Part shown: piece by piece, positions 1 to 64,000 of the stretch
Layout: the number at the start of each line of letters is the position of its first letter
Position numbering within the stretch: position 1 is the stretch's first letter
DNA from: Hyphobacterium sp. CCMP332
GTDB taxonomy: Bacteria; Bacteroidota; Bacteroidia; Cytophagales; CCMP332
Assembly (NCBI GenBank): GCA_014323545.1
Contig: CP058647.1
Span: forward strand, 2,954,001 to 3,018,000
Direction of reading: 5' to 3'
DNA length: 64,000 nucleotides
Notes under the pieces: model-generated
Databases searched by the model: none
Told to the model about the DNA's origin: nothing
What the model saw: only the letters and a program-made list of their open reading frames with translations
Translations under genes and position numbers: made by a program

Positions 1-1
1 A

Positions 2-958
2 ACCGTAATGGGAAGAGAGTTTGTGGTGCAGGAAACCGTTTTATCTGATTATCAAAAAAATCCTAGTGCAGGAAAGCATTCTCCAAAAATTACAACCTAT
101 GATGGTCACAAAGCCCCTGATTCCATTTCATTGTGGAAAGGGCATGAATATCCAAACCATCATTGGGGATTGGCAATTGACCTTAATTCTTGTACCGGTT
201 GTTCGGCATGTGTAGTGAGCTGTTTTTCGGAAAACAATATACCAATGGTTGGAAAAGACGAAGTTATTCGTCGTAGAGAAATGCATTGGTTGCGGATTGA
301 CAGGTATTATAGTACGGATGCGGATTTAGAAGACAAATCTGTTGCCGGTTATAAGGAAATGGAACAAGCTTCTGATAATCCAGAAGTTGTATTCCAACCA
401 ATGATGTGTCAGCAATGTAATAATGCGCCTTGCGAAACAGTATGTCCTGTTGCGGCAACCACTCATAGTACAGAAGGTTTAAATCAAATGACCTATAACA
501 GGTGTATTGGAACAAGATATTGTGCAAATAACTGCCCTTATAAAGTAAGACGATTCAACTGGTTTAAATACCATGATAATAAGCAGTTTCCTGGTAACAC
601 AGCAATGAATAACGATCTCGGTAAAATGGTTCTAAACCCAGATGTGACCGTGAGATCAAGAGGAGTAATGGAAAAATGCACATTCTGTGTTCAGAGAATT
701 CAGAGTGGAAAATTGGCAGCCAAAAAAGAACTGAGAAAAGTAGAAGACGGCGAAGTGACGACAGCTTGTGCCTCTGCTTGTCCTACCGAGGCACTGGTAT
801 TTGGCGACATGAAAGACCCGAATAGCAGAATCAGTAAATTGATAAACGAGGACAATAAGGAAAGAGCATTTCACGCATTAGAGGAATTAACTGTTCTTCC
901 GAATGTGACTTATCTCAGAAAAGTAAGAAATAAGGATTTAGAAAGTAAAACATCATAG
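2..958 (+). CDS. actB: Alternative complex III subunit ActB, C-terminal iron-sulfur part (5' truncated)
   Basis: This is the iron-sulfur part of the large periplasmic subunit of alternative complex III (quinol:electron acceptor oxidoreductase). The reading frame is open to the left edge of the window, so the gene starts outside it; the ATG at 8 is internal. Counting from that ATG, cysteines lie at 62, 65, 68, 72; 134, 137, 142, 146; 166, 172, 176; 224, 227; and 254, 258. That is fifteen ligands, exactly enough for three [4Fe-4S] and one [3Fe-4S] clusters, as known for ActB. The family normally carries an N-terminal molybdopterin-enzyme-like domain without cofactor, which would be upstream. 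Ten bases separate it from actC, so they are co-transcribed. Confidence in identity is very high; only the 5' end is missing. Confidence 0.96.
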
Positions 959-968
959 ACCAATAGGT

Positions 969-2327
969 ATGGAAGTAGTTTCTACAGTACGAACACCCTT
1001 AGTTACCGGTCAAAAGACCGTCCATGATGTATCGGAAGATATTTGTCATTATGTTGAAGCCAAACCAAACAAACTTTGGATGTTTGGAATAATACTCTCT
1101 CTGGGAGCATTGGGATTTGGCGGATACTGTGTATTCCGGACATTATGGGATGGAATTGGCGTCTGGGGGTTAAATAAAACAGTAGGTTGGGCTTGGGACA
1201 TTACCAACTTCGTGTGGTGGGTAGGTATAGGTCATGCCGGTACCTTGATTTCCGCCATTTTATTGCTTTTCCGTCAGAAATGGAGAATGTCGATTAACAG
1301 AGCGGCAGAAGCCATGACAATTTTCGCGGTAATCTGTGCGGCGCAGTTCCCATTGTTACACATGGGTCGTCTTTGGTTAGGATTTTATTGGGCACTTCCA
1401 TTGCCAAATACTTTTGGATCACTCTGGGTCAACTTTAATTCACCGCTTTTATGGGATGTGTTTGCCATATCCACCTATTTCACCGTATCACTTGTGTTCT
1501 GGTACATTGGCCTTATTCCGGATTTTGCGACCATTAGAGACCGTGCAACCGGAATGAGAAGATCAATTTATGGTGCACTAAGTTTTGGATGGACTGGTGG
1601 CGCCAAAGATTGGAACAGATATGAAACAGTTGCGCTGGTTCTTGCAGGCCTGGCGACTCCTCTCGTACTTTCGGTGCACACCATTGTAAGTTTTGACTTT
1701 GCAACTTCGGTAATTCCTGGTTGGCATACGACTATATTTCCTCCGTATTTCGTGGCAGGAGCAATCTTCTCTGGATTTGCCATGGTATTGACTTTGATGA
1801 TAGTAACTAGAAAGCTATTCAGTCTCGAAGATTATATTACGATTTATCATATTGAGTTGATGAACATTATTATAATCGTTACTGGTTCAATTGTGGGAAT
1901 AGCTTATATCACAGAATTTTTTATTGCCTGGTATTCAGGAGTGGAAGCAGAATCATATGCCTTCCTTAACAGAGCAACAGGGCCGTACTGGTGGGCTTAT
2001 GCATCCATGATGTCCTGTAATGTGATTTCTCCTCAATTATTCTGGGTAAAGAAAATAAGAACTAATATCATCGCAACTTTCACACTTTCAATTATAGTAA
2101 ATATTGGAATGTGGTTTGAAAGATTTGTGATCATTGTGACTTCGTTACATAGAGATTTTCTGCCTTCAAGTTGGGCGATGTTTTATCCAACTATGTACGA
2201 TGTGGGTGTATATCTATTCACTTTTGGTGTGTTTTTCTTCTTTTTCCTATTGTTTGCCAAATTTTTCCCGGTAATCAATATGGCAGAAGTAAAATCAATT
2301 ATCAAAGCTAACAGCAAAAAATATTAA
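969..2327 (+). CDS. actC: Alternative complex III membrane subunit ActC (NrfD/PsrC family)
   Basis: This 452-residue integral membrane protein belongs to the NrfD/PsrC family and is the quinol-binding membrane subunit of alternative complex III. About ten hydrophobic segments can be seen, beginning near residue 38. Intact motifs include the HAGTLISA stretch near residue 90, and the last helix ends in a short basic tail. In solved complexes ActC and ActF are homologous four-helix-bundle proteins flanking the iron-sulfur subunit. It sits 10 bases after actB and 1 base before actD. The start has no competing upstream ATG. Its role in quinol oxidation comes from the family, not from residues seen here. 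Confidence 0.95.
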
Positions 2328-2328
2328 T

Positions 2329-2856
2329 ATGGAGACAAAGAAAAACTACTTGGTCGGCATATTTGATGACAGCGAAAAGGTGCTACATGGAATTAGCCAT
2401 GTTCGCGAGCAAGGTGTTAAAATAGAAGAAGTTTTTACACCCTATCCAGTCCACGGAATAGAAGCGAAATTAGGATATAAAAGAAGCAAACTTTCAGTGG
2501 CGGCATTTATGTTTGGAGCACTGGGTACCTCATTGGCAATTTTAATGCAGGTATGGATGTTAGGCATCGATTGGCCCATGATTATTGGTGGTAAGAACTT
2601 TGTTTCTGCACCAACTTTTGTGCCGGTTACCTTTGAATTAACGGTATTGATAGGTTCTTTAGGGATGGTTGGAACATTCTTTGTTTTAAGTGATTTAAAA
2701 CCGCATAAAACGCCAAGAATATTTGACCTTCGTAGCACAGATGACAAAATGGTTATGGCTGTAGATCTGGCTGTGAACAAATTGAGCGAAAATGAAATAC
2801 AATCAATACTTCAGGCAGCAGGTGCATCAGAAGTATACAGAAAAGACTTTGAATGA
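2329..2856 (+). CDS. actD: Alternative complex III subunit ActD (DUF3341)
   Basis: This 175-residue protein matches ActD (DUF3341). A soluble N-terminal half begins with the family's typical 'YLVGIFDDSEKVLHGI' opening and is followed by two membrane helices, near residues 57-77 and 100-120. The C-terminal tail is short and mixed-charge. In the Act complex ActD packs against the membrane subunits; it carries no cofactor ligands, and none are seen here. It starts one base after the actC stop and overlaps actE by four bases (ATGA), the usual arrangement of translationally coupled genes. Confidence 0.93.
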   Translation: METKKNYLVGIFDDSEKVLHGISHVREQGVKIEEVFTPYPVHGIEAKLGYKRSKLSVAAFMFGALGTSLAILMQVWMLGIDWPMIIGGKNFVSAPTFVPVTFELTVLIGSLGMVGTFFVLSDLKPHKTPRIFDLRSTDDKMVMAVDLAVNKLSENEIQSILQAAGASEVYRKDFE

Positions 2857-3515
2857 ATATGAGAGCTAAAACTTTTAACTTAATTATTCTCATCGGCCTG
2901 GCCGGTATTATTGCTTCTTGTAGTGCAGGTGGTAATGACCAGGGTGTAGAATATGCCCCCAATATGTATCACTCCGTTCCCTACGAACCATTAAAACAGG
3001 TTACCGATAAAACCTCGGGAATGTGGGTTAATTCTTCAGAACAGGAAATAGGAGAATACTATAACTCAAACCCTAACAATCCGCATGAAATGAACATGCG
3101 TGAACCGGTGGAGAATACCATTGCAAGGAGAAACTATACCATCAACGATAAGGATTCATCAGAAAACGTTTATTTCCTGGCGGAAAGACTCCACAAAGAC
3201 AGTTTGGAATTGGCGGGTAAAATTTTACAAAATCCTTTGCCGGAAACTCCTGAAGTTTTAGCCGAAGGAAAAGAATTGTATCTACAGTTTTGTCAGCATT
3301 GCCATGGCAAGCAGGGTGCTGCCGATGGTAAAGTAGCCGAGCAATATCCAGGTGTACCAAAATATAACTCTAGAGCCGTTAAAAATGTAAGTGGTGGGCA
3401 TATTTATCATGTCATCACGCATGGAAAAGGCAGAATGTGGCCGCATGGATCTCAAATGTCTCCTGAGGAGCGATGGAAAATAGTGCGATACGTTCAGGAA
3501 TTACAAAAACTGTGA
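2853..3515 (+). CDS. actE: Alternative complex III cytochrome c subunit ActE (lipoprotein, mono-heme)
   Basis: This 220-residue lipoprotein cytochrome c belongs to alternative complex III. Residues 1-22 form a lipoprotein signal ending in the lipobox IIAS before Cys23, so the mature protein is anchored by lipid on the periplasmic face. One heme c motif, CQHCH, lies at 147-151, and a methionine near the C terminus (within SQMSPEE) is the likely axial ligand. It is the likely electron exit of the complex toward the oxidase CuA site encoded downstream. The start used overlaps actD by four bases; an in-frame ATG at 2859 is an alternative that would keep the signal peptide. Confidence 0.94.
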   Translation: MNMRAKTFNLIILIGLAGIIASCSAGGNDQGVEYAPNMYHSVPYEPLKQVTDKTSGMWVNSSEQEIGEYYNSNPNNPHEMNMREPVENTIARRNYTINDKDSSENVYFLAERLHKDSLELAGKILQNPLPETPEVLAEGKELYLQFCQHCHGKQGAADGKVAEQYPGVPKYNSRAVKNVSGGHIYHVITHGKGRMWPHGSQMSPEERWKIVRYVQELQKL

Positions 3516-3522
3516 ATCACTT

Positions 3523-4905
3523 ATGAGTATGGATCATAACGTTACAATTAACACTGAAGAAAAATTCGAATTCACCTCGAAAGCAAAAAGAAATCTTGTC
3601 ATCACCTTGGTGGTCGGACTCTTGCTTTTTGCCTTAGGTGCATTTATGGAAATGTCGGGTTCATCACATCACGGTGAAGAACATGGTGATTCTCATGCAA
3701 TGAATATATCAATTTCTGCTCAGGATCATTCCGAAGCGGATTCACATGGTCATGCGGAAGCAGAACATTCCGAAGAGGGAGGCCATAACGGATATTCGTG
3801 GATTCAAAAAGTTTATGCCAACCTATGGATCAACAATATGTTTTTCATGGGATTGGGTATCATTGGTCTGTTTTTCTTTGCCATTCAATATGTAGCCAGA
3901 GCAGGCTGGTCCACCATGTTTATAAGGATTATGTTATCATTCGGTCATTGGATTCCAATTGGAGGAGCCTTGATATTAGTTGTATTTCTTGTTGCAAAAC
4001 ATGATCTGTTTCACTGGACACATGATTATCTCTACAATTTAACCCTCAGCGACGGAAGTCCTAATCCGGAATACGATTCAATTCTGGCAGGGAAAAGAAG
4101 TTTTCTAAATGAGCCTTTCTATTTGATTAGAATGGTCGTAGCTGTGGCAGTTTGGACCTTGTGTTTTTACCTACTTCGAAGAAACACCTTGAAGGAAGAT
4201 GTAGAAGGCGGGACAGGTTTCTATAATAAAAGCGTAACGACTTCTACTTTATTTATCATATTCTTTGCGGTGTCATCTTCTATCATGGCCTGGGATTGGA
4301 TAATGTCAATAGACCCGCATTGGTTCAGCACAATGTTTGGTTGGTATGTATTTGCCAGTTGGTTTGTTTCCGGACTAGCTGCTATCACACTTCTGGCTGT
4401 TATTTTAAAAGAAAATGGTTATTTACAAGGGGTAAATGAAAACCACTTTCACGATATTGGAAAGTTTATTTTTGGATTCAGCGTTTTCTGGACTTACATC
4501 TGGTTTTCACAGTTTTTGCTTATCTATTATGCAAACATTCCGGAAGAGACGGTATATTTTTGGGAAAGGTTAAATAGCGACCATTACGCTAAATTCTTTT
4601 ATGTTAATCTTTTTCTCAACTTCTTCTTCCCATTTTTGTTATTTATGACAAGAGAATCGAAGAGAAAATTTGTAATGTTGAAGTTGGTGAGTGTTATTGT
4701 ATTAATTGGTCATTGGTCGGATTTTTACCTAATGATCACCCCCGGAACTTTGAAGGAGCATGGAAGCTTAGGCTTTCTGGAAATAGGAACTGCAATGATT
4801 TATCTTGCGTTATTCCTGTTCGTAGTGTTGAATGGGTTGAGTAAAATGCCTTTGATTGCAAAGAATCACCCCATGTTGGAGGAGAGTTTACATCATGATG
4901 TTTAA
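3523..4905 (+). CDS. actF: Alternative complex III membrane subunit ActF
   Basis: This 460-residue membrane protein matches ActF, the second quinol-site-type subunit of alternative complex III, homologous to ActC. About ten hydrophobic helices are visible. After the first (residues 24-42) comes a hydrophilic segment, about 46-88, packed with histidine, glutamate and aspartate (for example SSHHGEEHGDSH). This looks like a periplasmic metal-binding loop and is not a conserved catalytic feature I know of. The gene follows actE by 7 bases and precedes oxidase subunit II by 17 bases, which places complex III and the terminal oxidase in one transcript. Confidence 0.94.
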   Translation: MSMDHNVTINTEEKFEFTSKAKRNLVITLVVGLLLFALGAFMEMSGSSHHGEEHGDSHAMNISISAQDHSEADSHGHAEAEHSEEGGHNGYSWIQKVYANLWINNMFFMGLGIIGLFFFAIQYVARAGWSTMFIRIMLSFGHWIPIGGALILVVFLVAKHDLFHWTHDYLYNLTLSDGSPNPEYDSILAGKRSFLNEPFYLIRMVVAVAVWTLCFYLLRRNTLKEDVEGGTGFYNKSVTTSTLFIIFFAVSSSIMAWDWIMSIDPHWFSTMFGWYVFASWFVSGLAAITLLAVILKENGYLQGVNENHFHDIGKFIFGFSVFWTYIWFSQFLLIYYANIPEETVYFWERLNSDHYAKFFYVNLFLNFFFPFLLFMTRESKRKFVMLKLVSVIVLIGHWSDFYLMITPGTLKEHGSLGFLEIGTAMIYLALFLFVVLNGLSKMPLIAKNHPMLEESLHHDV

Positions 4906-4922
4906 AAATTAACAAGGCGTAG

Positions 4923-5969
4923 ATGACTAGTTTACTTATTGGACTTGGAGCAATATTAACTATTGCAGTTTTATTTCTGATTTTCAGATTACTTGCGGTT
5001 GTTTCTATTGTTAAAGGGACAGATAATAAAAGAGAGAAAACAAGTAACAATGTGAATGGCTTCATGTTGTTCTTTTTATTTTTAGTAGGTGTAGTGGCCA
5101 TGTTTTGGTATAGCGGGATTGCAAAAGAGAATTTCCTGCCCGAATCGGCTTCTATGCATGGTAAATGGACAGACAGCATGTTCTGGGTAACCACCTGGAT
5201 AACGATTGCGATGTTTCTGTTTACAAACTTTATTCTTTTCTATTTTTCCTGGCGATATAGATTTAAGGAAAGTAGGAAGGCATCATTTTATCCTGATAAT
5301 AATACACTGGAAATTGTATGGACTATTGTTCCGGCAATTATTCTCACGGCATTGGTTATCACGGGGTGGAGAACCTGGACTAAGATTACTGATAAAGCAC
5401 CCGATGATGCATTGGTAATTGAAATAAAAGCCAAACAATTTGGTTGGGAAGTGCGATATCCGGGAGAAGATAATGAATTGGGGCATTTCGATTATCGATT
5501 GATCGATGCGACAAATCAGTTTGGAATGGACTTTACTGATAATGCCAGTATGGATGATATCGTACCCAGAAAAATCTATCTACCAAAAGGCAAGCCAGTA
5601 CTTTTCAAAATAAGAGCGGTAGATGTACTTCACAGTGTATTTGCACCTCATTTCAGACTCAAAATGGATGCAGTTCCCGGAATGAGAAATGAATTTTGGT
5701 TTGTACCGGAAATAACTACGGCGGAAATGAAAACAATTACTGCCAATCCTGATTTTACATATGAGTTGGCGTGTACTGAAGTTTGCGGACGTGGTCACTT
5801 TGCCATGAGGATGGAAATCGTTGTTCAGGATGAAAATGAGTTTAACGAGTGGTACGCCGCTGAAGAACCATGGGCGGTTAGAAATAAGGATTATGTGGAT
5901 GAAGCACAAGCCAAAAGGGGTGGTGCGACAGCTCAAAAAAATAAAGAACTAAACAAAGCAATACTGTAA
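4923..5969 (+). CDS. coxB: Cytochrome c oxidase subunit II (CuA subunit, aa3 type)
   Basis: This 348-residue subunit II of the heme-copper oxidase accepts electrons from cytochrome c. The CuA ligands are all present: His237, then Cys284, Cys288, His292 and Met295 in the pattern C-x3-C-x3-H-x2-M. Four hydrophobic segments are visible (about 4-27, 45-63, 85-109 and 128-149), two more than in the simplest subunit II. The protein ends about 50 residues after the CuA motif with no CxxCH, so there is no fused cytochrome c domain. The oxidase is therefore aa3, not caa3, and needs an external cytochrome such as ActE. It lies between actF and subunit I. Confidence 0.95.
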   Translation: MTSLLIGLGAILTIAVLFLIFRLLAVVSIVKGTDNKREKTSNNVNGFMLFFLFLVGVVAMFWYSGIAKENFLPESASMHGKWTDSMFWVTTWITIAMFLFTNFILFYFSWRYRFKESRKASFYPDNNTLEIVWTIVPAIILTALVITGWRTWTKITDKAPDDALVIEIKAKQFGWEVRYPGEDNELGHFDYRLIDATNQFGMDFTDNASMDDIVPRKIYLPKGKPVLFKIRAVDVLHSVFAPHFRLKMDAVPGMRNEFWFVPEITTAEMKTITANPDFTYELACTEVCGRGHFAMRMEIVVQDENEFNEWYAAEEPWAVRNKDYVDEAQAKRGGATAQKNKELNKAIL

Positions 5970-5979
5970 ATTAAAAATT

Positions 5980-7854
5980 ATGGCTACAGCAGCTTTAGAA
6001 AATACTACAACATCACACGATGATCACCACGATCACGAAGATCACGGTAATTTTTTTACGAAATACGTTTTTTCAACAGATCACAAAACCATTGCTAAGC
6101 AATTCCTGATCACAGGTTTGATGTGGGCCTTTATTGGCGGTTTGTTTTCTGTTTTATTTAGAATTCAGCTCGGTTTTCCCGACGCTGATATTTCCTGGTT
6201 AAAGCCACTTTTAGGAAGATGGATTGTTGATGGAAAATTAGACCCGGAATTTTATTTAGCCCTTGTAACAATGCACGGTACCATAATGGTGTTTTTTGTA
6301 TTGACGGCAGGGTTAAGCGGTACTTTTTCTAATTTCCTGATTCCTCTTCAGATTGGTGCAAGGGATATGGCCTCCGGATTTTTAAATATGCTGTCTTACT
6401 GGTTCTTTTTTCTTTCCGGTGCAGTAATGTTTATTTCTATATTTCTAGAAACTGGTCCTGCAGCAGGAGGTTGGGTGGTTTATCCACCATTGAGTGCTTT
6501 GCCTCAGGCATTGTCGGGTTCAGGTATGGGTATGACCATGTGGTTGGTTTCCATGTCCTTGTTTATAGTATCATCATTATTGGGAAGTATTAATTACATC
6601 ACAACAGTAATTAATTTAAGAACCAAAGGTATGTCTTTCTCAAGATTACCACTGACAATATGGGCATTTTTCCTTACCGCCATTATTGGAATTTTATCTT
6701 TTCCAGTCTTGTTCTCAGCTGCTCTATTACTGATTTTTGATCGATCATTTGGCACTAGTTTTTATTTATCTGAAATATATATAGGTGGGGAAGCCTTACC
6801 TAATGTTGGCGGTAGCGCAATTCTTTATCAACATTTATTTTGGTTCCTTGGCCACCCGGAAGTTTATATTGTGTTGCTTCCTGCTTTAGGAATTACTTCA
6901 GAGGTAATAGCAACGAATGCGAGAAAACCAATTTTTGGTTATAAAGCCATGATCGGTTCTATGTTGGGAATTACAATTTTAAGTTTCCTTGTATGGGCAC
7001 ATCATATGTTTGTTTCTGGATTGAATCCATTCCTTGGATCAATTTTTATGTTCCTTACTCTTATTATTGCTATCCCGAGTGCCGTTAAAGCATTTAATTA
7101 TATTACAACTTTGTGGAAGGGAAATATAGTTTTTACCCCCGGTATGCTATTTAGCATAGGTTTGGTATCTCTGTTTATTTCAGGTGGAGTAACAGGAATT
7201 ACGCTTGGTAATTCTGCATTGGACATACAATTACACGATACTTATTTCGTCGTAGCTCATTTTCACCTCGTTATGGGCGCCGCTGCATTTTTTGGAATGA
7301 TGGCTGGTGTATATCACTGGTTCCCTAAGATGTTTGGCCGAATGATGGATGAAAGGCTTGGATACGTTCATTTTTGGTTTACTTTCATTGGTGTTTACCT
7401 TGTGTTTTTCCCAATGCATTATATCGGAATAGCCGGATTTCCAAGAAGATATTATTCATTTACAAACTTTGATGCCTTCAGCACTTTTACTGATTTAAAT
7501 ATGTTCATAAGCATTGCCGCTATCGTTACCTTTGGTGCGCAGCTTGTATTTGCATTTAACTTTTTCTACAGCATGTTCAGTGGCAAATTGGCACCGGCTA
7601 ATCCATGGAGATCTAATACATTGGAGTGGTCTACGCCAAGATTCCCACAACATGGCAACTGGGTTGGAGAGATTCCTCATGTTTACAGATGGCCTTATGA
7701 CTATAGCAAGCCTGGTGCAGATGAAGATTTTATCCCTCAATATGTACCTTATTCTGAAACAAAAGAATCAAACCTTCCACACGAAAATGAGTTAATGGAG
7801 AATGAAGGAAAGGCAGAGGAAGAGGGAATAGTTATTGATGAAAATAAAGCCTGA
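5980..7854 (+). CDS. coxA: Cytochrome c oxidase subunit I (A1-type heme-copper oxidase)
   Basis: This 624-residue catalytic subunit reduces oxygen to water and pumps protons. His99 and His429 fit as heme a ligands and His427 as the heme a3 ligand. CuB is bound by His292, His341 and His342, with Tyr296 placed for the His-Tyr cross-link. The GHPEV motif keeps Glu294, and IGARDM keeps the D-channel aspartate (Asp129), so this is an A1-type oxidase. The N terminus is rich in His and Asp (residues 12-23). The length is slightly above the family norm because of a hydrophilic, acidic C-terminal tail. It begins 10 bases after subunit II and overlaps ctaA by 17 bases. Confidence 0.96.
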   Translation: MATAALENTTTSHDDHHDHEDHGNFFTKYVFSTDHKTIAKQFLITGLMWAFIGGLFSVLFRIQLGFPDADISWLKPLLGRWIVDGKLDPEFYLALVTMHGTIMVFFVLTAGLSGTFSNFLIPLQIGARDMASGFLNMLSYWFFFLSGAVMFISIFLETGPAAGGWVVYPPLSALPQALSGSGMGMTMWLVSMSLFIVSSLLGSINYITTVINLRTKGMSFSRLPLTIWAFFLTAIIGILSFPVLFSAALLLIFDRSFGTSFYLSEIYIGGEALPNVGGSAILYQHLFWFLGHPEVYIVLLPALGITSEVIATNARKPIFGYKAMIGSMLGITILSFLVWAHHMFVSGLNPFLGSIFMFLTLIIAIPSAVKAFNYITTLWKGNIVFTPGMLFSIGLVSLFISGGVTGITLGNSALDIQLHDTYFVVAHFHLVMGAAAFFGMMAGVYHWFPKMFGRMMDERLGYVHFWFTFIGVYLVFFPMHYIGIAGFPRRYYSFTNFDAFSTFTDLNMFISIAAIVTFGAQLVFAFNFFYSMFSGKLAPANPWRSNTLEWSTPRFPQHGNWVGEIPHVYRWPYDYSKPGADEDFIPQYVPYSETKESNLPHENELMENEGKAEEEGIVIDENKA

Positions 7855-8911
7855 TAAAAATCTTAAAAGGTTTAGAAGATTAGGAGTTACAAGCATTATT
7901 GCTGTGTACCTCCTAATTTTTGTAGGTGGTGTAGTGCGGAGCAGCGGTTCGGGAATGGGTTGTCCCGACTGGCCTAAATGCTTTGGTCAATGGGTGCCTC
8001 CTACATTAGAAAGTGAACTGCCCCAAAACTATAAAGCTATTTATAGCGAAAAGAGAAAGAATAAGAATATTAAACTGGCATCTACACTGGAATCATTCGG
8101 AGCAAGCCAAAGTGCCAAACTTATTCTGGGAGATTCAAATACTTATGTGGAAGAAGATTTCAATGCAGTAAAAACCTGGGTTGAATATATTAATCGACTG
8201 ATTGGAGCAATTATTGGTATTTTGCTCATAGGATTATTCATAAGTGCTTTGCCCCTGATAAAGATTGAAAAAAGTCTTGCGGCTTTTTCGGGAGTAATCG
8301 TAATTCTGACAGGTTTTCAGGGTTGGTTGGGCTCAATAGTTGTTTCAACTAATTTGCTTCCGGGTATGATTACCATTCATATGTTATTGGCCTTGTTAAT
8401 AATTTCAGCATTGATCGCCCTGGTATATAATGCATATCCCGATACAAATTTTAGTCCGAATTCTAAGGAATTTTCAAAACTTAAATACGTCTTTTTGTTT
8501 ATGTTGATTGCACTTGTGCCTCAATTCATTTTAGGCACAGAGGTCAGGGAATCAGTGGACATTTTATCAAGAAACTTTGGCTTTGATAACAGAAGCAATT
8601 GGATTGCATATTTGGATAATTCATTCTATATCCATCGCTCTTTTTCATGGTTATTTTTAGCTGTCGCGATATATTCTTTTACTAAGATTTATAAAAATTA
8701 CAAATCATCTGATCTGGAATTTAGAATGACATTTCTGATGATAGGAATTGTCAGTTTGGAAATTGTAATCGGTATCGGAATGTATTTTTTTGAAATACCT
8801 CCTTATTTACAACCATTGCATTTGTTAAATGGCACATTGCTATTTGGACTTGTATTGCTCTTGTTTCTAATGTCTCGAAAGTCATCTTTATTATTAAAAA
8901 CAAGTGAATAA
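7838..8911 (+). CDS. ctaA: Heme A synthase (CtaA/COX15)
   Basis: This 357-residue heme A synthase oxidises the C8 methyl of heme O to give heme A for the oxidase. Eight hydrophobic segments are seen. The extracellular loop carries the paired cysteines of GCPDWPKC, the first half has the EYINR motif, and heme-binding histidines can be assigned in TIHML, IHRSF and PLHLL. I chose the ATG at 7838 over a TTG three bases earlier. The start lies inside the end of coxA (17-base overlap), and the end overlaps ctaB by eight bases, so the three are translationally linked. Confidence 0.93.
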   Translation: MKIKPDKNLKRFRRLGVTSIIAVYLLIFVGGVVRSSGSGMGCPDWPKCFGQWVPPTLESELPQNYKAIYSEKRKNKNIKLASTLESFGASQSAKLILGDSNTYVEEDFNAVKTWVEYINRLIGAIIGILLIGLFISALPLIKIEKSLAAFSGVIVILTGFQGWLGSIVVSTNLLPGMITIHMLLALLIISALIALVYNAYPDTNFSPNSKEFSKLKYVFLFMLIALVPQFILGTEVRESVDILSRNFGFDNRSNWIAYLDNSFYIHRSFSWLFLAVAIYSFTKIYKNYKSSDLEFRMTFLMIGIVSLEIVIGIGMYFFEIPPYLQPLHLLNGTLLFGLVLLLFLMSRKSSLLLKTSE

Positions 8912-9758
8912 AATAAAATCCTATATTGAACTTACAAAACTCAGGTTGAGTCTTCTGGTTGCCTTTTCAGGTGCCTTTGGATATCTCATGGGACATAGTG
9001 GTGGCTTTGACTGGTTTAAATTTTCCATGTTCATTATTGGAGGTTTTATGCTTACTGGTGCTTCCAATGCTATCAATCAAATTCTTGAGAAAGATCTTGA
9101 CAAATTAATGCCCAGAACGATGAACCGTCCTCTACCGAGCGGTAGAATGGAAGTATTTCAGGCAGTGCTATTTTCAGCAATACTGATCGTATTGGGTACA
9201 ATTGTTCTTGCATTGTTTGTAAATATACCATCGGCCTTACTCACAATATTATCCCTGGTTCTTTATGCCTTCGCATATACACCATTGAAGCAAAAATCAC
9301 CAATTTCTGTGTTGGTAGGAGCGGTACCCGGTGCACTTCCTCCATTAATTGGTTGGGTTGCGGCTACAGGAAACCTTGGAATGGGTGCGATTGTTTTGTT
9401 TTCGATTCAGTTTATATGGCAGTTCCCTCATTTTTGGTCGATAGCTTGGGTGCAGTCTGAGGCTTATTCAAAAGCCGGATTTAAAATGTTACCCTCAGCA
9501 CTTGGTCCGGACAGAAAAACGGCCATTCACATGATGATGTACTCATTGTTTTTGTTGCCTTTGGGACTACTGCCGGCAAAAATGGGATTGACAGGAATTT
9601 GGTCAGCTGTGATATTAAGCATAGCGGCAATTGCCTTTATTTGGGCCACATTTGTTCACGTTAGAAAATGTGAAAAGAAATCGGCATTAAAAATTATGTT
9701 CGGATCATTTATTTATTTGCCTTTGATTCAGATCGCTTTAATTCTGGATAAAATATAA
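8904..9758 (+). CDS. ctaB: Protoheme IX farnesyltransferase (heme O synthase, CtaB)
   Basis: This 284-residue UbiA-superfamily prenyltransferase adds farnesyl to protoheme to give heme O, the substrate of CtaA. The first aspartate-rich motif is seen as NQILEKDLDKLMPRT followed by NRPLPSG, and nine hydrophobic stretches follow. The start is a GTG at 8904; no ATG is available near it, and it sits within the ctaA stop region (8-base overlap), typical of coupling. The stop shares one base with the next ATG (TAATG). Family identity is certain. Confidence 0.94.
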   Translation: MNKIKSYIELTKLRLSLLVAFSGAFGYLMGHSGGFDWFKFSMFIIGGFMLTGASNAINQILEKDLDKLMPRTMNRPLPSGRMEVFQAVLFSAILIVLGTIVLALFVNIPSALLTILSLVLYAFAYTPLKQKSPISVLVGAVPGALPPLIGWVAATGNLGMGAIVLFSIQFIWQFPHFWSIAWVQSEAYSKAGFKMLPSALGPDRKTAIHMMMYSLFLLPLGLLPAKMGLTGIWSAVILSIAAIAFIWATFVHVRKCEKKSALKIMFGSFIYLPLIQIALILDKI

Positions 9759-10360
9759 TGGAAGAAGAAGAAATGGAAAGCAGAGATTTATATTTGGAGG
9801 ATCAGGAAGCACGAAGACCTTTGTCTATGCATCCAATGAAATTTGCGACATGGCTGTTTATCGTGTCAATCGTAATGATTTTCGCAGCCTTAACCAGCGC
9901 TTATGTTGTAAGAAAGGCAGAAGGTAATTGGCTTGAATTCAATTTGCCAGATATGTTTTACTATACATCAGGGATTATTCTATTGAGTTCGGTGACCATG
10001 CATCTTGCCTATTATTCGATTAAAAGAGATATGTTTGAAAGAGCCAAGATCTTTATTACTGTTACGGTAATATTGGGTTTGGTCTTTTGCTATGGACAGT
10101 TTGTTGCCTGGGGAGAACTGGTCAGCAATGATGTGTATTTCGTTGGTAATCCCTCCGGTTCTTTTGTATATGTCTTTAGTGGATTACACGGAATTCATAT
10201 TGTATCAGGAATTGTTTTTCTTATTATTGTACTTATCAATATTTTTAGATCTAAAATTCATTCAAAAAACATGTCACAAATGGAAATGTGTACAACATTT
10301 TGGCATTTTTTGGATGGTCTTTGGTTATATTTGTTTGGCTTTTTGATACTTAATAATTAA
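9758..10360 (+). CDS. Cytochrome c oxidase subunit III-type protein (first copy)
   Basis: This 200-residue membrane protein is of the subunit III (CtaE/CoxC) family. It has an acidic N terminus of about 25 residues and five membrane helices. The family motifs of the last two helices appear as HGIHIVSG and FWHFLDGLWLY. Subunit III stabilises subunit I and has no redox centre. A second, longer subunit III follows immediately, a tandem pair common in Bacteroidota cox operons. It starts on the last base of the ctaB stop codon and ends 5 bases before the next gene. Confidence 0.88.
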   Translation: MEEEEMESRDLYLEDQEARRPLSMHPMKFATWLFIVSIVMIFAALTSAYVVRKAEGNWLEFNLPDMFYYTSGIILLSSVTMHLAYYSIKRDMFERAKIFITVTVILGLVFCYGQFVAWGELVSNDVYFVGNPSGSFVYVFSGLHGIHIVSGIVFLIIVLINIFRSKIHSKNMSQMEMCTTFWHFLDGLWLYLFGFLILNN

Positions 10361-10365
10361 AAGAT

Positions 10366-11118
10366 ATGGCTACTACTACAGCGAAATTGGATTGGTCGGG
10401 AGGGAATAAACCTTTCAATGCCAGTTATGGTAAACTGATGATGTGGTTTTTCCTCATGTCGGACACCTTTACCTTTTCAGCTTTACTTGTGACCTATGGA
10501 ATGATTCGTTTTAGCTATCCGGCCTATGATGGCGTGGCTGAAAATTTTGTCTTTTCACAGGAATATTGGCCAATACCTGAAATGGTATTCGATGCATTCC
10601 CATTTTTCCATGGTGTTCACCTTCCCCTGGTCTTTGTTGGTTTGATGACTTTTATACTCATTATGAGTTCGGTTACAATGGTTTTAGCGGTAGAGGCCGG
10701 CCATAGAAACAGCAAAGAAGAGGTGCAAAAATGGATGTTATGGACCATTTTGGGAGGGATTGCTTTCCTCGGATGTCAGGCCTGGGAGTGGACTCACTTT
10801 ATCGTTGGTTCCGACTCCGGATTGTCAGTTAAAGAACTTGTAAATGGTGAATGGGTATCACGTACAGTATTTGGAGCCAATCTTGCTGAAAATGAATACG
10901 GACCACAGCCATTTGCTGATCTGTTTTTCTTTATTACAGGATTTCACGGAACGCACGTTCTTAGCGGCGTTGTAATCAATTATATAATTTTTTATAATGT
11001 AGTCATTGGTACTTATGAACGAAGAGGCCATTATGAAATGGTAGAGAAAGTCGGTCTGTACTGGCACTTTGTGGATTTGGTTTGGGTATTCGTTTTTACA
11101 TTCTTTTATCTTGTTTAA
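10366..11118 (+). CDS. ctaE: Cytochrome c oxidase subunit III (second copy)
   Basis: This 250-residue subunit III-family protein has the same closing motifs as its neighbour (FHGTHVLSG, then YWHFVDLVWVFVF). It also has an extra hydrophilic loop around residues 145-185 between helices. Tandem subunit III genes suggest that each contributes part of the usual seven-helix subunit, or that they are two structural subunits; the sequence alone does not decide. The next gene's coding start lies 12 bases downstream in the same transcript. Confidence 0.91.
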   Translation: MATTTAKLDWSGGNKPFNASYGKLMMWFFLMSDTFTFSALLVTYGMIRFSYPAYDGVAENFVFSQEYWPIPEMVFDAFPFFHGVHLPLVFVGLMTFILIMSSVTMVLAVEAGHRNSKEEVQKWMLWTILGGIAFLGCQAWEWTHFIVGSDSGLSVKELVNGEWVSRTVFGANLAENEYGPQPFADLFFFITGFHGTHVLSGVVINYIIFYNVVIGTYERRGHYEMVEKVGLYWHFVDLVWVFVFTFFYLV

Positions 11119-11129
11119 AAAAAATAATA

Positions 11130-11444
11130 ATGGCAGATACTACTAATTTATCACCTGAAGAAGCTTCAAAAGCACATATAAGGAAAGTTTGGAAAACGGC
11201 CGGTATTCTTGCTTTTGTAACGGCTATAGAGTTTGCAATAGCCTTTACTCCCGGAATTCCAAGAACTCTGAAAGTAGCGATATTCGTTGGTTTAACGATT
11301 GTAAAAGCTGCTTATATCGTAGGTGAGTTTATGCATCTCAAATACGAAGTCAAGATATTAATCTGGTCGATATTAATACCAATGGTATTTGTAGTTTGGC
11401 TGATTATAGCCTTATTGGTCGAAGGAGGATCTATATACGCATAA
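11130..11444 (+). CDS. Cytochrome c oxidase subunit IV (small, prokaryotic COX4-type)
   Basis: This 104-residue protein has three hydrophobic helices (about 22-40, 47-65 and 74-96) and matches the small bacterial subunit IV of aa3 oxidases (CtaF/COX4-pro). The segment ending GEFMHLKYE is typical of that family. The start chosen is ATG 11130, after the subunit III stop. An upstream in-frame ATG at 11082 would add a stretch inside subunit III and is unlikely. It sits at the end of the structural oxidase genes and one base before the SCO-like gene. Confidence 0.88.
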   Translation: MADTTNLSPEEASKAHIRKVWKTAGILAFVTAIEFAIAFTPGIPRTLKVAIFVGLTIVKAAYIVGEFMHLKYEVKILIWSILIPMVFVVWLIIALLVEGGSIYA

Positions 11445-11445
11445 T

Positions 11446-12033
11446 ATGAAAATTAATATTAGAGCCGGTCTGCTGGTAATTTTGCTTGCAGTACCGGCTT
11501 TTTTGTTTTTGTTCCTTTTTTTCTTTGGGGAAAATCGCTTTGATCTTCCTTACTTGTTAAATCTTGGAATAGCTAAAAATGGTGAGATTGAATTAAATGA
11601 GAATTGTCGTTCATTTTCAAACCCTGATTTTCTAATTGATAATTCCGGTAAAACGGAAATTCAATCTGATTCTGTTTATCTCTTATTTGACGGAATAACA
11701 AAAGATGATTCTAAATCAATTAAAATAATTTACGATTGTATAATTGAGAATGGGCCGAGTGAAAATCATATCGCCGAGCTAAACAGATTAAAAGATAAAA
11801 TTCAAAACAAGAGGAATATTGAATTGTTATTTATGTACGGCGCGGATAAAAATGAGAATTACTTTAATAGTCTTTTTAAACTTCTCGAATCAGTTTATAC
11901 AGCCTATTACTTTCCGGAAGGAGTGTTGTTTTTGATTGATGAAAATAATTATTTCAGAGGTATATATAATCCCTCTGTAAAAGCTGAGGTCGACCGTTTA
12001 GTTACGGAATATCAAATTTTACTGGATAGATAA
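11446..12033 (+). CDS. Degenerate SCO1/SenC-like protein lacking copper ligands
   Basis: This 195-residue protein has an N-terminal membrane anchor (about 7-28) and a periplasmic domain of thioredoxin-like size. Its position (after subunit IV, before DUF420) and its C terminus, where FLIDENNYFRGIYN resembles the closing strand of SCO proteins, point to the SCO/SenC copper-delivery family. However, the CxxxC copper motif is absent: the only cysteines are one in ENCRS and one in IYDCI. The distal histidine is not evident either. It is probably a structural or regulatory remnant of a copper chaperone. The family assignment rests on context and on weak resemblance. Confidence 0.6.
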   Translation: MKINIRAGLLVILLAVPAFLFLFLFFFGENRFDLPYLLNLGIAKNGEIELNENCRSFSNPDFLIDNSGKTEIQSDSVYLLFDGITKDDSKSIKIIYDCIIENGPSENHIAELNRLKDKIQNKRNIELLFMYGADKNENYFNSLFKLLESVYTAYYFPEGVLFLIDENNYFRGIYNPSVKAEVDRLVTEYQILLDR

Positions 12034-12570
12034 ATGAATATAAGTGAAGCAAGCGAATCCAAGTACAGAAATTTAATTATTCTTCTTTCAGTAGCCATTC
12101 CATTGCTAGTGGCCATCTTAATTTTTTTCCCCCAAAGCGGAAAATTAGGTGATTTTGATGTTTCGTTTTTACCTCATCTCAACGGGGTTCTGAATACAGC
12201 CACATCCATATGTTTGATTGCAGGATTTATATTTATAAAACGTAAAAAAGAATCCTGGCATCGCTTAATGATGATCTCTGCTTTTATTATCTCGAGCATT
12301 TTTTTAGTATCTTATGTCATTTATCATTATCAGGCAGAGCCAACAAAATTTGGAGGCGAAGGAACTATTCGAATGCTATATTACTTCATTTTAATAACAC
12401 ATATAATATTAGCAGCGGTAGTGGTCCCTTTTGTTTTATTTTCTATTTATTATGCCATTAGTGATCAAAGAGAAAAACATAAAAAAATAGTAAAATGGAC
12501 CTTTCCCATATGGGTTTATGTGGCGATTACCGGTGTTGTTGTATATTTAATGATAAGTCCCTACTATTAG
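12034..12570 (+). CDS. DUF420 membrane protein (CtaM-type oxidase assembly factor)
   Basis: This 178-residue protein with five hydrophobic segments has the DUF420 layout. Conserved histidines appear in LPHLNG, SWHRLMM, VIYHYQ and ITHIIL. In Gram-positive bacteria the DUF420 protein CtaM is needed to mature an aa3-type oxidase, and the position within this operon supports the same role. It starts on the base after the SCO-like stop, so it is probably coupled to it. The exact biochemical action (heme or copper insertion) cannot be read from the sequence. Confidence 0.85.
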   Translation: MNISEASESKYRNLIILLSVAIPLLVAILIFFPQSGKLGDFDVSFLPHLNGVLNTATSICLIAGFIFIKRKKESWHRLMMISAFIISSIFLVSYVIYHYQAEPTKFGGEGTIRMLYYFILITHIILAAVVVPFVLFSIYYAISDQREKHKKIVKWTFPIWVYVAITGVVVYLMISPYY

Positions 12571-12574
12571 GCTA

Positions 12575-12868
12575 ATGATAAATTCATTTAAAAAAATTAT
12601 TGCTTCGGGAATTCTGACATTGCTTGTCTGGATTGTAAGTGCTCAAATGGCCTTTTCTCAATGTGCCATGTGTAAAGCTACTGTTGAAAACAGTGAGAAT
12701 TCAGAAACTTTTGCTGCCGGTTTGAATGCCGGAATTTTGTATCTAATGTCTGTTCCTTATATCTTATTTACTGTTATTGCCATACTTTGGTATAGAAATA
12801 GCAAGAGAAATAAAGAAAAGCGAGAAAAAATTGAAAAAAAGCTCAAACAAACCATTAGCAGAGCTTAA
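12575..12868 (+). CDS. Small periplasm-facing CxxC membrane protein of the oxidase operon
   Basis: This 97-residue protein has a signal peptide (residues 1-29) and, just after the expected cleavage site, the pair CAMC at 30-33. One membrane helix follows (about 51-72), then a strongly basic cytoplasmic tail. Small proteins of this shape recur next to cox genes in Bacteroidota, so I infer a metal- or thiol-handling role in oxidase assembly. The CxxC next to a SCO-like protein without cysteines is suggestive. No named family is assigned. Confidence 0.72.
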   Translation: MINSFKKIIASGILTLLVWIVSAQMAFSQCAMCKATVENSENSETFAAGLNAGILYLMSVPYILFTVIAILWYRNSKRNKEKREKIEKKLKQTISRA

Positions 12869-12886
12869 TCTGATTATTTTAAAATT

Positions 12887-15800
12887 ATGAAAAGCAACCT
12901 GAGAGAAGGGCTATTCCTTTTATTTTGGTTGCTATTTTTTATACTGCTGATTTTTAAGGAATTTAAACCCTCCTGGATTCCGGCATCATTAAAAACAGCA
13001 ATAGTTGAAATTCAAATCGAGAATAGAATTCTGGAATTGAGTGAAACTTTCGATGAGTATTCCGTAAGATACAATTCAACCATTCCTTCATTTAAAACCT
13101 TTAGGGAATTACAATTCCCATTTCCTGTATTTATCTACCACAACAATGAATTGGTGTATTGGAATAATAATGAAATCAGGCCACCTCAGTTTCCCAAAAA
13201 ATTGGATAATGGCTTGCTCTATAAAAACAGCGGATATAGTCAATCAATATATCTTATAAAAAAAACAGATAAAGAAATTACTTATTTGGGGATTATACCT
13301 CTTTGGACCAATGTTGGTATAGAAAATGAGTGGCTATCAAAAGGCTCAAACTCCAATTTTAGTTTTAATTGGGAAATTTCTGAATCCGGTCAATGTCAGA
13401 ACAGCATATTTCTGAATAAGGACATTGAATTAAATATATGTTTTCGCGAGAGTGAAGCACACAATACTAAAGTATTTGGCGGCTTAGAATTCGCAATGAT
13501 TTGTGTTTTTATTATTCTTTTAGGCTTGGGTTACTTTAAAATCAGGACTTCAGCTGAAATAATTTCCTCCAAAAGCAGAAAAAATCTTGGTTTGTTCTCT
13601 CTCTTTTTTCTTTTATTAATTCTGTTTTATGAATATTCAAGGAGGTTTCTACTTAATCCTGAGCCCGATTCAGTATTCTTTGTTGTTTATCCCTATTTAC
13701 TGGCTTTCTTTTTATCGATGGCATTGCTCTTACTTAAGGCACCATCCTTTTTTGTTAAGTACAAAAAATGGATTATTCCTCTTGGAATCATACTCATTTA
13801 TTCCTTCTCAAAATCCTACTGGATAGAAATTTTTGATAAAGAAAGTTTTGACCTGGATCTAATAAATTTTGTTCGCTTTGAATGGAAAACACTGGATGCC
13901 TACCTCGGTCTTTTTGGGATGAGCCTTGTTTTTTTTATAACGGTTAGCAGCCTTATTTTAAATACAAGGGATACATCCAATTCGGGATATGACATTTTCC
14001 TGATAGGAATATTGGCCTTATCTTTTTTTCTATTTGAAGGTCTGATAAATAGTGAATGGTATTTTGCGTATCTGATTTTGGCTTTAATTTATTCAATATG
14101 GGTCTTGAATTTTCGAAAAATTCGGAAAGCTTCATTTCAAACTAATATTGCCTATTTAATTTCTGCAATATTTTTAGTGTCTTTTTTTATTACAGAAACT
14201 ACTGCATACGGAAATAATAAAAAAGAGAATAAACAAATGCGGCGGTTTGCTGACAAGGCATTGGAAACGCAATTTGAAATCGAGAAAAGTCTATTAACAA
14301 AAGCCGCGAAAGAAATCTCAAACGACAAGCTTATTTACATTGCATTTTCAAATCCTATGACCTCCAGGGAAATAATTATTCAAAAAGTTAAAAAGGTATA
14401 TCTCGATTCATATTTTGATCCATTTGAGGTGAACATTGACTTTTTAAATTCTAATGGAGATAATCTTGAACCCCAATCAGGATATAGAAATCTCTTTTTC
14501 TTTAAAAGTAATTACTTAAGACAGGAGCGACGGGTATCTGAAATGGTGTATTTTATTGAACCGGATAATGACAGTAAAACCAATGATTATTTTATTCACA
14601 TTGAATTAATGAATGATTCGAAACTTATTGGCCATATTCTAATTGAAGTATTCAGGGATAAGTCGAGCCCAAATAGTATATTCCCAAAACTTCTGGTAGA
14701 TAAAAAATATCGTGATGTAGTTGATAACAAGTTCAAAATTCACAAGTTTCCAAAAACTAATTTTGAAAAATTGAAAGTTGAATTTGAAATTGATGAAGAT
14801 GCTGCTTTAATGTTAAAAAAGTTAAATACTGGCGAAAGGCGATTCATAGAAAGCAAAGGAAGCAAAGTCCTTTTCATAGAAAGCAATGACCATTATTTTG
14901 CCATTTCTAAGAATAAAAGTGAAGCGCCTATAATATCCAGCTTTTCCATTGTTTTTATGGTCTTGAGTTTCCTTGCTATTTGTCTTTACTGGCTCATCAA
15001 AGAAAATAATTACCAGCTAAGAGAACTTCCTTTCAGGCAAAAGATTCAATTCTTTATGAACTTGGCCTTTTTACTACCCTTGATCATTGTCTCTTTGGCT
15101 GTACTAAAATTTATGAATGACAATGACCGGGAAAATGTAGAATCCAATTATCTTGAAAAAGTTCGTGTGATTTCCGAGGGAATTGAAATACCATTTCTCG
15201 ATTATAAAAACGGCCTTATACCAAAACGTGTATTTTTAGAAAGAGCTTCAAAAGCTGCCGGTGTATTTTCTCTCGATTATTTCATTTACGACCTCGATGG
15301 AACCTTGAACAGCAGCTCTAAAGAAATACTCTGGGAAAGAGGAATAACCAATCGCCTGATTGAACCCGGTGCATATAATCACTTTGTTCAGAACAAGGAA
15401 GACTACTTAATTCGTGAAAATCAAATCAATGATTTTGAATACAAAATAGCCTATGCCGCACTTGAAGATCTTAATCAACAAAAAATAGGCATATTAGGAG
15501 TGCCATTTTATGAGTCAAGAGAAGAGCTTGAAACCCGCTTTATTCAACTTTTGAGCACAGTCATCAATATCTTTGTATTGACCTTTATCGTATTCATTGT
15601 CTTTTCAAATAAACTGACCGATTGGTTAATGATCCCAGTATTGCGTTTATCCGAAAAAATAAAAATCACCTCTTTTGAGAATAAAAACGAGCCTCTGGAG
15701 TGGAATACTAAAGATGAAATAGGGCAACTCGTAAATTCATATAATGATATGATTGACAAGCTCAATGAAAGTAGAAATGCCCTGGCCAGGACTGAGAAAG

Positions 15801-16462
15801 AAGCGGCATGGAAGGAAATGGCGCAACAGGTTGCTCATGAAATTAAAAATCCTTTAACGCCTATGCGGTTGAGGCTTCAACAATTAATCAGACAACAGAA
15901 TCTCAATATACCGGAAGAGCAAAAATTAAGTCAAACCCTCAATTCTCTATTACATCAGGTAGACACCTTGTCAGAAATTGCTTCATCCTTTTCTGAATTT
16001 GCCAGAATGCCAAACCCCAAAAATGAAAAAGTAAATATCAATGAGGTCATTCAATTGGCATCCAATATTTATTTGGGTAAAAAAAATATAGAATTAAATC
16101 TTAATATTCCTCAAAAACAATTGTTGACCTATGCAGATGAGAATATGCTGAGTCGATCCATTGGGAATATCATTCTCAATGGAATTCAGAGTGTCGAAGA
16201 AGGTATAAATCCTGAAATTAATATTTCTCTAAATGCTCAGGGTGAAATAGCTGAAATCCGCATTAAGGATAATGGTATTGGAATTGATAAAGATGATGAA
16301 GAGAGAATTTTTATACCTCATTTCAGTACCAAAAGTAGTGGTACCGGCATAGGCTTGGCTTTGGCAAAGAAAACCATAGAATCAGCCAATGGTCGGATTT
16401 CTTTCAAGAGTGATGCTTCTGGCACCGAATTCTTAATAGAATTGCCTTTAATTAAGGATTAA
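12887..16462 (+). CDS. Large multi-pass NtrY-like sensor histidine kinase
   Basis: This 1191-residue membrane histidine kinase has a short extracytoplasmic domain after helix 1, a block of about seven helices (about 200-430), a second periplasmic domain (450-690), further helices, and a third sensor region. A HAMP-like linker precedes the kinase core. The phosphorylated histidine is His984 in HEIKNPLTP. The N box (SRSIGNIILNG), the DNGIGI box near 1128 and GTGIGLALAK complete an intact ATPase domain. The HEIKNPLTP box is typical of NtrY kinases. No response regulator is adjacent. It is the last gene of the respiratory run, so redox or envelope sensing is plausible but inferred. Its stop overlaps the convergent gene's stop. 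Confidence 0.88.
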   Translation: MKSNLREGLFLLFWLLFFILLIFKEFKPSWIPASLKTAIVEIQIENRILELSETFDEYSVRYNSTIPSFKTFRELQFPFPVFIYHNNELVYWNNNEIRPPQFPKKLDNGLLYKNSGYSQSIYLIKKTDKEITYLGIIPLWTNVGIENEWLSKGSNSNFSFNWEISESGQCQNSIFLNKDIELNICFRESEAHNTKVFGGLEFAMICVFIILLGLGYFKIRTSAEIISSKSRKNLGLFSLFFLLLILFYEYSRRFLLNPEPDSVFFVVYPYLLAFFLSMALLLLKAPSFFVKYKKWIIPLGIILIYSFSKSYWIEIFDKESFDLDLINFVRFEWKTLDAYLGLFGMSLVFFITVSSLILNTRDTSNSGYDIFLIGILALSFFLFEGLINSEWYFAYLILALIYSIWVLNFRKIRKASFQTNIAYLISAIFLVSFFITETTAYGNNKKENKQMRRFADKALETQFEIEKSLLTKAAKEISNDKLIYIAFSNPMTSREIIIQKVKKVYLDSYFDPFEVNIDFLNSNGDNLEPQSGYRNLFFFKSNYLRQERRVSEMVYFIEPDNDSKTNDYFIHIELMNDSKLIGHILIEVFRDKSSPNSIFPKLLVDKKYRDVVDNKFKIHKFPKTNFEKLKVEFEIDEDAALMLKKLNTGERRFIESKGSKVLFIESNDHYFAISKNKSEAPIISSFSIVFMVLSFLAICLYWLIKENNYQLRELPFRQKIQFFMNLAFLLPLIIVSLAVLKFMNDNDRENVESNYLEKVRVISEGIEIPFLDYKNGLIPKRVFLERASKAAGVFSLDYFIYDLDGTLNSSSKEILWERGITNRLIEPGAYNHFVQNKEDYLIRENQINDFEYKIAYAALEDLNQQKIGILGVPFYESREELETRFIQLLSTVINIFVLTFIVFIVFSNKLTDWLMIPVLRLSEKIKITSFENKNEPLEWNTKDEIGQLVNSYNDMIDKLNESRNALARTEKEAAWKEMAQQVAHEIKNPLTPMRLRLQQLIRQQNLNIPEEQKLSQTLNSLLHQVDTLSEIASSFSEFARMPNPKNEKVNINEVIQLASNIYLGKKNIELNLNIPQKQLLTYADENMLSRSIGNIILNGIQSVEEGINPEINISLNAQGEIAEIRIKDNGIGIDKDDEERIFIPHFSTKSSGTGIGLALAKKTIESANGRISFKSDASGTEFLIELPLIKD

Positions 16463-17568
16463 AATAATTCAGGGATTTTGGATTTTTTCAAATACTTATG
16501 TGGTTTACTGAATTCGAGGATTTTTAACTCACCGCTATTCAGGTTGTTTATTTCAATATTAAACTCCAAAATTCCATTTGTCCTATAGTTTTTAATATCC
16601 AGTTTGATGGTACTGAAAAGTTTATCATATTCAATTCTTTTTTCATCGAGCTTAACATTTGTTTTTGCGTCTTTAATCACAATTGAATAGGGTGTTTTTC
16701 TCTTTGATTTTGGCAATTCAAATTGAATATAGTCATGGGCAGGATCATAATAGGAATCTTTCGCTTTATAAACGACTAAAATATCTTGAATTAAAAGCTG
16801 ACTTGAATCCTGTCTCATTCCGGAAATTTTATAGAAATATGAACCTTCCAGGGTCTCATTAAGAGTGTCGTATTTGTTGAATTCTACAAAAGGTTCTCCA
16901 AATGAATTTCTCAAATTTGGTGTGGACCACACAATTTTAGATTTTTTTTCTGAATCGTGTCGTCTTAGAATCTGATATTCCTGCATTTGTTCAGCCTCAA
17001 AAGTATCCATAGTCCATTGAAACTGTACAATGGGATTTTGAGTAAAAATAGTATCGCTAAAGGTTGTCTTGTCTGGAAGTAGGGCAAATATTGGAGGGTC
17101 TGTGCTTACATCAATATCAAAATAACAATAGTCGTGAAGATAGCCATCGATAATCATTAAGTAAGTCTTGTTTGCACTAAGGTTCAATTTTATATACATG
17201 TCATCCTGATGGCCGTTTGAAACACAATCTAAAATTTCATAGGATTCCGGCATACAGGGCTCGCCATCAATTATTACAGCCTGAACACCCCGCACATCTC
17301 GGCATTCCTGATTTCGAATATTGATATAATAATCACCGGAATCCAGAGTGGTGAATTCAAACCATTGATCATTATGATAAATCAGACATTGATCCGTCAA
17401 TGCAATATTTAAACACTCTTTTTGGACAGTGCATTCTTCTGTATGTGAGATGTAAGGCCTGTCATTAATCTTAAGGGGATGTCTGTTTTCTATGTCATCA
17501 TTATAAACAGACTGTGCATGTAGCTGTGTGATAGAAATGACAAACAATAAAAACGGTCTTAGTGCCAA
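16459..17568 (-). CDS. Secreted hypothetical protein
   Basis: This 369-residue protein starts at TTG 17568; no ATG or GTG exists before the upstream in-frame stop. It overlaps the end of the MlaF-type gene by ten bases, so it is probably translationally coupled to it. The first 18 residues form a signal peptide ending LHAQ. The mature part has several cysteines between about 46 and 150 and looks beta-rich, resembling pre-peptidase or fibronectin-like modules; residues 175-275 look like a fibronectin type III domain. I recognise no catalytic motif. The stop overlaps the kinase stop on the other strand. Confidence 0.7.
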   Translation of the reverse strand: MALRPFLLFVISITQLHAQSVYNDDIENRHPLKINDRPYISHTEECTVQKECLNIALTDQCLIYHNDQWFEFTTLDSGDYYINIRNQECRDVRGVQAVIIDGEPCMPESYEILDCVSNGHQDDMYIKLNLSANKTYLMIIDGYLHDYCYFDIDVSTDPPIFALLPDKTTFSDTIFTQNPIVQFQWTMDTFEAEQMQEYQILRRHDSEKKSKIVWSTPNLRNSFGEPFVEFNKYDTLNETLEGSYFYKISGMRQDSSQLLIQDILVVYKAKDSYYDPAHDYIQFELPKSKRKTPYSIVIKDAKTNVKLDEKRIEYDKLFSTIKLDIKNYRTNGILEFNIEINNLNSGELKILEFSKPHKYLKKSKIPELF

Positions 17569-18314
17569 TGTTTTTTTGCTTCTCTAACTAATTTACTACT
17601 CATTATAAAATCTAATAGTTCAGGCTGCTCGGAATGCATTATATCGTCTTTAGAGCCTTCCCATTTTTTATATCCTTCATGTAAAAACATGATATAATCA
17701 CCTATTTCAACTACAGAATTCATATCATGGGTAACCACAATGGTGGTAGTATTAAATTCTTCTGTTATTTCCTTAATTAAATTATCAATGGTTATTGACG
17801 TTTGAGGATCGAGTCCCGAATTGGGTTCATCGCAAAAAAGGTATTTTGAATTGAGTGCAATGGCTCTTGCAATACCTACTCTTTTTTTCATTCCTCCACT
17901 GAGTTCGGAAGGCATTTTGCTGTTAGAATTTTCCAATCCAACTAGTTTTAAACAGGTATTTACCCGGTCGTGTTTTTCATCCATACTCATTTTAGTGAGC
18001 ATGTCCATCGGAAATTTGATATTTTCTTCAACGGTTTTGGAATCAAAAAGCGCCGAGCCCTGAAAAAGCATACCAATTTCACGCCGAATGGCTTTCTGTG
18101 TATCTCTGTTGCCTCGAATAAAATCGCGTTCATTGTAATATACTTCTCCAATATCAGGAGAGATAAGACCTACTATACATTTTAATAAAACACTTTTTCC
18201 CGTTCCGGAGGCTCCAATGATTTGATTGACCATTCCCTGAGAAAAGGTGCCACTCACGCCTTTTAATACTTCTTTTTCTCCAAATCTTTTCTCTATATTC
18301 TTAAATTCTATCAT
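17559..18314 (-). CDS. MlaF-type ABC transporter ATPase
   Basis: This 251-residue ATPase has Walker A GASGTGKS at 34-41, the signature LSGGMKKRV, Walker B FCDEPNSGLD and the switch histidine in VVTHDM. The LSGGMKKRVGIARA form and the permease partner are typical of the Mla/Mce lipid transporters. The start used is ATG 18314, whose A is the last base of the permease stop codon; the frame remains open about 57 bases upstream but that part lies inside the permease gene. Together with the permease it would move phospholipids between the membranes. Confidence 0.9.
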   Translation of the reverse strand: MIEFKNIEKRFGEKEVLKGVSGTFSQGMVNQIIGASGTGKSVLLKCIVGLISPDIGEVYYNERDFIRGNRDTQKAIRREIGMLFQGSALFDSKTVEENIKFPMDMLTKMSMDEKHDRVNTCLKLVGLENSNSKMPSELSGGMKKRVGIARAIALNSKYLFCDEPNSGLDPQTSITIDNLIKEITEEFNTTTIVVTHDMNSVVEIGDYIMFLHEGYKKWEGSKDDIMHSEQPELLDFIMSSKLVREAKKHWH

Positions 18315-19048
18315 CAGAAAACCAATAGTAATTGAGCCAAAAGATAATCTGCAATCAAAATTGCAATACAACTGGAAGTTACCGCCCCTGTAGATGCAAT
18401 TCCAACCTCAAGTGCACCGCCTCGGGTATGAAAACCCCAAAACGCTGAAATCGATGAAACGAGGAATGCAAAAGCAAAAGATTTGATCAAAGCAAAACTC
18501 ACATTGAATGGAATAAAATCTGCTCTTAATCCATAGGCGTATTCATGCGGTGTTATGACGCCAGTCATAATACCTGCAAAATAACCTCCAAGTAATAGCA
18601 ATCCGGCACTTAGAATTACAAGCAGGGGGTAAACTATAAGGGATGCGATTACTTTTGGCAAGACTAAATAGGAGGTTGCATTTATTCCCATTACCTCGAT
18701 AGCGTCTATTTGTTCGGAAATTCTCATCGTTCCCAGCTCACTTGAAATATTGGATCCTACCTTACCGGCAAAAACTATGGCCATAATAGTAGGGGACATC
18801 TCGAGTATAGCCATATCTCTTGTTACCAATGCAATAACATAATCCGGAATAAGCGGGCTTATGAGATTATGGGCAGTTTGAACAACAGTTACAGCGCCCA
18901 TAAAAGAAGAAACCAACACAAAAATGAAAACTGAATTTACACCAATCTGATAACATTCATTTACCACCATTTTTACATACACACCAAAATTCTCTCTGTT
19001 GGTGAACATATTGTACAGGAATATAAAATACCTTCCGAGTTGGCCCAT
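18314..19048 (-). CDS. MlaE-type ABC transporter permease
   Basis: This 244-residue permease is of the MlaE family, with about five hydrophobic segments. The family stretch GKVGSNISSELGTMRISEQIDAIEVMG runs from about 90 to 117. It is the first gene of a three-gene minus-strand operon with the ATPase and the secreted protein. No mce-domain (MlaD) gene is present here, so the substrate-binding partner must be encoded elsewhere. A TAAATTTG sequence reading leftward from 19075 fits a Bacteroidota -7 element, but no good -33 element goes with it. Confidence 0.9.
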   Translation of the reverse strand: MGQLGRYFIFLYNMFTNRENFGVYVKMVVNECYQIGVNSVFIFVLVSSFMGAVTVVQTAHNLISPLIPDYVIALVTRDMAILEMSPTIMAIVFAGKVGSNISSELGTMRISEQIDAIEVMGINATSYLVLPKVIASLIVYPLLVILSAGLLLLGGYFAGIMTGVITPHEYAYGLRADFIPFNVSFALIKSFAFAFLVSSISAFWGFHTRGGALEVGIASTGAVTSSCIAILIADYLLAQLLLVF

Positions 19049-19135
19049 ATTTGTATTAGATTTAGCGCAAATTTATAAAGCTGCTGAACTTTATTTGTTT
19101 AAGATTCTTTTATTAACGTAAATCATTTCCAATTT

Positions 19136-19840
19136 ATGTCTAAAGTTGCGATTGTCACAGGAGGAACCAAAGGAATTGGTAAAGCAATTATAGAAAAATT
19201 TTCATCTGAGGGCTTTGATATAGCTACCTGTTCCAGAAATGAGAAGGACTTAAAACATTTAAAGACAAGGATTGAAAAACAATACAAAAATGAAGTGTAT
19301 GTCCAAAAAGTAGATGTTTCGGATAAAAAAGTACTTCAGCAGTTTGCCGGTAATGTTTTAAAATGGAATAGTAACATTCATATTCTGGTGAACAACGCCG
19401 GGGTTTTCATTCCGGGTAAGATCACAGAAGAAGAAGACGGTTCCCTTGAAAAAATGATGTCTATTAATACTTATAGCGCTTATTATTTGAGCCGTTATAT
19501 CATTGATTCAATGAAAAATAAAAAAGGGGCTTATATTTTTAATATTTGCTCTACAGCTAGTATTATGCCCTATTTAAATGGGGGTTCTTATTGCATTTCC
19601 AAACATGCCATGCTTGGTTTTAGTAAAATATTAAGAGAAGAATTAAAGGAAATTGGAATTCGAGTTTCAGCCGTTTTACCAGGCGCAACCTATACAAGCA
19701 GCTGGGAAGACGTGGATTTGCCCGAATCGCGTTTTATTAAATCTTCCGACATTGCGGAAACAATATGGTCGGCATTCAGTTTATCTGAAAATACCGTTAT
19801 TGAAGAATTAATCGTTAGACCTCAATTGGGCGACATTTAA
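19136..19840 (+). CDS. Short-chain dehydrogenase/reductase (SDR family)
   Basis: This 234-residue classical SDR oxidoreductase has the NAD(P)-binding motif TGGTKGIG at 8-15 and NNAG near 87. The active-site pair is Tyr152-x3-Lys156 in YCISK, with the serine a few residues earlier. It is probably NADP-preferring, since the second strand is followed by CSRN rather than an acidic residue. The substrate cannot be told. It starts a plus-strand group divergent from the mla genes and is 35 bases upstream of ispG. Confidence 0.9.
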   Translation: MSKVAIVTGGTKGIGKAIIEKFSSEGFDIATCSRNEKDLKHLKTRIEKQYKNEVYVQKVDVSDKKVLQQFAGNVLKWNSNIHILVNNAGVFIPGKITEEEDGSLEKMMSINTYSAYYLSRYIIDSMKNKKGAYIFNICSTASIMPYLNGGSYCISKHAMLGFSKILREELKEIGIRVSAVLPGATYTSSWEDVDLPESRFIKSSDIAETIWSAFSLSENTVIEELIVRPQLGDI

Positions 19841-19875
19841 ATGAAGCTTATCTTTATGCTAAATTAATCACAGAA

Positions 19876-21858
19876 ATGATTAGTGCTGAAATCAAGGATT
19901 TAAAAAAATATTGCGAGGATCTTCTTTCCTATAAAAGAAGACCAACCAGGGAGGTGATGATTGGAAATGTTGGAATTGGAGGTTCTAACCCTATCAGAGT
20001 ACAATCAATGACAACGGTTGACACCATGGATACTCAGGGCTCCATTGAGCAGAGTATTAGAATGATAGACGCAGGCTGTGAAATAGTAAGAATTACAGCA
20101 CCCAGTTTAAAAGACGCAGAAAACCTTAGGAACATTAAAGAGGGCTTAAGAAAAAGGGGATATGATACACCCTTGGTAGCAGATATCCACTTCACTCCAA
20201 ATGCAGCTGAATTAGCGGCAAAGATTGTTGAAAAGGTTAGGGTCAATCCGGGCAATTATGCAGATAAGAAAAAATTTGAGGCGATAGAATATACGGATGA
20301 AAGCTACAAGGAAGAGTTACAGCGAATAAGACAAAAATTCGAACCACTGGTCAAAATCTGTAAGGAAAATAATACGGCCATGAGAATTGGAACCAATCAC
20401 GGTTCACTTTCAGACCGAATTATGAGCCGATATGGGGATACGCCTCTGGGAATGGTAGAATCCGCATTGGAATTTATAAGAATCTGTGAGGACATGGATT
20501 ATTTTGACATTGTGATTTCAATGAAAGCGAGCAATCCACAAGTGATGGTTCAGGCTTATAGATTATTGGTTCATAAACTCGAAGAAGAAAACTTACAACC
20601 CTATCCCTTACATCTTGGAGTAACTGAAGCAGGAGATGGAGAAGATGGTAGAATTAAATCAGCAGTTGGAATAGGCACGCTGCTGGAAGATGGACTCGGT
20701 GATACGGTAAGAGTATCATTGACTGAGGAACCTGAGGCCGAAATTCCTGTATGCAACAGACTGGTTGATCGCTATCTTAAAAGACCGGGACATGCAAAAC
20801 TGCCGGAAATTAATTTGGATGCTTATACACCTTTTGAATACAGAAAAAGAAATAGCATAGAAGTAGCAAACTTTGGAAATAAAAATTTCCCTAGGGTTGT
20901 AGCCGATTTAAGTCATATTTCCGATCTGAAAATGGAAGATTTAAATGTAATAGGACATCATTATTTTTCACTTACGGATAAATGGAATATGAGTGATCAG
21001 GGTGCTGATTATGTTTATTCAGGAAAGAATAAAATTGACTTTATGCTCCCAAATGGAGTTCGGGAAATCGTGGATTCTGAAATCTGGACTTCTCTGGAAG
21101 ATCAATCAACAGCATATCCACTATTTGACTTAAAAGATTGGGGGAATTCAGACGCACATAAGCATTTGAACTTTATAAAAATTTCAATTGATGATATTAC
21201 ATCTGAGGGACTTGAAGATTTTTTGCAAGAAAACGTTGTTTTCATGTTATCGGCCAAAACAAATCATAGATACCCGGAGTTGAGATCAGCATTTCTGGAA
21301 TTACAGAATAGAAACATTAATTCACCTGTACTGATATTTTCCGATTATGGAGCTTTAAATTCTGAGGATTTCAGACTGTATTCCTCCACAGATACGGGTG
21401 GGCTATTTGTTGATGGCTTTGGCGATGGGATATGTTTAAATATAAAAGCTCTCGAAAATTCCAGAAGTGAAAATCTGAAATTGGCGAAATTAGCAAATCA
21501 AACGGCGTTTGGTGTGTTGCAGGCAACACGAACAAGAATGTCCAAGACAGAATATATTTCTTGCCCATCCTGTGGCAGAACTCTTTTTGATCTCCAGGAC
21601 ACCACTGCCATGATCAGGAAAAGAACCGATCATCTCAAGGGTGTTAAAATTGGTATCATGGGTTGTATCGTTAATGGCCCAGGTGAAATGGCTGATGCAG
21701 ATTACGGATATGTTGGATCAGGAAAAGGCAAAATTACTTTGTACAAAGGAAAAGAAGTAATAAAGCGAAGTGTCCCTTCGGAAAATGCGGTGGATGAACT
21801 TATTGAAATAATAAAATCAGACGGAATGTGGCGAGAGCCGGAAAATCAGGAATTATGA
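19876..21858 (+). CDS. ispG: 4-hydroxy-3-methylbut-2-enyl-diphosphate synthase (long form with insert)
   Basis: This is the penultimate enzyme of the non-mevalonate isoprenoid pathway; it reduces methylerythritol cyclodiphosphate to HMBPP. The TIM-barrel part starts at residue 16 (RPTREV...GSNPIRVQSMT). The [4Fe-4S] domain carries Cys562 and Cys565 (CPSC), Cys597 (GCIVNGPGE) and the glutamate that serves as fourth ligand. At 660 residues it is far longer than the roughly 370-residue E. coli protein. An extra domain, about 280-540, separates the barrel from the iron-sulfur domain, as in plants, chlamydiae and many Bacteroidota. It overlaps the next gene by four bases. Confidence 0.95.
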   Translation: MISAEIKDLKKYCEDLLSYKRRPTREVMIGNVGIGGSNPIRVQSMTTVDTMDTQGSIEQSIRMIDAGCEIVRITAPSLKDAENLRNIKEGLRKRGYDTPLVADIHFTPNAAELAAKIVEKVRVNPGNYADKKKFEAIEYTDESYKEELQRIRQKFEPLVKICKENNTAMRIGTNHGSLSDRIMSRYGDTPLGMVESALEFIRICEDMDYFDIVISMKASNPQVMVQAYRLLVHKLEEENLQPYPLHLGVTEAGDGEDGRIKSAVGIGTLLEDGLGDTVRVSLTEEPEAEIPVCNRLVDRYLKRPGHAKLPEINLDAYTPFEYRKRNSIEVANFGNKNFPRVVADLSHISDLKMEDLNVIGHHYFSLTDKWNMSDQGADYVYSGKNKIDFMLPNGVREIVDSEIWTSLEDQSTAYPLFDLKDWGNSDAHKHLNFIKISIDDITSEGLEDFLQENVVFMLSAKTNHRYPELRSAFLELQNRNINSPVLIFSDYGALNSEDFRLYSSTDTGGLFVDGFGDGICLNIKALENSRSENLKLAKLANQTAFGVLQATRTRMSKTEYISCPSCGRTLFDLQDTTAMIRKRTDHLKGVKIGIMGCIVNGPGEMADADYGYVGSGKGKITLYKGKEVIKRSVPSENAVDELIEIIKSDGMWREPENQEL

Positions 21859-22028
21859 AATTAAAAGAGTATTTTGGGTTTAAAGAAGTATTGTTTTACT
21901 TTTTTAGAAAGAAAGATCCCAACAGACCAAGCAGTTTTAATTTGAAAATGATGCATGGAATAAATAAAATTTCAATCATTATGTTTCTTGTAGGGATCAT
22001 ATTTGTTATTGCAAAACGCTTTTTCTAA
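21855..22028 (+). CDS. Small DUF6728 membrane protein
   Basis: This 57-residue protein starts at ATG 21855, overlapping the ispG stop by four bases. A basic N-terminal part (KLKEYFGFKEVLFYFFRKKDPN) leads to one hydrophobic helix at about 36-52 and a short basic end. It matches the DUF6728 family as I remember it from Bacteroidota, whose function is unknown. Coupling to ispG on one side and to the MmcQ-type gene on the other (sharing one base) makes it a real gene despite its size. Confidence 0.78.
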   Translation: MKLKEYFGFKEVLFYFFRKKDPNRPSSFNLKMMHGINKISIIMFLVGIIFVIAKRFF

Positions 22029-22375
22029 TGACTTTTGAGGCTTTTGTAGAATACTGCCTCGGAAAAAAATCCGTTACTGATACTTTTCCATTCGGACCCG
22101 ATGTGTTGGTCTTTAAAGTCAAGGGTAAAATGTTTGCATTGGCAGATGTGGAGCTTTTTGAAAGTATAAATTTAAAGTGCGATCCTGAAAGGTCCATTGA
22201 TCTACGTGAACGTTATCCCGGAATTACACCGGGTTATCATATGAATAAGACGCACTGGAATACTGTGTTAACTGATGGCAGTGTCCCCGATAAATTAATG
22301 TATGAGTTGATTGATCATTCCTATTATTTAATTGTAAAGAGTCTTCCTAAAAAAGATCAATCCGGATTAATTTAA
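22028..22375 (+). CDS. MmcQ/YjbR family protein
   Basis: This 115-residue protein of the MmcQ/YjbR family has a CyaY-like fold. Family hallmarks are FPFGPDVLVFKVKGKMFAL in the first half, then INLKCDP, GYHMNKTHWNTV and the closing LIDHSYYLIVKSL. Some members bind DNA, but the cellular role is unknown for most. It shares one base with the preceding stop (TAATG) and lies 3 bases before the transporter gene, so it is co-transcribed with ispG. Confidence 0.9.
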   Translation: MTFEAFVEYCLGKKSVTDTFPFGPDVLVFKVKGKMFALADVELFESINLKCDPERSIDLRERYPGITPGYHMNKTHWNTVLTDGSVPDKLMYELIDHSYYLIVKSLPKKDQSGLI

Positions 22376-22378
22376 TTT

Positions 22379-23203
22379 ATGACTGAAGCAAAAAAAGGAG
22401 AACCACAAGAAAAAGATTTAAGTCCTGTTCCGGACCGACCAAAAGAAATAAATCAAATTCTTGATGAACAAATAGCCTCTAGTTTAAAAGAATTTAACCG
22501 ATCAAATCTTGGCTTGTTTATTTCCTCATTTTCAGCCGGGCTTGAAATTGCATTTAGTGTTTTGGTAATGGCTTCTGTAGTTACATTGTTTTATGAATCT
22601 CTTAGCCATGAATCATTAACCTTGGCTCTGGCATTGTGTTACCCGGTCGGTTTCATATTTGTAATAATTGGACGATCCGAATTGTTTACAGAACATACAT
22701 CACTGGCCATTTTACCTGTATTAAATGGCTCAGTTAGCATTAAAAGTCTTTTGGCCTTATGGGGAATCGTTTACGCCGGAAATATTATTGGAGGATTGAT
22801 ATCTGCAATCCTAATAACTTTTATAGGTACAGAAATCGGATTCGTCAACTTTGAATCATTCGCTTTATTATCTGAAAAGCTTACTTCACATAATTGGTAT
22901 GTCATTTTGTTTTCTGCGATTCTAGCCGGATGGATGATGGGCTTACTTGGCTGGTTAATTACTTCATCCCAGGAAACCCTAAGCCGGATCTTCATGGTTA
23001 TATTGGTAACCGCCATAATCGGACTTGCAGGATTGCATCATTGCATAGTAGGATCGGTGGAATTGCTTACCGGCCTTCTTTCTGGCCACGGTCCCGGATT
23101 TGCTGATTATATTAATGTTCAGTTTTGGTCAACCATCGGAAATATAATCGGAGGAACCTTTTTTGTGGCTATTCTAAAATTTAGTCATGTGAGGGTAAAT
23201 TAA
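22379..23203 (+). CDS. Formate/nitrite transporter family protein (YfdC-like)
   Basis: This 274-residue membrane protein is of the formate/nitrite transporter family. A hydrophilic N terminus of about 48 residues is followed by six hydrophobic helices. The family stretch GRSELFTEHT is near residues 98-107, and LAGLHHCIVGSVELLTG is in the second half, where the paired histidines sit at the pore position. The long N terminus and sequence style are closer to YfdC than to FocA, so the substrate is uncertain. It is the last gene of the ispG group; 215 bases without a gene follow. Confidence 0.87.
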   Translation: MTEAKKGEPQEKDLSPVPDRPKEINQILDEQIASSLKEFNRSNLGLFISSFSAGLEIAFSVLVMASVVTLFYESLSHESLTLALALCYPVGFIFVIIGRSELFTEHTSLAILPVLNGSVSIKSLLALWGIVYAGNIIGGLISAILITFIGTEIGFVNFESFALLSEKLTSHNWYVILFSAILAGWMMGLLGWLITSSQETLSRIFMVILVTAIIGLAGLHHCIVGSVELLTGLLSGHGPGFADYINVQFWSTIGNIIGGTFFVAILKFSHVRVN

Positions 23204-23418
23204 GTTTTAAATCGTTTAAAGCTTAATTAAATTTAATTATTCTAATAATTAATTGCATAATACTAGGGGATTGAGATTTTAAGGAACAATAACTTAGGGA
23301 AGTCATTATTTCTTTAGATGTTAGGCAATATCACAAGGTGGAAAATCTACCATAGCGACTTATTATCTGTTCAGGAGGATAGGTGCGTTCTTATTCAAAA
23401 TCAAATTTTTAATTAATT
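23204..23418 (+). other. Intergenic region before the ATP-grasp/arg operon
   Basis: These 215 bases hold no gene. The first 60 are nearly pure A/T with short inverted repeats. The second half is less AT-rich and contains a small hairpin (GGTGGA AAA TCTACC, 23336-23350) and the purine-rich AGGAGGATAGG near 23372. No TAnnTTTG promoter element is found on the plus strand. The region must hold the promoter or leader of the operon that starts at 23419, but I cannot point to it. Confidence 0.4.
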
Positions 23419-24642
23419 ATGGCCAATTGTTTCGCATTGATGGGTTGGAGTTTACCTGTCATCGAAAGTATGCAAAAACTCGGCAAATCTTATGTAGTTG
23501 TATCTTTTCCTGATTTTCAGCAATACGCTGATGAAAATAACATTCCCTTCCTTCCTTACACACTGGATGAGTGGAATGATACGTCCAATTCCCTTGATTT
23601 AGCAGAAAAACTAAAACCTTTTAATGTTGATGTAGCTGTTCCATTATTTGAAGAAACAGTAGAATGGGCAGGAGCTTTAAATTCGATTTATAGAAATGAT
23701 CCGCGTGTTCTCAATCGTGCATTTTTGTTTAGAAACAAGGCCATGATGAAAAGAAAAGCCTTAATCGGCGGACTTCGGGTTGGGCTTTTTGAGGAGGTGC
23801 ATAATAAAGAAGGCGTAAAAGCATTTATGAGGCGTTTAAATGAGGCTAATCTTCAATTACCAGGTGAGGAAGATTCCTGGGTACATATTAAGCCTTTTGC
23901 ATCTGCAGGAACTGTAGGGCATCGCTTGTTAAAATCCATGAATGATATCGATGAAAAATGTCAGGATGGTGATTTTCCATGCCTGGCAGAAAGTCACTTA
24001 CCGGGAAGGGAATTTTCTTGTGAAGCCTTTGTGCACAAAGGAAAAATTAAATTTCTGAATATTACGGAGTATGTCAAGCTGGGCTATTCAAATTTTATAC
24101 CTGAGGGACACTATTTGCATTCCAAAAGAGATTTGATAGAGAAACACGTACAAAAACTTGTGGATATTTTTGGGATAGAATACGGAATGGTACATCCGGA
24201 GTGGTTCTTAACCGAAAACGACGAATTAAATTTCGGGGAAACAGCATGTAGAATTCCTGGAGGGCATATTTTAGAATTGTGTGGAAAATCCTATGATTTT
24301 GACGCCCTGGCAGCTTTTGTTTTATGTCACGATCCAAATGCAAGTGATGAAGAATTGGATAATATCTTTCCACCAAAAGATTACAGGCCCGAAAACTACA
24401 ACGGCAACGTAATGATCTATCCGAGGAAATCACAATTTTCTAAACTTGAAATACCAGAGGAATTGAATAATGAACCATATTTTGTGGATCATAACCTGAT
24501 TCCTCCATTATCTACTCAAAAAATCAGTGATAGCAGGGAAGGCTTTGGAAATCATTTTGGGACCATCAATTTTAAAGGTGAAGATCCCGACAGAATGACT
24601 GAATTGCTCCGGCACTATGAACAAGTAGATTTTTATATCTAA
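23419..24642 (+). CDS. ATP-grasp superfamily ligase
   Basis: This 407-residue protein has the three-part plan of ATP-grasp carboxylate-amine/thiol ligases. An N-terminal alpha/beta domain runs to about 110. An ATP-binding part follows, with WVHIKPFASAGTVGHR near 155-170, where the lysine and small loop would contact ATP. The metal-binding end is HPEWF plus NFGETACRIPGG near 258-283, equivalent to the E-x-N-x-R-x-GG pattern. The substrate is unknown. It is the first gene of a run continuing with an unusual hydrolase-like protein, a racemase and the arginine genes, which suggests an amino acid or peptide is ligated. The catalytic call is good; the product is inference. Confidence 0.78.
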   Translation: MANCFALMGWSLPVIESMQKLGKSYVVVSFPDFQQYADENNIPFLPYTLDEWNDTSNSLDLAEKLKPFNVDVAVPLFEETVEWAGALNSIYRNDPRVLNRAFLFRNKAMMKRKALIGGLRVGLFEEVHNKEGVKAFMRRLNEANLQLPGEEDSWVHIKPFASAGTVGHRLLKSMNDIDEKCQDGDFPCLAESHLPGREFSCEAFVHKGKIKFLNITEYVKLGYSNFIPEGHYLHSKRDLIEKHVQKLVDIFGIEYGMVHPEWFLTENDELNFGETACRIPGGHILELCGKSYDFDALAAFVLCHDPNASDEELDNIFPPKDYRPENYNGNVMIYPRKSQFSKLEIPEELNNEPYFVDHNLIPPLSTQKISDSREGFGNHFGTINFKGEDPDRMTELLRHYEQVDFYI

Positions 24643-24663
24643 TCAAAATTTTAATCCTAACAA

Positions 24664-26658
24664 ATGGATGTGATAACCGATACGGTTTACGAAAACTTTG
24701 AAAGAAGTTTTGATGAGTTTAAAAATGCTACTGACCTTACAAAGCAGGAAAAAGCTGCAAAACTTGCAAGTCAAATTGATATCCTGTCTTTATCGAGAAA
24801 CGGTCTGACCTTTTTGTATAAAAAGAGTCTGGAACTTGAAAAAGAAGGTTTTTTCAATGGCACGGCATGGTCGGATCCGGAGAAACTGGTGCCTTTTTTG
24901 GTCAAAGGCACATTACTTAACGGGCACCCCGGTTCGAGTTTTGAAGTTCTATCTGAGCTAAGAATGCTGTATTATTTAAACGAAGAGCTTCCGGAGTCAG
25001 AGCAAAGGTTTTCAAAAGAAACGGCTCAGGATTATATGGAGGAGGTTATTGTTCATAATCTTGAATTTGCATTTAAAGAGATCAGTGAAGAAACCCGATC
25101 TCTTATGTCTGAAAGAGAGATTAAAAAAGCGATCAATCTTTTTGGTTTCCTACTTTCGGAAATTGAGATTAAGGGTATTTTTGAAAAATTGGCATTGGAA
25201 GTTAAACTGACTTGTGAGCAAAGGCCGATCGTTACACGTAAGGCCAGAGAACTGATTCGAATGCTGGATCGTCATTTTGAAGCTGACACAGAGCAGAATA
25301 ATAATCATTTTATTAAAACCTATATAAATGCATTATATGCCCCATCAAAAGGAGCCAGAGAAAATAAAAGCCCGGATGATTATCAAAATTTTGTAGAAAA
25401 CTGTAGCCGAAATACCCTTTACTCTGAAGCTGAGGAAATGGGAGAATACATGAACGCAACCGGTCTGGTTAGCAAATACCATGCAATGCTTCTTAAAAAA
25501 CTGGTAAGCGACACCCCGGAATTGGTTCCTGTATTATTAGATTTAAATGATCAGGGCAAAGCCGAATGGGAGGAGTACAGATTGATGCTGAGCCAATTGA
25601 TTATGGATATTATCCATCCGGAAAATTGTCAGTTTATTTATGGCCTTTCTGAAATGATGCGGAGAAATCTATTCGTAAGAAGAGTTGTTAGGGTCGGCTT
25701 GGAAAATCTCAGAAAAATTAAGATTAATCCACAGGTTGAAAAAAGAATTTTAAAATCAATTGTTAACCCAAGTCCCGGATTATCTGCCATACAATATTTG
25801 ATGAGCGGAGTAATCAGGGTGCTGGGACAACCATTGGGAGTAGGTCAGGGAAACAATCCCACCTGCCAGTCTGCAAGGGGGATAAGTATGTGGAGCCAAC
25901 ACGCACCAGCGAAATTGATCGACATGATTATTACTGTTGCTACTCAAAATAATCTGTTAATTCGATTTGAAAATCACGATCTGGTTTCAAATCAGCTCGG
26001 AAAGGGCCTTTTAGAAAAGCTGGACTATAATCTGGACGTAGTTTCTGTAGTATTGGTCCCTCATCTTGACAAAATATATAACGAAATGATGCGCCGGTCA
26101 TCCGGAAGAACGGAAGATCCTCACAAATGGGTAAACCCGTCGATGTACGGTCATTGGATTCAGGTTGGATTTGCATCCTGTTATGACTATTTAAGCAATT
26201 CCATAATGGATTTCAGTGGGTTTGTCCGAATTTTTTATGCGGCATTTCATCCCGATTATAATGGCAATCGCCATTTGGTTTATCCCAATCCCGTGGGAAT
26301 CTTTATTACAAGTAATAAGGGAGACATGGTTGGGTTTCATGCAATTTCCATGTTAAGAGTTGAAAAAGACAAGGACGATCAAACAAGAGTTTATTTTTTA
26401 AATCCAAATAATGAAGGTCGGCAAAACTGGGGTCAGGAAATAAAACCTTCGGTATACGGTCATGGTGAAAAACACGGAGAGTCATCGCTACCTATTCAGG
26501 AATTTGCAGCCAGGGTGTATGCCTTTCACTACGATCCCTTAATTACCAATTCCTGGATTAGCAATGTGCCTGAGGAAGAGATAATAAAAGTAAAAACATT
26601 GGCTGAACAAAGCTGGGGTAAATCTTATATCTGGAGTCAACAAATTAAGTTATGGTAA
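24664..26658 (+). CDS. Uncharacterised protein with predicted Cys-His-Asn active site
   Basis: I do not recognise this 664-residue family by name. The first 350 residues are helical, without a signal peptide or membrane segment. The C-terminal part reads like a papain- or transglutaminase-type domain. Cys401 lies at the start of a predicted helix (NNPTCQSARGISMW), His559 is in a hydrophobic strand (GFHAISML), and Asn580 is in FLNPNNEG. The order Cys, His, Asn with this spacing is that of cysteine peptidases and acyl transferases. It lies 21 bases after the ATP-grasp gene and overlaps the racemase gene by 7 bases, so all three are probably made together. Function in conjugate cleavage or transfer is inference. 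Confidence 0.55.
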   Translation: MDVITDTVYENFERSFDEFKNATDLTKQEKAAKLASQIDILSLSRNGLTFLYKKSLELEKEGFFNGTAWSDPEKLVPFLVKGTLLNGHPGSSFEVLSELRMLYYLNEELPESEQRFSKETAQDYMEEVIVHNLEFAFKEISEETRSLMSEREIKKAINLFGFLLSEIEIKGIFEKLALEVKLTCEQRPIVTRKARELIRMLDRHFEADTEQNNNHFIKTYINALYAPSKGARENKSPDDYQNFVENCSRNTLYSEAEEMGEYMNATGLVSKYHAMLLKKLVSDTPELVPVLLDLNDQGKAEWEEYRLMLSQLIMDIIHPENCQFIYGLSEMMRRNLFVRRVVRVGLENLRKIKINPQVEKRILKSIVNPSPGLSAIQYLMSGVIRVLGQPLGVGQGNNPTCQSARGISMWSQHAPAKLIDMIITVATQNNLLIRFENHDLVSNQLGKGLLEKLDYNLDVVSVVLVPHLDKIYNEMMRRSSGRTEDPHKWVNPSMYGHWIQVGFASCYDYLSNSIMDFSGFVRIFYAAFHPDYNGNRHLVYPNPVGIFITSNKGDMVGFHAISMLRVEKDKDDQTRVYFLNPNNEGRQNWGQEIKPSVYGHGEKHGESSLPIQEFAARVYAFHYDPLITNSWISNVPEEEIIKVKTLAEQSWGKSYIWSQQIKLW

Positions 26659-27809
26659 GACACTCATCCCGAATAGAGCTGAGTCAATCTTCACTTACGA
26701 GTAATATTAATTTTCTTCGTAAGAAAATCGGTGAAAAGCCCATTATCTCATCGGTGGTAAAAGCCAATGCTTATGGCCATGGAATTCAACAATTTGTAAA
26801 AATGGCCGAAAAGGCCGGTGTTAATCATTTTGCTACTGCATCTGCTTTTGAAGCAGAAGAGGTATTGGAAGTGAAATCGGAAAAGAGTCAAATTATGATT
26901 ATGGGTATTCTATATGAACAGGATATCAAATGGGCTATAGAAAATGACATTGAATTTTATGTATTCAATTATGATCGACTATTAAAAGTATTGGAATTTG
27001 CGAGGGAATTGAATATTCAGGCAAAAGTACATTTAGAGGTTGAAACGGGTGCCAACAGAACCGGATTGCCAGCCAAAGATTTTTCAAAAAGTCTTACTTT
27101 TCTCAAAAAACATTCAAAACATCTCGAATTTACCGGACTTTGCACTCATTTTGGCGGAGCTGAAAGTTTTTCAAATCAATTTAAAATTGAAAGTCAACAC
27201 AAAAAATTTAAAGAGTTCTTAAGGGTATGTAAAAAAAGAAAAATAGTACCTAAACTAAGACATATCGCTTGTTCTGCTGCTGCATTGGCCTATAAGGAAA
27301 CCGTTTATGACTTGGTAAGAATTGGGGTATCACAATACGGATTTTGGCCCAGCCCGGATATTTACTATGCTCATATTTCCGAAACCGGAAAAAAAGGAAG
27401 CGGAGCCCTTAAAAGAATTTTTACCTGGAAAACTGAAGTAATGGATGTCCGCGATGTTGAGATTGGTGAATTTGTAGGTTATGGAACAGCCTATCAGGCC
27501 ACTCATAAAATGAAAATAGCGGTTATGCCTTTGGGGTATTCCAATGGCTATCCCAGAGCGCAATCAAACAGGGGCTTTGTTCTAATTCATGGAAAGAAAG
27601 CGCCAATTGTCGGTCTGATAAATATGAATCTTTTTATGGTTGACGTCACACATATTCCAAATGTTAAAGTTGATGATGAGGTAGTATTGGTTGGACGACA
27701 AAAAAATAACACCATCAATATCAGTTCTTTTACTCAGGTAACCCAACTTATAAACAATGAGATGCTCAGCAGATTACCTGCAGCTATTCCCAGAAAAATT
27801 GTAAAATAA
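26652..27809 (+). CDS. Divergent alanine racemase-family PLP enzyme
   Basis: This 385-residue fold-type III PLP enzyme is of the alanine racemase family. The PLP lysine is Lys37 in VVKANAYGHG, and the second catalytic base Tyr277 in VGYG is present. The PLP-contacting arginine is in VRIGVSQYG. Several positions that are nearly fixed in true alanine racemases differ: GYSNGYPR instead of GYADG, GLINMN instead of GR(V)xMD, and RHIACSAA instead of xxANSAA. It may act on an amino acid other than alanine, which fits its place before the arg genes. It overlaps the upstream gene by 7 bases. Sure of the family, unsure of the substrate. Confidence 0.82.
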   Translation: MVRHSSRIELSQSSLTSNINFLRKKIGEKPIISSVVKANAYGHGIQQFVKMAEKAGVNHFATASAFEAEEVLEVKSEKSQIMIMGILYEQDIKWAIENDIEFYVFNYDRLLKVLEFARELNIQAKVHLEVETGANRTGLPAKDFSKSLTFLKKHSKHLEFTGLCTHFGGAESFSNQFKIESQHKKFKEFLRVCKKRKIVPKLRHIACSAAALAYKETVYDLVRIGVSQYGFWPSPDIYYAHISETGKKGSGALKRIFTWKTEVMDVRDVEIGEFVGYGTAYQATHKMKIAVMPLGYSNGYPRAQSNRGFVLIHGKKAPIVGLINMNLFMVDVTHIPNVKVDDEVVLVGRQKNNTINISSFTQVTQLINNEMLSRLPAAIPRKIVK

Positions 27810-27838
27810 TTATTCTGAAAAATCAGCGAAAAACCATA

Positions 27839-28630
27839 GTGATCAAATATGGCGGCAATGCTATGATTAATGAAAAGGTTAAAAATTCAGTGATTTCAAA
27901 TATTGCAGAATTACAAAACCTTGGATATAGAATAGTAATTGTTCATGGGGGGGGGCCATTTATTAAATCAATTCTCGACAAAGTCAAGATTGAGTCAAAG
28001 TTTGTTGCCGGCCACCGAAAAACGAGCAAGGAAGCTATTAAATATATAGAAATGACCCTAAGGGGAGAAGTAAATACGGAAATTGTAATGCTTCTCAATA
28101 ATAAAGGAAGAAAGGCCATAGGTCTTTCCGGAAAAGATGCGGGACTGGCCATTGCCAAACGCAGATATCATGAGGAAAAAGGTAAAAAAATTGATATAGG
28201 ACTCGTAGGAGATATTGAAAAAGTAGACCCCCAAATTTTATACGATTTACTTGAAAAAAATTATACGCCGGTTATTGCTTGCATAGCTGCAGATACAAAA
28301 GGCAATACTTATAATGTAAATGCGGATATGATGGCCGGTGCAATTGCCGGAGCCTTGAAAGCCGACGAATACATAGTCCTTACCGATACAGATGGCTTGA
28401 GAAAGGATAAAGACAAGGCCGAATCTTTGATCGAAATCATATCCTCAAAGGAGGTTCAAAGACTTTTTGGCTCAAGTATACAGGGAGGAATGATTCCGAA
28501 AATTGAATCATGTCAAATTGCATTAAAAAATGGTGCTGCAAAAGCAAGAATAATAAATGGGACTGAAATTGATATTTTATTAAAAGCACTCAATCAGAAT
28601 TCAGTGACAGGGACGATAATTACAAAATAA
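27839..28630 (+). CDS. argB: Acetylglutamate kinase
   Basis: This amino-acid-kinase-family enzyme phosphorylates N-acetylglutamate, the second step of ornithine synthesis. The glycine loop KYGGNAM, HGGGP, the NADMMAGAIAGAL stretch and LTDTDGL are intact. The first standard start is GTG 27839, giving 263 residues beginning right at the first strand. In-frame codons further upstream, with no ATG, GTG or TTG back to the stop at 27758, would encode KNQRKTIVIKYGG, which looks like the normal family N terminus. The true start may therefore be a rare codon such as ATT (27809 or 27812) or CTG (27815). A run of nine G (27947-27955) encodes part of HGGGP. It directly abuts argD. Confidence 0.9.
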   Translation: MIKYGGNAMINEKVKNSVISNIAELQNLGYRIVIVHGGGPFIKSILDKVKIESKFVAGHRKTSKEAIKYIEMTLRGEVNTEIVMLLNNKGRKAIGLSGKDAGLAIAKRRYHEEKGKKIDIGLVGDIEKVDPQILYDLLEKNYTPVIACIAADTKGNTYNVNADMMAGAIAGALKADEYIVLTDTDGLRKDKDKAESLIEIISSKEVQRLFGSSIQGGMIPKIESCQIALKNGAAKARIINGTEIDILLKALNQNSVTGTIITK

Positions 28631-29827
28631 ATGACCTATTCTACAAAAGAACTACACGAAATAGACGCCAAGTATTACCTGCCTACCTTTAAAAGGTATC
28701 CCCTTGCATTTAAAAAAGGAAAAGGGTCCAGGTTATGGGATATGGAAGGTATTGAATACATTGATGCACTTGCCGGAATAGCAGTAAATAATGTTGGGCA
28801 TTCACATCCCAAAGTTGTGCAAGCCATTTGTAATCAGTCGGCTAATCTAATTCATATATCCAATTTCTATTTAAGTGAAGCGCAGATGAATCTCGCAAAA
28901 ACACTGGCTGAATTATCCGGACTTCAACGAGTGTTTTTTGGCAATAGCGGTGCAGAAGCCGCTGAAGGGGCCATAAAAATTGCAAGAAAATACGCTTACA
29001 AAAATGGGAGAGGTGGAACCATTATCACTATGAAAAATGCATTTCACGGCAGGACAATGGCCACAGTGGCGGCAACTGGAAAAAAAGCCATGATGAAGGG
29101 TTTTGACCCCATTCCAAATGGTTTCTGCCATGTTCCCTTTAATGATATTTCCATTCTCAGAGAAAAGGTTAACAAGGATACTGCAGCGATAATGCTAGAA
29201 CCCATACAAGGTGAAGGTGGAATAAATCCAGCGGCTAAAAAGTTTTTAAAGGATTTACGTGAATTCTGCAATGAAAAAAACATTGTCCTGATTTTTGATG
29301 AAATACAATGCGGGATGGGAAGAACGGGAAAAATGTTCGCACATGAGCATTTTGATGTAAAACCGGATATAATGACGCTCGCAAAAGCTTTGGGAGGTGG
29401 AGTGCCTATTGGCGCGGTACTGGCTTCTGAAAAAGTGGGTACCAGCATAGATTGGGGAGATCACGGAACTACTTTTGGAGGTAACCCACTAGTATGTGCA
29501 GCGGCTTTAGCTACACTTCAGGTCATTAAAGATGAAAATTTGTTGGAGGAAGCTACGAGAAAAGGAGAATGGCTAAAATCCAAAATCGAAAATATCAAGA
29601 AAGACTATCCAGAGATAGTAGAAGTAAGAGGTTTGGGATTGATGATTGGGATAGAACTAAATATTGACTCAAAACCAATTGTAAACAAGATGATGAAACA
29701 CAGAGTTTTAGCCAATGCCACAGCTGGAAATGTTATCAGGTTGGTACCCCCACTAAATATTTCTGGGGAGGATTTGGAAACTGTCTTAAAGGTATTACTT
29801 AAATCAATAGAGGAGGAAAGAGCATGA
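28631..29827 (+). CDS. argD: Acetylornithine aminotransferase (ArgD/RocD family)
   Basis: This 398-residue class III aminotransferase converts N-acetylglutamate semialdehyde to N-acetylornithine. The family motifs GNSGAEA, FHGRT and IFDEIQCGMGRTG are present, as is the PLP lysine in LAKALGGG. Family members are hard to tell from ornithine and succinylornithine aminotransferases by sequence alone, but the flanking argB and argC settle the role. It starts on the base after the argB stop and overlaps argC by four bases (ATGA). Confidence 0.93.
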   Translation: MTYSTKELHEIDAKYYLPTFKRYPLAFKKGKGSRLWDMEGIEYIDALAGIAVNNVGHSHPKVVQAICNQSANLIHISNFYLSEAQMNLAKTLAELSGLQRVFFGNSGAEAAEGAIKIARKYAYKNGRGGTIITMKNAFHGRTMATVAATGKKAMMKGFDPIPNGFCHVPFNDISILREKVNKDTAAIMLEPIQGEGGINPAAKKFLKDLREFCNEKNIVLIFDEIQCGMGRTGKMFAHEHFDVKPDIMTLAKALGGGVPIGAVLASEKVGTSIDWGDHGTTFGGNPLVCAAALATLQVIKDENLLEEATRKGEWLKSKIENIKKDYPEIVEVRGLGLMIGIELNIDSKPIVNKMMKHRVLANATAGNVIRLVPPLNISGEDLETVLKVLLKSIEEERA

Positions 29828-30855
29828 GAAGGATGAGAATAGGAATAGTTGGTGCCACAGGATTTACAGGTTCGGAACTCGTTCGTTTACTTATTAACCA
29901 CCCCGAAGTAGAAATCACCGCTATAACTTCAGAAAGTAGAAAGGGAGAGGAATTTTCAGATGTCCATCCACAATTTCTTGGGTTAATAAACAATAAGCTC
30001 ATCAGTATTAATGATCTGCCAAAGGATCTTGACATTGTTTTTTTGGCCTTGCCCCATGGTGTTTCTATGGACTTTGTAAAGGCGCATCATCAGGATTACA
30101 GGATCATTGACCTTTCCGGAGACTTTCGATTATCGGGAAAAAACGTTTACGAATATTGGTATAAAAAAGACCATGTATATGCAGATGGTTTTGCAAAAGC
30201 TGTATATGGCCTTCCGGAATTGTACAGGACTTCAATTAAAGTTGCGAAATTAGTTGCCAATCCAGGTTGTTTTCCTACGTCGGCAATATTAGCCCTGGCT
30301 CCATTATTTGCTAATCAACTTGTAAGTAAAAATCATATAATCATAGATTCTAAAACCGGAGTTACAGGTGCGGGGATAAAGGTCAGACCAAATACTCATT
30401 TTTCTATGGTCAATGACAATTTTACAGCCTATGGCATCAAATCACATCGACACAGCATAGAAATACAGGAAAAGCTTGAGGAACAGCAAAAAGGAGATTT
30501 ATCCGTTCTTTTTACCCCGCATTTACTTCCTGTGGATCGTGGAATTTTATCGACATGTTATACCAAACCTAGGGAGAAAGTCGGGGATAAAACTTTAAAT
30601 TCAATGTATTCAGCTTTCTATAAAGACGAACCTTTCATTCGTTTGAGAAAAAGTCTTCCAAATTTAAAAGAAGTCAGAGGAACCAATTTTGCCGATATTT
30701 TTGTCACATATGACGAAAGAACGGATACCATTATATCAGTGGCAACGATTGACAACCTTGTGAAGGGAGCTGCAGGTCAGGCAATACACAATATGAACAT
30801 AATGCTGGGTTTTGAAGAAAAGCTCGGCTTGAATCAAATACCACTTCAACCATAA
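29824..30855 (+). CDS. argC: N-acetyl-gamma-glutamyl-phosphate reductase
   Basis: This 343-residue NADPH-dependent reductase makes N-acetylglutamate semialdehyde. The Rossmann motif GIVGATGFTGSELVRLL is near the N terminus, and the catalytic cysteine sits in ANPGCFPTSAIL near residue 150. The conserved HRHSIEI and FTPHLLPVDRGI follow. The start at 29824 overlaps argD by four bases; an ATG at 29833 would begin at MRIGIVG and is also possible. Its place between argD and argJ fits the acetyl-cycle order. Confidence 0.94.
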   Translation: MRRMRIGIVGATGFTGSELVRLLINHPEVEITAITSESRKGEEFSDVHPQFLGLINNKLISINDLPKDLDIVFLALPHGVSMDFVKAHHQDYRIIDLSGDFRLSGKNVYEYWYKKDHVYADGFAKAVYGLPELYRTSIKVAKLVANPGCFPTSAILALAPLFANQLVSKNHIIIDSKTGVTGAGIKVRPNTHFSMVNDNFTAYGIKSHRHSIEIQEKLEEQQKGDLSVLFTPHLLPVDRGILSTCYTKPREKVGDKTLNSMYSAFYKDEPFIRLRKSLPNLKEVRGTNFADIFVTYDERTDTIISVATIDNLVKGAAGQAIHNMNIMLGFEEKLGLNQIPLQP

Positions 30856-30873
30856 ATTATATAAATTTTGGAC

Positions 30874-32091
30874 ATGATAAGGAATATAACGAACGTCAGA
30901 GGAATTAAATGCTGGGGAGCGCATACAGGAATTAAATCCATGCGTCGGGATCTTGCAATTATATACTCCGATGTTCCTGCAAAAGTAGCTGCAACATTTA
31001 CTCAAAACATTGTACTTGCAGAACCGATAAAACTATCCAAACTGCATTTAAAAAAATCAGGAGGTAAGGCTCGAGCAATTGTTGTCAACGCCGGAAATGC
31101 CAATGCCGTAACTGGGGAGCAGGGAAAAGAAGGCGCAATTGCAATGGCGAAGGCCACCGCAGAAGAATTCAATATCAATATAGAAGATGTGCTTGTGGCT
31201 TCAACCGGAATAATTGGAAAACCCTTTCCGACTGAAGATGTGGTGAATGGAATTAAAGAGAATGTCAAGAATGTTTCAAAAAACTCCCGGGCAGGTTCTT
31301 TTGCTGCCAATGCCATTTTAACGACCGATACATTTGCCAAAGAGGGTTTCGTTGAATTTGAAATTGATGGTAATACCATTAATATCGGCGGAATTGCAAA
31401 AGGATCGGGTATGATTCACCCTAATATGGCGACAATGTTGGCATTTGCTTTTACCGATATCAATATTGAGCAAAAACTTTTGGAAAAAGCTTTTAAAGAA
31501 GCAGTCGATGATTCCTTCAATATGATAACTGTGGATGGAGATACTTCGACAAATGACATGGCATCGATAATGGCAAATGGCCTGGCCGACAACGATATGA
31601 TCAATTCAGCCAATGACCCATATTACAAGTTGTTTAAGGAAAAACTGAATGAATTAATGGTGCATTTGGCTAAATTGATTATTTCTGATGGAGAAGGCGC
31701 CTCAAAATTCATAGAATATCAATTGACCGGTGCAAAAAATAAAAAAGATGCCAGAAAAATGGTAAGAGTCGTATCTGATTCATCGCTGGTAAAGACCGCA
31801 ATTTTCGGGCGAGACCCTAATTGGGGAAGAATTTTAGCGGCTATGGGCAGGTCCGGCGTTAATTTTGATCCCTCAAGGGTTGATCTTTTCCTTGGAAATC
31901 AAGTCGAAGAAGTTCAAATGCTCGATTTTGGCAAACCTCTTGAATTTGATATCAATCGTTTAAAAAGAATCTTAAAGAAATCGGAAATTATAATTCAAAT
32001 CAAACTCCGGGAAGGAAAAGCCAATGCAAGAGCATGGGGGACAGATCTCACTACTGACTATGTAATGTTCAATTCGATGTATACAACTTAA
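30874..32091 (+). CDS. argJ: Bifunctional ornithine acetyltransferase / N-acetylglutamate synthase
   Basis: This 405-residue self-cleaving enzyme moves the acetyl group from acetylornithine back to glutamate. The cleavage region KGSGMIHPNMATML is intact, and the threonine of MATML becomes the nucleophile and new N terminus of the beta chain. Further motifs are VDGDTSTNDM and GRDPNWGRI. Its presence shows that this arginine pathway recycles acetyl groups and is not the succinyl pathway of Bacteroides. I chose ATG 30874 over a TTG six bases earlier. It ends the arg run; argF, argG and argH are not in the window. Confidence 0.94.
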   Translation: MIRNITNVRGIKCWGAHTGIKSMRRDLAIIYSDVPAKVAATFTQNIVLAEPIKLSKLHLKKSGGKARAIVVNAGNANAVTGEQGKEGAIAMAKATAEEFNINIEDVLVASTGIIGKPFPTEDVVNGIKENVKNVSKNSRAGSFAANAILTTDTFAKEGFVEFEIDGNTINIGGIAKGSGMIHPNMATMLAFAFTDINIEQKLLEKAFKEAVDDSFNMITVDGDTSTNDMASIMANGLADNDMINSANDPYYKLFKEKLNELMVHLAKLIISDGEGASKFIEYQLTGAKNKKDARKMVRVVSDSSLVKTAIFGRDPNWGRILAAMGRSGVNFDPSRVDLFLGNQVEEVQMLDFGKPLEFDINRLKRILKKSEIIIQIKLREGKANARAWGTDLTTDYVMFNSMYTT

Positions 32092-32121
32092 TCTGTATTA
32101 AATTATATTTACATCGATTAA

Positions 32122-33036
32122 ATGGAAGAGATTGAAGTACCAAGTGTTTTAGAAAAAATTCAATTAAAAGTCAATTCCTGGCTGGAAGGACTTATCGAAA
32201 TGTTGCCAAACCTCTTTGTGGCAATTTTGATTGTACTTCTGTTTTATATTATAGGAAAATTTCTTCGTTCAGCGTTTAAACGGCTTTTTCAAAAGCTTTC
32301 GAATAACGTCGTAGTCATTAATCTATTTGCCAATATCTTTTACATGGCAATTATTATAATGGGATTCCTGATCGCATTAAATGTATTGCATCTTGAGCAA
32401 ACGGTTACTTCAATTCTAGCCGGTGCAGGTATTTTAGGTATAGCGCTTGGCTTAGCTTTTCAGGATATTTCTACGAATTTCATATCCGGTATTATTATGG
32501 CATTTCGCAAACCCATTAAAGTGGGCGATATCATTGAAACGGAGCGCTTCATTGGACAAGTCGAAGAAATCAATTTGAGAGTTACCATTATAAAAACATT
32601 TCAGGGCTTGCATGTTCTAATTCCCAATAAAGACGTATTTCAGGCAGCAGTAACCAATTATACCAAAACCAATGAGAGGAGAGTAGATTTAGAAATTGGA
32701 GTGTCTTATGCTGAGGATCTTGAAAAAGTCAAAAACATTGCCATAGAGGCTATTGAAGCATTAAATATTAAGCTTAGGGATACTGATGTGGGGGTTTATT
32801 ATAACAAATTTGATAACAGCTCAATAAATTTTACGTTGATGTTCTGGATTCACTATCCCGACCAGCAAGGTTTTTTGGATGCGCAAAGCAAAGCGATAAT
32901 TGCAATTAAAAAAGCATTTGACAAAGATGGAATTACCATACCATTCCCAATTCGAACGCTGGATTTTGGGATCAAAGGCGGCTTACAAATTGGAGAAGTT
33001 GACCAGATCAATGTAGCAAATAAAACAAAGCAGTAG
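32122..33036 (+). CDS. MscS-family mechanosensitive ion channel
   Basis: This 304-residue small-conductance mechanosensitive channel is of the MscS type. Three hydrophobic helices occupy about 25-130. The pore helix with alternating small residues is AGAGILGIALGLAFQDISTNF, followed by the beta domain with VGDIIE and ITIIKTFQGLHVLIPNK. Such channels open on osmotic downshock and release solutes. It lies 30 bases after argJ; whether it is co-transcribed is not clear. Confidence 0.92.
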   Translation: MEEIEVPSVLEKIQLKVNSWLEGLIEMLPNLFVAILIVLLFYIIGKFLRSAFKRLFQKLSNNVVVINLFANIFYMAIIIMGFLIALNVLHLEQTVTSILAGAGILGIALGLAFQDISTNFISGIIMAFRKPIKVGDIIETERFIGQVEEINLRVTIIKTFQGLHVLIPNKDVFQAAVTNYTKTNERRVDLEIGVSYAEDLEKVKNIAIEAIEALNIKLRDTDVGVYYNKFDNSSINFTLMFWIHYPDQQGFLDAQSKAIIAIKKAFDKDGITIPFPIRTLDFGIKGGLQIGEVDQINVANKTKQ

Positions 33037-33157
33037 CTTTTATAATATTTAGTTAAATAAATTCATAAATGACATGTGGACAAAGTTTAACATTGCAATG
33101 GCTATTTATTCAAATAATTATGTTTTAGTATCCATTGGGCTTTGATATTTGTTCAAA

Positions 33158-33808
33158 ATGAATCATTCGGAATCATTTAAAAATTGGCTTGAAACTAGAT
33201 TGGCCGGTAATTTACCGGGAGAGGAAGCACAGTACAATCTGGCGCCGCTAAAAAGGAGAGAAGAGGTGAAGTTTGCTTTCAATAAAAGTCAGGAACCGCG
33301 CATTAGTAGTGTAATGCTGATATTATATCCGGAAAATGACCTTAGCCATGTTCCTATGATTGTAAGGAATGAATACAGGGGTGTCCACAGCGGTCAGGTA
33401 GCCTTGCCCGGTGGAAAATACGAAGAAAACGATGAGAACATCTTGCAAACAGCCATTCGCGAAACATTTGAAGAAATAAACGTTAAAATTGACCAGAATC
33501 AAATTATTGGTAGATTAAGTCATCTTTTTGTTCCAGTCAGCAATTTTATTATTCATCCATTTGTAGCCTGGTTAGATTATAAACCCCAATTTGTGCCGGA
33601 TCCATCTGAAGTTCAGGAGGTACTTAGAGTCCCTCTAAACTATTTGTCAAACCCGAAAAATGTCAAATCAAAATCAATATACACGGCCAATGGTTACCAA
33701 ATTAATGCGCCCGGCATTCCGATTGAGGAGCAATTTCTTTGGGGGGCAACTGCGATGTTAATGTCTGAATTTTTTAGTATTGTCCAGGAATACAAAGCCA
33801 TAGACTGA
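33158..33808 (+). CDS. NUDIX hydrolase, CoA pyrophosphatase (NudL) type
   Basis: This 216-residue NUDIX hydrolase has the box LPGGKYEENDENILQTAIRETFEE, near residues 82-105. It has the spacing found in CoA diphosphatases rather than the classical G-x5-E. The N-terminal part (KRREEVKFAF...SSVMLILYP) also fits NudL-type enzymes, which split CoA into phosphopantetheine and ADP. The start is ATG 33158; a TTG nine bases earlier is less likely. About 120 AT-rich bases without recognisable signals separate it from the mscS gene. Confidence 0.85.
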   Translation: MNHSESFKNWLETRLAGNLPGEEAQYNLAPLKRREEVKFAFNKSQEPRISSVMLILYPENDLSHVPMIVRNEYRGVHSGQVALPGGKYEENDENILQTAIRETFEEINVKIDQNQIIGRLSHLFVPVSNFIIHPFVAWLDYKPQFVPDPSEVQEVLRVPLNYLSNPKNVKSKSIYTANGYQINAPGIPIEEQFLWGATAMLMSEFFSIVQEYKAID

Positions 33809-33818
33809 TTTTCCAGGA

Positions 33819-33849
33819 TTGCCCAATCATTTAAAACGTTCTATATTTG
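33819..33849 (+). promoter_or_regulatory. Bacteroidota-type promoter for the lipoprotein gene
   Basis: TTG at 33819-33821 is followed after 20 bases by TATATTTG at 33842-33849, matching the Bacteroidota sigma factor consensus (TTTG, 19-21 bases, TAnnTTTG). Transcription would begin near 33857, about 20 bases before the ATG at 33877. Confidence 0.65.
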
Positions 33850-33876
33850 AATTGCAGGCATTGCTAAGCCTTTTTT

Positions 33877-34422
33877 ATGAGGAATTTCTCAAAATTCTTA
33901 TTTTTTACATTTCTCCTGCTTCTATTAAGCGCTACTTTTTCGTGCCGAAAAAAAATGGTGTGTCCGGCTTATAACAGCGCTTTTATATTAGGGGAAAATG
34001 AACAATTTCAGTTTATATCACAATTTACAGATGATTCTATTCCGGAGATAAAGGAAAACCTGAGATCTTTCATGAATAAGAATGAATTTGGAATTGTAGT
34101 GGATGTAAAAAAGAAGAAAAAATGGAAATTGCTCGAATTCGTTCCGGCAGAAATGGTCTTACCACTCATTGATTCCACTCTACTTGACAGCACAGGCCAA
34201 TTGAAACAACCGGGCTATAACAGGGAAATGATTGTTTACAATCGAAAATTTGGAGACCTATTGGTATTTAAAGAGCCTGTAAAACAAGACAGCACAACTG
34301 TCGATCAAAAAGGACGTAAGAAGAAAAAGAAAAAAGATAAAGAAGAAGAGGAACTAGAAGAATTGGATCCGGACGACCCCGACTTTGACCCTTGGTCTAC
34401 CGGTGATGATGCCAACTGGTAG
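33877..34422 (+). CDS. Lipoprotein with charged C-terminal tail
   Basis: This 181-residue lipoprotein has a hydrophobic signal to about residue 22 and a lipobox ATFS before Cys23. The middle is a small folded domain without known motifs. The tail from about residue 148 is unusual: a run of lysines (GRKKKKKKDKEEEE) turns abruptly into a glutamate/aspartate stretch (ELEELDPDDPDFDP). The protein type recurs in Bacteroidota, but its function is unknown to me. It is followed after 13 bases by a TPR gene, so the pair is probably co-expressed. Confidence 0.75.
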   Translation: MRNFSKFLFFTFLLLLLSATFSCRKKMVCPAYNSAFILGENEQFQFISQFTDDSIPEIKENLRSFMNKNEFGIVVDVKKKKKWKLLEFVPAEMVLPLIDSTLLDSTGQLKQPGYNREMIVYNRKFGDLLVFKEPVKQDSTTVDQKGRKKKKKKDKEEEELEELDPDDPDFDPWSTGDDANW

Positions 34423-34435
34423 ATTATTAAAAAAT

Positions 34436-35353
34436 ATGAAAAAACTCAAAATTTTTTGTTTTCTGTTAATGCCAATGGGCCTTTTTGCGCAAGATATTTC
34501 TGTTAGCGCAAAGCTTCTTACAGTATATCAATTGGTGGGACAGGAAAAATACAAGGAAGCGCTAAAAGAAATTGATGAAGTCATTGAATTGGATAAAAAC
34601 CAGATCAATGCTTACATTTTCGGGGGCCTCTGTCATAAAAGTTTGAGACATTACGATTCTGCCGATTTATATTTTTATAAAGCCCTTGAAATCAAACCCC
34701 AAAACATAGATGTGCATTTTTTAAAAGCCGAAAATTTTTTTGAGGCGGGAAAATTAGAAGAGTCCTCAATGGAGGTTGAAAAAGCGCTGTATTACGACAA
34801 TAATTATTATAAAGCACATATTCTTAAGGCAAGAATATATCATAAAAAAGGTGATTTTATTAAAGCAGAGCAAACACTTTTGATGGTCATGAACAAACAG
34901 CTCTACAATCTTGAATCAAGAGAATTATTGGCAGATATATATTTGGAATTACAAGATACGGCCCTTGCACTCAATGTAATTTCACAGGCCCTAATGATAA
35001 ACCCACTAATTGAAAAAAATTTAAAATTCAGAATAGAATTATTAAATGATCTTGGGATTTACAAGGCGCTTCTTAATGACCTCAATGCGTATATCCCTTT
35101 GGTAAATAATGATCCTGACATGTACTTTATGAGGGCACAGACCTATTTACATACAGGCGATACCATATCAGCGCTCAGAGATTTAAACGAGGTCTTGCAT
35201 TACAATGAAAATCATGCTGAGGCCTATTATTACAGAGCCATTGTGCGTAATTCGCTTTTTGACAGGGAAGGGGCTTGCGAAGATCTAAAAAAAGCAAGAG
35301 AAAGAAGATACATGCCTAATCCTGAATTAATCAGTACTTTTTGCTCTGAATAA
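34436..35353 (+). CDS. Periplasmic tetratricopeptide-repeat protein
   Basis: This 305-residue protein has a signal peptide (MKKLKIFCFLLMPMGLFAQ) followed by about seven tetratricopeptide repeats; typical A/G/Y/A-L-P spacing is seen in AYIFGGLCHKSLRHYDSADLYFYKALEIKP and AYYYRAIVRNSL. It is likely an exported scaffold for protein contacts. The start ATG 34436 is preferred because it begins the signal peptide; an earlier in-frame ATG overlaps the lipoprotein gene. Its 3' end runs 27 bases into the end of bioY on the other strand. Confidence 0.85.
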   Translation: MKKLKIFCFLLMPMGLFAQDISVSAKLLTVYQLVGQEKYKEALKEIDEVIELDKNQINAYIFGGLCHKSLRHYDSADLYFYKALEIKPQNIDVHFLKAENFFEAGKLEESSMEVEKALYYDNNYYKAHILKARIYHKKGDFIKAEQTLLMVMNKQLYNLESRELLADIYLELQDTALALNVISQALMINPLIEKNLKFRIELLNDLGIYKALLNDLNAYIPLVNNDPDMYFMRAQTYLHTGDTISALRDLNEVLHYNENHAEAYYYRAIVRNSLFDREGACEDLKKARERRYMPNPELISTFCSE

Positions 35354-35896
35354 TCTATTGATAACTACATAATTGCTCAGTGAGATTAAAATTGATTTGA
35401 TAAGCAAACCTGGAAGAAGCCAAAATGCATTCTCTGCAATTTTTGCAATAGGTGCTTGATTTTGAATCAAAACCCATGAAAATCCGATTACTACCAGCAC
35501 GATTTGAGCTATTAGTGAATCAATAAAAATTTTAATGGAGTTGTTTTTGTGTTTGTTCACGAGCCATGAAAAAAACCACGCGAATAGTGGGAATGCATAT
35601 AGAAAACCTGCACTGATGGAGAATAAATATGCATATCCGGAATTATATCCCGAAAAGACTGGCATTCCTAAGGCTCCGATAATCAGATAAAGAAGTAATA
35701 ACATGAATGACGTGAGGGGTCTCATGAATAAAGCCAATAGCATAATAAAATAACTTTGAAGACTAATATCAATGAATCCAATAGAAAATGAAATTGGCCC
35801 CAGAGTGCATAAAAAAATAAAGCAAGTAGCTGCTATTAGAAGGCTGAAATAGGCCCCGGAGCCTTTAATAAAAAAATGCTTGTGTAAGAGATACAA
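35327..35896 (-). CDS. bioY: Biotin transporter BioY
   Basis: This 189-residue membrane protein of the BioY family is the substrate-binding component of biotin ECF transporters. About six helices are seen, with the family signature LLLLYLIIGALGMPVFSGYN near residues 67-86. No ATPase or T component is adjacent, but BioY can use a shared module. The only usable start before the upstream stop is TTG 35896, which places a short hydrophilic N terminus before the first helix. It is divergent from the TerB-like gene. Confidence 0.88.
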   Translation of the reverse strand: MYLLHKHFFIKGSGAYFSLLIAATCFIFLCTLGPISFSIGFIDISLQSYFIMLLALFMRPLTSFMLLLLYLIIGALGMPVFSGYNSGYAYLFSISAGFLYAFPLFAWFFSWLVNKHKNNSIKIFIDSLIAQIVLVVIGFSWVLIQNQAPIAKIAENAFWLLPGLLIKSILISLSNYVVINRLFRAKSTD

Positions 35897-35950
35897 ATAG
35901 TTTGGTTTAAAATTTGAAAATTATGATTTTTGGCAAATATCAATAAATAT

Positions 35951-36415
35951 ATGATCGAGCAATTCAAAGAACTAAGTGAAGAAGAAATCAGCTTGTTGTT
36001 AAAAGCTCCGGCAATGGTATCAGTATTAATAGCTGGTGCAGATGGTAAAATAGACAACAAAGAGAAAAGTGTAGCAATTTCATTAGCAAAGCTCAAAACC
36101 TACAGAGCAAGACAAATACTGATAGATTATTATAATGAGGTTCATAAGGACTTTGAAACCCACATGAACAATCTCATTCAAAACCTTCCTGATGATCATA
36201 AGGAAAGAAACAGACTAATTGAGGAAGAGCTTCAAAATCTTAACCCAATTCTTGAAAAGGTTGATAAAAAATTTGCTATAAACTTTTATGAAAGCATGAA
36301 GAGCTTTGCCAGACAAGTAGCCGAAGCCTCCGGAGGTATATTAAACATGCTTAGTATCAGTGTGGAAGAAAGTAAATTAATTGATCTGAAAATGATCAAG
36401 AATCCTGAAAAATAA
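35951..36415 (+). CDS. TerB-like helical cytoplasmic protein
   Basis: This 154-residue helical protein has no signal or membrane segment. The segment SVLIAGADGKIDNKEKSVAISLAKL (about 24-48) resembles the acidic loop and helices of the TerB/DjlA N-terminal family, which may bind metal. The same type of motif opens the ABC transporter at 39741. The start is ATG 35951. Function is unknown. Its closest neighbours, bioY and a rhomboid protease, do not suggest one. Confidence 0.6.
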   Translation: MIEQFKELSEEEISLLLKAPAMVSVLIAGADGKIDNKEKSVAISLAKLKTYRARQILIDYYNEVHKDFETHMNNLIQNLPDDHKERNRLIEEELQNLNPILEKVDKKFAINFYESMKSFARQVAEASGGILNMLSISVEESKLIDLKMIKNPEK

Positions 36416-36495
36416 TTAAGCCTTCCTGATATTCATTATACAAATAATTGAGCTAAGTTTTCCTTTAGAACTTATTTCTTGCTTAATTAGAATTA

Positions 36496-37068
36496 ATGAT
36501 TTTTTCCAGTCATTTTAATAAGAGTACAAGCATCCCACTGCGTTTTGTGCTCTTGCTCTTTGCTGTTTATTTCTCTGAAATTCTTATGAAAATAGACCTG
36601 GGATTTCTAGGCATATATCCAAGAGAATTTAGCGGCCTAATTGGTATTCTTACTGCGCCGGTAATTCACGGCAACTATATACACCTTATTTCAAATGCAC
36701 TCCCAATTTTAATCCTGGGAACAGTTTTGTTCTATTTTTATGATAGAATCGCAATTCCGGTATTTATCATTTGTTATTTCATGACAGGTATTTTGGTATG
36801 GGTATTTGCCAAACCTAATTATCATATAGGTGCCAGCGGCTTGATATATGGAATAGCATTATTCTTAATGACTTTTGGTATATTCAGGAAAGATCTAACC
36901 TCAATTTTAATCTCTTTGATAGTTGCATTTTTTTATGGTGGAATTATCTATGGTGTATTCCCAAGTCAGGTTGGTATTTCCTGGGAGAGTCATTTTTTTG
37001 GAGCTTTAATGGGGCTTGTGTCAGCATCCTATTTCTCGCGTTATAAAAAAGTTAGTTCTTATTATTAG
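36496..37068 (+). CDS. Rhomboid-family intramembrane serine protease
   Basis: This 190-residue protein has six hydrophobic helices. The rhomboid active site is complete: HxxxN-type residues His58 and Asn67 near the start of helix 2 (HGNYIHLISN), nucleophile Ser114 in GASG, and His166 in ESHFFG. It would cleave membrane proteins within or near the bilayer; the substrate is unknown. It stands alone, with 80 bases before it and 202 bases after it. Confidence 0.88.
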   Translation: MIFSSHFNKSTSIPLRFVLLLFAVYFSEILMKIDLGFLGIYPREFSGLIGILTAPVIHGNYIHLISNALPILILGTVLFYFYDRIAIPVFIICYFMTGILVWVFAKPNYHIGASGLIYGIALFLMTFGIFRKDLTSILISLIVAFFYGGIIYGVFPSQVGISWESHFFGALMGLVSASYFSRYKKVSSYY

Positions 37069-37104
37069 GACATATTGTCACCAATTTCAGGCTAAATTAC
37101 AGTA

Positions 37105-37114
37105 ATTGTATACA
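37105..37114 (+). repeat. Operator candidate, copy 1 (ATTGTATACA)
   Basis: The 10-base sequence ATTGTATACA contains the perfect palindrome TGTATACA. It occurs here and again at 37252-37261, both upstream of the XRE-type regulator gene. Two identical palindromic sites in one promoter region are the usual signature of autoregulation by a dimeric HTH protein. Confidence 0.5.
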
Positions 37115-37251
37115 CTCTTTTGCACGTGTTTACATTTGTATCTTATTGTATTGTAAAATATTTATAATCAATAATATATGATAATGTATTTAAACTGATA
37201 CCCTAATAATTATCAATAATAATAATGATATAAATGTTCTCTTTTAAATGT

Positions 37252-37261
37252 ATTGTATACA
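37252..37261 (+). repeat. Operator candidate, copy 2 (ATTGTATACA), overlapping a -7-like element
   Basis: This is the second copy of ATTGTATACA, ending nine bases before the regulator ATG. It overlaps TACATTTG (37258-37265), which fits the -7 element TAnnTTTG. A regulator bound here would block polymerase. An additional TACATTTG lies at 37131-37138, with a TTG 22 bases before it, and could be the main promoter. Confidence 0.5.
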
Positions 37262-37270
37262 TTTGTTAAC

Positions 37271-37651
37271 ATGGATGCTATAGTTGTTAAAATTAAATCC
37301 TTGCTGGAAACAAAAAAATTAAGCGCTTCTGAATTTGCAGATTTAATTGGAGTGAAACGCGCCAATGTTTCACATGTTCTTTCAGGTAGAAACAAACCAA
37401 GTTTGGACTTTGTAATAAAGCTTTGTGAGTCTTTTGAGGAGATAGATTTAAACGCTCTCCTATTGAATAAAAATAGTCGCTTACAAAATGATGCGAATGA
37501 AATTGAATCAAGTGAAAATGTTATTATAAAAAAAAATGATTTATACGAACATTCCCTATCTCAATTAGATAATAATTCCGAGATTGAAAGAATTGTTATA
37601 TTTTTCAAAAACGGATCATTTAAAGATTATGGAAACCATGAAACTACCTGA
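37271..37651 (+). CDS. XRE-family transcriptional regulator
   Basis: This 126-residue protein has an N-terminal Cro/C1-type helix-turn-helix at about 4-58 (ASEFADLIGVKRANVSHVLSGRNKPSLDFVIKL). A linker and a short C-terminal part with no known ligand domain follow. The start is ATG 37271. Two copies of ATTGTATACA upstream suggest it controls itself. The end overlaps the DinB-type gene by 23 bases, so that gene is likely the main target. Confidence 0.87.
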   Translation: MDAIVVKIKSLLETKKLSASEFADLIGVKRANVSHVLSGRNKPSLDFVIKLCESFEEIDLNALLLNKNSRLQNDANEIESSENVIIKKNDLYEHSLSQLDNNSEIERIVIFFKNGSFKDYGNHETT

Positions 37652-38132
37652 ATTTTATAACCCTTATGTAAGCTTATTTAAAAATGAAGATTGTAGGGAG
37701 GTTTTAAATATAGAGTATAAAATATCTTTAAAGTTCTATAAAAATATTAATAAAAAAGATTCACTTTTTAAGTACAGCCCAGACAAATGGTCTATTCGGG
37801 AATTGCTGGGACATATATGTGATTCTGAACAAATTTTTGCTTTTCGCCTTTTATCAATTTTGAGAAATGAAAAGAATCCATTACCTGGATTTGATCACAA
37901 TGCCTATGTTTCAAATGCAGATTTTAATTCTCAGGAATGGGAGGACTTAATAAAGCGTTATGATTTTTTACGTAGAAATACAATACATCTTTGCAATGAG
38001 ATAAAAAAAGAAGATTATTCTAAATTCGGGAATGCCAATGGAAATGATATTTCAATTGATGCTCTGGTATTTGTTATTGCCGGACATGAAAAACATCACA
38101 GAAATGTGATTAAAGAAAAGTATCTGAATTAG
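37629..38132 (+). CDS. DinB-family protein (DinB_2-like)
   Basis: This 168-residue four-helix protein of the DinB/YfiT type has metal-site histidines in RELLGHICDSEQ and, near the C terminus, GHEKHHRN. Also typical is YSPDKWSIRELLGH. Members are metal-dependent thiol transferases or of unknown role. The start is ATG 37629; ATG 37638 is an alternative. It overlaps the XRE gene and probably depends on its translation. Its TAG stop lies inside the 4-base TTAG shared with the convergent VTT gene. Confidence 0.85.
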   Translation: METMKLPEFYNPYVSLFKNEDCREVLNIEYKISLKFYKNINKKDSLFKYSPDKWSIRELLGHICDSEQIFAFRLLSILRNEKNPLPGFDHNAYVSNADFNSQEWEDLIKRYDFLRRNTIHLCNEIKKEDYSKFGNANGNDISIDALVFVIAGHEKHHRNVIKEKYLN

Positions 38133-38713
38133 AAACTTATATTCATTCCTTCCCAGATGAAATAACCATATACTACAAACCTTAAAATCCTAAAAGCGGC
38201 AAAACGCAAATACATTCTAAAACTGTAGGAAAAACTTCCCGAGATCATACTTATTAATGCAAAAGGCAAAGGAGTGACTGCTGCGATCAATATTAAAATA
38301 CCTCCATATCTTCTATAGGTTCTACTGTAATTATAATAGGACTCACTTTTCTTAAAATGACGGAATATGGCCGTATTGGAAAAAAAACGACCAATAAAAT
38401 AGGCAATTATGCCACCAGCGTATGAGAGAACGGTTAAAAGCATAATTACCTCCATGTAATAGATCACACCTTGATCCAATGCCCAAACCATAAATATTTC
38501 AGGAGGAATAATTCCGAAAATAACTTCAGAAGCAAAAAAAATACTGTAAACCAGAAATGGCCTTTCTCTTAGTGGTGTGAGCCAGTTTTTGATGTCATCG
38601 GGCAGATATTTGGCACCAAGCCAAAGAACCAAAAGAATTATAGCAAACCATATGATCCCTTGTAAGAGATTTTTAGTAAAAAATTTAAAAGCTTCTTTTT
38701 TTCTTCGACTCAC
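38129..38713 (-). CDS. VTT/DedA-like inner membrane protein (YqaA type)
   Basis: This 194-residue membrane protein has a basic N terminus and about five hydrophobic segments. The VTT (SNARE-associated) domain signs are a re-entrant IPPEIFMVWA segment, then GGIIAYFIGRF, and VTPLPFALISMISG. DedA/VTT proteins act in lipid handling, but the substrate here is unknown. The start is GTG 38713; no ATG occurs before the first helix. Confidence 0.8.
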   Translation of the reverse strand: MSRRKKEAFKFFTKNLLQGIIWFAIILLVLWLGAKYLPDDIKNWLTPLRERPFLVYSIFFASEVIFGIIPPEIFMVWALDQGVIYYMEVIMLLTVLSYAGGIIAYFIGRFFSNTAIFRHFKKSESYYNYSRTYRRYGGILILIAAVTPLPFALISMISGSFSYSFRMYLRFAAFRILRFVVYGYFIWEGMNISF

Positions 38714-38823
38714 CTTCTTATTGATATGAAAATTTCAAATTGATAAATATTTGAGCAATTTGGCTAAGTTTTTTAAAACAAGGATTTTTTTAACCGTGGA
38801 AATTAAATTTGACAATAAGAAAA

Positions 38824-39672
38824 ATGCATTATAAAATATTTTGTTTTAGCCTATTCATTTTACTTTCATGTACCAGGGATAAAAATAAACCCTATGAGAA
38901 TGTCAATATAATCCGCGATGAAAAGGAAAAAAAACCAAAAGTCAAACAAGAACTGAAAATTCCTAGCACTTTTGCCAAAAGTTCTATGATTTTAATTGAG
39001 TTAAGTCAAAGTGACCTTGAGATTAATTCATGGGACAAGGACAGTGTTTTGATAAATAAAGTTTTTCCTGAGATGGGGAATAAAAATTCCGAAGTCTATC
39101 AGGGTAATAATCAAATAGTTATTCGCGAAAAATCAATCATTAAGAATCAAAAAGGTAATACCTGGAAGATAAATGTTCCAAAAATTATAAACCTTACAAT
39201 CAGGTCTGAAAATGGGAGTGTTAGTATAAAAAACGTCAGCGGCACTTTTAATATTAATTGTACAACAGGAGATATTGATATAGAAAATTCAAGTACGGCA
39301 CTTCAGGCTCTGAGTCAATCCGGAGATATTAATTTAACCGACTGGGAGCTTATGGGACGATCAAAAATTAGTACAAGTTCGGGAAAACTGTCAATTGATG
39401 CCAAGAATGAACTTGCCTATCAGATGAGCGCGCATACAGGTACCGATACATTGTCAATATCGCTCAATGGATATCCATTAAAAATGAATTTAGAAATATT
39501 AACCTTTCAGGGTGGTGGAAAGGTTTATTGTGATTTTACAACTTCCGGTATCGAAGAGTTTTATTCTGATGCTTTAAACAAGTATTATGACCTTAGAAAA
39601 GTTCAATTGAATGATTCTTATCCCAGTTCTTCGATAAGCACTGGTAACGGTACAATTATTATAAGGAGATAA
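38824..39672 (+). CDS. Lipoprotein with DUF4097-type beta-solenoid domain
   Basis: This 282-residue lipoprotein has a signal ending in LLS before the lipid-carrying cysteine at about residue 16. A charged linker is followed by repeating short beta strands (NGSVSIKNVSGTFNINCTTGDIDIENSS and onward), the pattern of DUF4097 putative adhesins. DUF4097 proteins often sit near envelope-stress systems. The start is ATG 38824. TAAATTTG at 38804-38811 could be its -7 element, although no clear -33 element is present. Confidence 0.75.
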   Translation: MHYKIFCFSLFILLSCTRDKNKPYENVNIIRDEKEKKPKVKQELKIPSTFAKSSMILIELSQSDLEINSWDKDSVLINKVFPEMGNKNSEVYQGNNQIVIREKSIIKNQKGNTWKINVPKIINLTIRSENGSVSIKNVSGTFNINCTTGDIDIENSSTALQALSQSGDINLTDWELMGRSKISTSSGKLSIDAKNELAYQMSAHTGTDTLSISLNGYPLKMNLEILTFQGGGKVYCDFTTSGIEEFYSDALNKYYDLRKVQLNDSYPSSSISTGNGTIIIRR

Positions 39673-39740
39673 AAAGTAAAAGAAATGTAATGCAATTATA
39701 TTGGCTTTGCTATTTTAGCATCAATCTTTAGAAAATCTAA

Positions 39741-42700
39741 ATGAGCGAAAAACTTCTCGAAGCTTTATTACAATTGTTTGCACTCGTCGCCAAAGTTGAT
39801 GGTGTTAAGGTGGAAGAGCGTCAGGTAATCAAAGATTTTCTAAAAGAACAGATCAACGCCGATGAGGCAGAACTGTATATTAAAATATTTGATGAGTATG
39901 CGGGAAAGGACATTAAAACATCGGATACCACTAAAACTCTAAAGATTTGTAATCAGGTCAATCAGGAGATGACACAGCAACAGAAAATTGTCATCATTTA
40001 CAGATTGCTCGAATTGATATTGGCAGATAAAGTCATCTCTGCTTCAGAAAATGATTTTATTTTAACCGTTGCAAGCTCTTTTAATATAGAAGAAGCACTT
40101 TTCAACGACATGAAATCTTTTGTCGTGGAAGATGATTTGCGCAATTTAAATCAGGCCAATCTGATTATCATTGACGGGATTAAGAAAAGCCCAGATAACA
40201 GCCAAAAGCACATATACGAAGCTTATTTCCCGGGTCAAATGGGCGTTTTTAGAATCCCAGAGCTTGAAATGTATATAGCAAAATACCTGGGGGATAAAGA
40301 GCTCTATTTGAATGGTATACCCTTAAAAAACAACAGGATATATAACTTTCCGACAGGTAGCAATATAAGATCCGGTAAAACTCAACCGATCTATTACAGT
40401 GATGTTGTTTCTGTATTCTTAAAAGATCAGCATACCTCTCATATATCCTATGAAGCGAGAGATGTTCTGTATACATTTCCCGGTGGTAAAATAGGTCTTC
40501 AGGATATAAATATTCGAGAAGTTTCAGGTAAACTCATAGGTATTATGGGTGCAAGTGGATCCGGAAAATCAACTTTAATGAATGTTTTGAATGGCACTGC
40601 TGAGCCTTCAGACGGAATAATATTAATAAACGGTATTGATCTCTACAAAGAACAGCATAAAACAGAGGGAATGATTGGATTTGTACCTCAGGATGACCTC
40701 CTGATCGAAGATCTAACCGTTTACCAAAATCTGTATTATGCGGCCAAGCTCTGTTTTAAAGACTATAATGATGAGCAAATAGATGAACTGGTATTAAGTA
40801 CTTTGGGTAGATTGGGTTTGCAGGAAACAAAAGACCTAAAAGTTGGTAGCCCATTGAAAAAAACCATTTCCGGTGGTCAGAGAAAACGTCTAAATATCGG
40901 TCTTGAGCTTTTGAGGGAACCTTCAATTTTGTTCGTCGATGAGCCAACCTCAGGTCTTTCCTCCAGAGATTCTGAAAATATAATGGATTTGCTAAAAGAA
41001 CTATCTCTTAGAGGTAAACTGATCTTTGTAGTAATTCATCAGCCCTCCTCAGATATTTTCAAAATGTTTGATCGCCTTTTCATTTTAGACGTAGGGGGTT
41101 ATCCCGTTTATTACGGCAACCCTGTGGAAGGTGTGGTCTATTTCAAAAAGCAAACAAATCAAATCAACAGCGACCAGGGAGAATGCTCAGAATGCGGAAA
41201 TGTTAATCCCGAACAGATTTTTAATATTCTGGAGACCAGAATAGTTGATGAATATGGAAAAATTACCAATAAAAGAAAATTAAGTCCCGAGAAGTGGTAT
41301 AATGTCTATCAGGAAAATATTGACTTACCTGAAATCGAACATTATGACGAAAAACCGGAAGGCACCTTAAAAAAACCCAATGTATTTTCACAATGGTGGA
41401 TATTCCTGACAAGGGATTTTCTCTCAAAAATCAGCAATACCCAATATCTTGCCATAAATCTGCTTGAAGCACCTTTTTTAGCCTTCTTATTGGCTTATAT
41501 CGTAAGATATTATACTCAAAGTGAAACCAATGAATTTGGATATCTATTTGGAAAAAACGTCAATATTCCGGCTTATATATTCATGGCGGTCATAGTCGCT
41601 TTATTTATGGGGCTAACGGTGAGTGCCGAAGAAATTATAAGAGATCGAAAAATTCTCAAAAGAGAGGTATTTTTAAAGTTAAGCCGAGCGAGTTATTTAT
41701 TATCAAAGACGGCATTGCTTTTTTCATTGTCAGCAATTCAGACTGTATTTTTTGTATTTATTGGTAATTATATTCTTGGAATTCAGGGGCTTAGCTACGA
41801 ATATTGGCTCGTATTATTTACCGTTTCGTGTTTTGCAAATATGCTGGGTTTAAATATCTCATCAGCATTCAATTCAGCAGTAACCGTTTATATTTTGATA
41901 CCGATTTTGCTAATTCCTCAGCTGATGCTGGGAGGTGTATTGGTAAAATTTGATGAAATAAATCCCAATTTAACAGCCTTGGATAAAGTGCCACTTTTTG
42001 GTGAGGTAATGGCATCCAGATGGGCTTTTGAAGCATTAAGTGTTAATCAGTTTAAGAACAATGAATTTGAAAAGGACTTTTATCTTTATGACAGGGTCAT
42101 CGCTGATTCGGAATTTAAAACTTCATTTCTTATTCCGGAATTAATAAACAAAGCAGATTATACGCTTCAGTTTCTAAGTTCGAAGGATCCGAAAGTTCAG
42201 GAAAGATTATCCTACAATGTACGTTTGATAAAGAATGAAATAGAAAAGCTCTTAAAGAATTACGACAAACTCGAATTTCCTGAAATAGAACGTCTTGATT
42301 CAGATTATATTCAAAGAGATGCCTTGGAAGACGTTATTGACTATTTGGATTATCTCAATTTATATTTTTCCAAGGTCAATCAAAATGCCATGTCGGAAAA
42401 AGACAAAATCGTTGCTGAAATGACCAAGACAGAAGAAGATGAAAAGGCTTTCAGAATGAAACAATATTTGTATCACAACGACCAGTTGCAAAAACTTGTG
42501 ACTAATAGTACCAGCCTGGTGCGATTCGTTGAGACTGAAGAACAAATAATACAGGAGGTAAACCCAATTTACAAAAGACCCAATATTCCCGATAGTCCAA
42601 TAAGTTTTAGAACCCATTTTTACGCGCCTGAAAAGTATTTTATGGGTAAATTTTACAATACATTACCATTTAATGTTGTCCTAATATGGGTAATGACAAT

Positions 42701-42779
42701 TTTACTCTTCGTTCTTCTTTATTTTGATGTTTTGAGAAAATTGGTGGATTATTTCGGCAATCTTTCAAAATATCGATAA
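39741..42779 (+). CDS. TerB-ABC(ABCG-like) fusion exporter
   Basis: This 1012-residue single-chain half transporter begins with residues 1-135, an acidic helical TerB-like domain (LVAKVDGVKVEERQVI, then ADKVISASENDF). Residues 160-250 may be a degenerate FHA-like linker. The ATPase follows with Walker A GASGSGKST near 270, signature ISGGQRKRLNIG and Walker B LFVDEPTSG, in ABCG style. The membrane domain (about 570-770) has five helices, then a 200-residue charged insertion without membrane segments, then one last helix near the C terminus. A small CxxC pair (CSECG) lies after the ATPase. The substrate is unknown. The next gene starts one base after the stop. Confidence 0.85.
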   Translation: MSEKLLEALLQLFALVAKVDGVKVEERQVIKDFLKEQINADEAELYIKIFDEYAGKDIKTSDTTKTLKICNQVNQEMTQQQKIVIIYRLLELILADKVISASENDFILTVASSFNIEEALFNDMKSFVVEDDLRNLNQANLIIIDGIKKSPDNSQKHIYEAYFPGQMGVFRIPELEMYIAKYLGDKELYLNGIPLKNNRIYNFPTGSNIRSGKTQPIYYSDVVSVFLKDQHTSHISYEARDVLYTFPGGKIGLQDINIREVSGKLIGIMGASGSGKSTLMNVLNGTAEPSDGIILINGIDLYKEQHKTEGMIGFVPQDDLLIEDLTVYQNLYYAAKLCFKDYNDEQIDELVLSTLGRLGLQETKDLKVGSPLKKTISGGQRKRLNIGLELLREPSILFVDEPTSGLSSRDSENIMDLLKELSLRGKLIFVVIHQPSSDIFKMFDRLFILDVGGYPVYYGNPVEGVVYFKKQTNQINSDQGECSECGNVNPEQIFNILETRIVDEYGKITNKRKLSPEKWYNVYQENIDLPEIEHYDEKPEGTLKKPNVFSQWWIFLTRDFLSKISNTQYLAINLLEAPFLAFLLAYIVRYYTQSETNEFGYLFGKNVNIPAYIFMAVIVALFMGLTVSAEEIIRDRKILKREVFLKLSRASYLLSKTALLFSLSAIQTVFFVFIGNYILGIQGLSYEYWLVLFTVSCFANMLGLNISSAFNSAVTVYILIPILLIPQLMLGGVLVKFDEINPNLTALDKVPLFGEVMASRWAFEALSVNQFKNNEFEKDFYLYDRVIADSEFKTSFLIPELINKADYTLQFLSSKDPKVQERLSYNVRLIKNEIEKLLKNYDKLEFPEIERLDSDYIQRDALEDVIDYLDYLNLYFSKVNQNAMSEKDKIVAEMTKTEEDEKAFRMKQYLYHNDQLQKLVTNSTSLVRFVETEEQIIQEVNPIYKRPNIPDSPISFRTHFYAPEKYFMGKFYNTLPFNVVLIWVMTILLFVLLYFDVLRKLVDYFGNLSKYR

Positions 42780-42780
42780 T

Positions 42781-43452
42781 ATGTCATTGCGCAATCTGCG
42801 TAAAATTCAATTGCTTCAAGAGGAATTAAATCGCGAGAATTTTTTAAAAACAGATATAGTACTTCCAAAAATAAGGGAGGATCAAATTCAAAAATCCAAG
42901 TTTGCTTCCGGTCTAAAAGATATTCTTAACAAACTGGGCTCAAAGAGCTTTGCTATGCCTAATGATATGCACTATCATATGGAGTACAATGGTCTTCTTA
43001 TTCAATTTGATGATGAATTGCATTTTAACAGATACAGAAGAATAACACTTGAATCAGAGTTCTACATGAATTACATGGGATTTAATACAATATCATATAA
43101 ATCCTATTGCAGGAACAATGAAAAAGAATGCATTAAAGCCGGTCTTTCAAATGGAGTCTGGGAAAATTCAGAATCATTAAAAATTTTTGGTCCCTCCGAA
43201 GAACCCGGAGATTTATCGCTGGAGAGAGCTGGTTCTTCCGGATGGAAATTGCGTGCCTGGAGGGATTTTCTTCAGGATGTTTCAGGCGAAGTATTGGGCT
43301 TTAAAGTATTGCGTATATCCACATACGATAAAATAATGGTCAATGGCAAAATTCAGTCCCTGGGAGAACTACTAAATTCATCAAACAAAAAGAATTTTTC
43401 CATCGTGGCAAAATCATTGATTCGCCGTATCATAAATATAAAAGGGTCATGA
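42781..43452 (+). CDS. Conserved hypothetical protein coupled to the ABC exporter
   Basis: I do not recognise this 223-residue soluble protein. It has a basic N terminus (LRNLRKIQLLQEELNREN), a central part with many aromatic residues (PNDMHYHMEYNGLLIQFDDELHFNRYRR), and no signal peptide or membrane segment. It begins one base after the exporter stop and overlaps dacB by four bases (ATGA), so it is expressed with both. No function can be given. Confidence 0.65.
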   Translation: MSLRNLRKIQLLQEELNRENFLKTDIVLPKIREDQIQKSKFASGLKDILNKLGSKSFAMPNDMHYHMEYNGLLIQFDDELHFNRYRRITLESEFYMNYMGFNTISYKSYCRNNEKECIKAGLSNGVWENSESLKIFGPSEEPGDLSLERAGSSGWKLRAWRDFLQDVSGEVLGFKVLRISTYDKIMVNGKIQSLGELLNSSNKKNFSIVAKSLIRRIINIKGS

Positions 43453-44855
43453 AATTTATCTGCTTCATACTTTTCGCACTGCTCTGTTTTGATGTTCATT
43501 CGGCTATTCGAAATATCAATGAGGCAGTTTTACAATTTCAAGGATTACCTGGCTTAAAGAATTCTTCATGGTCCATTAAAGCGAGAAATCTAAGCAGTAA
43601 TACAGAGATCATCGATGTAAACAGCTCCATGAGCCTCATACCTGCTTCAACACTCAAGGCAATAACAACAGGAGTAGCCTTACTTGAAATGGGTTCATCA
43701 TACACATTTCAAACGAAACTCGCATATAGCGGTACTGTGGAAGATTCAATACTTAATGGAGATGTAATAATTATTGCCGGAGGAGATCCAAGTTTTGGTA
43801 ATTTGGATTTTTACGACTTCAACATTCTAGAAAAATGGACTGAAAAAATAAATCAATTAGGTATCGTGCAAATCAATGGAGAGCTCTTGGTATTGGATAC
43901 ACATTACTCCGGATTACTGACTCCTTCTACCTGGGTTTATCAGGATCTTGGAAATTATTACGGTGCCAGCCCTGCTTCATTAACTTTTAAGAATAATACT
44001 TTCCCAATCACTTTTGATCAAAACCCTGAAATTGGCGGATTAACAAGAATATTGGATCCGGATGGCGAAGAACTCGGAATTAATCTTATAAATCAAGTTA
44101 AATCCGGAACGAAGAATTCAGGAGACAGGGCTTATGTGTATGGCTGTCCTAATTGTGATATATATGCTATTAGAGGCACAATTCCCGCAGGAATGGGAAC
44201 ATTTACCATAAAGGCAAGTATTCCGGATCCCGCGCGATACTTTCTCAATCAATTTGAAAAACAATTGCTTGATAATAATATTCTTGTCAATGGCAAAAAA
44301 GAGGCCAGGTATGAATATAAGAATGCAATTACAATTTTAGATTCACATAAATCAATAGACTTGAGTGAGATACTCAGAGAAACCAATGTTAATAGCAATA
44401 ATTTATACGCGGAACATTTAATATTGGAAATGGCAAAAAACAAAGCATTGGACAAACCCGAAGATGTAATCCCATTTTTTTTTGATCAACATCTAAGTTC
44501 AGAAGGTTTATTTATTGCTGATGGAAGTGGTTTGTCGCGATATAATGCGATTACGACTTCAAATCATATTGAACTCTTTGAACATATTTATAACTCCGAA
44601 CATTTTGAAAGCTATTTGGCTACTTTCCCAAAAGGAGGTAAAGAGGGTACCATTAAAAATATGTTTAAACAAATGAACGGGAATGAGTTTTATGTCAAAT
44701 CGGGAACGCTAAGTCGGGTAAAGGCCTTTAGCGGTTTTATACTAAACTCAGATAAGGAATTAATCGCTTTTTCCTTCATTGTGAATAATTACGATGGCAA
44801 CAGTTCTGAAATAAGTTCAGAGATGGAAAAGGTTATTTACAGTCTTACAGATTAA
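43449..44855 (+). CDS. dacB: D-alanyl-D-alanine carboxypeptidase/endopeptidase (PBP4, S13 family)
   Basis: This 468-residue periplasmic penicillin-binding protein 4 trims or cleaves peptidoglycan cross-links. A signal peptide covers residues 1-19. The active site is complete: Ser67-x2-Lys70 (PASTLK), SNN near 314, and Lys417-Ser-Gly (KSGT). A long insert between the first two motifs, typical of family S13, is present. Its coupling to the hypothetical protein and ABC exporter suggests an envelope function for that group. Confidence 0.92.
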   Translation: MKFICFILFALLCFDVHSAIRNINEAVLQFQGLPGLKNSSWSIKARNLSSNTEIIDVNSSMSLIPASTLKAITTGVALLEMGSSYTFQTKLAYSGTVEDSILNGDVIIIAGGDPSFGNLDFYDFNILEKWTEKINQLGIVQINGELLVLDTHYSGLLTPSTWVYQDLGNYYGASPASLTFKNNTFPITFDQNPEIGGLTRILDPDGEELGINLINQVKSGTKNSGDRAYVYGCPNCDIYAIRGTIPAGMGTFTIKASIPDPARYFLNQFEKQLLDNNILVNGKKEARYEYKNAITILDSHKSIDLSEILRETNVNSNNLYAEHLILEMAKNKALDKPEDVIPFFFDQHLSSEGLFIADGSGLSRYNAITTSNHIELFEHIYNSEHFESYLATFPKGGKEGTIKNMFKQMNGNEFYVKSGTLSRVKAFSGFILNSDKELIAFSFIVNNYDGNSSEISSEMEKVIYSLTD

Positions 44856-44876
44856 TATTTCATTTTCTAAATTTAA

Positions 44877-44907
44877 TTTGATGCTTTTACATTCTGGTAT
44901 ATATTTG
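44877..44907 (+). promoter_or_regulatory. Consensus Bacteroidota promoter for the small lipoprotein gene
   Basis: TTTG at 44877-44880, a 19-base spacer and TATATTTG at 44900-44907 match the Bacteroidota consensus without a mismatch. Transcription should begin near 44914, giving a leader of about 14 bases before ATG 44928. Confidence 0.75.
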
Positions 44908-44927
44908 CTAAGGATTAATTTGAGAAA

Positions 44928-45158
44928 ATGGTTAAGAAATCTATAATATTATCATTCATTCTATCAGGAATCTTAATGCTTTCTGGTTGTGCTGAACAAA
45001 ATCATCCTCCTTCAGAAGTTGAGGATCCCAATCCAAATAGCGAAAGGATTTACGGCGACAAAGATGGTCCTCCTCGTCAGACAGCTAATACCTATCAGGC
45101 GGATCCCGCCAGTGTTCAAAAAGCCGATGCCTTGCGGCAAAAACTTTTTCCGAAATAA
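44928..45158 (+). CDS. Small lipoprotein
   Basis: This 76-residue protein has a lipoprotein signal with lipobox LSG before Cys21. A short, proline-rich, hydrophilic mature part (HPPSEVEDPNPNSERIYGDKDGPP) suggests disorder. It has its own consensus promoter (44877-44907) and its own terminator (45168-45193), so it is a single-gene unit. Function is unknown. Confidence 0.8.
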   Translation: MVKKSIILSFILSGILMLSGCAEQNHPPSEVEDPNPNSERIYGDKDGPPRQTANTYQADPASVQKADALRQKLFPK

Positions 45159-45167
45159 AGACTTTAT

Positions 45168-45193
45168 AAAGCAGCATCAAGCTGCTTTTTTTT
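45168..45193 (+). terminator. Rho-independent terminator after the small lipoprotein gene
   Basis: Arms AAAGCAGC (45168-45175) and GCTGCTTT (45181-45188) pair perfectly around the loop ATCAA, and a run of eight T (45186-45193) follows. It lies ten bases after the lipoprotein stop codon. Confidence 0.88.
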
Positions 45194-45203
45194 ATTTAGA
45201 AAA

Positions 45204-45656
45204 ATGAAGGAAAAAAATAGAGACATACAAAACCCGATTGATCCGGATAAAATTGCATTAAATCCCGGTTTACTGGAATATGCCAGCAATGTTGGCGGTG
45301 CATTAATCAAACCAACAGACAAAGGGAAAATAAAGGGAAGAGGGCTGGCTGCAATGGAAAAACAAAGTCAAAAGCAGCTGGAACAAATCTATGGGCAAAT
45401 TGAAACTCTTGCTCGACAAGCTCAGGCAATTAAGGAAAGAGTTGAAGTCTCAAGCCGAATTTATTTAGCTGAAATGAGTTTTGAACCCTTAATTGGACAC
45501 ACTTATTTTTTATATCAGAAAAATGAAGATCTGGACGTGCTATCAATGATATCTCCGAAAGAGTGGGGTAGGAAAATACCCTATGCAGCATTTATTGCTT
45601 CTGTTGAACTATTACCTGATCATACCTGGGAAGTAAAAGAAAGTAATCTCGATTAA
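45204..45656 (+). CDS. DUF2452 (C1orf50-like) protein
   Basis: This 150-residue soluble protein resembles DUF2452, the family of human C1orf50. The opening PDKIALNPGLLEYASNVGG and the closing FEPLIGHTYFLYQ...LSMISPKEWG fit the family, with a helical, possibly coiled-coil centre (EKQSQKQLEQIYGQIETLARQAQAIKER). The function of the family is unknown. It starts 11 bases after the terminator's T run; no promoter is evident in so short a gap, so some read-through is likely. Its stop overlaps the convergent gene's stop in TTAA. Confidence 0.78.
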   Translation: MKEKNRDIQNPIDPDKIALNPGLLEYASNVGGALIKPTDKGKIKGRGLAAMEKQSQKQLEQIYGQIETLARQAQAIKERVEVSSRIYLAEMSFEPLIGHTYFLYQKNEDLDVLSMISPKEWGRKIPYAAFIASVELLPDHTWEVKESNLD

Positions 45657-47452
45657 TCTCTGATATCGGTAGTGTCTGATAATTCAGGATTTGGAATAAT
45701 TATTTCCACACTATCAATTTCAAAAACAGAACTTCGACTAAAATTATTAAGCAAATCGACTTTAGGCCTGTATCCTACAGGGGCAATTTTACCATCTCTT
45801 ACTTTCATTAATGGTGCCATGGCATTAAAATTTCCTAATGAATAGTCTATACCGCTAAAAATAAAACCCTTCCTGTAGTTTTCGTTTTTCAAACCTTCTT
45901 GAAAGTACTTGCCGTATTTAAATAAGGAAAGACCAAAGTGCATCATAATTTCAAAACCTGTTTCAGAATAGAAATCAGGCATTTTTTCAAAATCATATTG
46001 CATTCTATATCGCTGATAATAATTCTTACTATAATCAATATAATCCGGATAGGGAAAGTAAACATGTCTTCTTTCAAACTGGACTAAATCAATATTATCA
46101 TATTCCAACCATCTTGACAGTCCTAAAATTTTTACCTGACTATTGCCTGCTTCAACAGCGCTGATGATTCTGCCAATAACTTCTCGGTTTGTTGTAGTTA
46201 CGAACATATTTGTAAAGTCTTCTATGTGAGAACTGTCACCAAACAGATCAAGTAATTGGCCGGGGCTTGTTTTGTCAAAAACAATGATAGTATCTAATGT
46301 TTTGCCTTCTGCTTTTAAATGGTTATAAATTATGGCGGCCATTGCTGTATCTGTAGCTGTTTTATCCATTACAAGTATGTTGATAGCTGCAGAATCACCC
46401 AATAGACTGTCCAAAGCAAATTGTACCTGAATCCTGCTTAAATGTTGATAACTTGGCTGGAATAAATAAGCATATGGGTTATCTGCAATATACTCTTCAT
46501 TTTGGGTAAAGGGATTGACTACGATAATCTGATTTTCCAAACCAAAATTGAGCATCATCTCACTTAAATTGGGATACAATGGACCAATAATTAAGTCGGC
46601 TTCGAGTGTTATGTTTTGATCCAGAATCTGACTTAATACTGAAGTATCTCCTCGTGTATCAAAAGGCCTGATGTTTAATGAAATGCCCTGTTTTTTAAGG
46701 CTGTCTGCGGCCTGAAGTATTCCGGCATAAAACTCATAAGCAAATTTGTTTTTTTCATATTGTATTTTCGATTTTACAGCAGGGTATTTGAATGGTAAGT
46801 ATACGGCAATATTATAGCTGTCTTTAAATACTTTTTGATCGGGTTCGGACCTGTTTAATCCGGCAGGATCAAAATTAAATACATCGATAAGGCTTTCCAG
46901 AAGAATCATATCCTCTTCATTACCTGTATTTTGTTGCAACAGTTGGGCAAAACGATAGGCTAATACTTCATCATTGGGAAATTGATCATAAAGTTTTCTC
47001 AGAACTTCAAGATCATCATATTTCATCAAATAGTATATTTTGACATTATTGCTATTGAGGAAAAGATTTTCAGTTTCAATCATCGAAGCATAATTCAAAG
47101 CCAGTGAGGGTTCATTGGCATGGAAATAACAAATTGAAAGGAGATATCTCGCCTCATCGATTCCTTCCCAATAAGAATATCTGGTAGTTATTTGCAACAA
47201 CATTTGTCTCGCCTGAAAAAAAAGCGAATCATTCATTGAGGCAATAGAATAAAGATAAGCTGCCTGTTCTTTATATTGGTTTTCAGGATCGTTATTGGCA
47301 ATCGGCAATAATATTTGCATCGCCAAATCATAACTTTCTTTTTCCAAATATGACTTTCCAAGAAAAAACCTACTGGCATAATCCTGTTGTGCATAGCTTA
47401 ATAAACTAATAATGATTAGAAAAACTAAAAGAATGATTTTCTTTATTCCCAT
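45653..47452 (-). CDS. TPR plus periplasmic-binding-fold protein (LpoA/YraM-like)
   Basis: This 599-residue exported protein has a signal peptide (1-21) and a tetratricopeptide-like helical part to about 190. A two-lobed type 1 periplasmic binding fold follows ([27 protein letters not shown], then [14 protein letters not shown]-type segments). This order is that of LpoA/YraM, which activates penicillin-binding proteins in Gamma-proteobacteria. In Bacteroidota such proteins are often annotated as amino-acid binding proteins. There is no transporter nearby. It overlaps the end of guaA by ten bases. Confidence 0.75.
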
Positions 47453-48972
47453 TCGATTGTCGCTGGAGGTTTTGAACTTATGTCAAATACAACTCTATTC
47501 ACGCCTTTTACTTTATTGATTATGTCATTTGAAATTCTGGCAAGAAAATCATAAGGAAGCCTGCTCCAATCTGCAGTCATTCCATCATGGCTGCTTACTG
47601 CCCTTAAAGCTATCACATTTTCATAAGTTCTTTCATCTCCCATTACCCCAACGGATTGAACCGGTAAAAGCATCGCTCCGGCTTGCCATACTTCGTTGTA
47701 CAAATTATTCTTGTGGAGTCCTTCAATAAAAATGTCATCAACTTCCTGTAAAATCCTGACTTTTTCAGAAGTAATATCGCTAAGAATTCTAATGGCCAGG
47801 CCTGGACCCGGGAATGGATGTCTGTTGAGTATGTTTGGATCAAGATTTAATGCCTGACCTGCTTTTCTAACTTCATCTTTAAACAAAAATCGTAGAGGTT
47901 CGACAACTTTTAAATTCATTTTATCGGGTAATCCACCGACATTATGATGAGATTTTATAGTTGCTGAAGGCCCTTTTACAGAAACAGATTCTATAACGTC
48001 CGGATAAATAGTTCCCTGTGCCAGCCATTTTACATCTTTTATCTTATGGGCTTCTTCATCGAATACTTCAATAAATGTCTTTCCAATAGCTTTTCTTTTT
48101 AGTTCCGGATCGCTTATTCCTTCAAGTGCCTTATAAAATTGCTCTTTAGAATCTACACCGATCACATTTAAACCCATATCGCGATAGGAGTGAAGCACTT
48201 TTTTAAATTCGTTTTTGCGCAGTAGGCCGTTGTCTACAAAAATACAGAACAGCTGTTTTCCGATTGCTTGTTGTAACAACATGGCAGCAACACTTGAATC
48301 CACACCACCTGAAAGGCCAAGCACCACCTTGTCATTTCCCAGTTGGGATTTTAGTTTATAAATGGTCTCTTCAACAAAATGTGCGGGTGTCCAGTCCTGA
48401 GAACATCCACAAATATTCACAATAAAATTATGCAGAATTAATTTCCCCTCTTCTGTATGGGTAACTTCCGGATGAAATTGTATGCCAAACGTTGCTTCGT
48501 TTGAAAAACTGTATGCTCCCACTTCCACATCCTCAGTAGAAGCAATAATTTCAGCACCCTCAGGTAAGGTTTTGATTGTATCTCCATGAGACATCCAAAC
48601 TTGAGAATTATTGGCTATGCCTCTGAATAATTGATTTTCCTGATGTATGCTTACTAAGTGAGCTCTTCCATATTCTCTGGTATTTGATCTTTCGACCGAG
48701 CCACCATTGGTTTTGGCCAGATATTGAGCTCCAAAACAAATTCCCAATAAAGGGATTTTACCTCTTATATACTTTAGATCTAATTCGGGTGCTTCGGTAT
48801 CGTGAACCGAGCAAGGACTTCCGGAAAGTATAATTCCCTTAATTTCGGGATTAAGCACGGGGACCTTGTTATATGGATATATTTCACAAAAAACATTCAA
48901 CTCTCTAACGCGTCTGGCTATCAGTTGAGTGTATTGAGAACCAAAGTCCAGGATTACTATTTCTTCAGGCAT
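47443..48972 (-). CDS. guaA: GMP synthase (glutamine-hydrolysing)
   Basis: This 509-residue enzyme converts XMP to GMP with glutamine and ATP. The N-terminal glutaminase has the nucleophile cysteine in GICFGAQ and the catalytic HPE in [11 protein letters not shown]. The ATP pyrophosphatase loop [12 protein letters not shown] follows near 222, and the dimerisation domain ends with [10 protein letters not shown], the usual GuaA C terminus. Length is normal. A TAGTTTTG lies just before the ATG on this strand but without a -33 element, so the promoter is not certain. Confidence 0.97.
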
Positions 48973-49197
48973 GGCGCAAAACTAATAAAAGGGAGTAATT
49001 GATTTTGAAATTATACTAAGAACTGGAAATAATTAATAGCATATACGCTACGGACTTTTATTCGTAGGATCATGATATCGTTTAAATGTTCAAATCCTTT
49101 TGAATACCTGAAATGCTTATAATAGTATTTTTTGCTTTTTTGGCCACCAAATTGATTGGCAAATCTGTCTTAAAATAGTAAGAATTATTCGTTAGTA
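48973..49197. other. Intergenic region between guaA and the glycine-zipper gene
   Basis: No coding frame, tRNA or strong terminator can be supported in these 225 AT-rich bases. A weak inverted repeat (CTACG...CGTAG, near 49049-49068) is present. The guaA promoter must lie here because the gene reads leftward. Confidence 0.4.
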
Positions 49198-49353
49198 TCA
49201 TTTTTTCTTTCTTCCTAGACCCATTCCCAATATTAACCCCAAAGCAATTCCCAATGCTAAATAGCTTGACAAATCATCAAGGGCTACTCCAATGGCGGCA
49301 CCAATGCCTGCGCCTAAAGCAATTCCCAGAGCCAGTCTTCTCTTATTTTTCAT
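49198..49353 (-). CDS. Small glycine-zipper membrane protein (51 residues)
   Basis: ATG at 49353 to TGA at 49198 encodes 51 residues. They have a basic start (MKNKRR), two glycine-rich hydrophobic helices (about 7-25 and 32-47) separated by DDLSSY, and a basic end (GRKKK). The helices carry regular G-x3-G spacing (GIALGAGIGAAIG and GIALGLILGMGLG), the glycine-zipper pattern of packed or channel-forming membrane helices. The two helices repeat the unit LALGIALG. Positive charges at both ends place them inside, with the turn in the periplasm. Too short for most gene callers, but composition and clean boundaries support it. Function is unknown. Confidence 0.68.
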   Translation of the reverse strand: MKNKRRLALGIALGAGIGAAIGVALDDLSSYLALGIALGLILGMGLGRKKK

Positions 49354-49457
49354 ACTTTGAATATTGGTTGAACATTAAAAATACAAAAGCCAAAAATTTT
49401 ATTTAAGAAATGTGGGCCCCAAAATCAATAAGACTTTTCATTTAACTTTTAATATTC

Positions 49458-49465
49458 TAGCTTTG
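49458..49465 (+). promoter_or_regulatory. -7 element of the SRP RNA promoter
   Basis: TAGCTTTG matches TAnnTTTG exactly and ends five bases before the predicted RNA 5' end at 49470. The -33 region reads CTTTTC rather than TTTG, so only the -7 element is clear. Confidence 0.6.
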
Positions 49466-49469
49466 CACT

Positions 49470-49563
49470 GCGGGTTGGTACGACCAGCTCCTGCTGAATC
49501 CCCCAGGTCTTGACAGAAGCAAGGGTAGGCGGTTGTAGCGGTGCGATATCAGCTCGCTTTTTT
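49470..49563 (+). ncRNA. ffs: Signal recognition particle RNA (4.5S-type)
   Basis: This small SRP RNA is the partner of Ffh in membrane targeting. The terminal stem is formed by 49470-49479 (GCGGGTTGGT) and 49548-49557 (ATCAGCTCGC), which pair over ten positions including G-U pairs. The Ffh-binding domain reads CAGG, stem TCT, tetraloop TGAC, stem AGA, then AGCA, which is the conserved internal-loop order of domain IV. The tetraloop is of the URRC class instead of the common GGAA. A run of seven T follows the closing stem and serves as terminator. The gene is about 95 bases long and lacks an Alu domain. Confidence 0.93.
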
Positions 49564-49589
49564 TATATTCGCATAAACAAAAAAAGCAC

Positions 49590-50243
49590 ATGCAATTCTT
49601 TATCGATACTGCCGATCTCGACGAAATCAGGGAGGCTCAGGAACTTGGAATCCTGGACGGAGTTACCACGAATCCCTCCTTAATGGCAAAAGTTGGAATT
49701 TCCGGAAAAGATGCAGTTTTCAAACATTATAAAACCATTTGCGATATTGTAGATGACAATGTAAGTGCTGAAGTAATTGCTACGGATTTTAAAAATATAA
49801 TCAAAGAAGGTGAAGAACTTGCGGCAATCGATGATAAAATTGTTGTTAAAGTTCCTATGATACCGGATGGTGTAAAAGCCATCAAATATTTTTCTGAAAA
49901 AGGAATTCGGACCAATTGCACATTAATTTTTAATGCAGGACAAGCTCTAATGGCGGCAAAAGCCGGTGCCAGTTATGTTTCCCCTTTTATCGGAAGGTTA
50001 GATGACATATCAAGCGATGGTCTCAATCTGATTGAGCAGATCGTACAGATATTTGATAATTACGGTATTGAAACTGAAATATTGGCGGCATCCATCAGAC
50101 ATACGATGCATCTGGTCCAATGTGCTGAAATTGGAGCTGATGTGGCCACCTGTCCTTTATCGGTTATTAAGGGATTATTTAATCATCCCCTGACAGATAT
50201 TGGACTTAAGAAGTTTCTGGAGGACGCCAAAAAATTCAATTAA
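49590..50243 (+). CDS. fsa: Transaldolase / fructose-6-phosphate aldolase family (TalC/FSA)
   Basis: This 217-residue enzyme is of the small transaldolase family. The Schiff-base lysine lies in [10 protein letters not shown] near residue 86, and the opening [24 protein letters not shown] and closing [17 protein letters not shown] are family signatures. Bacteria without a classical transaldolase use such proteins in the pentose phosphate pathway. The start is 27 bases after the SRP RNA, leaving no room for a separate full promoter, so it may be expressed by read-through. Confidence 0.92.
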
Positions 50244-50246
50244 TTC

Positions 50247-50450
50247 ATGTATATCATCAAGGTAAAAGGCAAAGCCAAAATACCTGATTATATTCAGCTC
50301 AGGGATGAAAATTATATCCTTATGGCCTATTTTAGAGCTGACAGACCTTTAAAAAAACTGGAGAAATACGGATTGGAAGGGAAAGAAGAGGCTTTGGAAA
50401 CTCTGATAAAAGACCTGCCTTTTGGAAAATTAAAAAAATTGGAATTATAA
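50247..50450 (+). CDS. Small conserved hypothetical protein
   Basis: This 67-residue soluble protein starts 3 bases after the fsa stop. It is rich in lysine and ends KLKKLEL. There is no signal or membrane helix. The start of the next gene shares its last base (TAATG), so it is coupled on both sides and certainly translated. I do not recognise the family. Confidence 0.7.
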   Translation: MYIIKVKGKAKIPDYIQLRDENYILMAYFRADRPLKKLEKYGLEGKEEALETLIKDLPFGKLKKLEL

Positions 50451-51160
50451 TGTCATTTGCTCCTGATCTTGTTCTGGAAGTTAGAAACGCATTTATTTAT
50501 CAGGAAGAAAATGCAGTTTTAAAGGACATTAGTTTTAATGTCACCAAAGGAGAATTCGTTTATCTCATAGGTAGAACCGGAAGTGGCAAAAGTTCACTTC
50601 TTAAAACACTTTATGCGGATCTACCATTCAATTCGGGCGAGATTGTCATTGCTGGTCATAGAATAAATGGTATTCCTCGAAAGGAAATACCCGAGCTCAG
50701 AAGAAAAATCGGAATAGTTTTTCAGGACTTTCAATTATTAATGGATAGAAGTGTTGAAGAAAACCTTGTTTTTGTAATGAAAGCCACAGGTTGGAAGGAA
50801 AGTTCAAAAATCAAGCAAAGACTTAGCAGTGTATTAATGAGGGTAGGCCTGGGCTCTTTGGGATCAAAACTTCCGCATCAACTTTCCGGTGGAGAACAGC
50901 AAAGAGTTGCCATTGCAAGATCACTGATTAACGATCCACAACTTTTAATTGCCGATGAGCCTACTGGTAATCTCGACCCCCAGGTAGCAGAAGGAATTCT
51001 TAATTTATTTCAGGAAATTAATAAGGGTGGTACAGCCGTCTTGATGGCAACGCATAATCACAACTTTATTGAGAAAATCCCGGCTAGAGTCATTAAATGT
51101 GCCGAGAATAAAATTTTCGATTCAAAATCCGAAAGTTTTTCTTTCACCGATATTTGGTAA
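50450..51160 (+). CDS. ftsE: FtsE-type ABC ATPase
   Basis: This 236-residue ATPase has Walker A GRTGSGKSS, Q-loop FQDFQLL, signature LSGGEQQRVAIAR, Walker B LLIADEPTGNLD and the switch histidine in ATHNH. The sequence style, especially LRRKIGIVFQDFQLL, is that of FtsE, which with FtsX controls cell-wall hydrolases at division. No ftsX gene lies beside it. Alternatively it is a LolD/MacB-type ATPase, but FtsE fits better. The short gap to the glycosyltransferase (9 bases) suggests one transcript. Confidence 0.84.
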   Translation: MSFAPDLVLEVRNAFIYQEENAVLKDISFNVTKGEFVYLIGRTGSGKSSLLKTLYADLPFNSGEIVIAGHRINGIPRKEIPELRRKIGIVFQDFQLLMDRSVEENLVFVMKATGWKESSKIKQRLSSVLMRVGLGSLGSKLPHQLSGGEQQRVAIARSLINDPQLLIADEPTGNLDPQVAEGILNLFQEINKGGTAVLMATHNHNFIEKIPARVIKCAENKIFDSKSESFSFTDIW

Positions 51161-51169
51161 ATTCAGACG

Positions 51170-52252
51170 GTGAAACGAATTGTATTCACGGTTTCTAATG
51201 ACCTCAATTTTGATCAGAGAATGATCAAAATATGTACCTCATTGTCAAATGCCGGTTTTGATGTTCTAATTATTGGTTTTAAAAAGAAAAACTCAATTCC
51301 ATTAGGCAAAAGTATTTATCAAAAAGAACGAATTCCCACACTATTTCAAAAAGGGAAAATGTTTTATTTAGAGATTTCAGTCCGACTGTTTTTTAAGCTA
51401 TTATTTGTAAGAACAGATATCATTTCTGCGGTAGATACTGATACTTTACTTCCCTCATATATAGTTGCAAAATTTAGAAGTAAAAAACTTGTTTTTGATG
51501 CACATGAATACTTTTCTGAAACTTCAGGTCTGGTAGGCAGGTCTTTTGAAAAAAAGATTTGGCAATGGCTTGAAAACAGCCTCATACCAAGGGTTAAAAA
51601 TGCATATACTGTTAACGAAAGTCTGGCAGTTATCTTCAAAAATAAGTTTAATATCAATTTTCGTGTTGTCCTTAATACTCCGGAATTAATGGAATTGAAT
51701 AAATCCGATAAAGCCTCTGAACATTTCTATATATATCAAGGGGTATTAAATAAAGGAAGGGGTCTTGAAGAATTATTACAGGTATTTGGCCAAAACAATC
51801 TGGAATTGAGAATAGCCGGCGAAGGCCCATTAAAAAAGTTTCTTAAAAAGGAAATTGAAATCAAAGGCTTGGGCAAGAGAATTAAGCTATTAGGTAATTT
51901 GAAACCCGAAGAATTACGTGATTTAACGAAATGTGCTTTTGCGGGATTTAATCTAATCGAAGGTAAAGGGAAAAGCTATTATTACAGCCTTGCAAATAAA
52001 TTTTTTGACTATATACATGCTGAAATCCCGCAAATTGGCATGAATTTTCCCGAATACAAAAAGATCAACGAAAGGTTTAAAGTGTCCATTTTAATAGATT
52101 CTTTTAACGAAATCAATCATGCCATTGAGCAATTGGAAAGTGACCAATCCTTATGCAAAACAATGAAAGAAAATACACTCAGAGCAAAGAAAGTGTATAA
52201 TTGGAGTAATGAAGAAAGAAAATTGTCAGAGATCTATTTATCCCTTAATTGA
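51170..52252 (+). CDS. Glycosyltransferase (GT4-like, GT-B fold)
   Basis: This 360-residue glycosyltransferase has two Rossmann-like domains. The C-terminal half has the nucleotide-sugar part (LRIAGEGPLKKFLKKEIEIKGL, then RIKLLGNLKPEEL), as in GT4 enzymes. The usual E-x7-E motif is not clear. The start is GTG 51170. The donor and acceptor are unknown. It ends in a 19-base overlap with the convergent GT2 gene, so two sugar transferases stand tail to tail. Confidence 0.8.
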   Translation: MKRIVFTVSNDLNFDQRMIKICTSLSNAGFDVLIIGFKKKNSIPLGKSIYQKERIPTLFQKGKMFYLEISVRLFFKLLFVRTDIISAVDTDTLLPSYIVAKFRSKKLVFDAHEYFSETSGLVGRSFEKKIWQWLENSLIPRVKNAYTVNESLAVIFKNKFNINFRVVLNTPELMELNKSDKASEHFYIYQGVLNKGRGLEELLQVFGQNNLELRIAGEGPLKKFLKKEIEIKGLGKRIKLLGNLKPEELRDLTKCAFAGFNLIEGKGKSYYYSLANKFFDYIHAEIPQIGMNFPEYKKINERFKVSILIDSFNEINHAIEQLESDQSLCKTMKENTLRAKKVYNWSNEERKLSEIYLSLN

Positions 52253-53145
52253 AGCAATAGATGCAATTTAAATAAATCGAGATTCCGCAAATTAGGCCAC
52301 TCTGACATTAAATTCCTGAGTAGTTTCTTTTCGATTTTTGATAAAATGAACTTTGCTGTGGCCCTTAATCCCAGCTTTTTCAATTTGTTTTCAACAGAAA
52401 GCAATGAAATAAATTTCTTAAAATCTTTTTCAATGTAAGCCTGGGATTCAAAGAAAATCAAATTGCCTATAGCCTCCTCTGTTCTCTTTAAAAATTCACG
52501 ATTTTCAATTAAACCTGTATTGAGTACCGGATTGTCTATGTGTTTCACCGGAATATTTTGTTTCATCAATAAGTAGGCATAAACTGTATCATTGTAACCG
52601 TAATTTTTACTTTGCCGATCGAAGGGAACCTGTAAAAAAAGACTTTTCATAACCATAAAATTCGAGGCCCAAAATTTTAAATGCGGATTCAGATTTCTTA
52701 TTGTGAATACCGCTTCTTCTCTTTTTTTCCCGTGTTTCCACTTAAGAATTTTTTTGGGGTTTTTCGGAGCTTTCGATTGGTAAACATTTCCGCCACACAG
52801 AAATATATTGCTTGGTGTTTGCTCTATCCATTTCTTGAGAAAATCATCCTTAAGCAATCTGATATCAGCATCAAGAAAAAGTAAATATTCACCACGGGCT
52901 TGTTCTGCCAAACTATTTCGGTTTTCGCAATATCCGAGATTACTTTCTTGAATGGAGTAAGTAAACCCGCTTAGCTTACTTATAAACTTGGCATTTTGTT
53001 GACTTAGCTCTTGATTGGTTGAGGCGTCATCAGAGAATATGACTTCTATGTTTGATTGGGCTATTTTCACAGCCTTGCTCAGATCTTCGGCAAGACCACT
53101 TATGTCTTCATTGAAAACAGGAATTAGCACAGAAATAATCGGCAT
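52234..53145 (-). CDS. Glycosyltransferase family 2
   Basis: This 303-residue GT-A glycosyltransferase has the nucleotide-binding start ISVLIPVFNED, an early acidic pair in FSDDAST, and DADI as the DxD metal motif near 92. A substrate-side aspartate appears in the NYGYNDTVYAYLLM region. It has no membrane helix. The 3' end overlaps the plus-strand transferase by 19 bases. Role in cell-surface polysaccharide or protein glycosylation is inference. Confidence 0.88.
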   Translation of the reverse strand: MPIISVLIPVFNEDISGLAEDLSKAVKIAQSNIEVIFSDDASTNQELSQQNAKFISKLSGFTYSIQESNLGYCENRNSLAEQARGEYLLFLDADIRLLKDDFLKKWIEQTPSNIFLCGGNVYQSKAPKNPKKILKWKHGKKREEAVFTIRNLNPHLKFWASNFMVMKSLFLQVPFDRQSKNYGYNDTVYAYLLMKQNIPVKHIDNPVLNTGLIENREFLKRTEEAIGNLIFFESQAYIEKDFKKFISLLSVENKLKKLGLRATAKFILSKIEKKLLRNLMSEWPNLRNLDLFKLHLLLQLRDK

Positions 53146-53287
53146 TTAATCTTATTTATTTAACCAGAGGTCGTATTCCTTTAATGAGCGGTAATAGTTT
53201 AATAAAGATGGATTGTATCTTTAAGGTATCAAGAATACTTACCTATAAGGTTAGTAGTTTTTCATGGACAAAGAGTTTTAGTGGTCT

Positions 53288-53319
53288 AAAAAGGGGTTTT
53301 CTTTAGAAAACCCTTTTTT
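53288..53319 (-). terminator. Strong hairpin terminator overlapping the TPR gene stop codon
   Basis: Arms 53288-53301 and 53306-53319 form a 14-pair stem (one G-U) with a four-base loop. On the minus strand the RNA stem ends in a run of five U. The TAA stop of the 53318-54055 gene is the last part of this hairpin's entry arm. A T run is also present on the plus strand, so it may stop transcription both ways. Confidence 0.85.
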
Positions 53320-54055
53320 ATTTGCCTTCTTTTGCTTTTCTCATTGCGGCGAGGTTATTTTTTGGAAGTACAAATTTCTCATCGAGCTTAAGTGCCTCTT
53401 CGAACTTGGCTTTTGCTTCCTCTTCTTTGTTGATATTGAGCAACAACATTCCTTGCATATTGTATATCCCCGCTTTCATCGGCACCTGTTGTGATTGGCC
53501 CTGACCGAGAAAAACCTGAATTTTTGTTTCATCTACTTTTTCATCCGCCAATAGAGCCTGAATGGTTAAATCTGCCTCACCAAATCTTTTTAAATCATAT
53601 TGTAAAGTGGCAATCTGATACAGATGATAAATATTCTTGGTTACTGGATATAAAACCTCATAATCCTCCAGAGCCAATTTAGCTAACCCAAGATTTTGTT
53701 CAGAGATCGCTTTAATTTCCAATATGCCCGTTTTGTCAGGGCTTTCTTCCAATATTTCTCTGGCTACCAAAATGCACTCTGTATATGAACCCATTTGATA
53801 ATACAATATGGCCAGAGAGTCCACTAGATTTTTACTCTCAGGTTGCATGGCAATCATATTAAACAAGGCATTCTTAGCAGCTACAGCATCATTGTATTTT
53901 AATGCTCTTCGCATTATGGACTTTTGTAATTCAAATTCCTTTGATATTCCTGATTCTAATGTCTTTGTTGGTGTAGCTTCACTTTTGCCTTTTTTTTGGG
54001 CAAATGAAACATTAACCAATCCTATAATTAAGAGACTTAATACTAATTTTTTCAT
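53318..54055 (-). CDS. Exported tetratricopeptide-repeat protein
   Basis: This 245-residue protein has a signal peptide (MKKLVLSLLIIGLVNVSFAQ). About five tetratricopeptide-like repeats follow, the clearest being AGIYNMQGMLLLNINKEEEAKAKFEEALKLD near the end. It probably acts as a periplasmic scaffold. The start is ATG 54055 because it begins the signal peptide; a further in-frame ATG at 54073 is less likely. It is followed by a strong terminator. Confidence 0.84.
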   Translation of the reverse strand: MKKLVLSLLIIGLVNVSFAQKKGKSEATPTKTLESGISKEFELQKSIMRRALKYNDAVAAKNALFNMIAMQPESKNLVDSLAILYYQMGSYTECILVAREILEESPDKTGILEIKAISEQNLGLAKLALEDYEVLYPVTKNIYHLYQIATLQYDLKRFGEADLTIQALLADEKVDETKIQVFLGQGQSQQVPMKAGIYNMQGMLLLNINKEEEAKAKFEEALKLDEKFVLPKNNLAAMRKAKEGK

Positions 54056-54087
54056 TTCAAATTTTATTTCCATGTAATTATATTGAA

Positions 54088-55512
54088 TTATTCCTGTACA
54101 TGAGACTTTAAACCCAATTCATTACCCAGTTTGTACATCAATTTTAAAGCTTCCTGTTTATTGTTTTGTATTTCTCCATCCAAAATTGCTTCACGAACCG
54201 CAGTTTTAATTTTTCCAATTTCAGGAGAGGGTCCAATATTAAAGGTTTTCATTATGTCCTGTCCACTAATTGGAGGTTGAAAATTTCTCAATTTATCTTT
54301 CTCTTCTACCTCTTTTAGCTTTTCGCTAACAATATCAAGGTTATTCAAATATCTTTTCTTACGCGATTCGTTTTTTGAGGTTATATCAGCACGACAAAGT
54401 GCCAATAAATCATCAATATCATCACCAGCCTCAAACAATAGACGCCTCAAAGCAGAATCAGATATTTCATCGCGGACCAAAGGAATAGGCCTCAGATGTA
54501 AACGGACCAGCTTTTGCACGTATTTCATTTTTTCATTTAGAGGCAATTTTAATTTTCTAAATATGCCAGGAACCATCCTGGAACCCAAATCTTCATGTCC
54601 GTGAAAAGTCCATCCCGCATTTTTATCAAATCTTTTTGTAGCCGGTTTAGCAATATCATGCAGTATGGCTGCCCATCGAAGCCATAAATTATCAGTATTT
54701 TTTGCTACATTGTCTAGTACCTGTAATGTATGATAAAAGTTATCCTTGTGAGACTTACCTTTTTTAGTTTCAGTACCTTTTAAGGCAATCATTTCCGGAA
54801 ATATTAGTTCAAGCAATCCACAGGAATCCAGAAGTTTGAATCCATAAGAGGGCTTAGGGCTTTCAATAATTTTATTTAGTTCAACCGAAACTCTTTCAAA
54901 TGAGACGATTGAAATTCGATTCTTATTATTAATTATTCCCTCAAATGTATCAGAGGCTATATCAAAATTTAATTGGCTGGCAAAACGTACGGCACGCATC
55001 ATTCTCAATGGATCATCAGAGAATGTGATTTCAGGATCAAGGGGTGTTTTTATAATCTTTCTCTTAAGATCATCTAGACCTTTAAAAGGATCAATCAATT
55101 CACCATAATCCGATGTGTTTAAGGAAATGGCCATGGCATTGATAGTAAAATCCCTTCTGTTTTGATCATCTTCCAGACTGCCATCTTCTACGACGGGATT
55201 TCTGGAATTCCGATCGTAAGACTCTTTCCGCGCCCCTACAAATTCAAGATCAAAATTCTTCCAGTTGATTTTAGCAGTGCCAAAATTTTTATATATCTGC
55301 ACTTTTGAGGATCCTTTTAATTTGCTTTTTACGGCTTTAGCCAGATCTATACCACTTCCAACACATACAAAATCAAGATCGGTACAATTTCTGTCCAATA
55401 TCAGATCACGCGGAAAACCTCCAACAACGTATGTTTCAAATTTTAAATCCTCAGCACAATCTGAAATTGTTTGAAAAATGGCATCCTGATTTAATTTTGA
55501 ACTGAAATTCAT
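54088..55512 (-). CDS. cca: CCA tRNA nucleotidyltransferase / poly(A) polymerase family with HD domain
   Basis: This 474-residue class II nucleotidyltransferase has the motif GGFPRDLILDRNCTDLDF, whose aspartates bind catalytic metal, near residue 31. RRDFTINA and the RNA-binding DPLRMMRAVRFA stretch follow. An HD domain (HDIAK, then HGHEDLG) lies near 290-310, and a helical tail ends the protein. It would add or repair the 3' CCA of tRNAs. Bacteroidota usually have one such gene, which supports CCA rather than poly(A) activity. A TAATTTTG box lies upstream at 55551-55544 without a -33 element. Confidence 0.92.
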   Translation of the reverse strand: MNFSSKLNQDAIFQTISDCAEDLKFETYVVGGFPRDLILDRNCTDLDFVCVGSGIDLAKAVKSKLKGSSKVQIYKNFGTAKINWKNFDLEFVGARKESYDRNSRNPVVEDGSLEDDQNRRDFTINAMAISLNTSDYGELIDPFKGLDDLKRKIIKTPLDPEITFSDDPLRMMRAVRFASQLNFDIASDTFEGIINNKNRISIVSFERVSVELNKIIESPKPSYGFKLLDSCGLLELIFPEMIALKGTETKKGKSHKDNFYHTLQVLDNVAKNTDNLWLRWAAILHDIAKPATKRFDKNAGWTFHGHEDLGSRMVPGIFRKLKLPLNEKMKYVQKLVRLHLRPIPLVRDEISDSALRRLLFEAGDDIDDLLALCRADITSKNESRKKRYLNNLDIVSEKLKEVEEKDKLRNFQPPISGQDIMKTFNIGPSPEIGKIKTAVREAILDGEIQNNKQEALKLMYKLGNELGLKSHVQE

Positions 55513-55571
55513 GAACGAGCTAGGGGTCGATTATTTCGGCATGCAAAATTAGAAAAAAAATACTGCTTCGT

Positions 55572-56600
55572 TTAAAGAATTGGCATTGGAAGCATTTTTG
55601 GATAGGATTTGATAATTCCCCATTTATAAAACCCAAAACGCAGTGATAAGGTGATCTCATGAGCTCCTCCATTGCTGTTATAAAGGGGCCCTATCCCAAG
55701 GTCATAGCTATATGAAAAACGAAATTCATCCATTTTCAAACCCGCAATAAAAATGATTGCATCCTGATTAAGAATATCTGATCTTTCAAAACTCGGAAGT
55801 GGTATGCCGCGATACCAGACCCCAAAAATCACCGGTTCTGCTATCAAATGCGCGCCAATATCCCATTGATGACTCGGACCTTGCAATTTGTATTGCATCA
55901 TAGGGCTTAAGCTCACTTCTTTCAGACCTTTTTTTACTCTTCCGTTAGCATTGATGAATGCGAATTTATAACCTCCATGAAAAACGAATTTAGCTGGTAA
56001 TTTTGATTCATTGGTAATAAAACTTTGATCGGGATTATTCAAATGGTCGCCGACAACTCCTATCCAAAAATTTTCATGAAATAATACGGCACCACTTCCC
56101 ACACTTGCCATTGTTTTTCTTCCAAAATCTTCAAAATTTTCCGAGCTCGGCCCTGAAACATTTCCGGAAGCATCGAGCTGATCAGCATATATCAGGTCTG
56201 AAAAACCTATACTTCTTACGATTAGCCCTGCTTTGAGTCCGAAGCGGAGGGAATACTTTTGATTTAATTCTACACCGGTTGAAAACATTGTGGAAAATGA
56301 ACTTGACCTTACTATTCCATCTCCAAAATTATCATCATTTATGCTGAGACCAACACCACTATTGGTGTTTTTAATATGATAATCACCGCTGAAATTATAA
56401 GAAATAAATTCGTTTTCCAGCGATGGGTATTGTACTCTGTAGTTTATAAATGCCGAGAAAAACTTCGACGTTCCTATATAAGCAGGGTTTAATTCCATCG
56501 GAATGGCATAATATTGAGATCGTTGCAAATCCTGTGCAAAGGCATTCAAAGAAATTACCAGAATGATGGTTAAACTTCTGCTTATATTTTTAAACAACAT
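55572..56600 (-). CDS. PorP/SprF family type IX secretion-associated outer membrane protein
   Basis: This 342-residue protein has a signal peptide (to about residue 22) and many amphipathic strands ending in the aromatic pattern of outer membrane beta barrels. The opening RSQYYAIPMELNPAYIGTSKFFSAFINYRVQYP is the signature of the PorP/SprF family, which anchors or exports gliding and type IX substrates in Bacteroidota. The partner large adhesin, normally adjacent, is not here, so it is an orphan copy. Confidence 0.9.
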   Translation of the reverse strand: MLFKNISRSLTIILVISLNAFAQDLQRSQYYAIPMELNPAYIGTSKFFSAFINYRVQYPSLENEFISYNFSGDYHIKNTNSGVGLSINDDNFGDGIVRSSSFSTMFSTGVELNQKYSLRFGLKAGLIVRSIGFSDLIYADQLDASGNVSGPSSENFEDFGRKTMASVGSGAVLFHENFWIGVVGDHLNNPDQSFITNESKLPAKFVFHGGYKFAFINANGRVKKGLKEVSLSPMMQYKLQGPSHQWDIGAHLIAEPVIFGVWYRGIPLPSFERSDILNQDAIIFIAGLKMDEFRFSYSYDLGIGPLYNSNGGAHEITLSLRFGFYKWGIIKSYPKMLPMPIL

Positions 56601-56686
56601 TAAATAACAAACGGCTATAATATATCTATATTGAATGAGGCCAAATTTCGGTTTTTTCTTATTATTTGCAGTCTAAAATCAGAACT

Positions 56687-58735
56687 ATGCTTAAATATAT
56701 TTTAATAGGATTAATATGTATTTCATTATTTGCCTGCGAGCAAAAGCAGGAAAATGTAACAGAGGAGCCGGAAATAAAGCTCAATTCATTTGAATACAAG
56801 GCCGATCGCTTTGCTGATATTCAAATACTTAGGTATAAGGTACCCGGATTTGATCAATTGACATTAAAGCAAAAAAAGCTGGTTTATTATTTATCTCAAG
56901 CCGCGTTGAGTGGCAGGGATATTTTTTACGATCAAAATTATAAGCACAATATTAGGTTCAGAAAGACCATTGAAAATATTGTCAAGCATTATAGCCGAGA
57001 CCGCAATTCTGATTTGTTTCAAAGATTTATGATATGGGCCAAAAGAGTATGGTTTAGCAGCGGAATTCATCATCACTATGCTTTCAATAAGTTTAAACCG
57101 GGTTTTACAGCTGAAGAATTTGCCAGGCTCATTGTGGACAGTCAACATCCGGATTTTCCGACAATGCCAGATGAGAATGGTCAAATGTATATTGACAATA
57201 TGTCAAAACTCCTGTTTGAAGATGAGGACAATCTGATAAAAAAGAATCAAGCTGTAAAAGATATGGTATCCGGATCTGCAGTTAATTTTTACGAAAATGT
57301 TACACAAAAGGAAGTTGAAGACTATTATGCTTCAATTTCAAAACCAGGAGAAAAAAGACCGATTGCTTATGGGTTGAATTCAAAAGTTGTCAAAGAAGAG
57401 GGAGAGGTTTTTGAGAAAAAATGGATGATCGGAGGCATGTATTCTGATGCCCTGGAAAAAATGGTATACTGGCTGGATAAAGCTAAGGATGTAGCAGAAA
57501 ATGAAACACAAGCTGAAGGCCTGGAATTACTGATAGAATATTATAAAACCGGAGATTTAAAAACTTGGGATGCATATAATGTTGTTTGGGTAAGTGATAC
57601 CAATTCTGTGGTTGACTATATCCATGGATTTATTGAAGTATATGATGATCCGCTTGGATACAAAGGATCTTATGAATCCGTTGTTGCAATAAAAGATTTT
57701 GAAATGAGTAAAAGGATGGCGGCACTTTCAAAAAATGCACAATATTTTGAAGACAATTCGAGTATCATGGAGGTTCACAAAAAAGATACTGTTAAAGGTG
57801 TTTCTTACAGGGTGATCAATGTTGTAATGGAAGCAGGAAGTGCTGCACCATCAACGCCTATTGGGATCAACTTGCCAAATTCAAATTGGATCAGAAAGGA
57901 GCACGGTTCAAAATCAGTATCTCTGGGAAATATAAAGGAGGCCTATGAACAAATGGGGAGTTCATTGGAGGAATTTGCCTGGGATGAAGCTCAACTAGAA
58001 CGAGGCAAAAAATTTGGTTCCGTCGCAGGTAAAATGCATACTGCCCTACACGAAGTAATAGGTCATGCCAGCGGACAACTTGAAGAGGGTGTTTTGACAC
58101 CCAAAGAAACACTTAAAAACTACACATCTCCTTTAGAGGAGGCAAGAGCGGATTTAGTGGCCTTGTATTTTATAATGGATCAAAAACTTGTTGATCTGGA
58201 TTTAATTCCTTCATTGGAAGTTGGGAAAGCACAATACGATGGCTATTTGAGAAATGGTCTGATGTTGCAGCTGAGAAGAATCGAACCGGGTCAGGAAATT
58301 CAGCAAAGTCATATGAGAAACAGGCAGGCGATATCAAAATGGGTATATGAAAGAGGGGCAGAGGAAAACGTAGTTGAGATTAAATTGAAGGAAGGCAAAT
58401 CATTTGTAGTAATAAATGACTATGAAAAACTTCGCGAATTATTTGGTGAGTTGCTTCGGGAAATTCAAAGAATTAAAAGTCAGGGCGATTATGAGGCCGG
58501 AATGGCTTTTATAGAAAATTATGGCGTGAAAGTAGATGAGAATATGCACGATGAAGTTTTAAGTCGCTATGAAAAATTAAATATGGCACCCTATTCTGGT
58601 TTTATTCAGCCGAGACTTGAAGCTCTTATGGAAGGCGAAGAAATAATCGATGTTAAAATCTCTTATCCGAGCGATTTTGTAGAACAAATGTTGTATTACG
58701 GTGAAGAGTATGCTTTTTTACCTTATTATAACTAG
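56687..58735 (+). CDS. Dipeptidyl-peptidase III family (M49) lipoprotein
   Basis: This 682-residue zinc peptidase is of family M49. The zinc motif HEVIGH is at 455-460 and the second motif EEARAD at 484-489. The start is ATG 56687, giving a lipoprotein signal with lipobox LFA before Cys17; a TTG 21 bases earlier would only lengthen it. M49 enzymes remove dipeptides from short peptides and are mostly cytosolic, so membrane anchoring here is notable and points to use of external peptides. Its TAG stop is shared with the convergent gene in CTAG. Confidence 0.9.
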   Translation: MLKYILIGLICISLFACEQKQENVTEEPEIKLNSFEYKADRFADIQILRYKVPGFDQLTLKQKKLVYYLSQAALSGRDIFYDQNYKHNIRFRKTIENIVKHYSRDRNSDLFQRFMIWAKRVWFSSGIHHHYAFNKFKPGFTAEEFARLIVDSQHPDFPTMPDENGQMYIDNMSKLLFEDEDNLIKKNQAVKDMVSGSAVNFYENVTQKEVEDYYASISKPGEKRPIAYGLNSKVVKEEGEVFEKKWMIGGMYSDALEKMVYWLDKAKDVAENETQAEGLELLIEYYKTGDLKTWDAYNVVWVSDTNSVVDYIHGFIEVYDDPLGYKGSYESVVAIKDFEMSKRMAALSKNAQYFEDNSSIMEVHKKDTVKGVSYRVINVVMEAGSAAPSTPIGINLPNSNWIRKEHGSKSVSLGNIKEAYEQMGSSLEEFAWDEAQLERGKKFGSVAGKMHTALHEVIGHASGQLEEGVLTPKETLKNYTSPLEEARADLVALYFIMDQKLVDLDLIPSLEVGKAQYDGYLRNGLMLQLRRIEPGQEIQQSHMRNRQAISKWVYERGAEENVVEIKLKEGKSFVVINDYEKLRELFGELLREIQRIKSQGDYEAGMAFIENYGVKVDENMHDEVLSRYEKLNMAPYSGFIQPRLEALMEGEEIIDVKISYPSDFVEQMLYYGEEYAFLPYYN

Positions 58736-59199
58736 TTTTTGAGGGAATTTTTTCGAACCTCATCGAGTTTGTCGAAGAGCACACTGGCTTTGTGGGCTAC
58801 AGGGTCTGCTTCTTCTTTCCATATGTACTCAAAATCAGTTGTATCGATACGTATGGTTAAGAAATAGGTCATGTTACCTCTCATATTGCTTTGGAAGTCA
58901 GAATTGATTAAATCCTTACTTAGAACATCAATTGATATTATATCGTCCAGGGGAATTCTATTGATTCGAGATGTGGGATGATTGTTTTCGAGTTTCCATA
59001 GATTAGCATTTTCCATCAAACGATAATAATTATAGGTTCCTGCAAAGCCTCCGCCATAACCAAAATCGATAAATTTAAATCCGGCCTGAAATTGATTATC
59101 TGCTTGGGAGGCAGATTTTCCGCTTTTACAACTTCCTGAAATGAAGACAGTTAAAAGCAATATTAACAGGTAGGAAGAATTGGAGTCATAATTATTCAT
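58732..59199 (-). CDS. Lipoprotein of unknown function
   Basis: This 155-residue lipoprotein has a signal with lipobox SGS before Cys24. The mature part has a glycine- and aromatic-rich stretch (FKFIDFGYGGGFAGTYNYY) and several short strands; no family is recognised. It lies 17 bases downstream of the sensor kinase gene on the same strand and may be expressed with it. It ends within the CTAG shared with the peptidase gene. Confidence 0.72.
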   Translation of the reverse strand: MNNYDSNSSYLLILLLTVFISGSCKSGKSASQADNQFQAGFKFIDFGYGGGFAGTYNYYRLMENANLWKLENNHPTSRINRIPLDDIISIDVLSKDLINSDFQSNMRGNMTYFLTIRIDTTDFEYIWKEEADPVAHKASVLFDKLDEVRKNSLKN

Positions 59200-59216
59200 A
59201 AATCCAAAATAGCTTA

Positions 59217-61292
59217 TTATTTCCCCATATTTGGTATAGAAAAAATAATTTCAGTGCCTTCCTGATAAACAGAATTTATTTCGATAGTACCATCCAGTTT
59301 TTGCACCGTTTGTTTTATTATATGCAAGCCCAAACCTATTCCTCTTGTAGAATGGTCCGCTCTGTAAAACATATCAAATACTTTTGCCAACTGCTCTTTT
59401 TTCATCCCAATGCCATTGTCTTTAACGTGAATTTTTAAATAATCATTTTTACAAATTGCTTTAATTTCGATTATATTTTTTGATTTGTTTTTGTCGCGAT
59501 ATTTAATGCTATTGCTAAATAAATTTCTAAGAATTAGTTTGATTCTTTTAGTATCCAGGTAGAAATCTGCCTTTTGCTCAACTTCAATATTCCATTCAGA
59601 ATCACTAAAACCAGATTCGTTTTCCTGGTTCTCTATAACCTCTTCAATTATTTTTTTAATATTGATTTTGGTTTTTTCCAGCGAGCTACGATGGTTGTAT
59701 ACCATTCCCAGGAGATCATTGGTGATATCATCCAGTCTGTTAAGACTTTTTTGCAAATTGGATTTTAATTCAGTATTAAATTCGGCATTGGATTCATCCT
59801 CAGCAAGGTCTAACAATCCTTTTGCAGTATTTATAGGTGCTTTGAGGTCATGGGATAATCCTTTAATTACCAGATCCATTTCGCTATTTAAGTCAGAGAG
59901 CTCCCTGTTTTGCATAATAATTTTTTCCTCTATTTCTTTTCTTTCGAGTGCTGAAGCTGTTTGGTAAACAATTGTCTCAATAAAATTATGATCTAATTCC
60001 AGATTTACATCTTTTGGAATGATGGCAATATTTCCATGTACAAAAGTGTTTTTAGCAATTCCGATAGCATAGATCTTTTCAAGATTCACTATCCCTTTTA
60101 AGGCTTGTATCAAGGCCTTTCCAATTACACCTTTTAATACAACAGGTATATTGGGTTTATATGAAACAAGTTTTCCGGATGTTTTTGTATCCAATGATTG
60201 TCTATCCGTGGGTCCTGATAATCCTTCGATTGGTTTTCCTAATAAACTACTTATTTTTTTAAGAAGAGTCGAGTAACCTTTGATTTTTATTATTCTCCAT
60301 CTTTTACCCCCATCCTCATACGAAGTATAGGTTACAATTCCACGGCCTCCTATGTATTTATAAATTTCATCAACGCAATGTTCTCTTATTTCATCTTGAG
60401 AACGCAGCTCCATTAAAGTTTGGGCGGATTCGGCCAGAATTCGCATGTTGGATTCACTTCGTTTAATAAAATCTTCGTGAAATTTACGTGATGTAAAATC
60501 TTGCTGCATCCCAATAAAACGCAAAGCCTCACCATTGGCACCTCTGTCTATAACACGCCCTGTATCATAAATCCAAAGCCATTCATTGGATTTGGTTTTG
60601 AGTCGATAAATCGATTCATAAAATTCAGTTTTCCCTTTTATATGATCATCCAGGGTTTGAAGTGCTTTTTTCTTATCATCTTCATGTAATAATCGTTCCC
60701 AAATGGCGGTGTTTTCTTCTAAGTCACCCTTTTTAAAACCAAGCATCTCCCACCAGTTATCATTGTACACGATGACATCCTTTTTTAAATCCCAATCCCA
60801 AATTCCGGACTTGCTGTTTCGGATACTGAGATCTAATCTGGTATTTGCTGCTTTTAATTCCTCACTTGAACGAATTTCTTCGTCAATGTTGATGCTGATT
60901 CCAATCCAGTTTTTAATCTCTCCGGATTCATCAAAAAATGGATTTGCACTAACTTTAAACCACTGGTAATCCCCTGACTTGTTTTTATGTCTTTGTGTAT
61001 TGGTGAATGCTTTTTTATTTGCGGTAGCTTCGTTCCATAATAGCTTAATTGACTCAATTTCAGCCGGATGAACAGTAGAGGCCCATTCTTCATCAGAGAT
61101 TTCAGAATTTTCAATCCCGAGGTATTTTAATCCATAATCATTGCAATACTGCATCTTGCCATATTTATCCGTTATCCAAACAATGTTTGGAAGAGTATTA
61201 GCAAAACTGGTTAGGCTGTTTTCAGGGCCTACGGTATTATTAAATATTGAAGTAAACACCGAACTGTTGATTTCTGATATATTCTTTTGCAA
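59217..61292 (-). CDS. Cytoplasmic PAS-domain sensor histidine kinase
   Basis: This 691-residue soluble kinase starts at TTG 61292; no ATG or GTG precedes it after the in-frame stop. Two PAS domains (about 28-150 and 150-275) are followed by a GAF-like part to about 460. The phosphorylated histidine is His481 in SHDLKAPI, then the ATPase with DNGIGMKKEQ and RGIGLGLHIIKQ. No membrane segment or receiver is present, so a cytosolic signal and a distant response regulator are expected. Confidence 0.87.
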   Translation of the reverse strand: MQKNISEINSSVFTSIFNNTVGPENSLTSFANTLPNIVWITDKYGKMQYCNDYGLKYLGIENSEISDEEWASTVHPAEIESIKLLWNEATANKKAFTNTQRHKNKSGDYQWFKVSANPFFDESGEIKNWIGISINIDEEIRSSEELKAANTRLDLSIRNSKSGIWDWDLKKDVIVYNDNWWEMLGFKKGDLEENTAIWERLLHEDDKKKALQTLDDHIKGKTEFYESIYRLKTKSNEWLWIYDTGRVIDRGANGEALRFIGMQQDFTSRKFHEDFIKRSESNMRILAESAQTLMELRSQDEIREHCVDEIYKYIGGRGIVTYTSYEDGGKRWRIIKIKGYSTLLKKISSLLGKPIEGLSGPTDRQSLDTKTSGKLVSYKPNIPVVLKGVIGKALIQALKGIVNLEKIYAIGIAKNTFVHGNIAIIPKDVNLELDHNFIETIVYQTASALERKEIEEKIIMQNRELSDLNSEMDLVIKGLSHDLKAPINTAKGLLDLAEDESNAEFNTELKSNLQKSLNRLDDITNDLLGMVYNHRSSLEKTKINIKKIIEEVIENQENESGFSDSEWNIEVEQKADFYLDTKRIKLILRNLFSNSIKYRDKNKSKNIIEIKAICKNDYLKIHVKDNGIGMKKEQLAKVFDMFYRADHSTRGIGLGLHIIKQTVQKLDGTIEINSVYQEGTEIIFSIPNMGK

Positions 61293-61396
61293 AAATGATT
61301 TGATTTGGATGATCTAATTACTTTATAAAATTATAGACAATTGGCTTGGGGATAAATCCTAAGACAAATTATCCTTTACACATGTAATATTCTTTC

Positions 61397-61936
61397 TCAA
61401 TCAACACGTTTACCATTCTTGTCTATAAAAAACCAGGAATCACTGAAAGGCACTTTATATTCGCTAAATTCTGACTTCTGGCAATAAAAACTCACTTTAG
61501 CTTTTTGATTTTTAAATGGGAAGGCACATTGAAATTTTGCGGGTATTACTATTTCTCCTTTAAAATTGGAATAACCAATTTTGTCGATGTTTATAAAACG
61601 AAATAAGCCATCTGAAATATAATCAGGGCCGTTATCAATTTTATAGATTTCAAAAAGTGTATCGGTATTATAATTTATCGCATATATCTTGCCATTTTTT
61701 CCTGCAACGGAAACAAAGAATTCCGAAGAATCACTGAAGCAAAAATCAAAGAGTCCCGGTTTGAGAAGTATTTCACCTTTGGCATTTTTATATCCACAAT
61801 TGCCATTATTATCATGAAAAACAGACATTCTGTTTTTCTGCGAATAAATAGGATTAGATAGGAGGCATAAAAAACCAACTGTAAAAATGGGTAGTATAAG
61901 ATTTAATTTTAGTGCCTTTCGTAGCTCAGCATCCAT
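61397..61936 (-). CDS. WG-repeat exported protein
   Basis: This 179-residue protein has an N-terminal signal sequence (about 12-32, ending PIYSQ) and repeats of the WG type (NGNCGYKNAKGEILLKPGLFDFCFSDSSEFF, then KIGYSNFKGEIVIPAKFQCAFPF). Such repeats are common in Bacteroidota and have no known activity. Its start overlaps the end of the VOC gene by 28 bases. Confidence 0.75.
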   Translation of the reverse strand: MDAELRKALKLNLILPIFTVGFLCLLSNPIYSQKNRMSVFHDNNGNCGYKNAKGEILLKPGLFDFCFSDSSEFFVSVAGKNGKIYAINYNTDTLFEIYKIDNGPDYISDGLFRFINIDKIGYSNFKGEIVIPAKFQCAFPFKNQKAKVSFYCQKSEFSEYKVPFSDSWFFIDKNGKRVD

Positions 61937-62316
61937 TTAACTCCAAATTGATCGGTGACCTTTCCAAATCTGGCTCCCCAAAATGTATCCTGAAGTGGCA
62001 TAGTTATATCTCCATTTTCCGCCAAAACGAAAAAATACCTCGTTAATTCTGATTCTGAAATACAATCAATTGATAATTGGATATTGCGATTAAGTTTTGA
62101 TTTTCCGAGTCTCAGATCATCACATCCCATAATCACCGCATTTTCAGTATATAAGGCTGCATGCATGACTTTATTTAGATCCTTTTCATCAACTTTCATT
62201 TCAGGAACCTCATTATAGTCTTTAATTTCAAGTCTGCCACCAAAACATTTTGAATAGAACCCCATCGCCTCTCGGGCATTTCCGTTAAACATGATGTAAG
62301 GATTAAGTGTTTTCAT
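61909..62316 (-). CDS. VOC/PhnB-like family protein
   Basis: This 135-residue protein of the glyoxalase/VOC superfamily is PhnB-like. It opens LNPYIMFNGNAREAMGFYSKCFGG and ends WGARFGKVTDQFGVKWML, the family's second half. Members bind small molecules or metals; the substrate is unknown. It lies 4 bases after the TfoX-domain gene, and the WG-repeat gene follows with an overlap, so three genes form one unit. Confidence 0.86.
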   Translation of the reverse strand: MKTLNPYIMFNGNAREAMGFYSKCFGGRLEIKDYNEVPEMKVDEKDLNKVMHAALYTENAVIMGCDDLRLGKSKLNRNIQLSIDCISESELTRYFFVLAENGDITMPLQDTFWGARFGKVTDQFGVKWMLSYERH

Positions 62317-62320
62317 GCTT

Positions 62321-62659
62321 TTATTTTTTTGATGATTTGGCTTTAGGATTATAAATAAGACATTGATTTATCCAATATTCCAAATCCTGGTCATTGTCAA
62401 TACCTTTTGGCTCTACATAAATATAGCCTTTCATTGGCCTTTTGGTGAAGTCCATTGGTCTTGCCCCATTTTTTTTAACCAGTTTATCATTTTCTTCAGG
62501 ATCAACTCTTGCCATCAGATCATTTTTAATAACACCAATGCACATTTTATCATTGACCATAAAGCAAATTCCACCAAACATCTTTTTTGTTTCGTATTTT
62601 TGATTTTTGGAATCCAAAACTCTTTGGATTCTTTCTGACAAGTATTCGTCGAAAGGCAT
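62321..62659 (-). CDS. TfoX N-terminal-domain protein
   Basis: This 112-residue protein matches the TfoX/Sxy N-terminal domain, with KKMFGGICFMVNDKMCIGV, then LMARVDP and RPMDFTKRPMKGYIYV. Full-length Sxy activates competence genes in Gamma-proteobacteria, but the single-domain form is widespread and of unknown role. The C terminus is basic. It leads the VOC and WG-repeat genes. Confidence 0.86.
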   Translation of the reverse strand: MPFDEYLSERIQRVLDSKNQKYETKKMFGGICFMVNDKMCIGVIKNDLMARVDPEENDKLVKKNGARPMDFTKRPMKGYIYVEPKGIDNDQDLEYWINQCLIYNPKAKSSKK

Positions 62660-62694
62660 TATTTAAATTATTAAATTAAAATAGCAATTAAATG

Positions 62695-63945
62695 TTAAAT
62701 TTCCAGTGCCTGTGCAAGATCGTTTATAATATCCTCATGATGTTCAATGCCAATTGATATTCTTATAAGATTTGGTTTAATTCCAATTTCCAATTGATGT
62801 TCTTTCTCAATTCCCGCATGAGTCATGGTTGCCGGGTGCTCGGCCAGGCTTTCTGTACCTCCTAAACTTACCGCTAATTTTATCATCTTTAATTTATTGA
62901 GTAATTGAAAGGCCTCTTTTTCGCCTCCATATACTTCAAATGATATCATGGCGCCGGGTGCGCTGCATTGTTTTCTCGATAGCTCATAATCGCGGTGATT
63001 TTTATCGATTAAGCCAAGATAATGGACCGCATTTACTTTTTTGTGTTCCTTTAAAAAATGAGCAACTTTTTGGGCATTTTCGCATTGTTTGTCCATCCGT
63101 ATTTTTAGAGTTTCCAAACTTCTGAGTAGGAGCCAGCCTGTATACGGCCCGGCCATATTACCGAGGAATGTTCTCAAGGTTTTTACTCTGCTAATAATAT
63201 CTGCATTGCCAAGTACTGCACCTGCTATTAAATCACTATGTCCTCCAATATACTTAGTGGCTGAATATACAATAGCATCGGCACCCAAATCCAAGGGATG
63301 TTGCCAAATAGGGCCCATATAGGTATTGTCTACGACCACAAGCACTTTTTTATCCTCAGTGCTATATTTTTGAGCCAATTCCACACAAGCCTGAATATCA
63401 ATTATTTCATTGGTTGGATTGGCCGGTGTTTCAATATATACCATTGCCAGGTTTCCTGAATTGCCTGATTTATTCAGCATGTCTTCCAAATTGCTTCTTT
63501 CATCACCATGACGAAATCCCATAACATTGATTTTGTACTCCGGAAGAAAATGATTGATAAAATGATCTGTTCCTCCATAAACGGGATTGCTATGCAAGAG
63601 CAGATCACCGGGTTTTAGAAATTCAAGCATAACCGTTGTAATGGCGGACATACCACTTTCAAATACAGCACAGGATTCTGCTTTATCCCATAAACATAAC
63701 CTGTTTTCAAGAATCTCCAGGTCGGGATTGTTCAACCTGCTATATATTAATCCTAATTTCTCATTGGGCATTTGTTCTCTTAATCCATAGGAGATTTCAA
63801 AAAAGGCTTTACCCTCCTCGGCTGAATTAAATGCAAAAGTGGAAGTTAGAAAAATAGGACATTTGACTGCGCCTTCGGAGAGTTTTGGATCATAACCAAA
63901 ACTCATCATCAGACTCTCGGGATGCATGTTATCGACCTTTTTCAT
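62695..63945 (-). CDS. Cystathionine gamma-synthase/lyase family PLP enzyme
   Basis: This 416-residue Cys/Met metabolism PLP enzyme has the PLP lysine in VYSATKYIGGHSD and the tyrosine and arginine of YSRLNNPD. The second motif SLGGTESLAEHPATMTHAGI is also present. Methionine gamma-lyases have a cysteine where this protein reads NPVYGGTDHF, so a cystathionine synthase or lyase is more likely. It is the first minus-strand gene at the right edge; only 55 bases lie before the window end, with no clear promoter. Confidence 0.87.
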   Translation of the reverse strand: MKKVDNMHPESLMMSFGYDPKLSEGAVKCPIFLTSTFAFNSAEEGKAFFEISYGLREQMPNEKLGLIYSRLNNPDLEILENRLCLWDKAESCAVFESGMSAITTVMLEFLKPGDLLLHSNPVYGGTDHFINHFLPEYKINVMGFRHGDERSNLEDMLNKSGNSGNLAMVYIETPANPTNEIIDIQACVELAQKYSTEDKKVLVVVDNTYMGPIWQHPLDLGADAIVYSATKYIGGHSDLIAGAVLGNADIISRVKTLRTFLGNMAGPYTGWLLLRSLETLKIRMDKQCENAQKVAHFLKEHKKVNAVHYLGLIDKNHRDYELSRKQCSAPGAMISFEVYGGEKEAFQLLNKLKMIKLAVSLGGTESLAEHPATMTHAGIEKEHQLEIGIKPNLIRISIGIEHHEDIINDLAQALEI

Positions 63946-64000
63946 TTCGGTTTATTTTATAACCGAATCTAAGGGTTTAGACCACCTGAATCAATGATAT

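Follow-up and report, generated by a model that had tools for sequence, protein, structure and literature searches.

A ligase, papain-like protein and racemase gene set beside ornithine genes in Hyphobacterium sp. CCMP332 suggests an undescribed ornithine-built small molecule

Described systems closest to the locus

RizA and BacD (YwfE) are members of antibiotic-dipeptide pathways, and we know of no papain-like partner of RizA, BL00235 or BacD. An ATP-grasp ligase and a papain-like amidase are combined in glutathionylspermidine synthetase/amidase, one fused protein that acts on the same small conjugate. The products of RizA are dipeptides with an N-terminal arginine (PMC9321006); the NAGGN operon (asnO, ngg and an aminopeptidase gene), which also has an acetyltransferase and a peptidase, makes a non-ribosomal dipeptide osmolyte (PMC8070244); N-epsilon-acetyl-lysine is a compatible solute reported from a Planococcus and made by an acetyltransferase (PMC4685198); and predicted peptide-synthesis neighbourhoods contain ATP-grasp ligases, papain-like transacylases, GNAT proteins and ornithine-generating enzymes (PMC2922099).

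The window, a stretch of 64,000 nucleotides of Hyphobacterium sp. CCMP332, contains a set of seven genes that resembles these systems in part. A ligase-like gene (LIG), a gene for a papain/calpain-like protein (CYS) and an alanine-racemase-family gene (ALR) form a module, followed by argB, argD, argC and argJ (Table 1). The pairing of an ATP-grasp ligase with a papain-like enzyme is shared with glutathionylspermidine synthetase/amidase, in which, however, the two are fused, whereas two genes and a calpain-like domain are found here. Like the NAGGN operon, the module is a small operon and its product may be a dipeptide osmolyte, and a GNAT gene lies beside LIG in Bacillota, divergent from it at 23 of 28 loci. 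However, none of the seven genes of the window belongs to the asparagine synthetase, GNAT or aminopeptidase families, ornithine genes being present in their place, and without the pair of asnO and ngg, the latter an acetyltransferase-containing synthetase, the set was rejected as an osmolyte operon of the NAGGN type. The neighbourhoods of PMC2922099 share the general operon idea of ATP-grasp and papain-like enzymes with ornithine supply, but those in its accessible part are centred on a methionyl-tRNA-synthetase paralogue, acyl carriers or oxygenase-cupins, and the set of the module is not among them. Planococcus also carries LIG-CYS, a likeness to acetylated diamino-acid solutes; in these, however, the amino acid is lysine rather than ornithine, and the accessible part of PMC4685198 mentions neither a ligase nor a papain-like enzyme. 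In the open-access literature, no described system was recognised as the LIG-CYS-ALR-arg set, and no matching system was found among osmolytes with acetylornithine or D-ornithine. The set suggests an undescribed ornithine-built small molecule.

Gene layout and predicted enzymes

All seven genes lie on the plus strand. An earlier sequence-only reading had described three packed genes, with a gap of 21 bases between LIG and CYS and an overlap of 7 bases between CYS and ALR, that run directly into argB-argD-argC-argJ. Its coordinates and spacing are exact, and the overlap places the start of ALR ahead of the stop of CYS. An Rfam scan of the window found only an SRP RNA, far from the module, and promoter and terminator scans of the window gave results no better than those for shuffled sequence.

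Table 1. Features of the seven-gene set, in positions of the window
Feature	Position	Strand	Evidence
LIG, ATP-grasp dipeptide-ligase-like enzyme, 407 aa	23419..24642	+	PF13535, profile, AF2 fold comparison
CYS, 664 aa; helical N-terminal half, C-terminal papain/calpain-like domain (residues ~360-623)	24664..26658	+	AF2 fold
Gln395 of CYS	25846..25848	+	invariant in 82/82 rows and 8/8 second copies
Cys401 of CYS, predicted nucleophile	25864..25866	+	invariant
His559 of CYS, predicted catalytic base	26338..26340	+	invariant
Asn580 of CYS, predicted third catalytic residue	26401..26403	+	invariant
ALR, fold-type III PLP racemase, alanine racemase family, 385 aa	26652..27809	+	TIGR00492, 285 bits
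Asn369 of ALR, at the Geobacillus Tyr354 position (substrate-size gate)	27756..27758	+	alignment of 49 ALR rows
argB, N-acetylglutamate kinase	27839..28630	+	TIGR00761, E 4e-67
argD, acetylornithine aminotransferase family	28631..29827	+	TIGR00707, E 4e-152
argC	29824..30855	+	TIGR01850, E 4e-126; sole PF22698 match in genome
argJ, ornithine acetyltransferase	30868..32091	+	TIGR00120, E 2e-138; sole PF01960 match in genome

LIG matches PF13535 (ATP-grasp_4) with E 4e-5 and 23.6 bits, under the Pfam cut-off of 27, and reaches no cut-off in an NCBIfam scan. The LIG of another locus (L068) passes PF13535 with 42.8 bits and likewise reaches no NCBIfam cut-off. A LIG profile matches 4wd3 (RizA) with E 4e-11, and a GE...RI.GG stretch is common to both in the profile alignment. 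The AF2 model of LIG (pLDDT 90.5) has a whole-length ATP-grasp fold of the RizA, BL00235 and BacD kind (VIA Z 29.4-32.5 over 368-383 residues). The best values are 32.5 for BL00235, 32.4 for RizA and 30.2 for YwfE/BacD, over 368-381 residues, followed by 4dim (Z 28.2) and PurK/PurT (Z up to 27.6). The predicted structure of LIG is closest to these L-amino-acid dipeptide ligases, although its identity to them is 13-20%.

CYS matches no family in Pfam, scanned to E 1, or in NCBIfam. PDB sequence searches with CYS gave nothing useful, and a CYS profile found no chain at E 10. Membership of the Calpain family (Peptidase C2) was rejected by sequence because neither Pfam at E 1 nor the PDB gave a calpain match. 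In its AF2 model (pLDDT 88.3), which has a long helical half, VIA ranks 1-18 are calpain cores only, at Z 6.5-7.8, under the safe level of the tool, and the best Foldseek match has E 0.088. The Cys-His-Asn site predicted by the sequence-only reading is borne out by the alignment, in which C401, H559 and N580 are invariant together with Q395 (82/82 CYS rows, 8/8 second copies) and the four residues follow the papain order. Gln395 lies six residues ahead of Cys401, the spacing of papain. The C-terminal domain of the model looks papain/calpain-like, and CYS is probably cytosolic.

ALR has PF01168 and PF00842 (the N and C domains of Ala_racemase) above cut-off. It has the PLP lysine, the catalytic tyrosine and the two-domain architecture of alanine racemases, and Lys37, Arg136, Arg223 and Tyr277 are retained in 49/49 ALR rows; the catalytic Lys and Tyr and the PLP-binding Arg are thus shared with alanine, serine and lysine racemases of fold type III. 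ALR differs from alanine racemases at the gate, where the 49 rows have Asn (41), Gln (4), Ala (2), Thr (1) or a gap (1). Because Tyr is found in none of the 48 rows with a letter at this position, ALR was rejected as a strict L/D-Ala racemase, whereas its paralogue ALR2 has Tyr there in 12/12. The Met134 position of ALR is Ala, Thr or Gly. According to PMC3485190, the gate residue is Asn in the VanT serine racemase and Thr or Ala in lysine-preferred racemases. ALR is not the sole alanine racemase candidate, since the genome holds two more genes with an alanine-racemase C-terminal domain, one of them in an 822-aa frame, which is the MurF-Alr fusion model length.

Distribution of the module and its linkage to arg genes

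Loci were collected by scanning genomes with short peptide patterns taken from a single protein, which favours close relatives; 80 of 92 loci were kept, and the total set comprises 85. LIG lies directly upstream of CYS, on the same strand and within 700 bases, at all 81 evaluable loci. Contig ends cut the other four (L041, L047, L050 and L059), and L049, in which the CYS frame is broken and LIG ends 268 bases ahead, was entered by hand. The carriers are Bacteroidota, Bacillota, Halomonas and one Gemmatimonadetes MAG. ALR is the next gene in 55/56 loci of the Bacteroidota-type CYS clade, the exception being the Gemmatimonadetes MAG (L046), and in 0/28 evaluable Bacillota and Halomonas loci; a plasmid collection gave one Halomonas locus, again LIG-CYS without ALR. 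The grouping of the three genes into one module is therefore upheld in the Bacteroidota-type loci, and LIG-CYS is fixed across phyla. Because LIG-CYS occurs without ALR in 28 loci and L046, a D-residue cannot be essential to LIG-CYS chemistry, unless another racemase serves. In Planococcus, an HD domain, an ABC protein, a HEAT protein and a vitamin transporter family are repeat neighbours, which look like ordinary synteny.

The adjacency to arg genes also recurs. Linkage is found at at least 15 of the 85 loci against about one expected, and it changes state at least eight times on a CYS tree of 81 rows (L041, L049, L050 and L059 were omitted for short CYS frames; L049 is arg-linked). Chance adjacency was rejected on these grounds. 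The arg-linked loci have at least four gene orders, including LIG-CYS-ALR-argBDCJ, argBDCJ-LIG-CYS-ALR and divergent argBDCJ; the Bacillota order is LIG-CYS-argC-argJ-argB-argD-CYS2, and once argJ alone lies between two CYS genes. At 70/85 loci, some of which are short, the vicinity showed no arg gene of the argJ type. Two of the loci (L086 and L088) are too short to reveal arg genes and have argJ on contigs other than the CYS contig, in one case as a fragment only.

The invariant LIG-CYS core would also suit a make-and-break cycle, in which LIG adds an amino acid to the end or a side chain of a protein or peptide, CYS removes it and the adjacency of arg genes has another cause. Tubulin tyrosine ligase with vasohibin, and RimK, are analogues of such a cycle; CYS is likened to calpain/papain-fold proteases, and its long helical half could bind a protein. 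However, LIG is nearest to ligases of free amino acids along its whole length, the linkage to ornithine genes recurs in two phyla and the linked racemase points to small metabolites, which makes this explanation unlikely.

An ornithine-racemase-like (Orr-like) gene outside the window (E <1e-80) is present in 28/29 module genomes of the phylum versus 5/20 controls (p 1e-7, which is only indicative because carriers and controls share ancestry unevenly). A strong match in only 1/15 Bacillota-type module genomes confines this link to one phylum. Against the NCBIfam NF040742 (Orr) cut-off of 480 bits, the Hyphobacterium genome gives 338 bits, and 0/65 genomes pass; a PDB sequence search with the protein gave nothing useful. 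The neighbours of the Orr-like gene are a sodium-solute symporter, a GNAT gene and often an M20 amidohydrolase, a layout suiting uptake and breakdown. They would fit a scavenging or detoxifying set, in which CYS cuts imported ornithine-bearing peptides or amides, ALR and the Orr-like racemase turn D forms into L forms and LIG re-uses the fragments. However, ornithine made from glutamate beside the module implies supply and not degradation only, and scavenging is quite unlikely.

The sequence-only reading expected the arg genes to supply ornithine or arginine, and only ornithine fits the content of the genome. It has one argC (a single PF22698 match), a search for argG found none, the weak match being GuaA, and a search for carbamoyltransferases found PyrB alone and no ornithine-type enzyme. 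With argF and argG not found, arginine was rejected as the final product here; given one argC, no argG and PyrB as the sole carbamoyltransferase, argBDCJ should end at ornithine. The matches of the four arg genes to their TIGR models all exceed the cut-offs, and argJ is, by family membership, the step closing the route to free ornithine. In a sample of 296 genomes of the phylum, this genome is the sole same-order/same-class genome with argJ, and none of the at least 20 others of the same order or class has CYS (Fisher p 6e-10 at n=20, again indicative). In the remaining classes of the phylum, argJ is often present where the module is not (argJ in 122/296 genomes, CYS in 4). Among 26 LIG-CYS-ALR genomes, 23 have argJ and 17 have at least two argC, and in five mapped genomes the canonical arginine cluster is separate from the module. 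In one genome, the carbamoyltransferase of the canonical cluster scores 269 bits as the N-acetylornithine type (cut-off 288) versus at most 153 bits as the ornithine type. A search of 42 module genomes for argJ gave no match in five (L012, L048, L051, L061 and L062), and the first of these also has no argC or argG. Four arg-linked genomes have no argG, three of them MAGs that may be incomplete.

Ordinary ornithine use, in which argBDCJ provides for proline, polyamines or another known demand (arginine in relatives) beside an unrelated module, is compatible with four arg genes that all belong to textbook families. It is nevertheless improbable, because arginine is an unlikely product where argF and argG are not found, the five mapped relatives retain a separate arginine cluster and the recurrence of the linkage far exceeds chance. 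It is very unlikely that the module makes a D-amino-acid component of the cell wall or of the extracellular space, fed by ALR as a spare alanine/serine racemase: cell-wall synthesis does use ATP-grasp ligases and alanine racemases, and the gate of ALR is mostly Asn as in VanT (PMC3485190), but LIG-CYS lacks ALR in Bacillota, Halomonas and the Gemmatimonadetes MAG, the genome has the alanine racemase in the 822-aa frame and a third one, ornithine genes recur near the module and none of the scanned neighbours was recognised as a cell-wall gene.

A proposed ornithine-based pathway

We favour the reading that the seven genes form one dedicated pathway, the product of which is a small ornithine-containing dipeptide or amide, maybe a compatible solute; the balance of probability for it is even. 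ArgB, ArgC, ArgD and ArgJ would convert glutamate to free L-ornithine by the acetyl-cycling route, as supported by their family membership. LIG would turn one amino acid into an acyl-phosphate and join it to another, ornithine being one partner. ALR, whose pocket is presumably widened, may supply or use a D-amino acid in place of alanine or in addition to it, possibly D-ornithine. CYS may act on the product of LIG as a transpeptidase, or as an amidase in completing, trimming or recycling the conjugate. The product, perhaps containing a D-amino acid, would most likely build up inside the cell. Since many module carriers are presumably marine, saline or soda-lake bacteria, the leading idea for this product is a compatible solute.

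More tentatively, and with the weight of probability against it, the product may belong to a new class of compatible solutes or storage dipeptides that are based on ornithine and, in Bacteroidota, contain a D-residue. A dipeptide ligase would make it, an unclassified papain-like transpeptidase would finish it, and salt-adapted Bacteroidota, Bacillota, Halomonas and others would share it. Bacteroidota would have a second arg set of their own for it, since free ornithine would be bypassed on their way to arginine.

The pathway is small and is present in growable named type strains, and its product is accessible to metabolomics. If true, the favoured pathway would account both for the retention of argBDCJ in a genome that has neither argF nor argG and for the two arg sets of many relatives. 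It would also give a first function to the conserved CYS family, which is unmatched in Pfam and NCBIfam. Should the product prove to be an osmolyte, marine and soda-lake bacteria would have a candidate new compatible solute.

Proteins of the module

The sequence-only reading had described a ligase gene (LIG), a gene for a protein with a predicted Cys-His-Asn site (CYS) and an alanine-racemase-family gene (ALR), packed with a 21-base gap and then a 7-base overlap, and the ORF coordinates agree with this spacing.

Features of the window and of related loci (G000, Hyphobacterium genome; L handles, loci)
Feature	Position	Strand	Description
LIG	23419-24642	+	407 aa; weak match to ATP-grasp_4
CYS	24664-26658	+	664 aa; no family in Pfam or NCBIfam, both searched
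ALR	26652-27809	+	385 aa; full-length alanine-racemase-family protein
argB, argD, argC, argJ	27839-32091	+	strong matches to the respective curated families, all four
GMP synthase	47443-48972		sole argG match of the Hyphobacterium genome
Small SRP RNA	49463-49561	+	Bacteroidales-type, 78 bits
Second racemase cluster	G000:C1:1706946-1712170 (L142:4947-10171)		outside the window; GNAT, sodium-solute symporter, M20 amidohydrolase, ALR2, ornithine-racemase-like (Orr-like) gene, in a row
Protein directly 3' of ALR	L003:13143-13961		~270 aa
Protein directly 3' of ALR	L012:13134-13934		~270 aa; no clear family

A profile of 44 LIG proteins searched against PDB sequences places 4wd3 at the top (E 4e-11), which is RizA according to the structure title, followed by a PurD-like protein and BL00235. 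The AlphaFold2 model of LIG (pLDDT 90.5) matches characterised L-amino-acid dipeptide ligases over its whole length, namely BL00235 (Z 32.5), RizA (Z 32.4) and YwfE/BacD (Z 30.2), and 4dim (Z 28.2) and then PurK and PurT rows come next. RizA is also the first rank in Foldseek. The modelled structure supports the assignment of LIG as a ligase with a dipeptide-ligase fold. According to the accessible part of one paper, RizA produces dipeptides with N-terminal arginine [PMC9321006].

Q395, C401, H559 and N580 of CYS are invariant in a 52-row alignment and are kept in 82/82 CYS rows and in all eight second copies, bearing out the predicted Cys-His-Asn site of the 664-residue protein (C401, H559, N580). 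In the structure model (pLDDT 88), residues 1-350 are helical. Structural comparison of residues 360-623 gives calpain protease cores at all of ranks 1-18 with Z of 6.5-7.8, where values below 8 may reflect a common arrangement only, as the comparison tool warns, and staphopain and other papain-like enzymes follow. Because of this range of Z, the fold call rests on the structural match together with the catalytic residues.

All 49 rows of the ALR alignment keep the PLP lysine, the catalytic tyrosine and the PLP arginine. The site equivalent to Geobacillus Tyr354, the gate for substrate size, is Asn in 41 rows, Gln in 4, Ala in 2, Thr in 1, a gap in 1 and Tyr in none, and the Met134 site is Ala, Thr or Gly. 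ALR2, a paralogue of ALR, has Tyr at the Tyr354 site (12/12). The accessible parts of two papers tie position 354 to specificity, with Asn in VanT serine racemase and Thr and Ala in lysine/arginine racemases [PMC3485190], and Gln to a broader substrate range [PMC4517790]. Because the residue at this site is linked to specificity, ALR is predicted from its sequence to accept a substrate other than, or beyond, alanine. Besides ALR, the Hyphobacterium genome encodes two other proteins with an alanine racemase C-terminal domain.

Distribution and arg linkage

A scan of species-level genomes for CYS relatives yielded 92 loci, of which 80 were kept; together with the Hyphobacterium locus, three genomes from a 296-genome phylum sample and a Halomonas replicon, these make 85 distinct loci. 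The module is rare, being found in 4/296 genomes across the phylum, Hyphobacterium counted. The idea that the three genes form a module adjoining arg genes fared well when co-occurrence and adjacency were tabulated. LIG lies directly upstream of CYS in 81/81 loci where the contig allows a view (one added by hand). The CYS tree splits into a clade of Bacteroidota-type loci and a group that combines Bacillota with Halomonas. Of the 56 Bacteroidota-type loci (52 tree rows and 4 left out of the tree), 55 have ALR after CYS, the exception being a Gemmatimonadetes MAG (L046), versus 0/28 evaluable loci of the second group (27 Bacillota-type ones and Halomonas; L070 is cut off too early to judge). 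Bacillota-type loci have a GNAT gene divergent from LIG (23/28; L057 does not extend far enough to tell) and a second CYS (8/28). These counts support a conserved gene set.

Some loci show peculiarities. L052 is recorded as Chryseobacterium sp. ISL-80; its module is of the Bacillota type (GNAT, LIG and two CYS but no ALR) and it clusters with Bacillota on the CYS tree, and its name may be wrong. L002 is a MAG under the title Rickettsiales. Both its module and its arg genes closely resemble those of Marinoscillum pacificum (L003), and it is probably mislabelled or mis-binned. A ~270-aa protein follows ALR in three loci (L003, L004 and L012; the L012 copy was scanned for families).

At least 15 of the 85 loci have argJ-type arg genes within 7.5 kb of CYS; the true number may be higher, since some loci are short, and random placement would give about 1. 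On the 81-row CYS tree, the arg-linked state needs at least eight changes. The arg genes come after the module in the window, Marinoscillum-type loci and Phaeodactylibacter, before it in two Saprospirales-type MAGs and a genome of the phylum sample (G227), and divergent from it in L022 and L049; in Bacillota, argC-argJ-argB-argD or argJ alone stands behind LIG-CYS. In a Neobacillus locus (L078), a lone argJ without argB, argC or argD sits between two CYS genes, and this genome has another argJ elsewhere, with an argC. Two Cyclobacterium loci (L032, L033) have a canonical-type arg cluster nearby and were kept out of the 15; its argB, argC and argD (33-39% identity) lie a few kb from the module on the other strand.

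Ornithine supply

The Hyphobacterium genome is one contig, 98.4% complete, and its single argC is inside this operon. A search of this genome found no argG and no ornithine-type carbamoyltransferase. Its only carbamoyltransferase is the aspartate type (403 bits), whose gene neighbour we take to be PyrR-like. The sole argG match is a GMP synthase, just at the cut-off when in-frame neighbours are added, and was rejected. Since no argG was found and the carbamoyltransferase is of the aspartate type, argBDCJ should end at ornithine. Thus, of the earlier proposal that the arg genes supply ornithine or arginine, ornithine stands and arginine does not for this genome. Judged from gene content, the organism probably is auxotrophic for arginine yet retains ornithine synthesis.

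A full argG match is missing in 5/42 module genomes (Hyphobacterium, L012, L018, L022 and L039). Arg linkage occurs in four of these five versus 8/37 with argG (Fisher p 0.018), and incompleteness may contribute to the absence, 3/4 arg-linked argG-less genomes being MAGs. Among the 26 of the 42 genomes with LIG-CYS-ALR, 23 have argJ (counting L039, where it is in two pieces) and 17 have at least two argC. In the phylum sample, 122 genomes have argJ, and Hyphobacterium is the only one of its order or class; the sample includes at least 20 other genomes of that order or class (11 order, 9 or more class), none of them with argJ or CYS. The remaining 121 genomes with argJ are from different classes of the phylum, and so carrying argJ does not by itself imply the module. 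A canonical cluster of argG, argC, argB and a carbamoyltransferase lies apart from the argJ set in 5/5 mapped regions (L124-L128), and the argJ regions of nine unlinked genomes (L129-L137) contain an argD-argC-argJ cluster, with argB too in seven. One canonical-cluster carbamoyltransferase was tested, and its best match is the N-acetylornithine type at 269 bits, below the 288-bit cut-off. In established biochemistry, an N-acetylornithine-type route bypasses free ornithine, and this would account for the second, dedicated arg set. Taken together, a dedicated ornithine supply is supported.

The families of the second racemase cluster were tested on the homologous cluster of Marinoscillum sp. MHG1-6 (L131), where these five genes recur immediately ahead of argBDCJ with the first two in exchanged order. 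The Orr-like gene (E < 1e-80) occurs in 28/29 module genomes of the phylum, 5/20 controls and 1/15 Bacillota-type module genomes. All 65 genomes searched stay below the NCBIfam Orr cut-off of 480 bits, which makes the name ornithine racemase a lead. In three controls, symporter-GNAT-Orr occurs without M20 and ALR2, so the cluster is not unique to module genomes; several mapped module genomes also lack M20 and ALR2.

Possible role of the module

Many module carriers are, we presume, marine, saline or soda-lake organisms. No system in the open-access papers searched was recognised as this gene set. The NAGGN operon, as described in the accessible part of one paper, combines an acetyltransferase, an asparagine synthetase-like protein and an aminopeptidase [PMC8070244]. 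LIG may use ornithine as a substrate, ALR may supply a D-residue and CYS may have an amide-modifying role. Mainly from the names of the carriers, and by analogy with the NAGGN operon, the product of the module may be a compatible solute.
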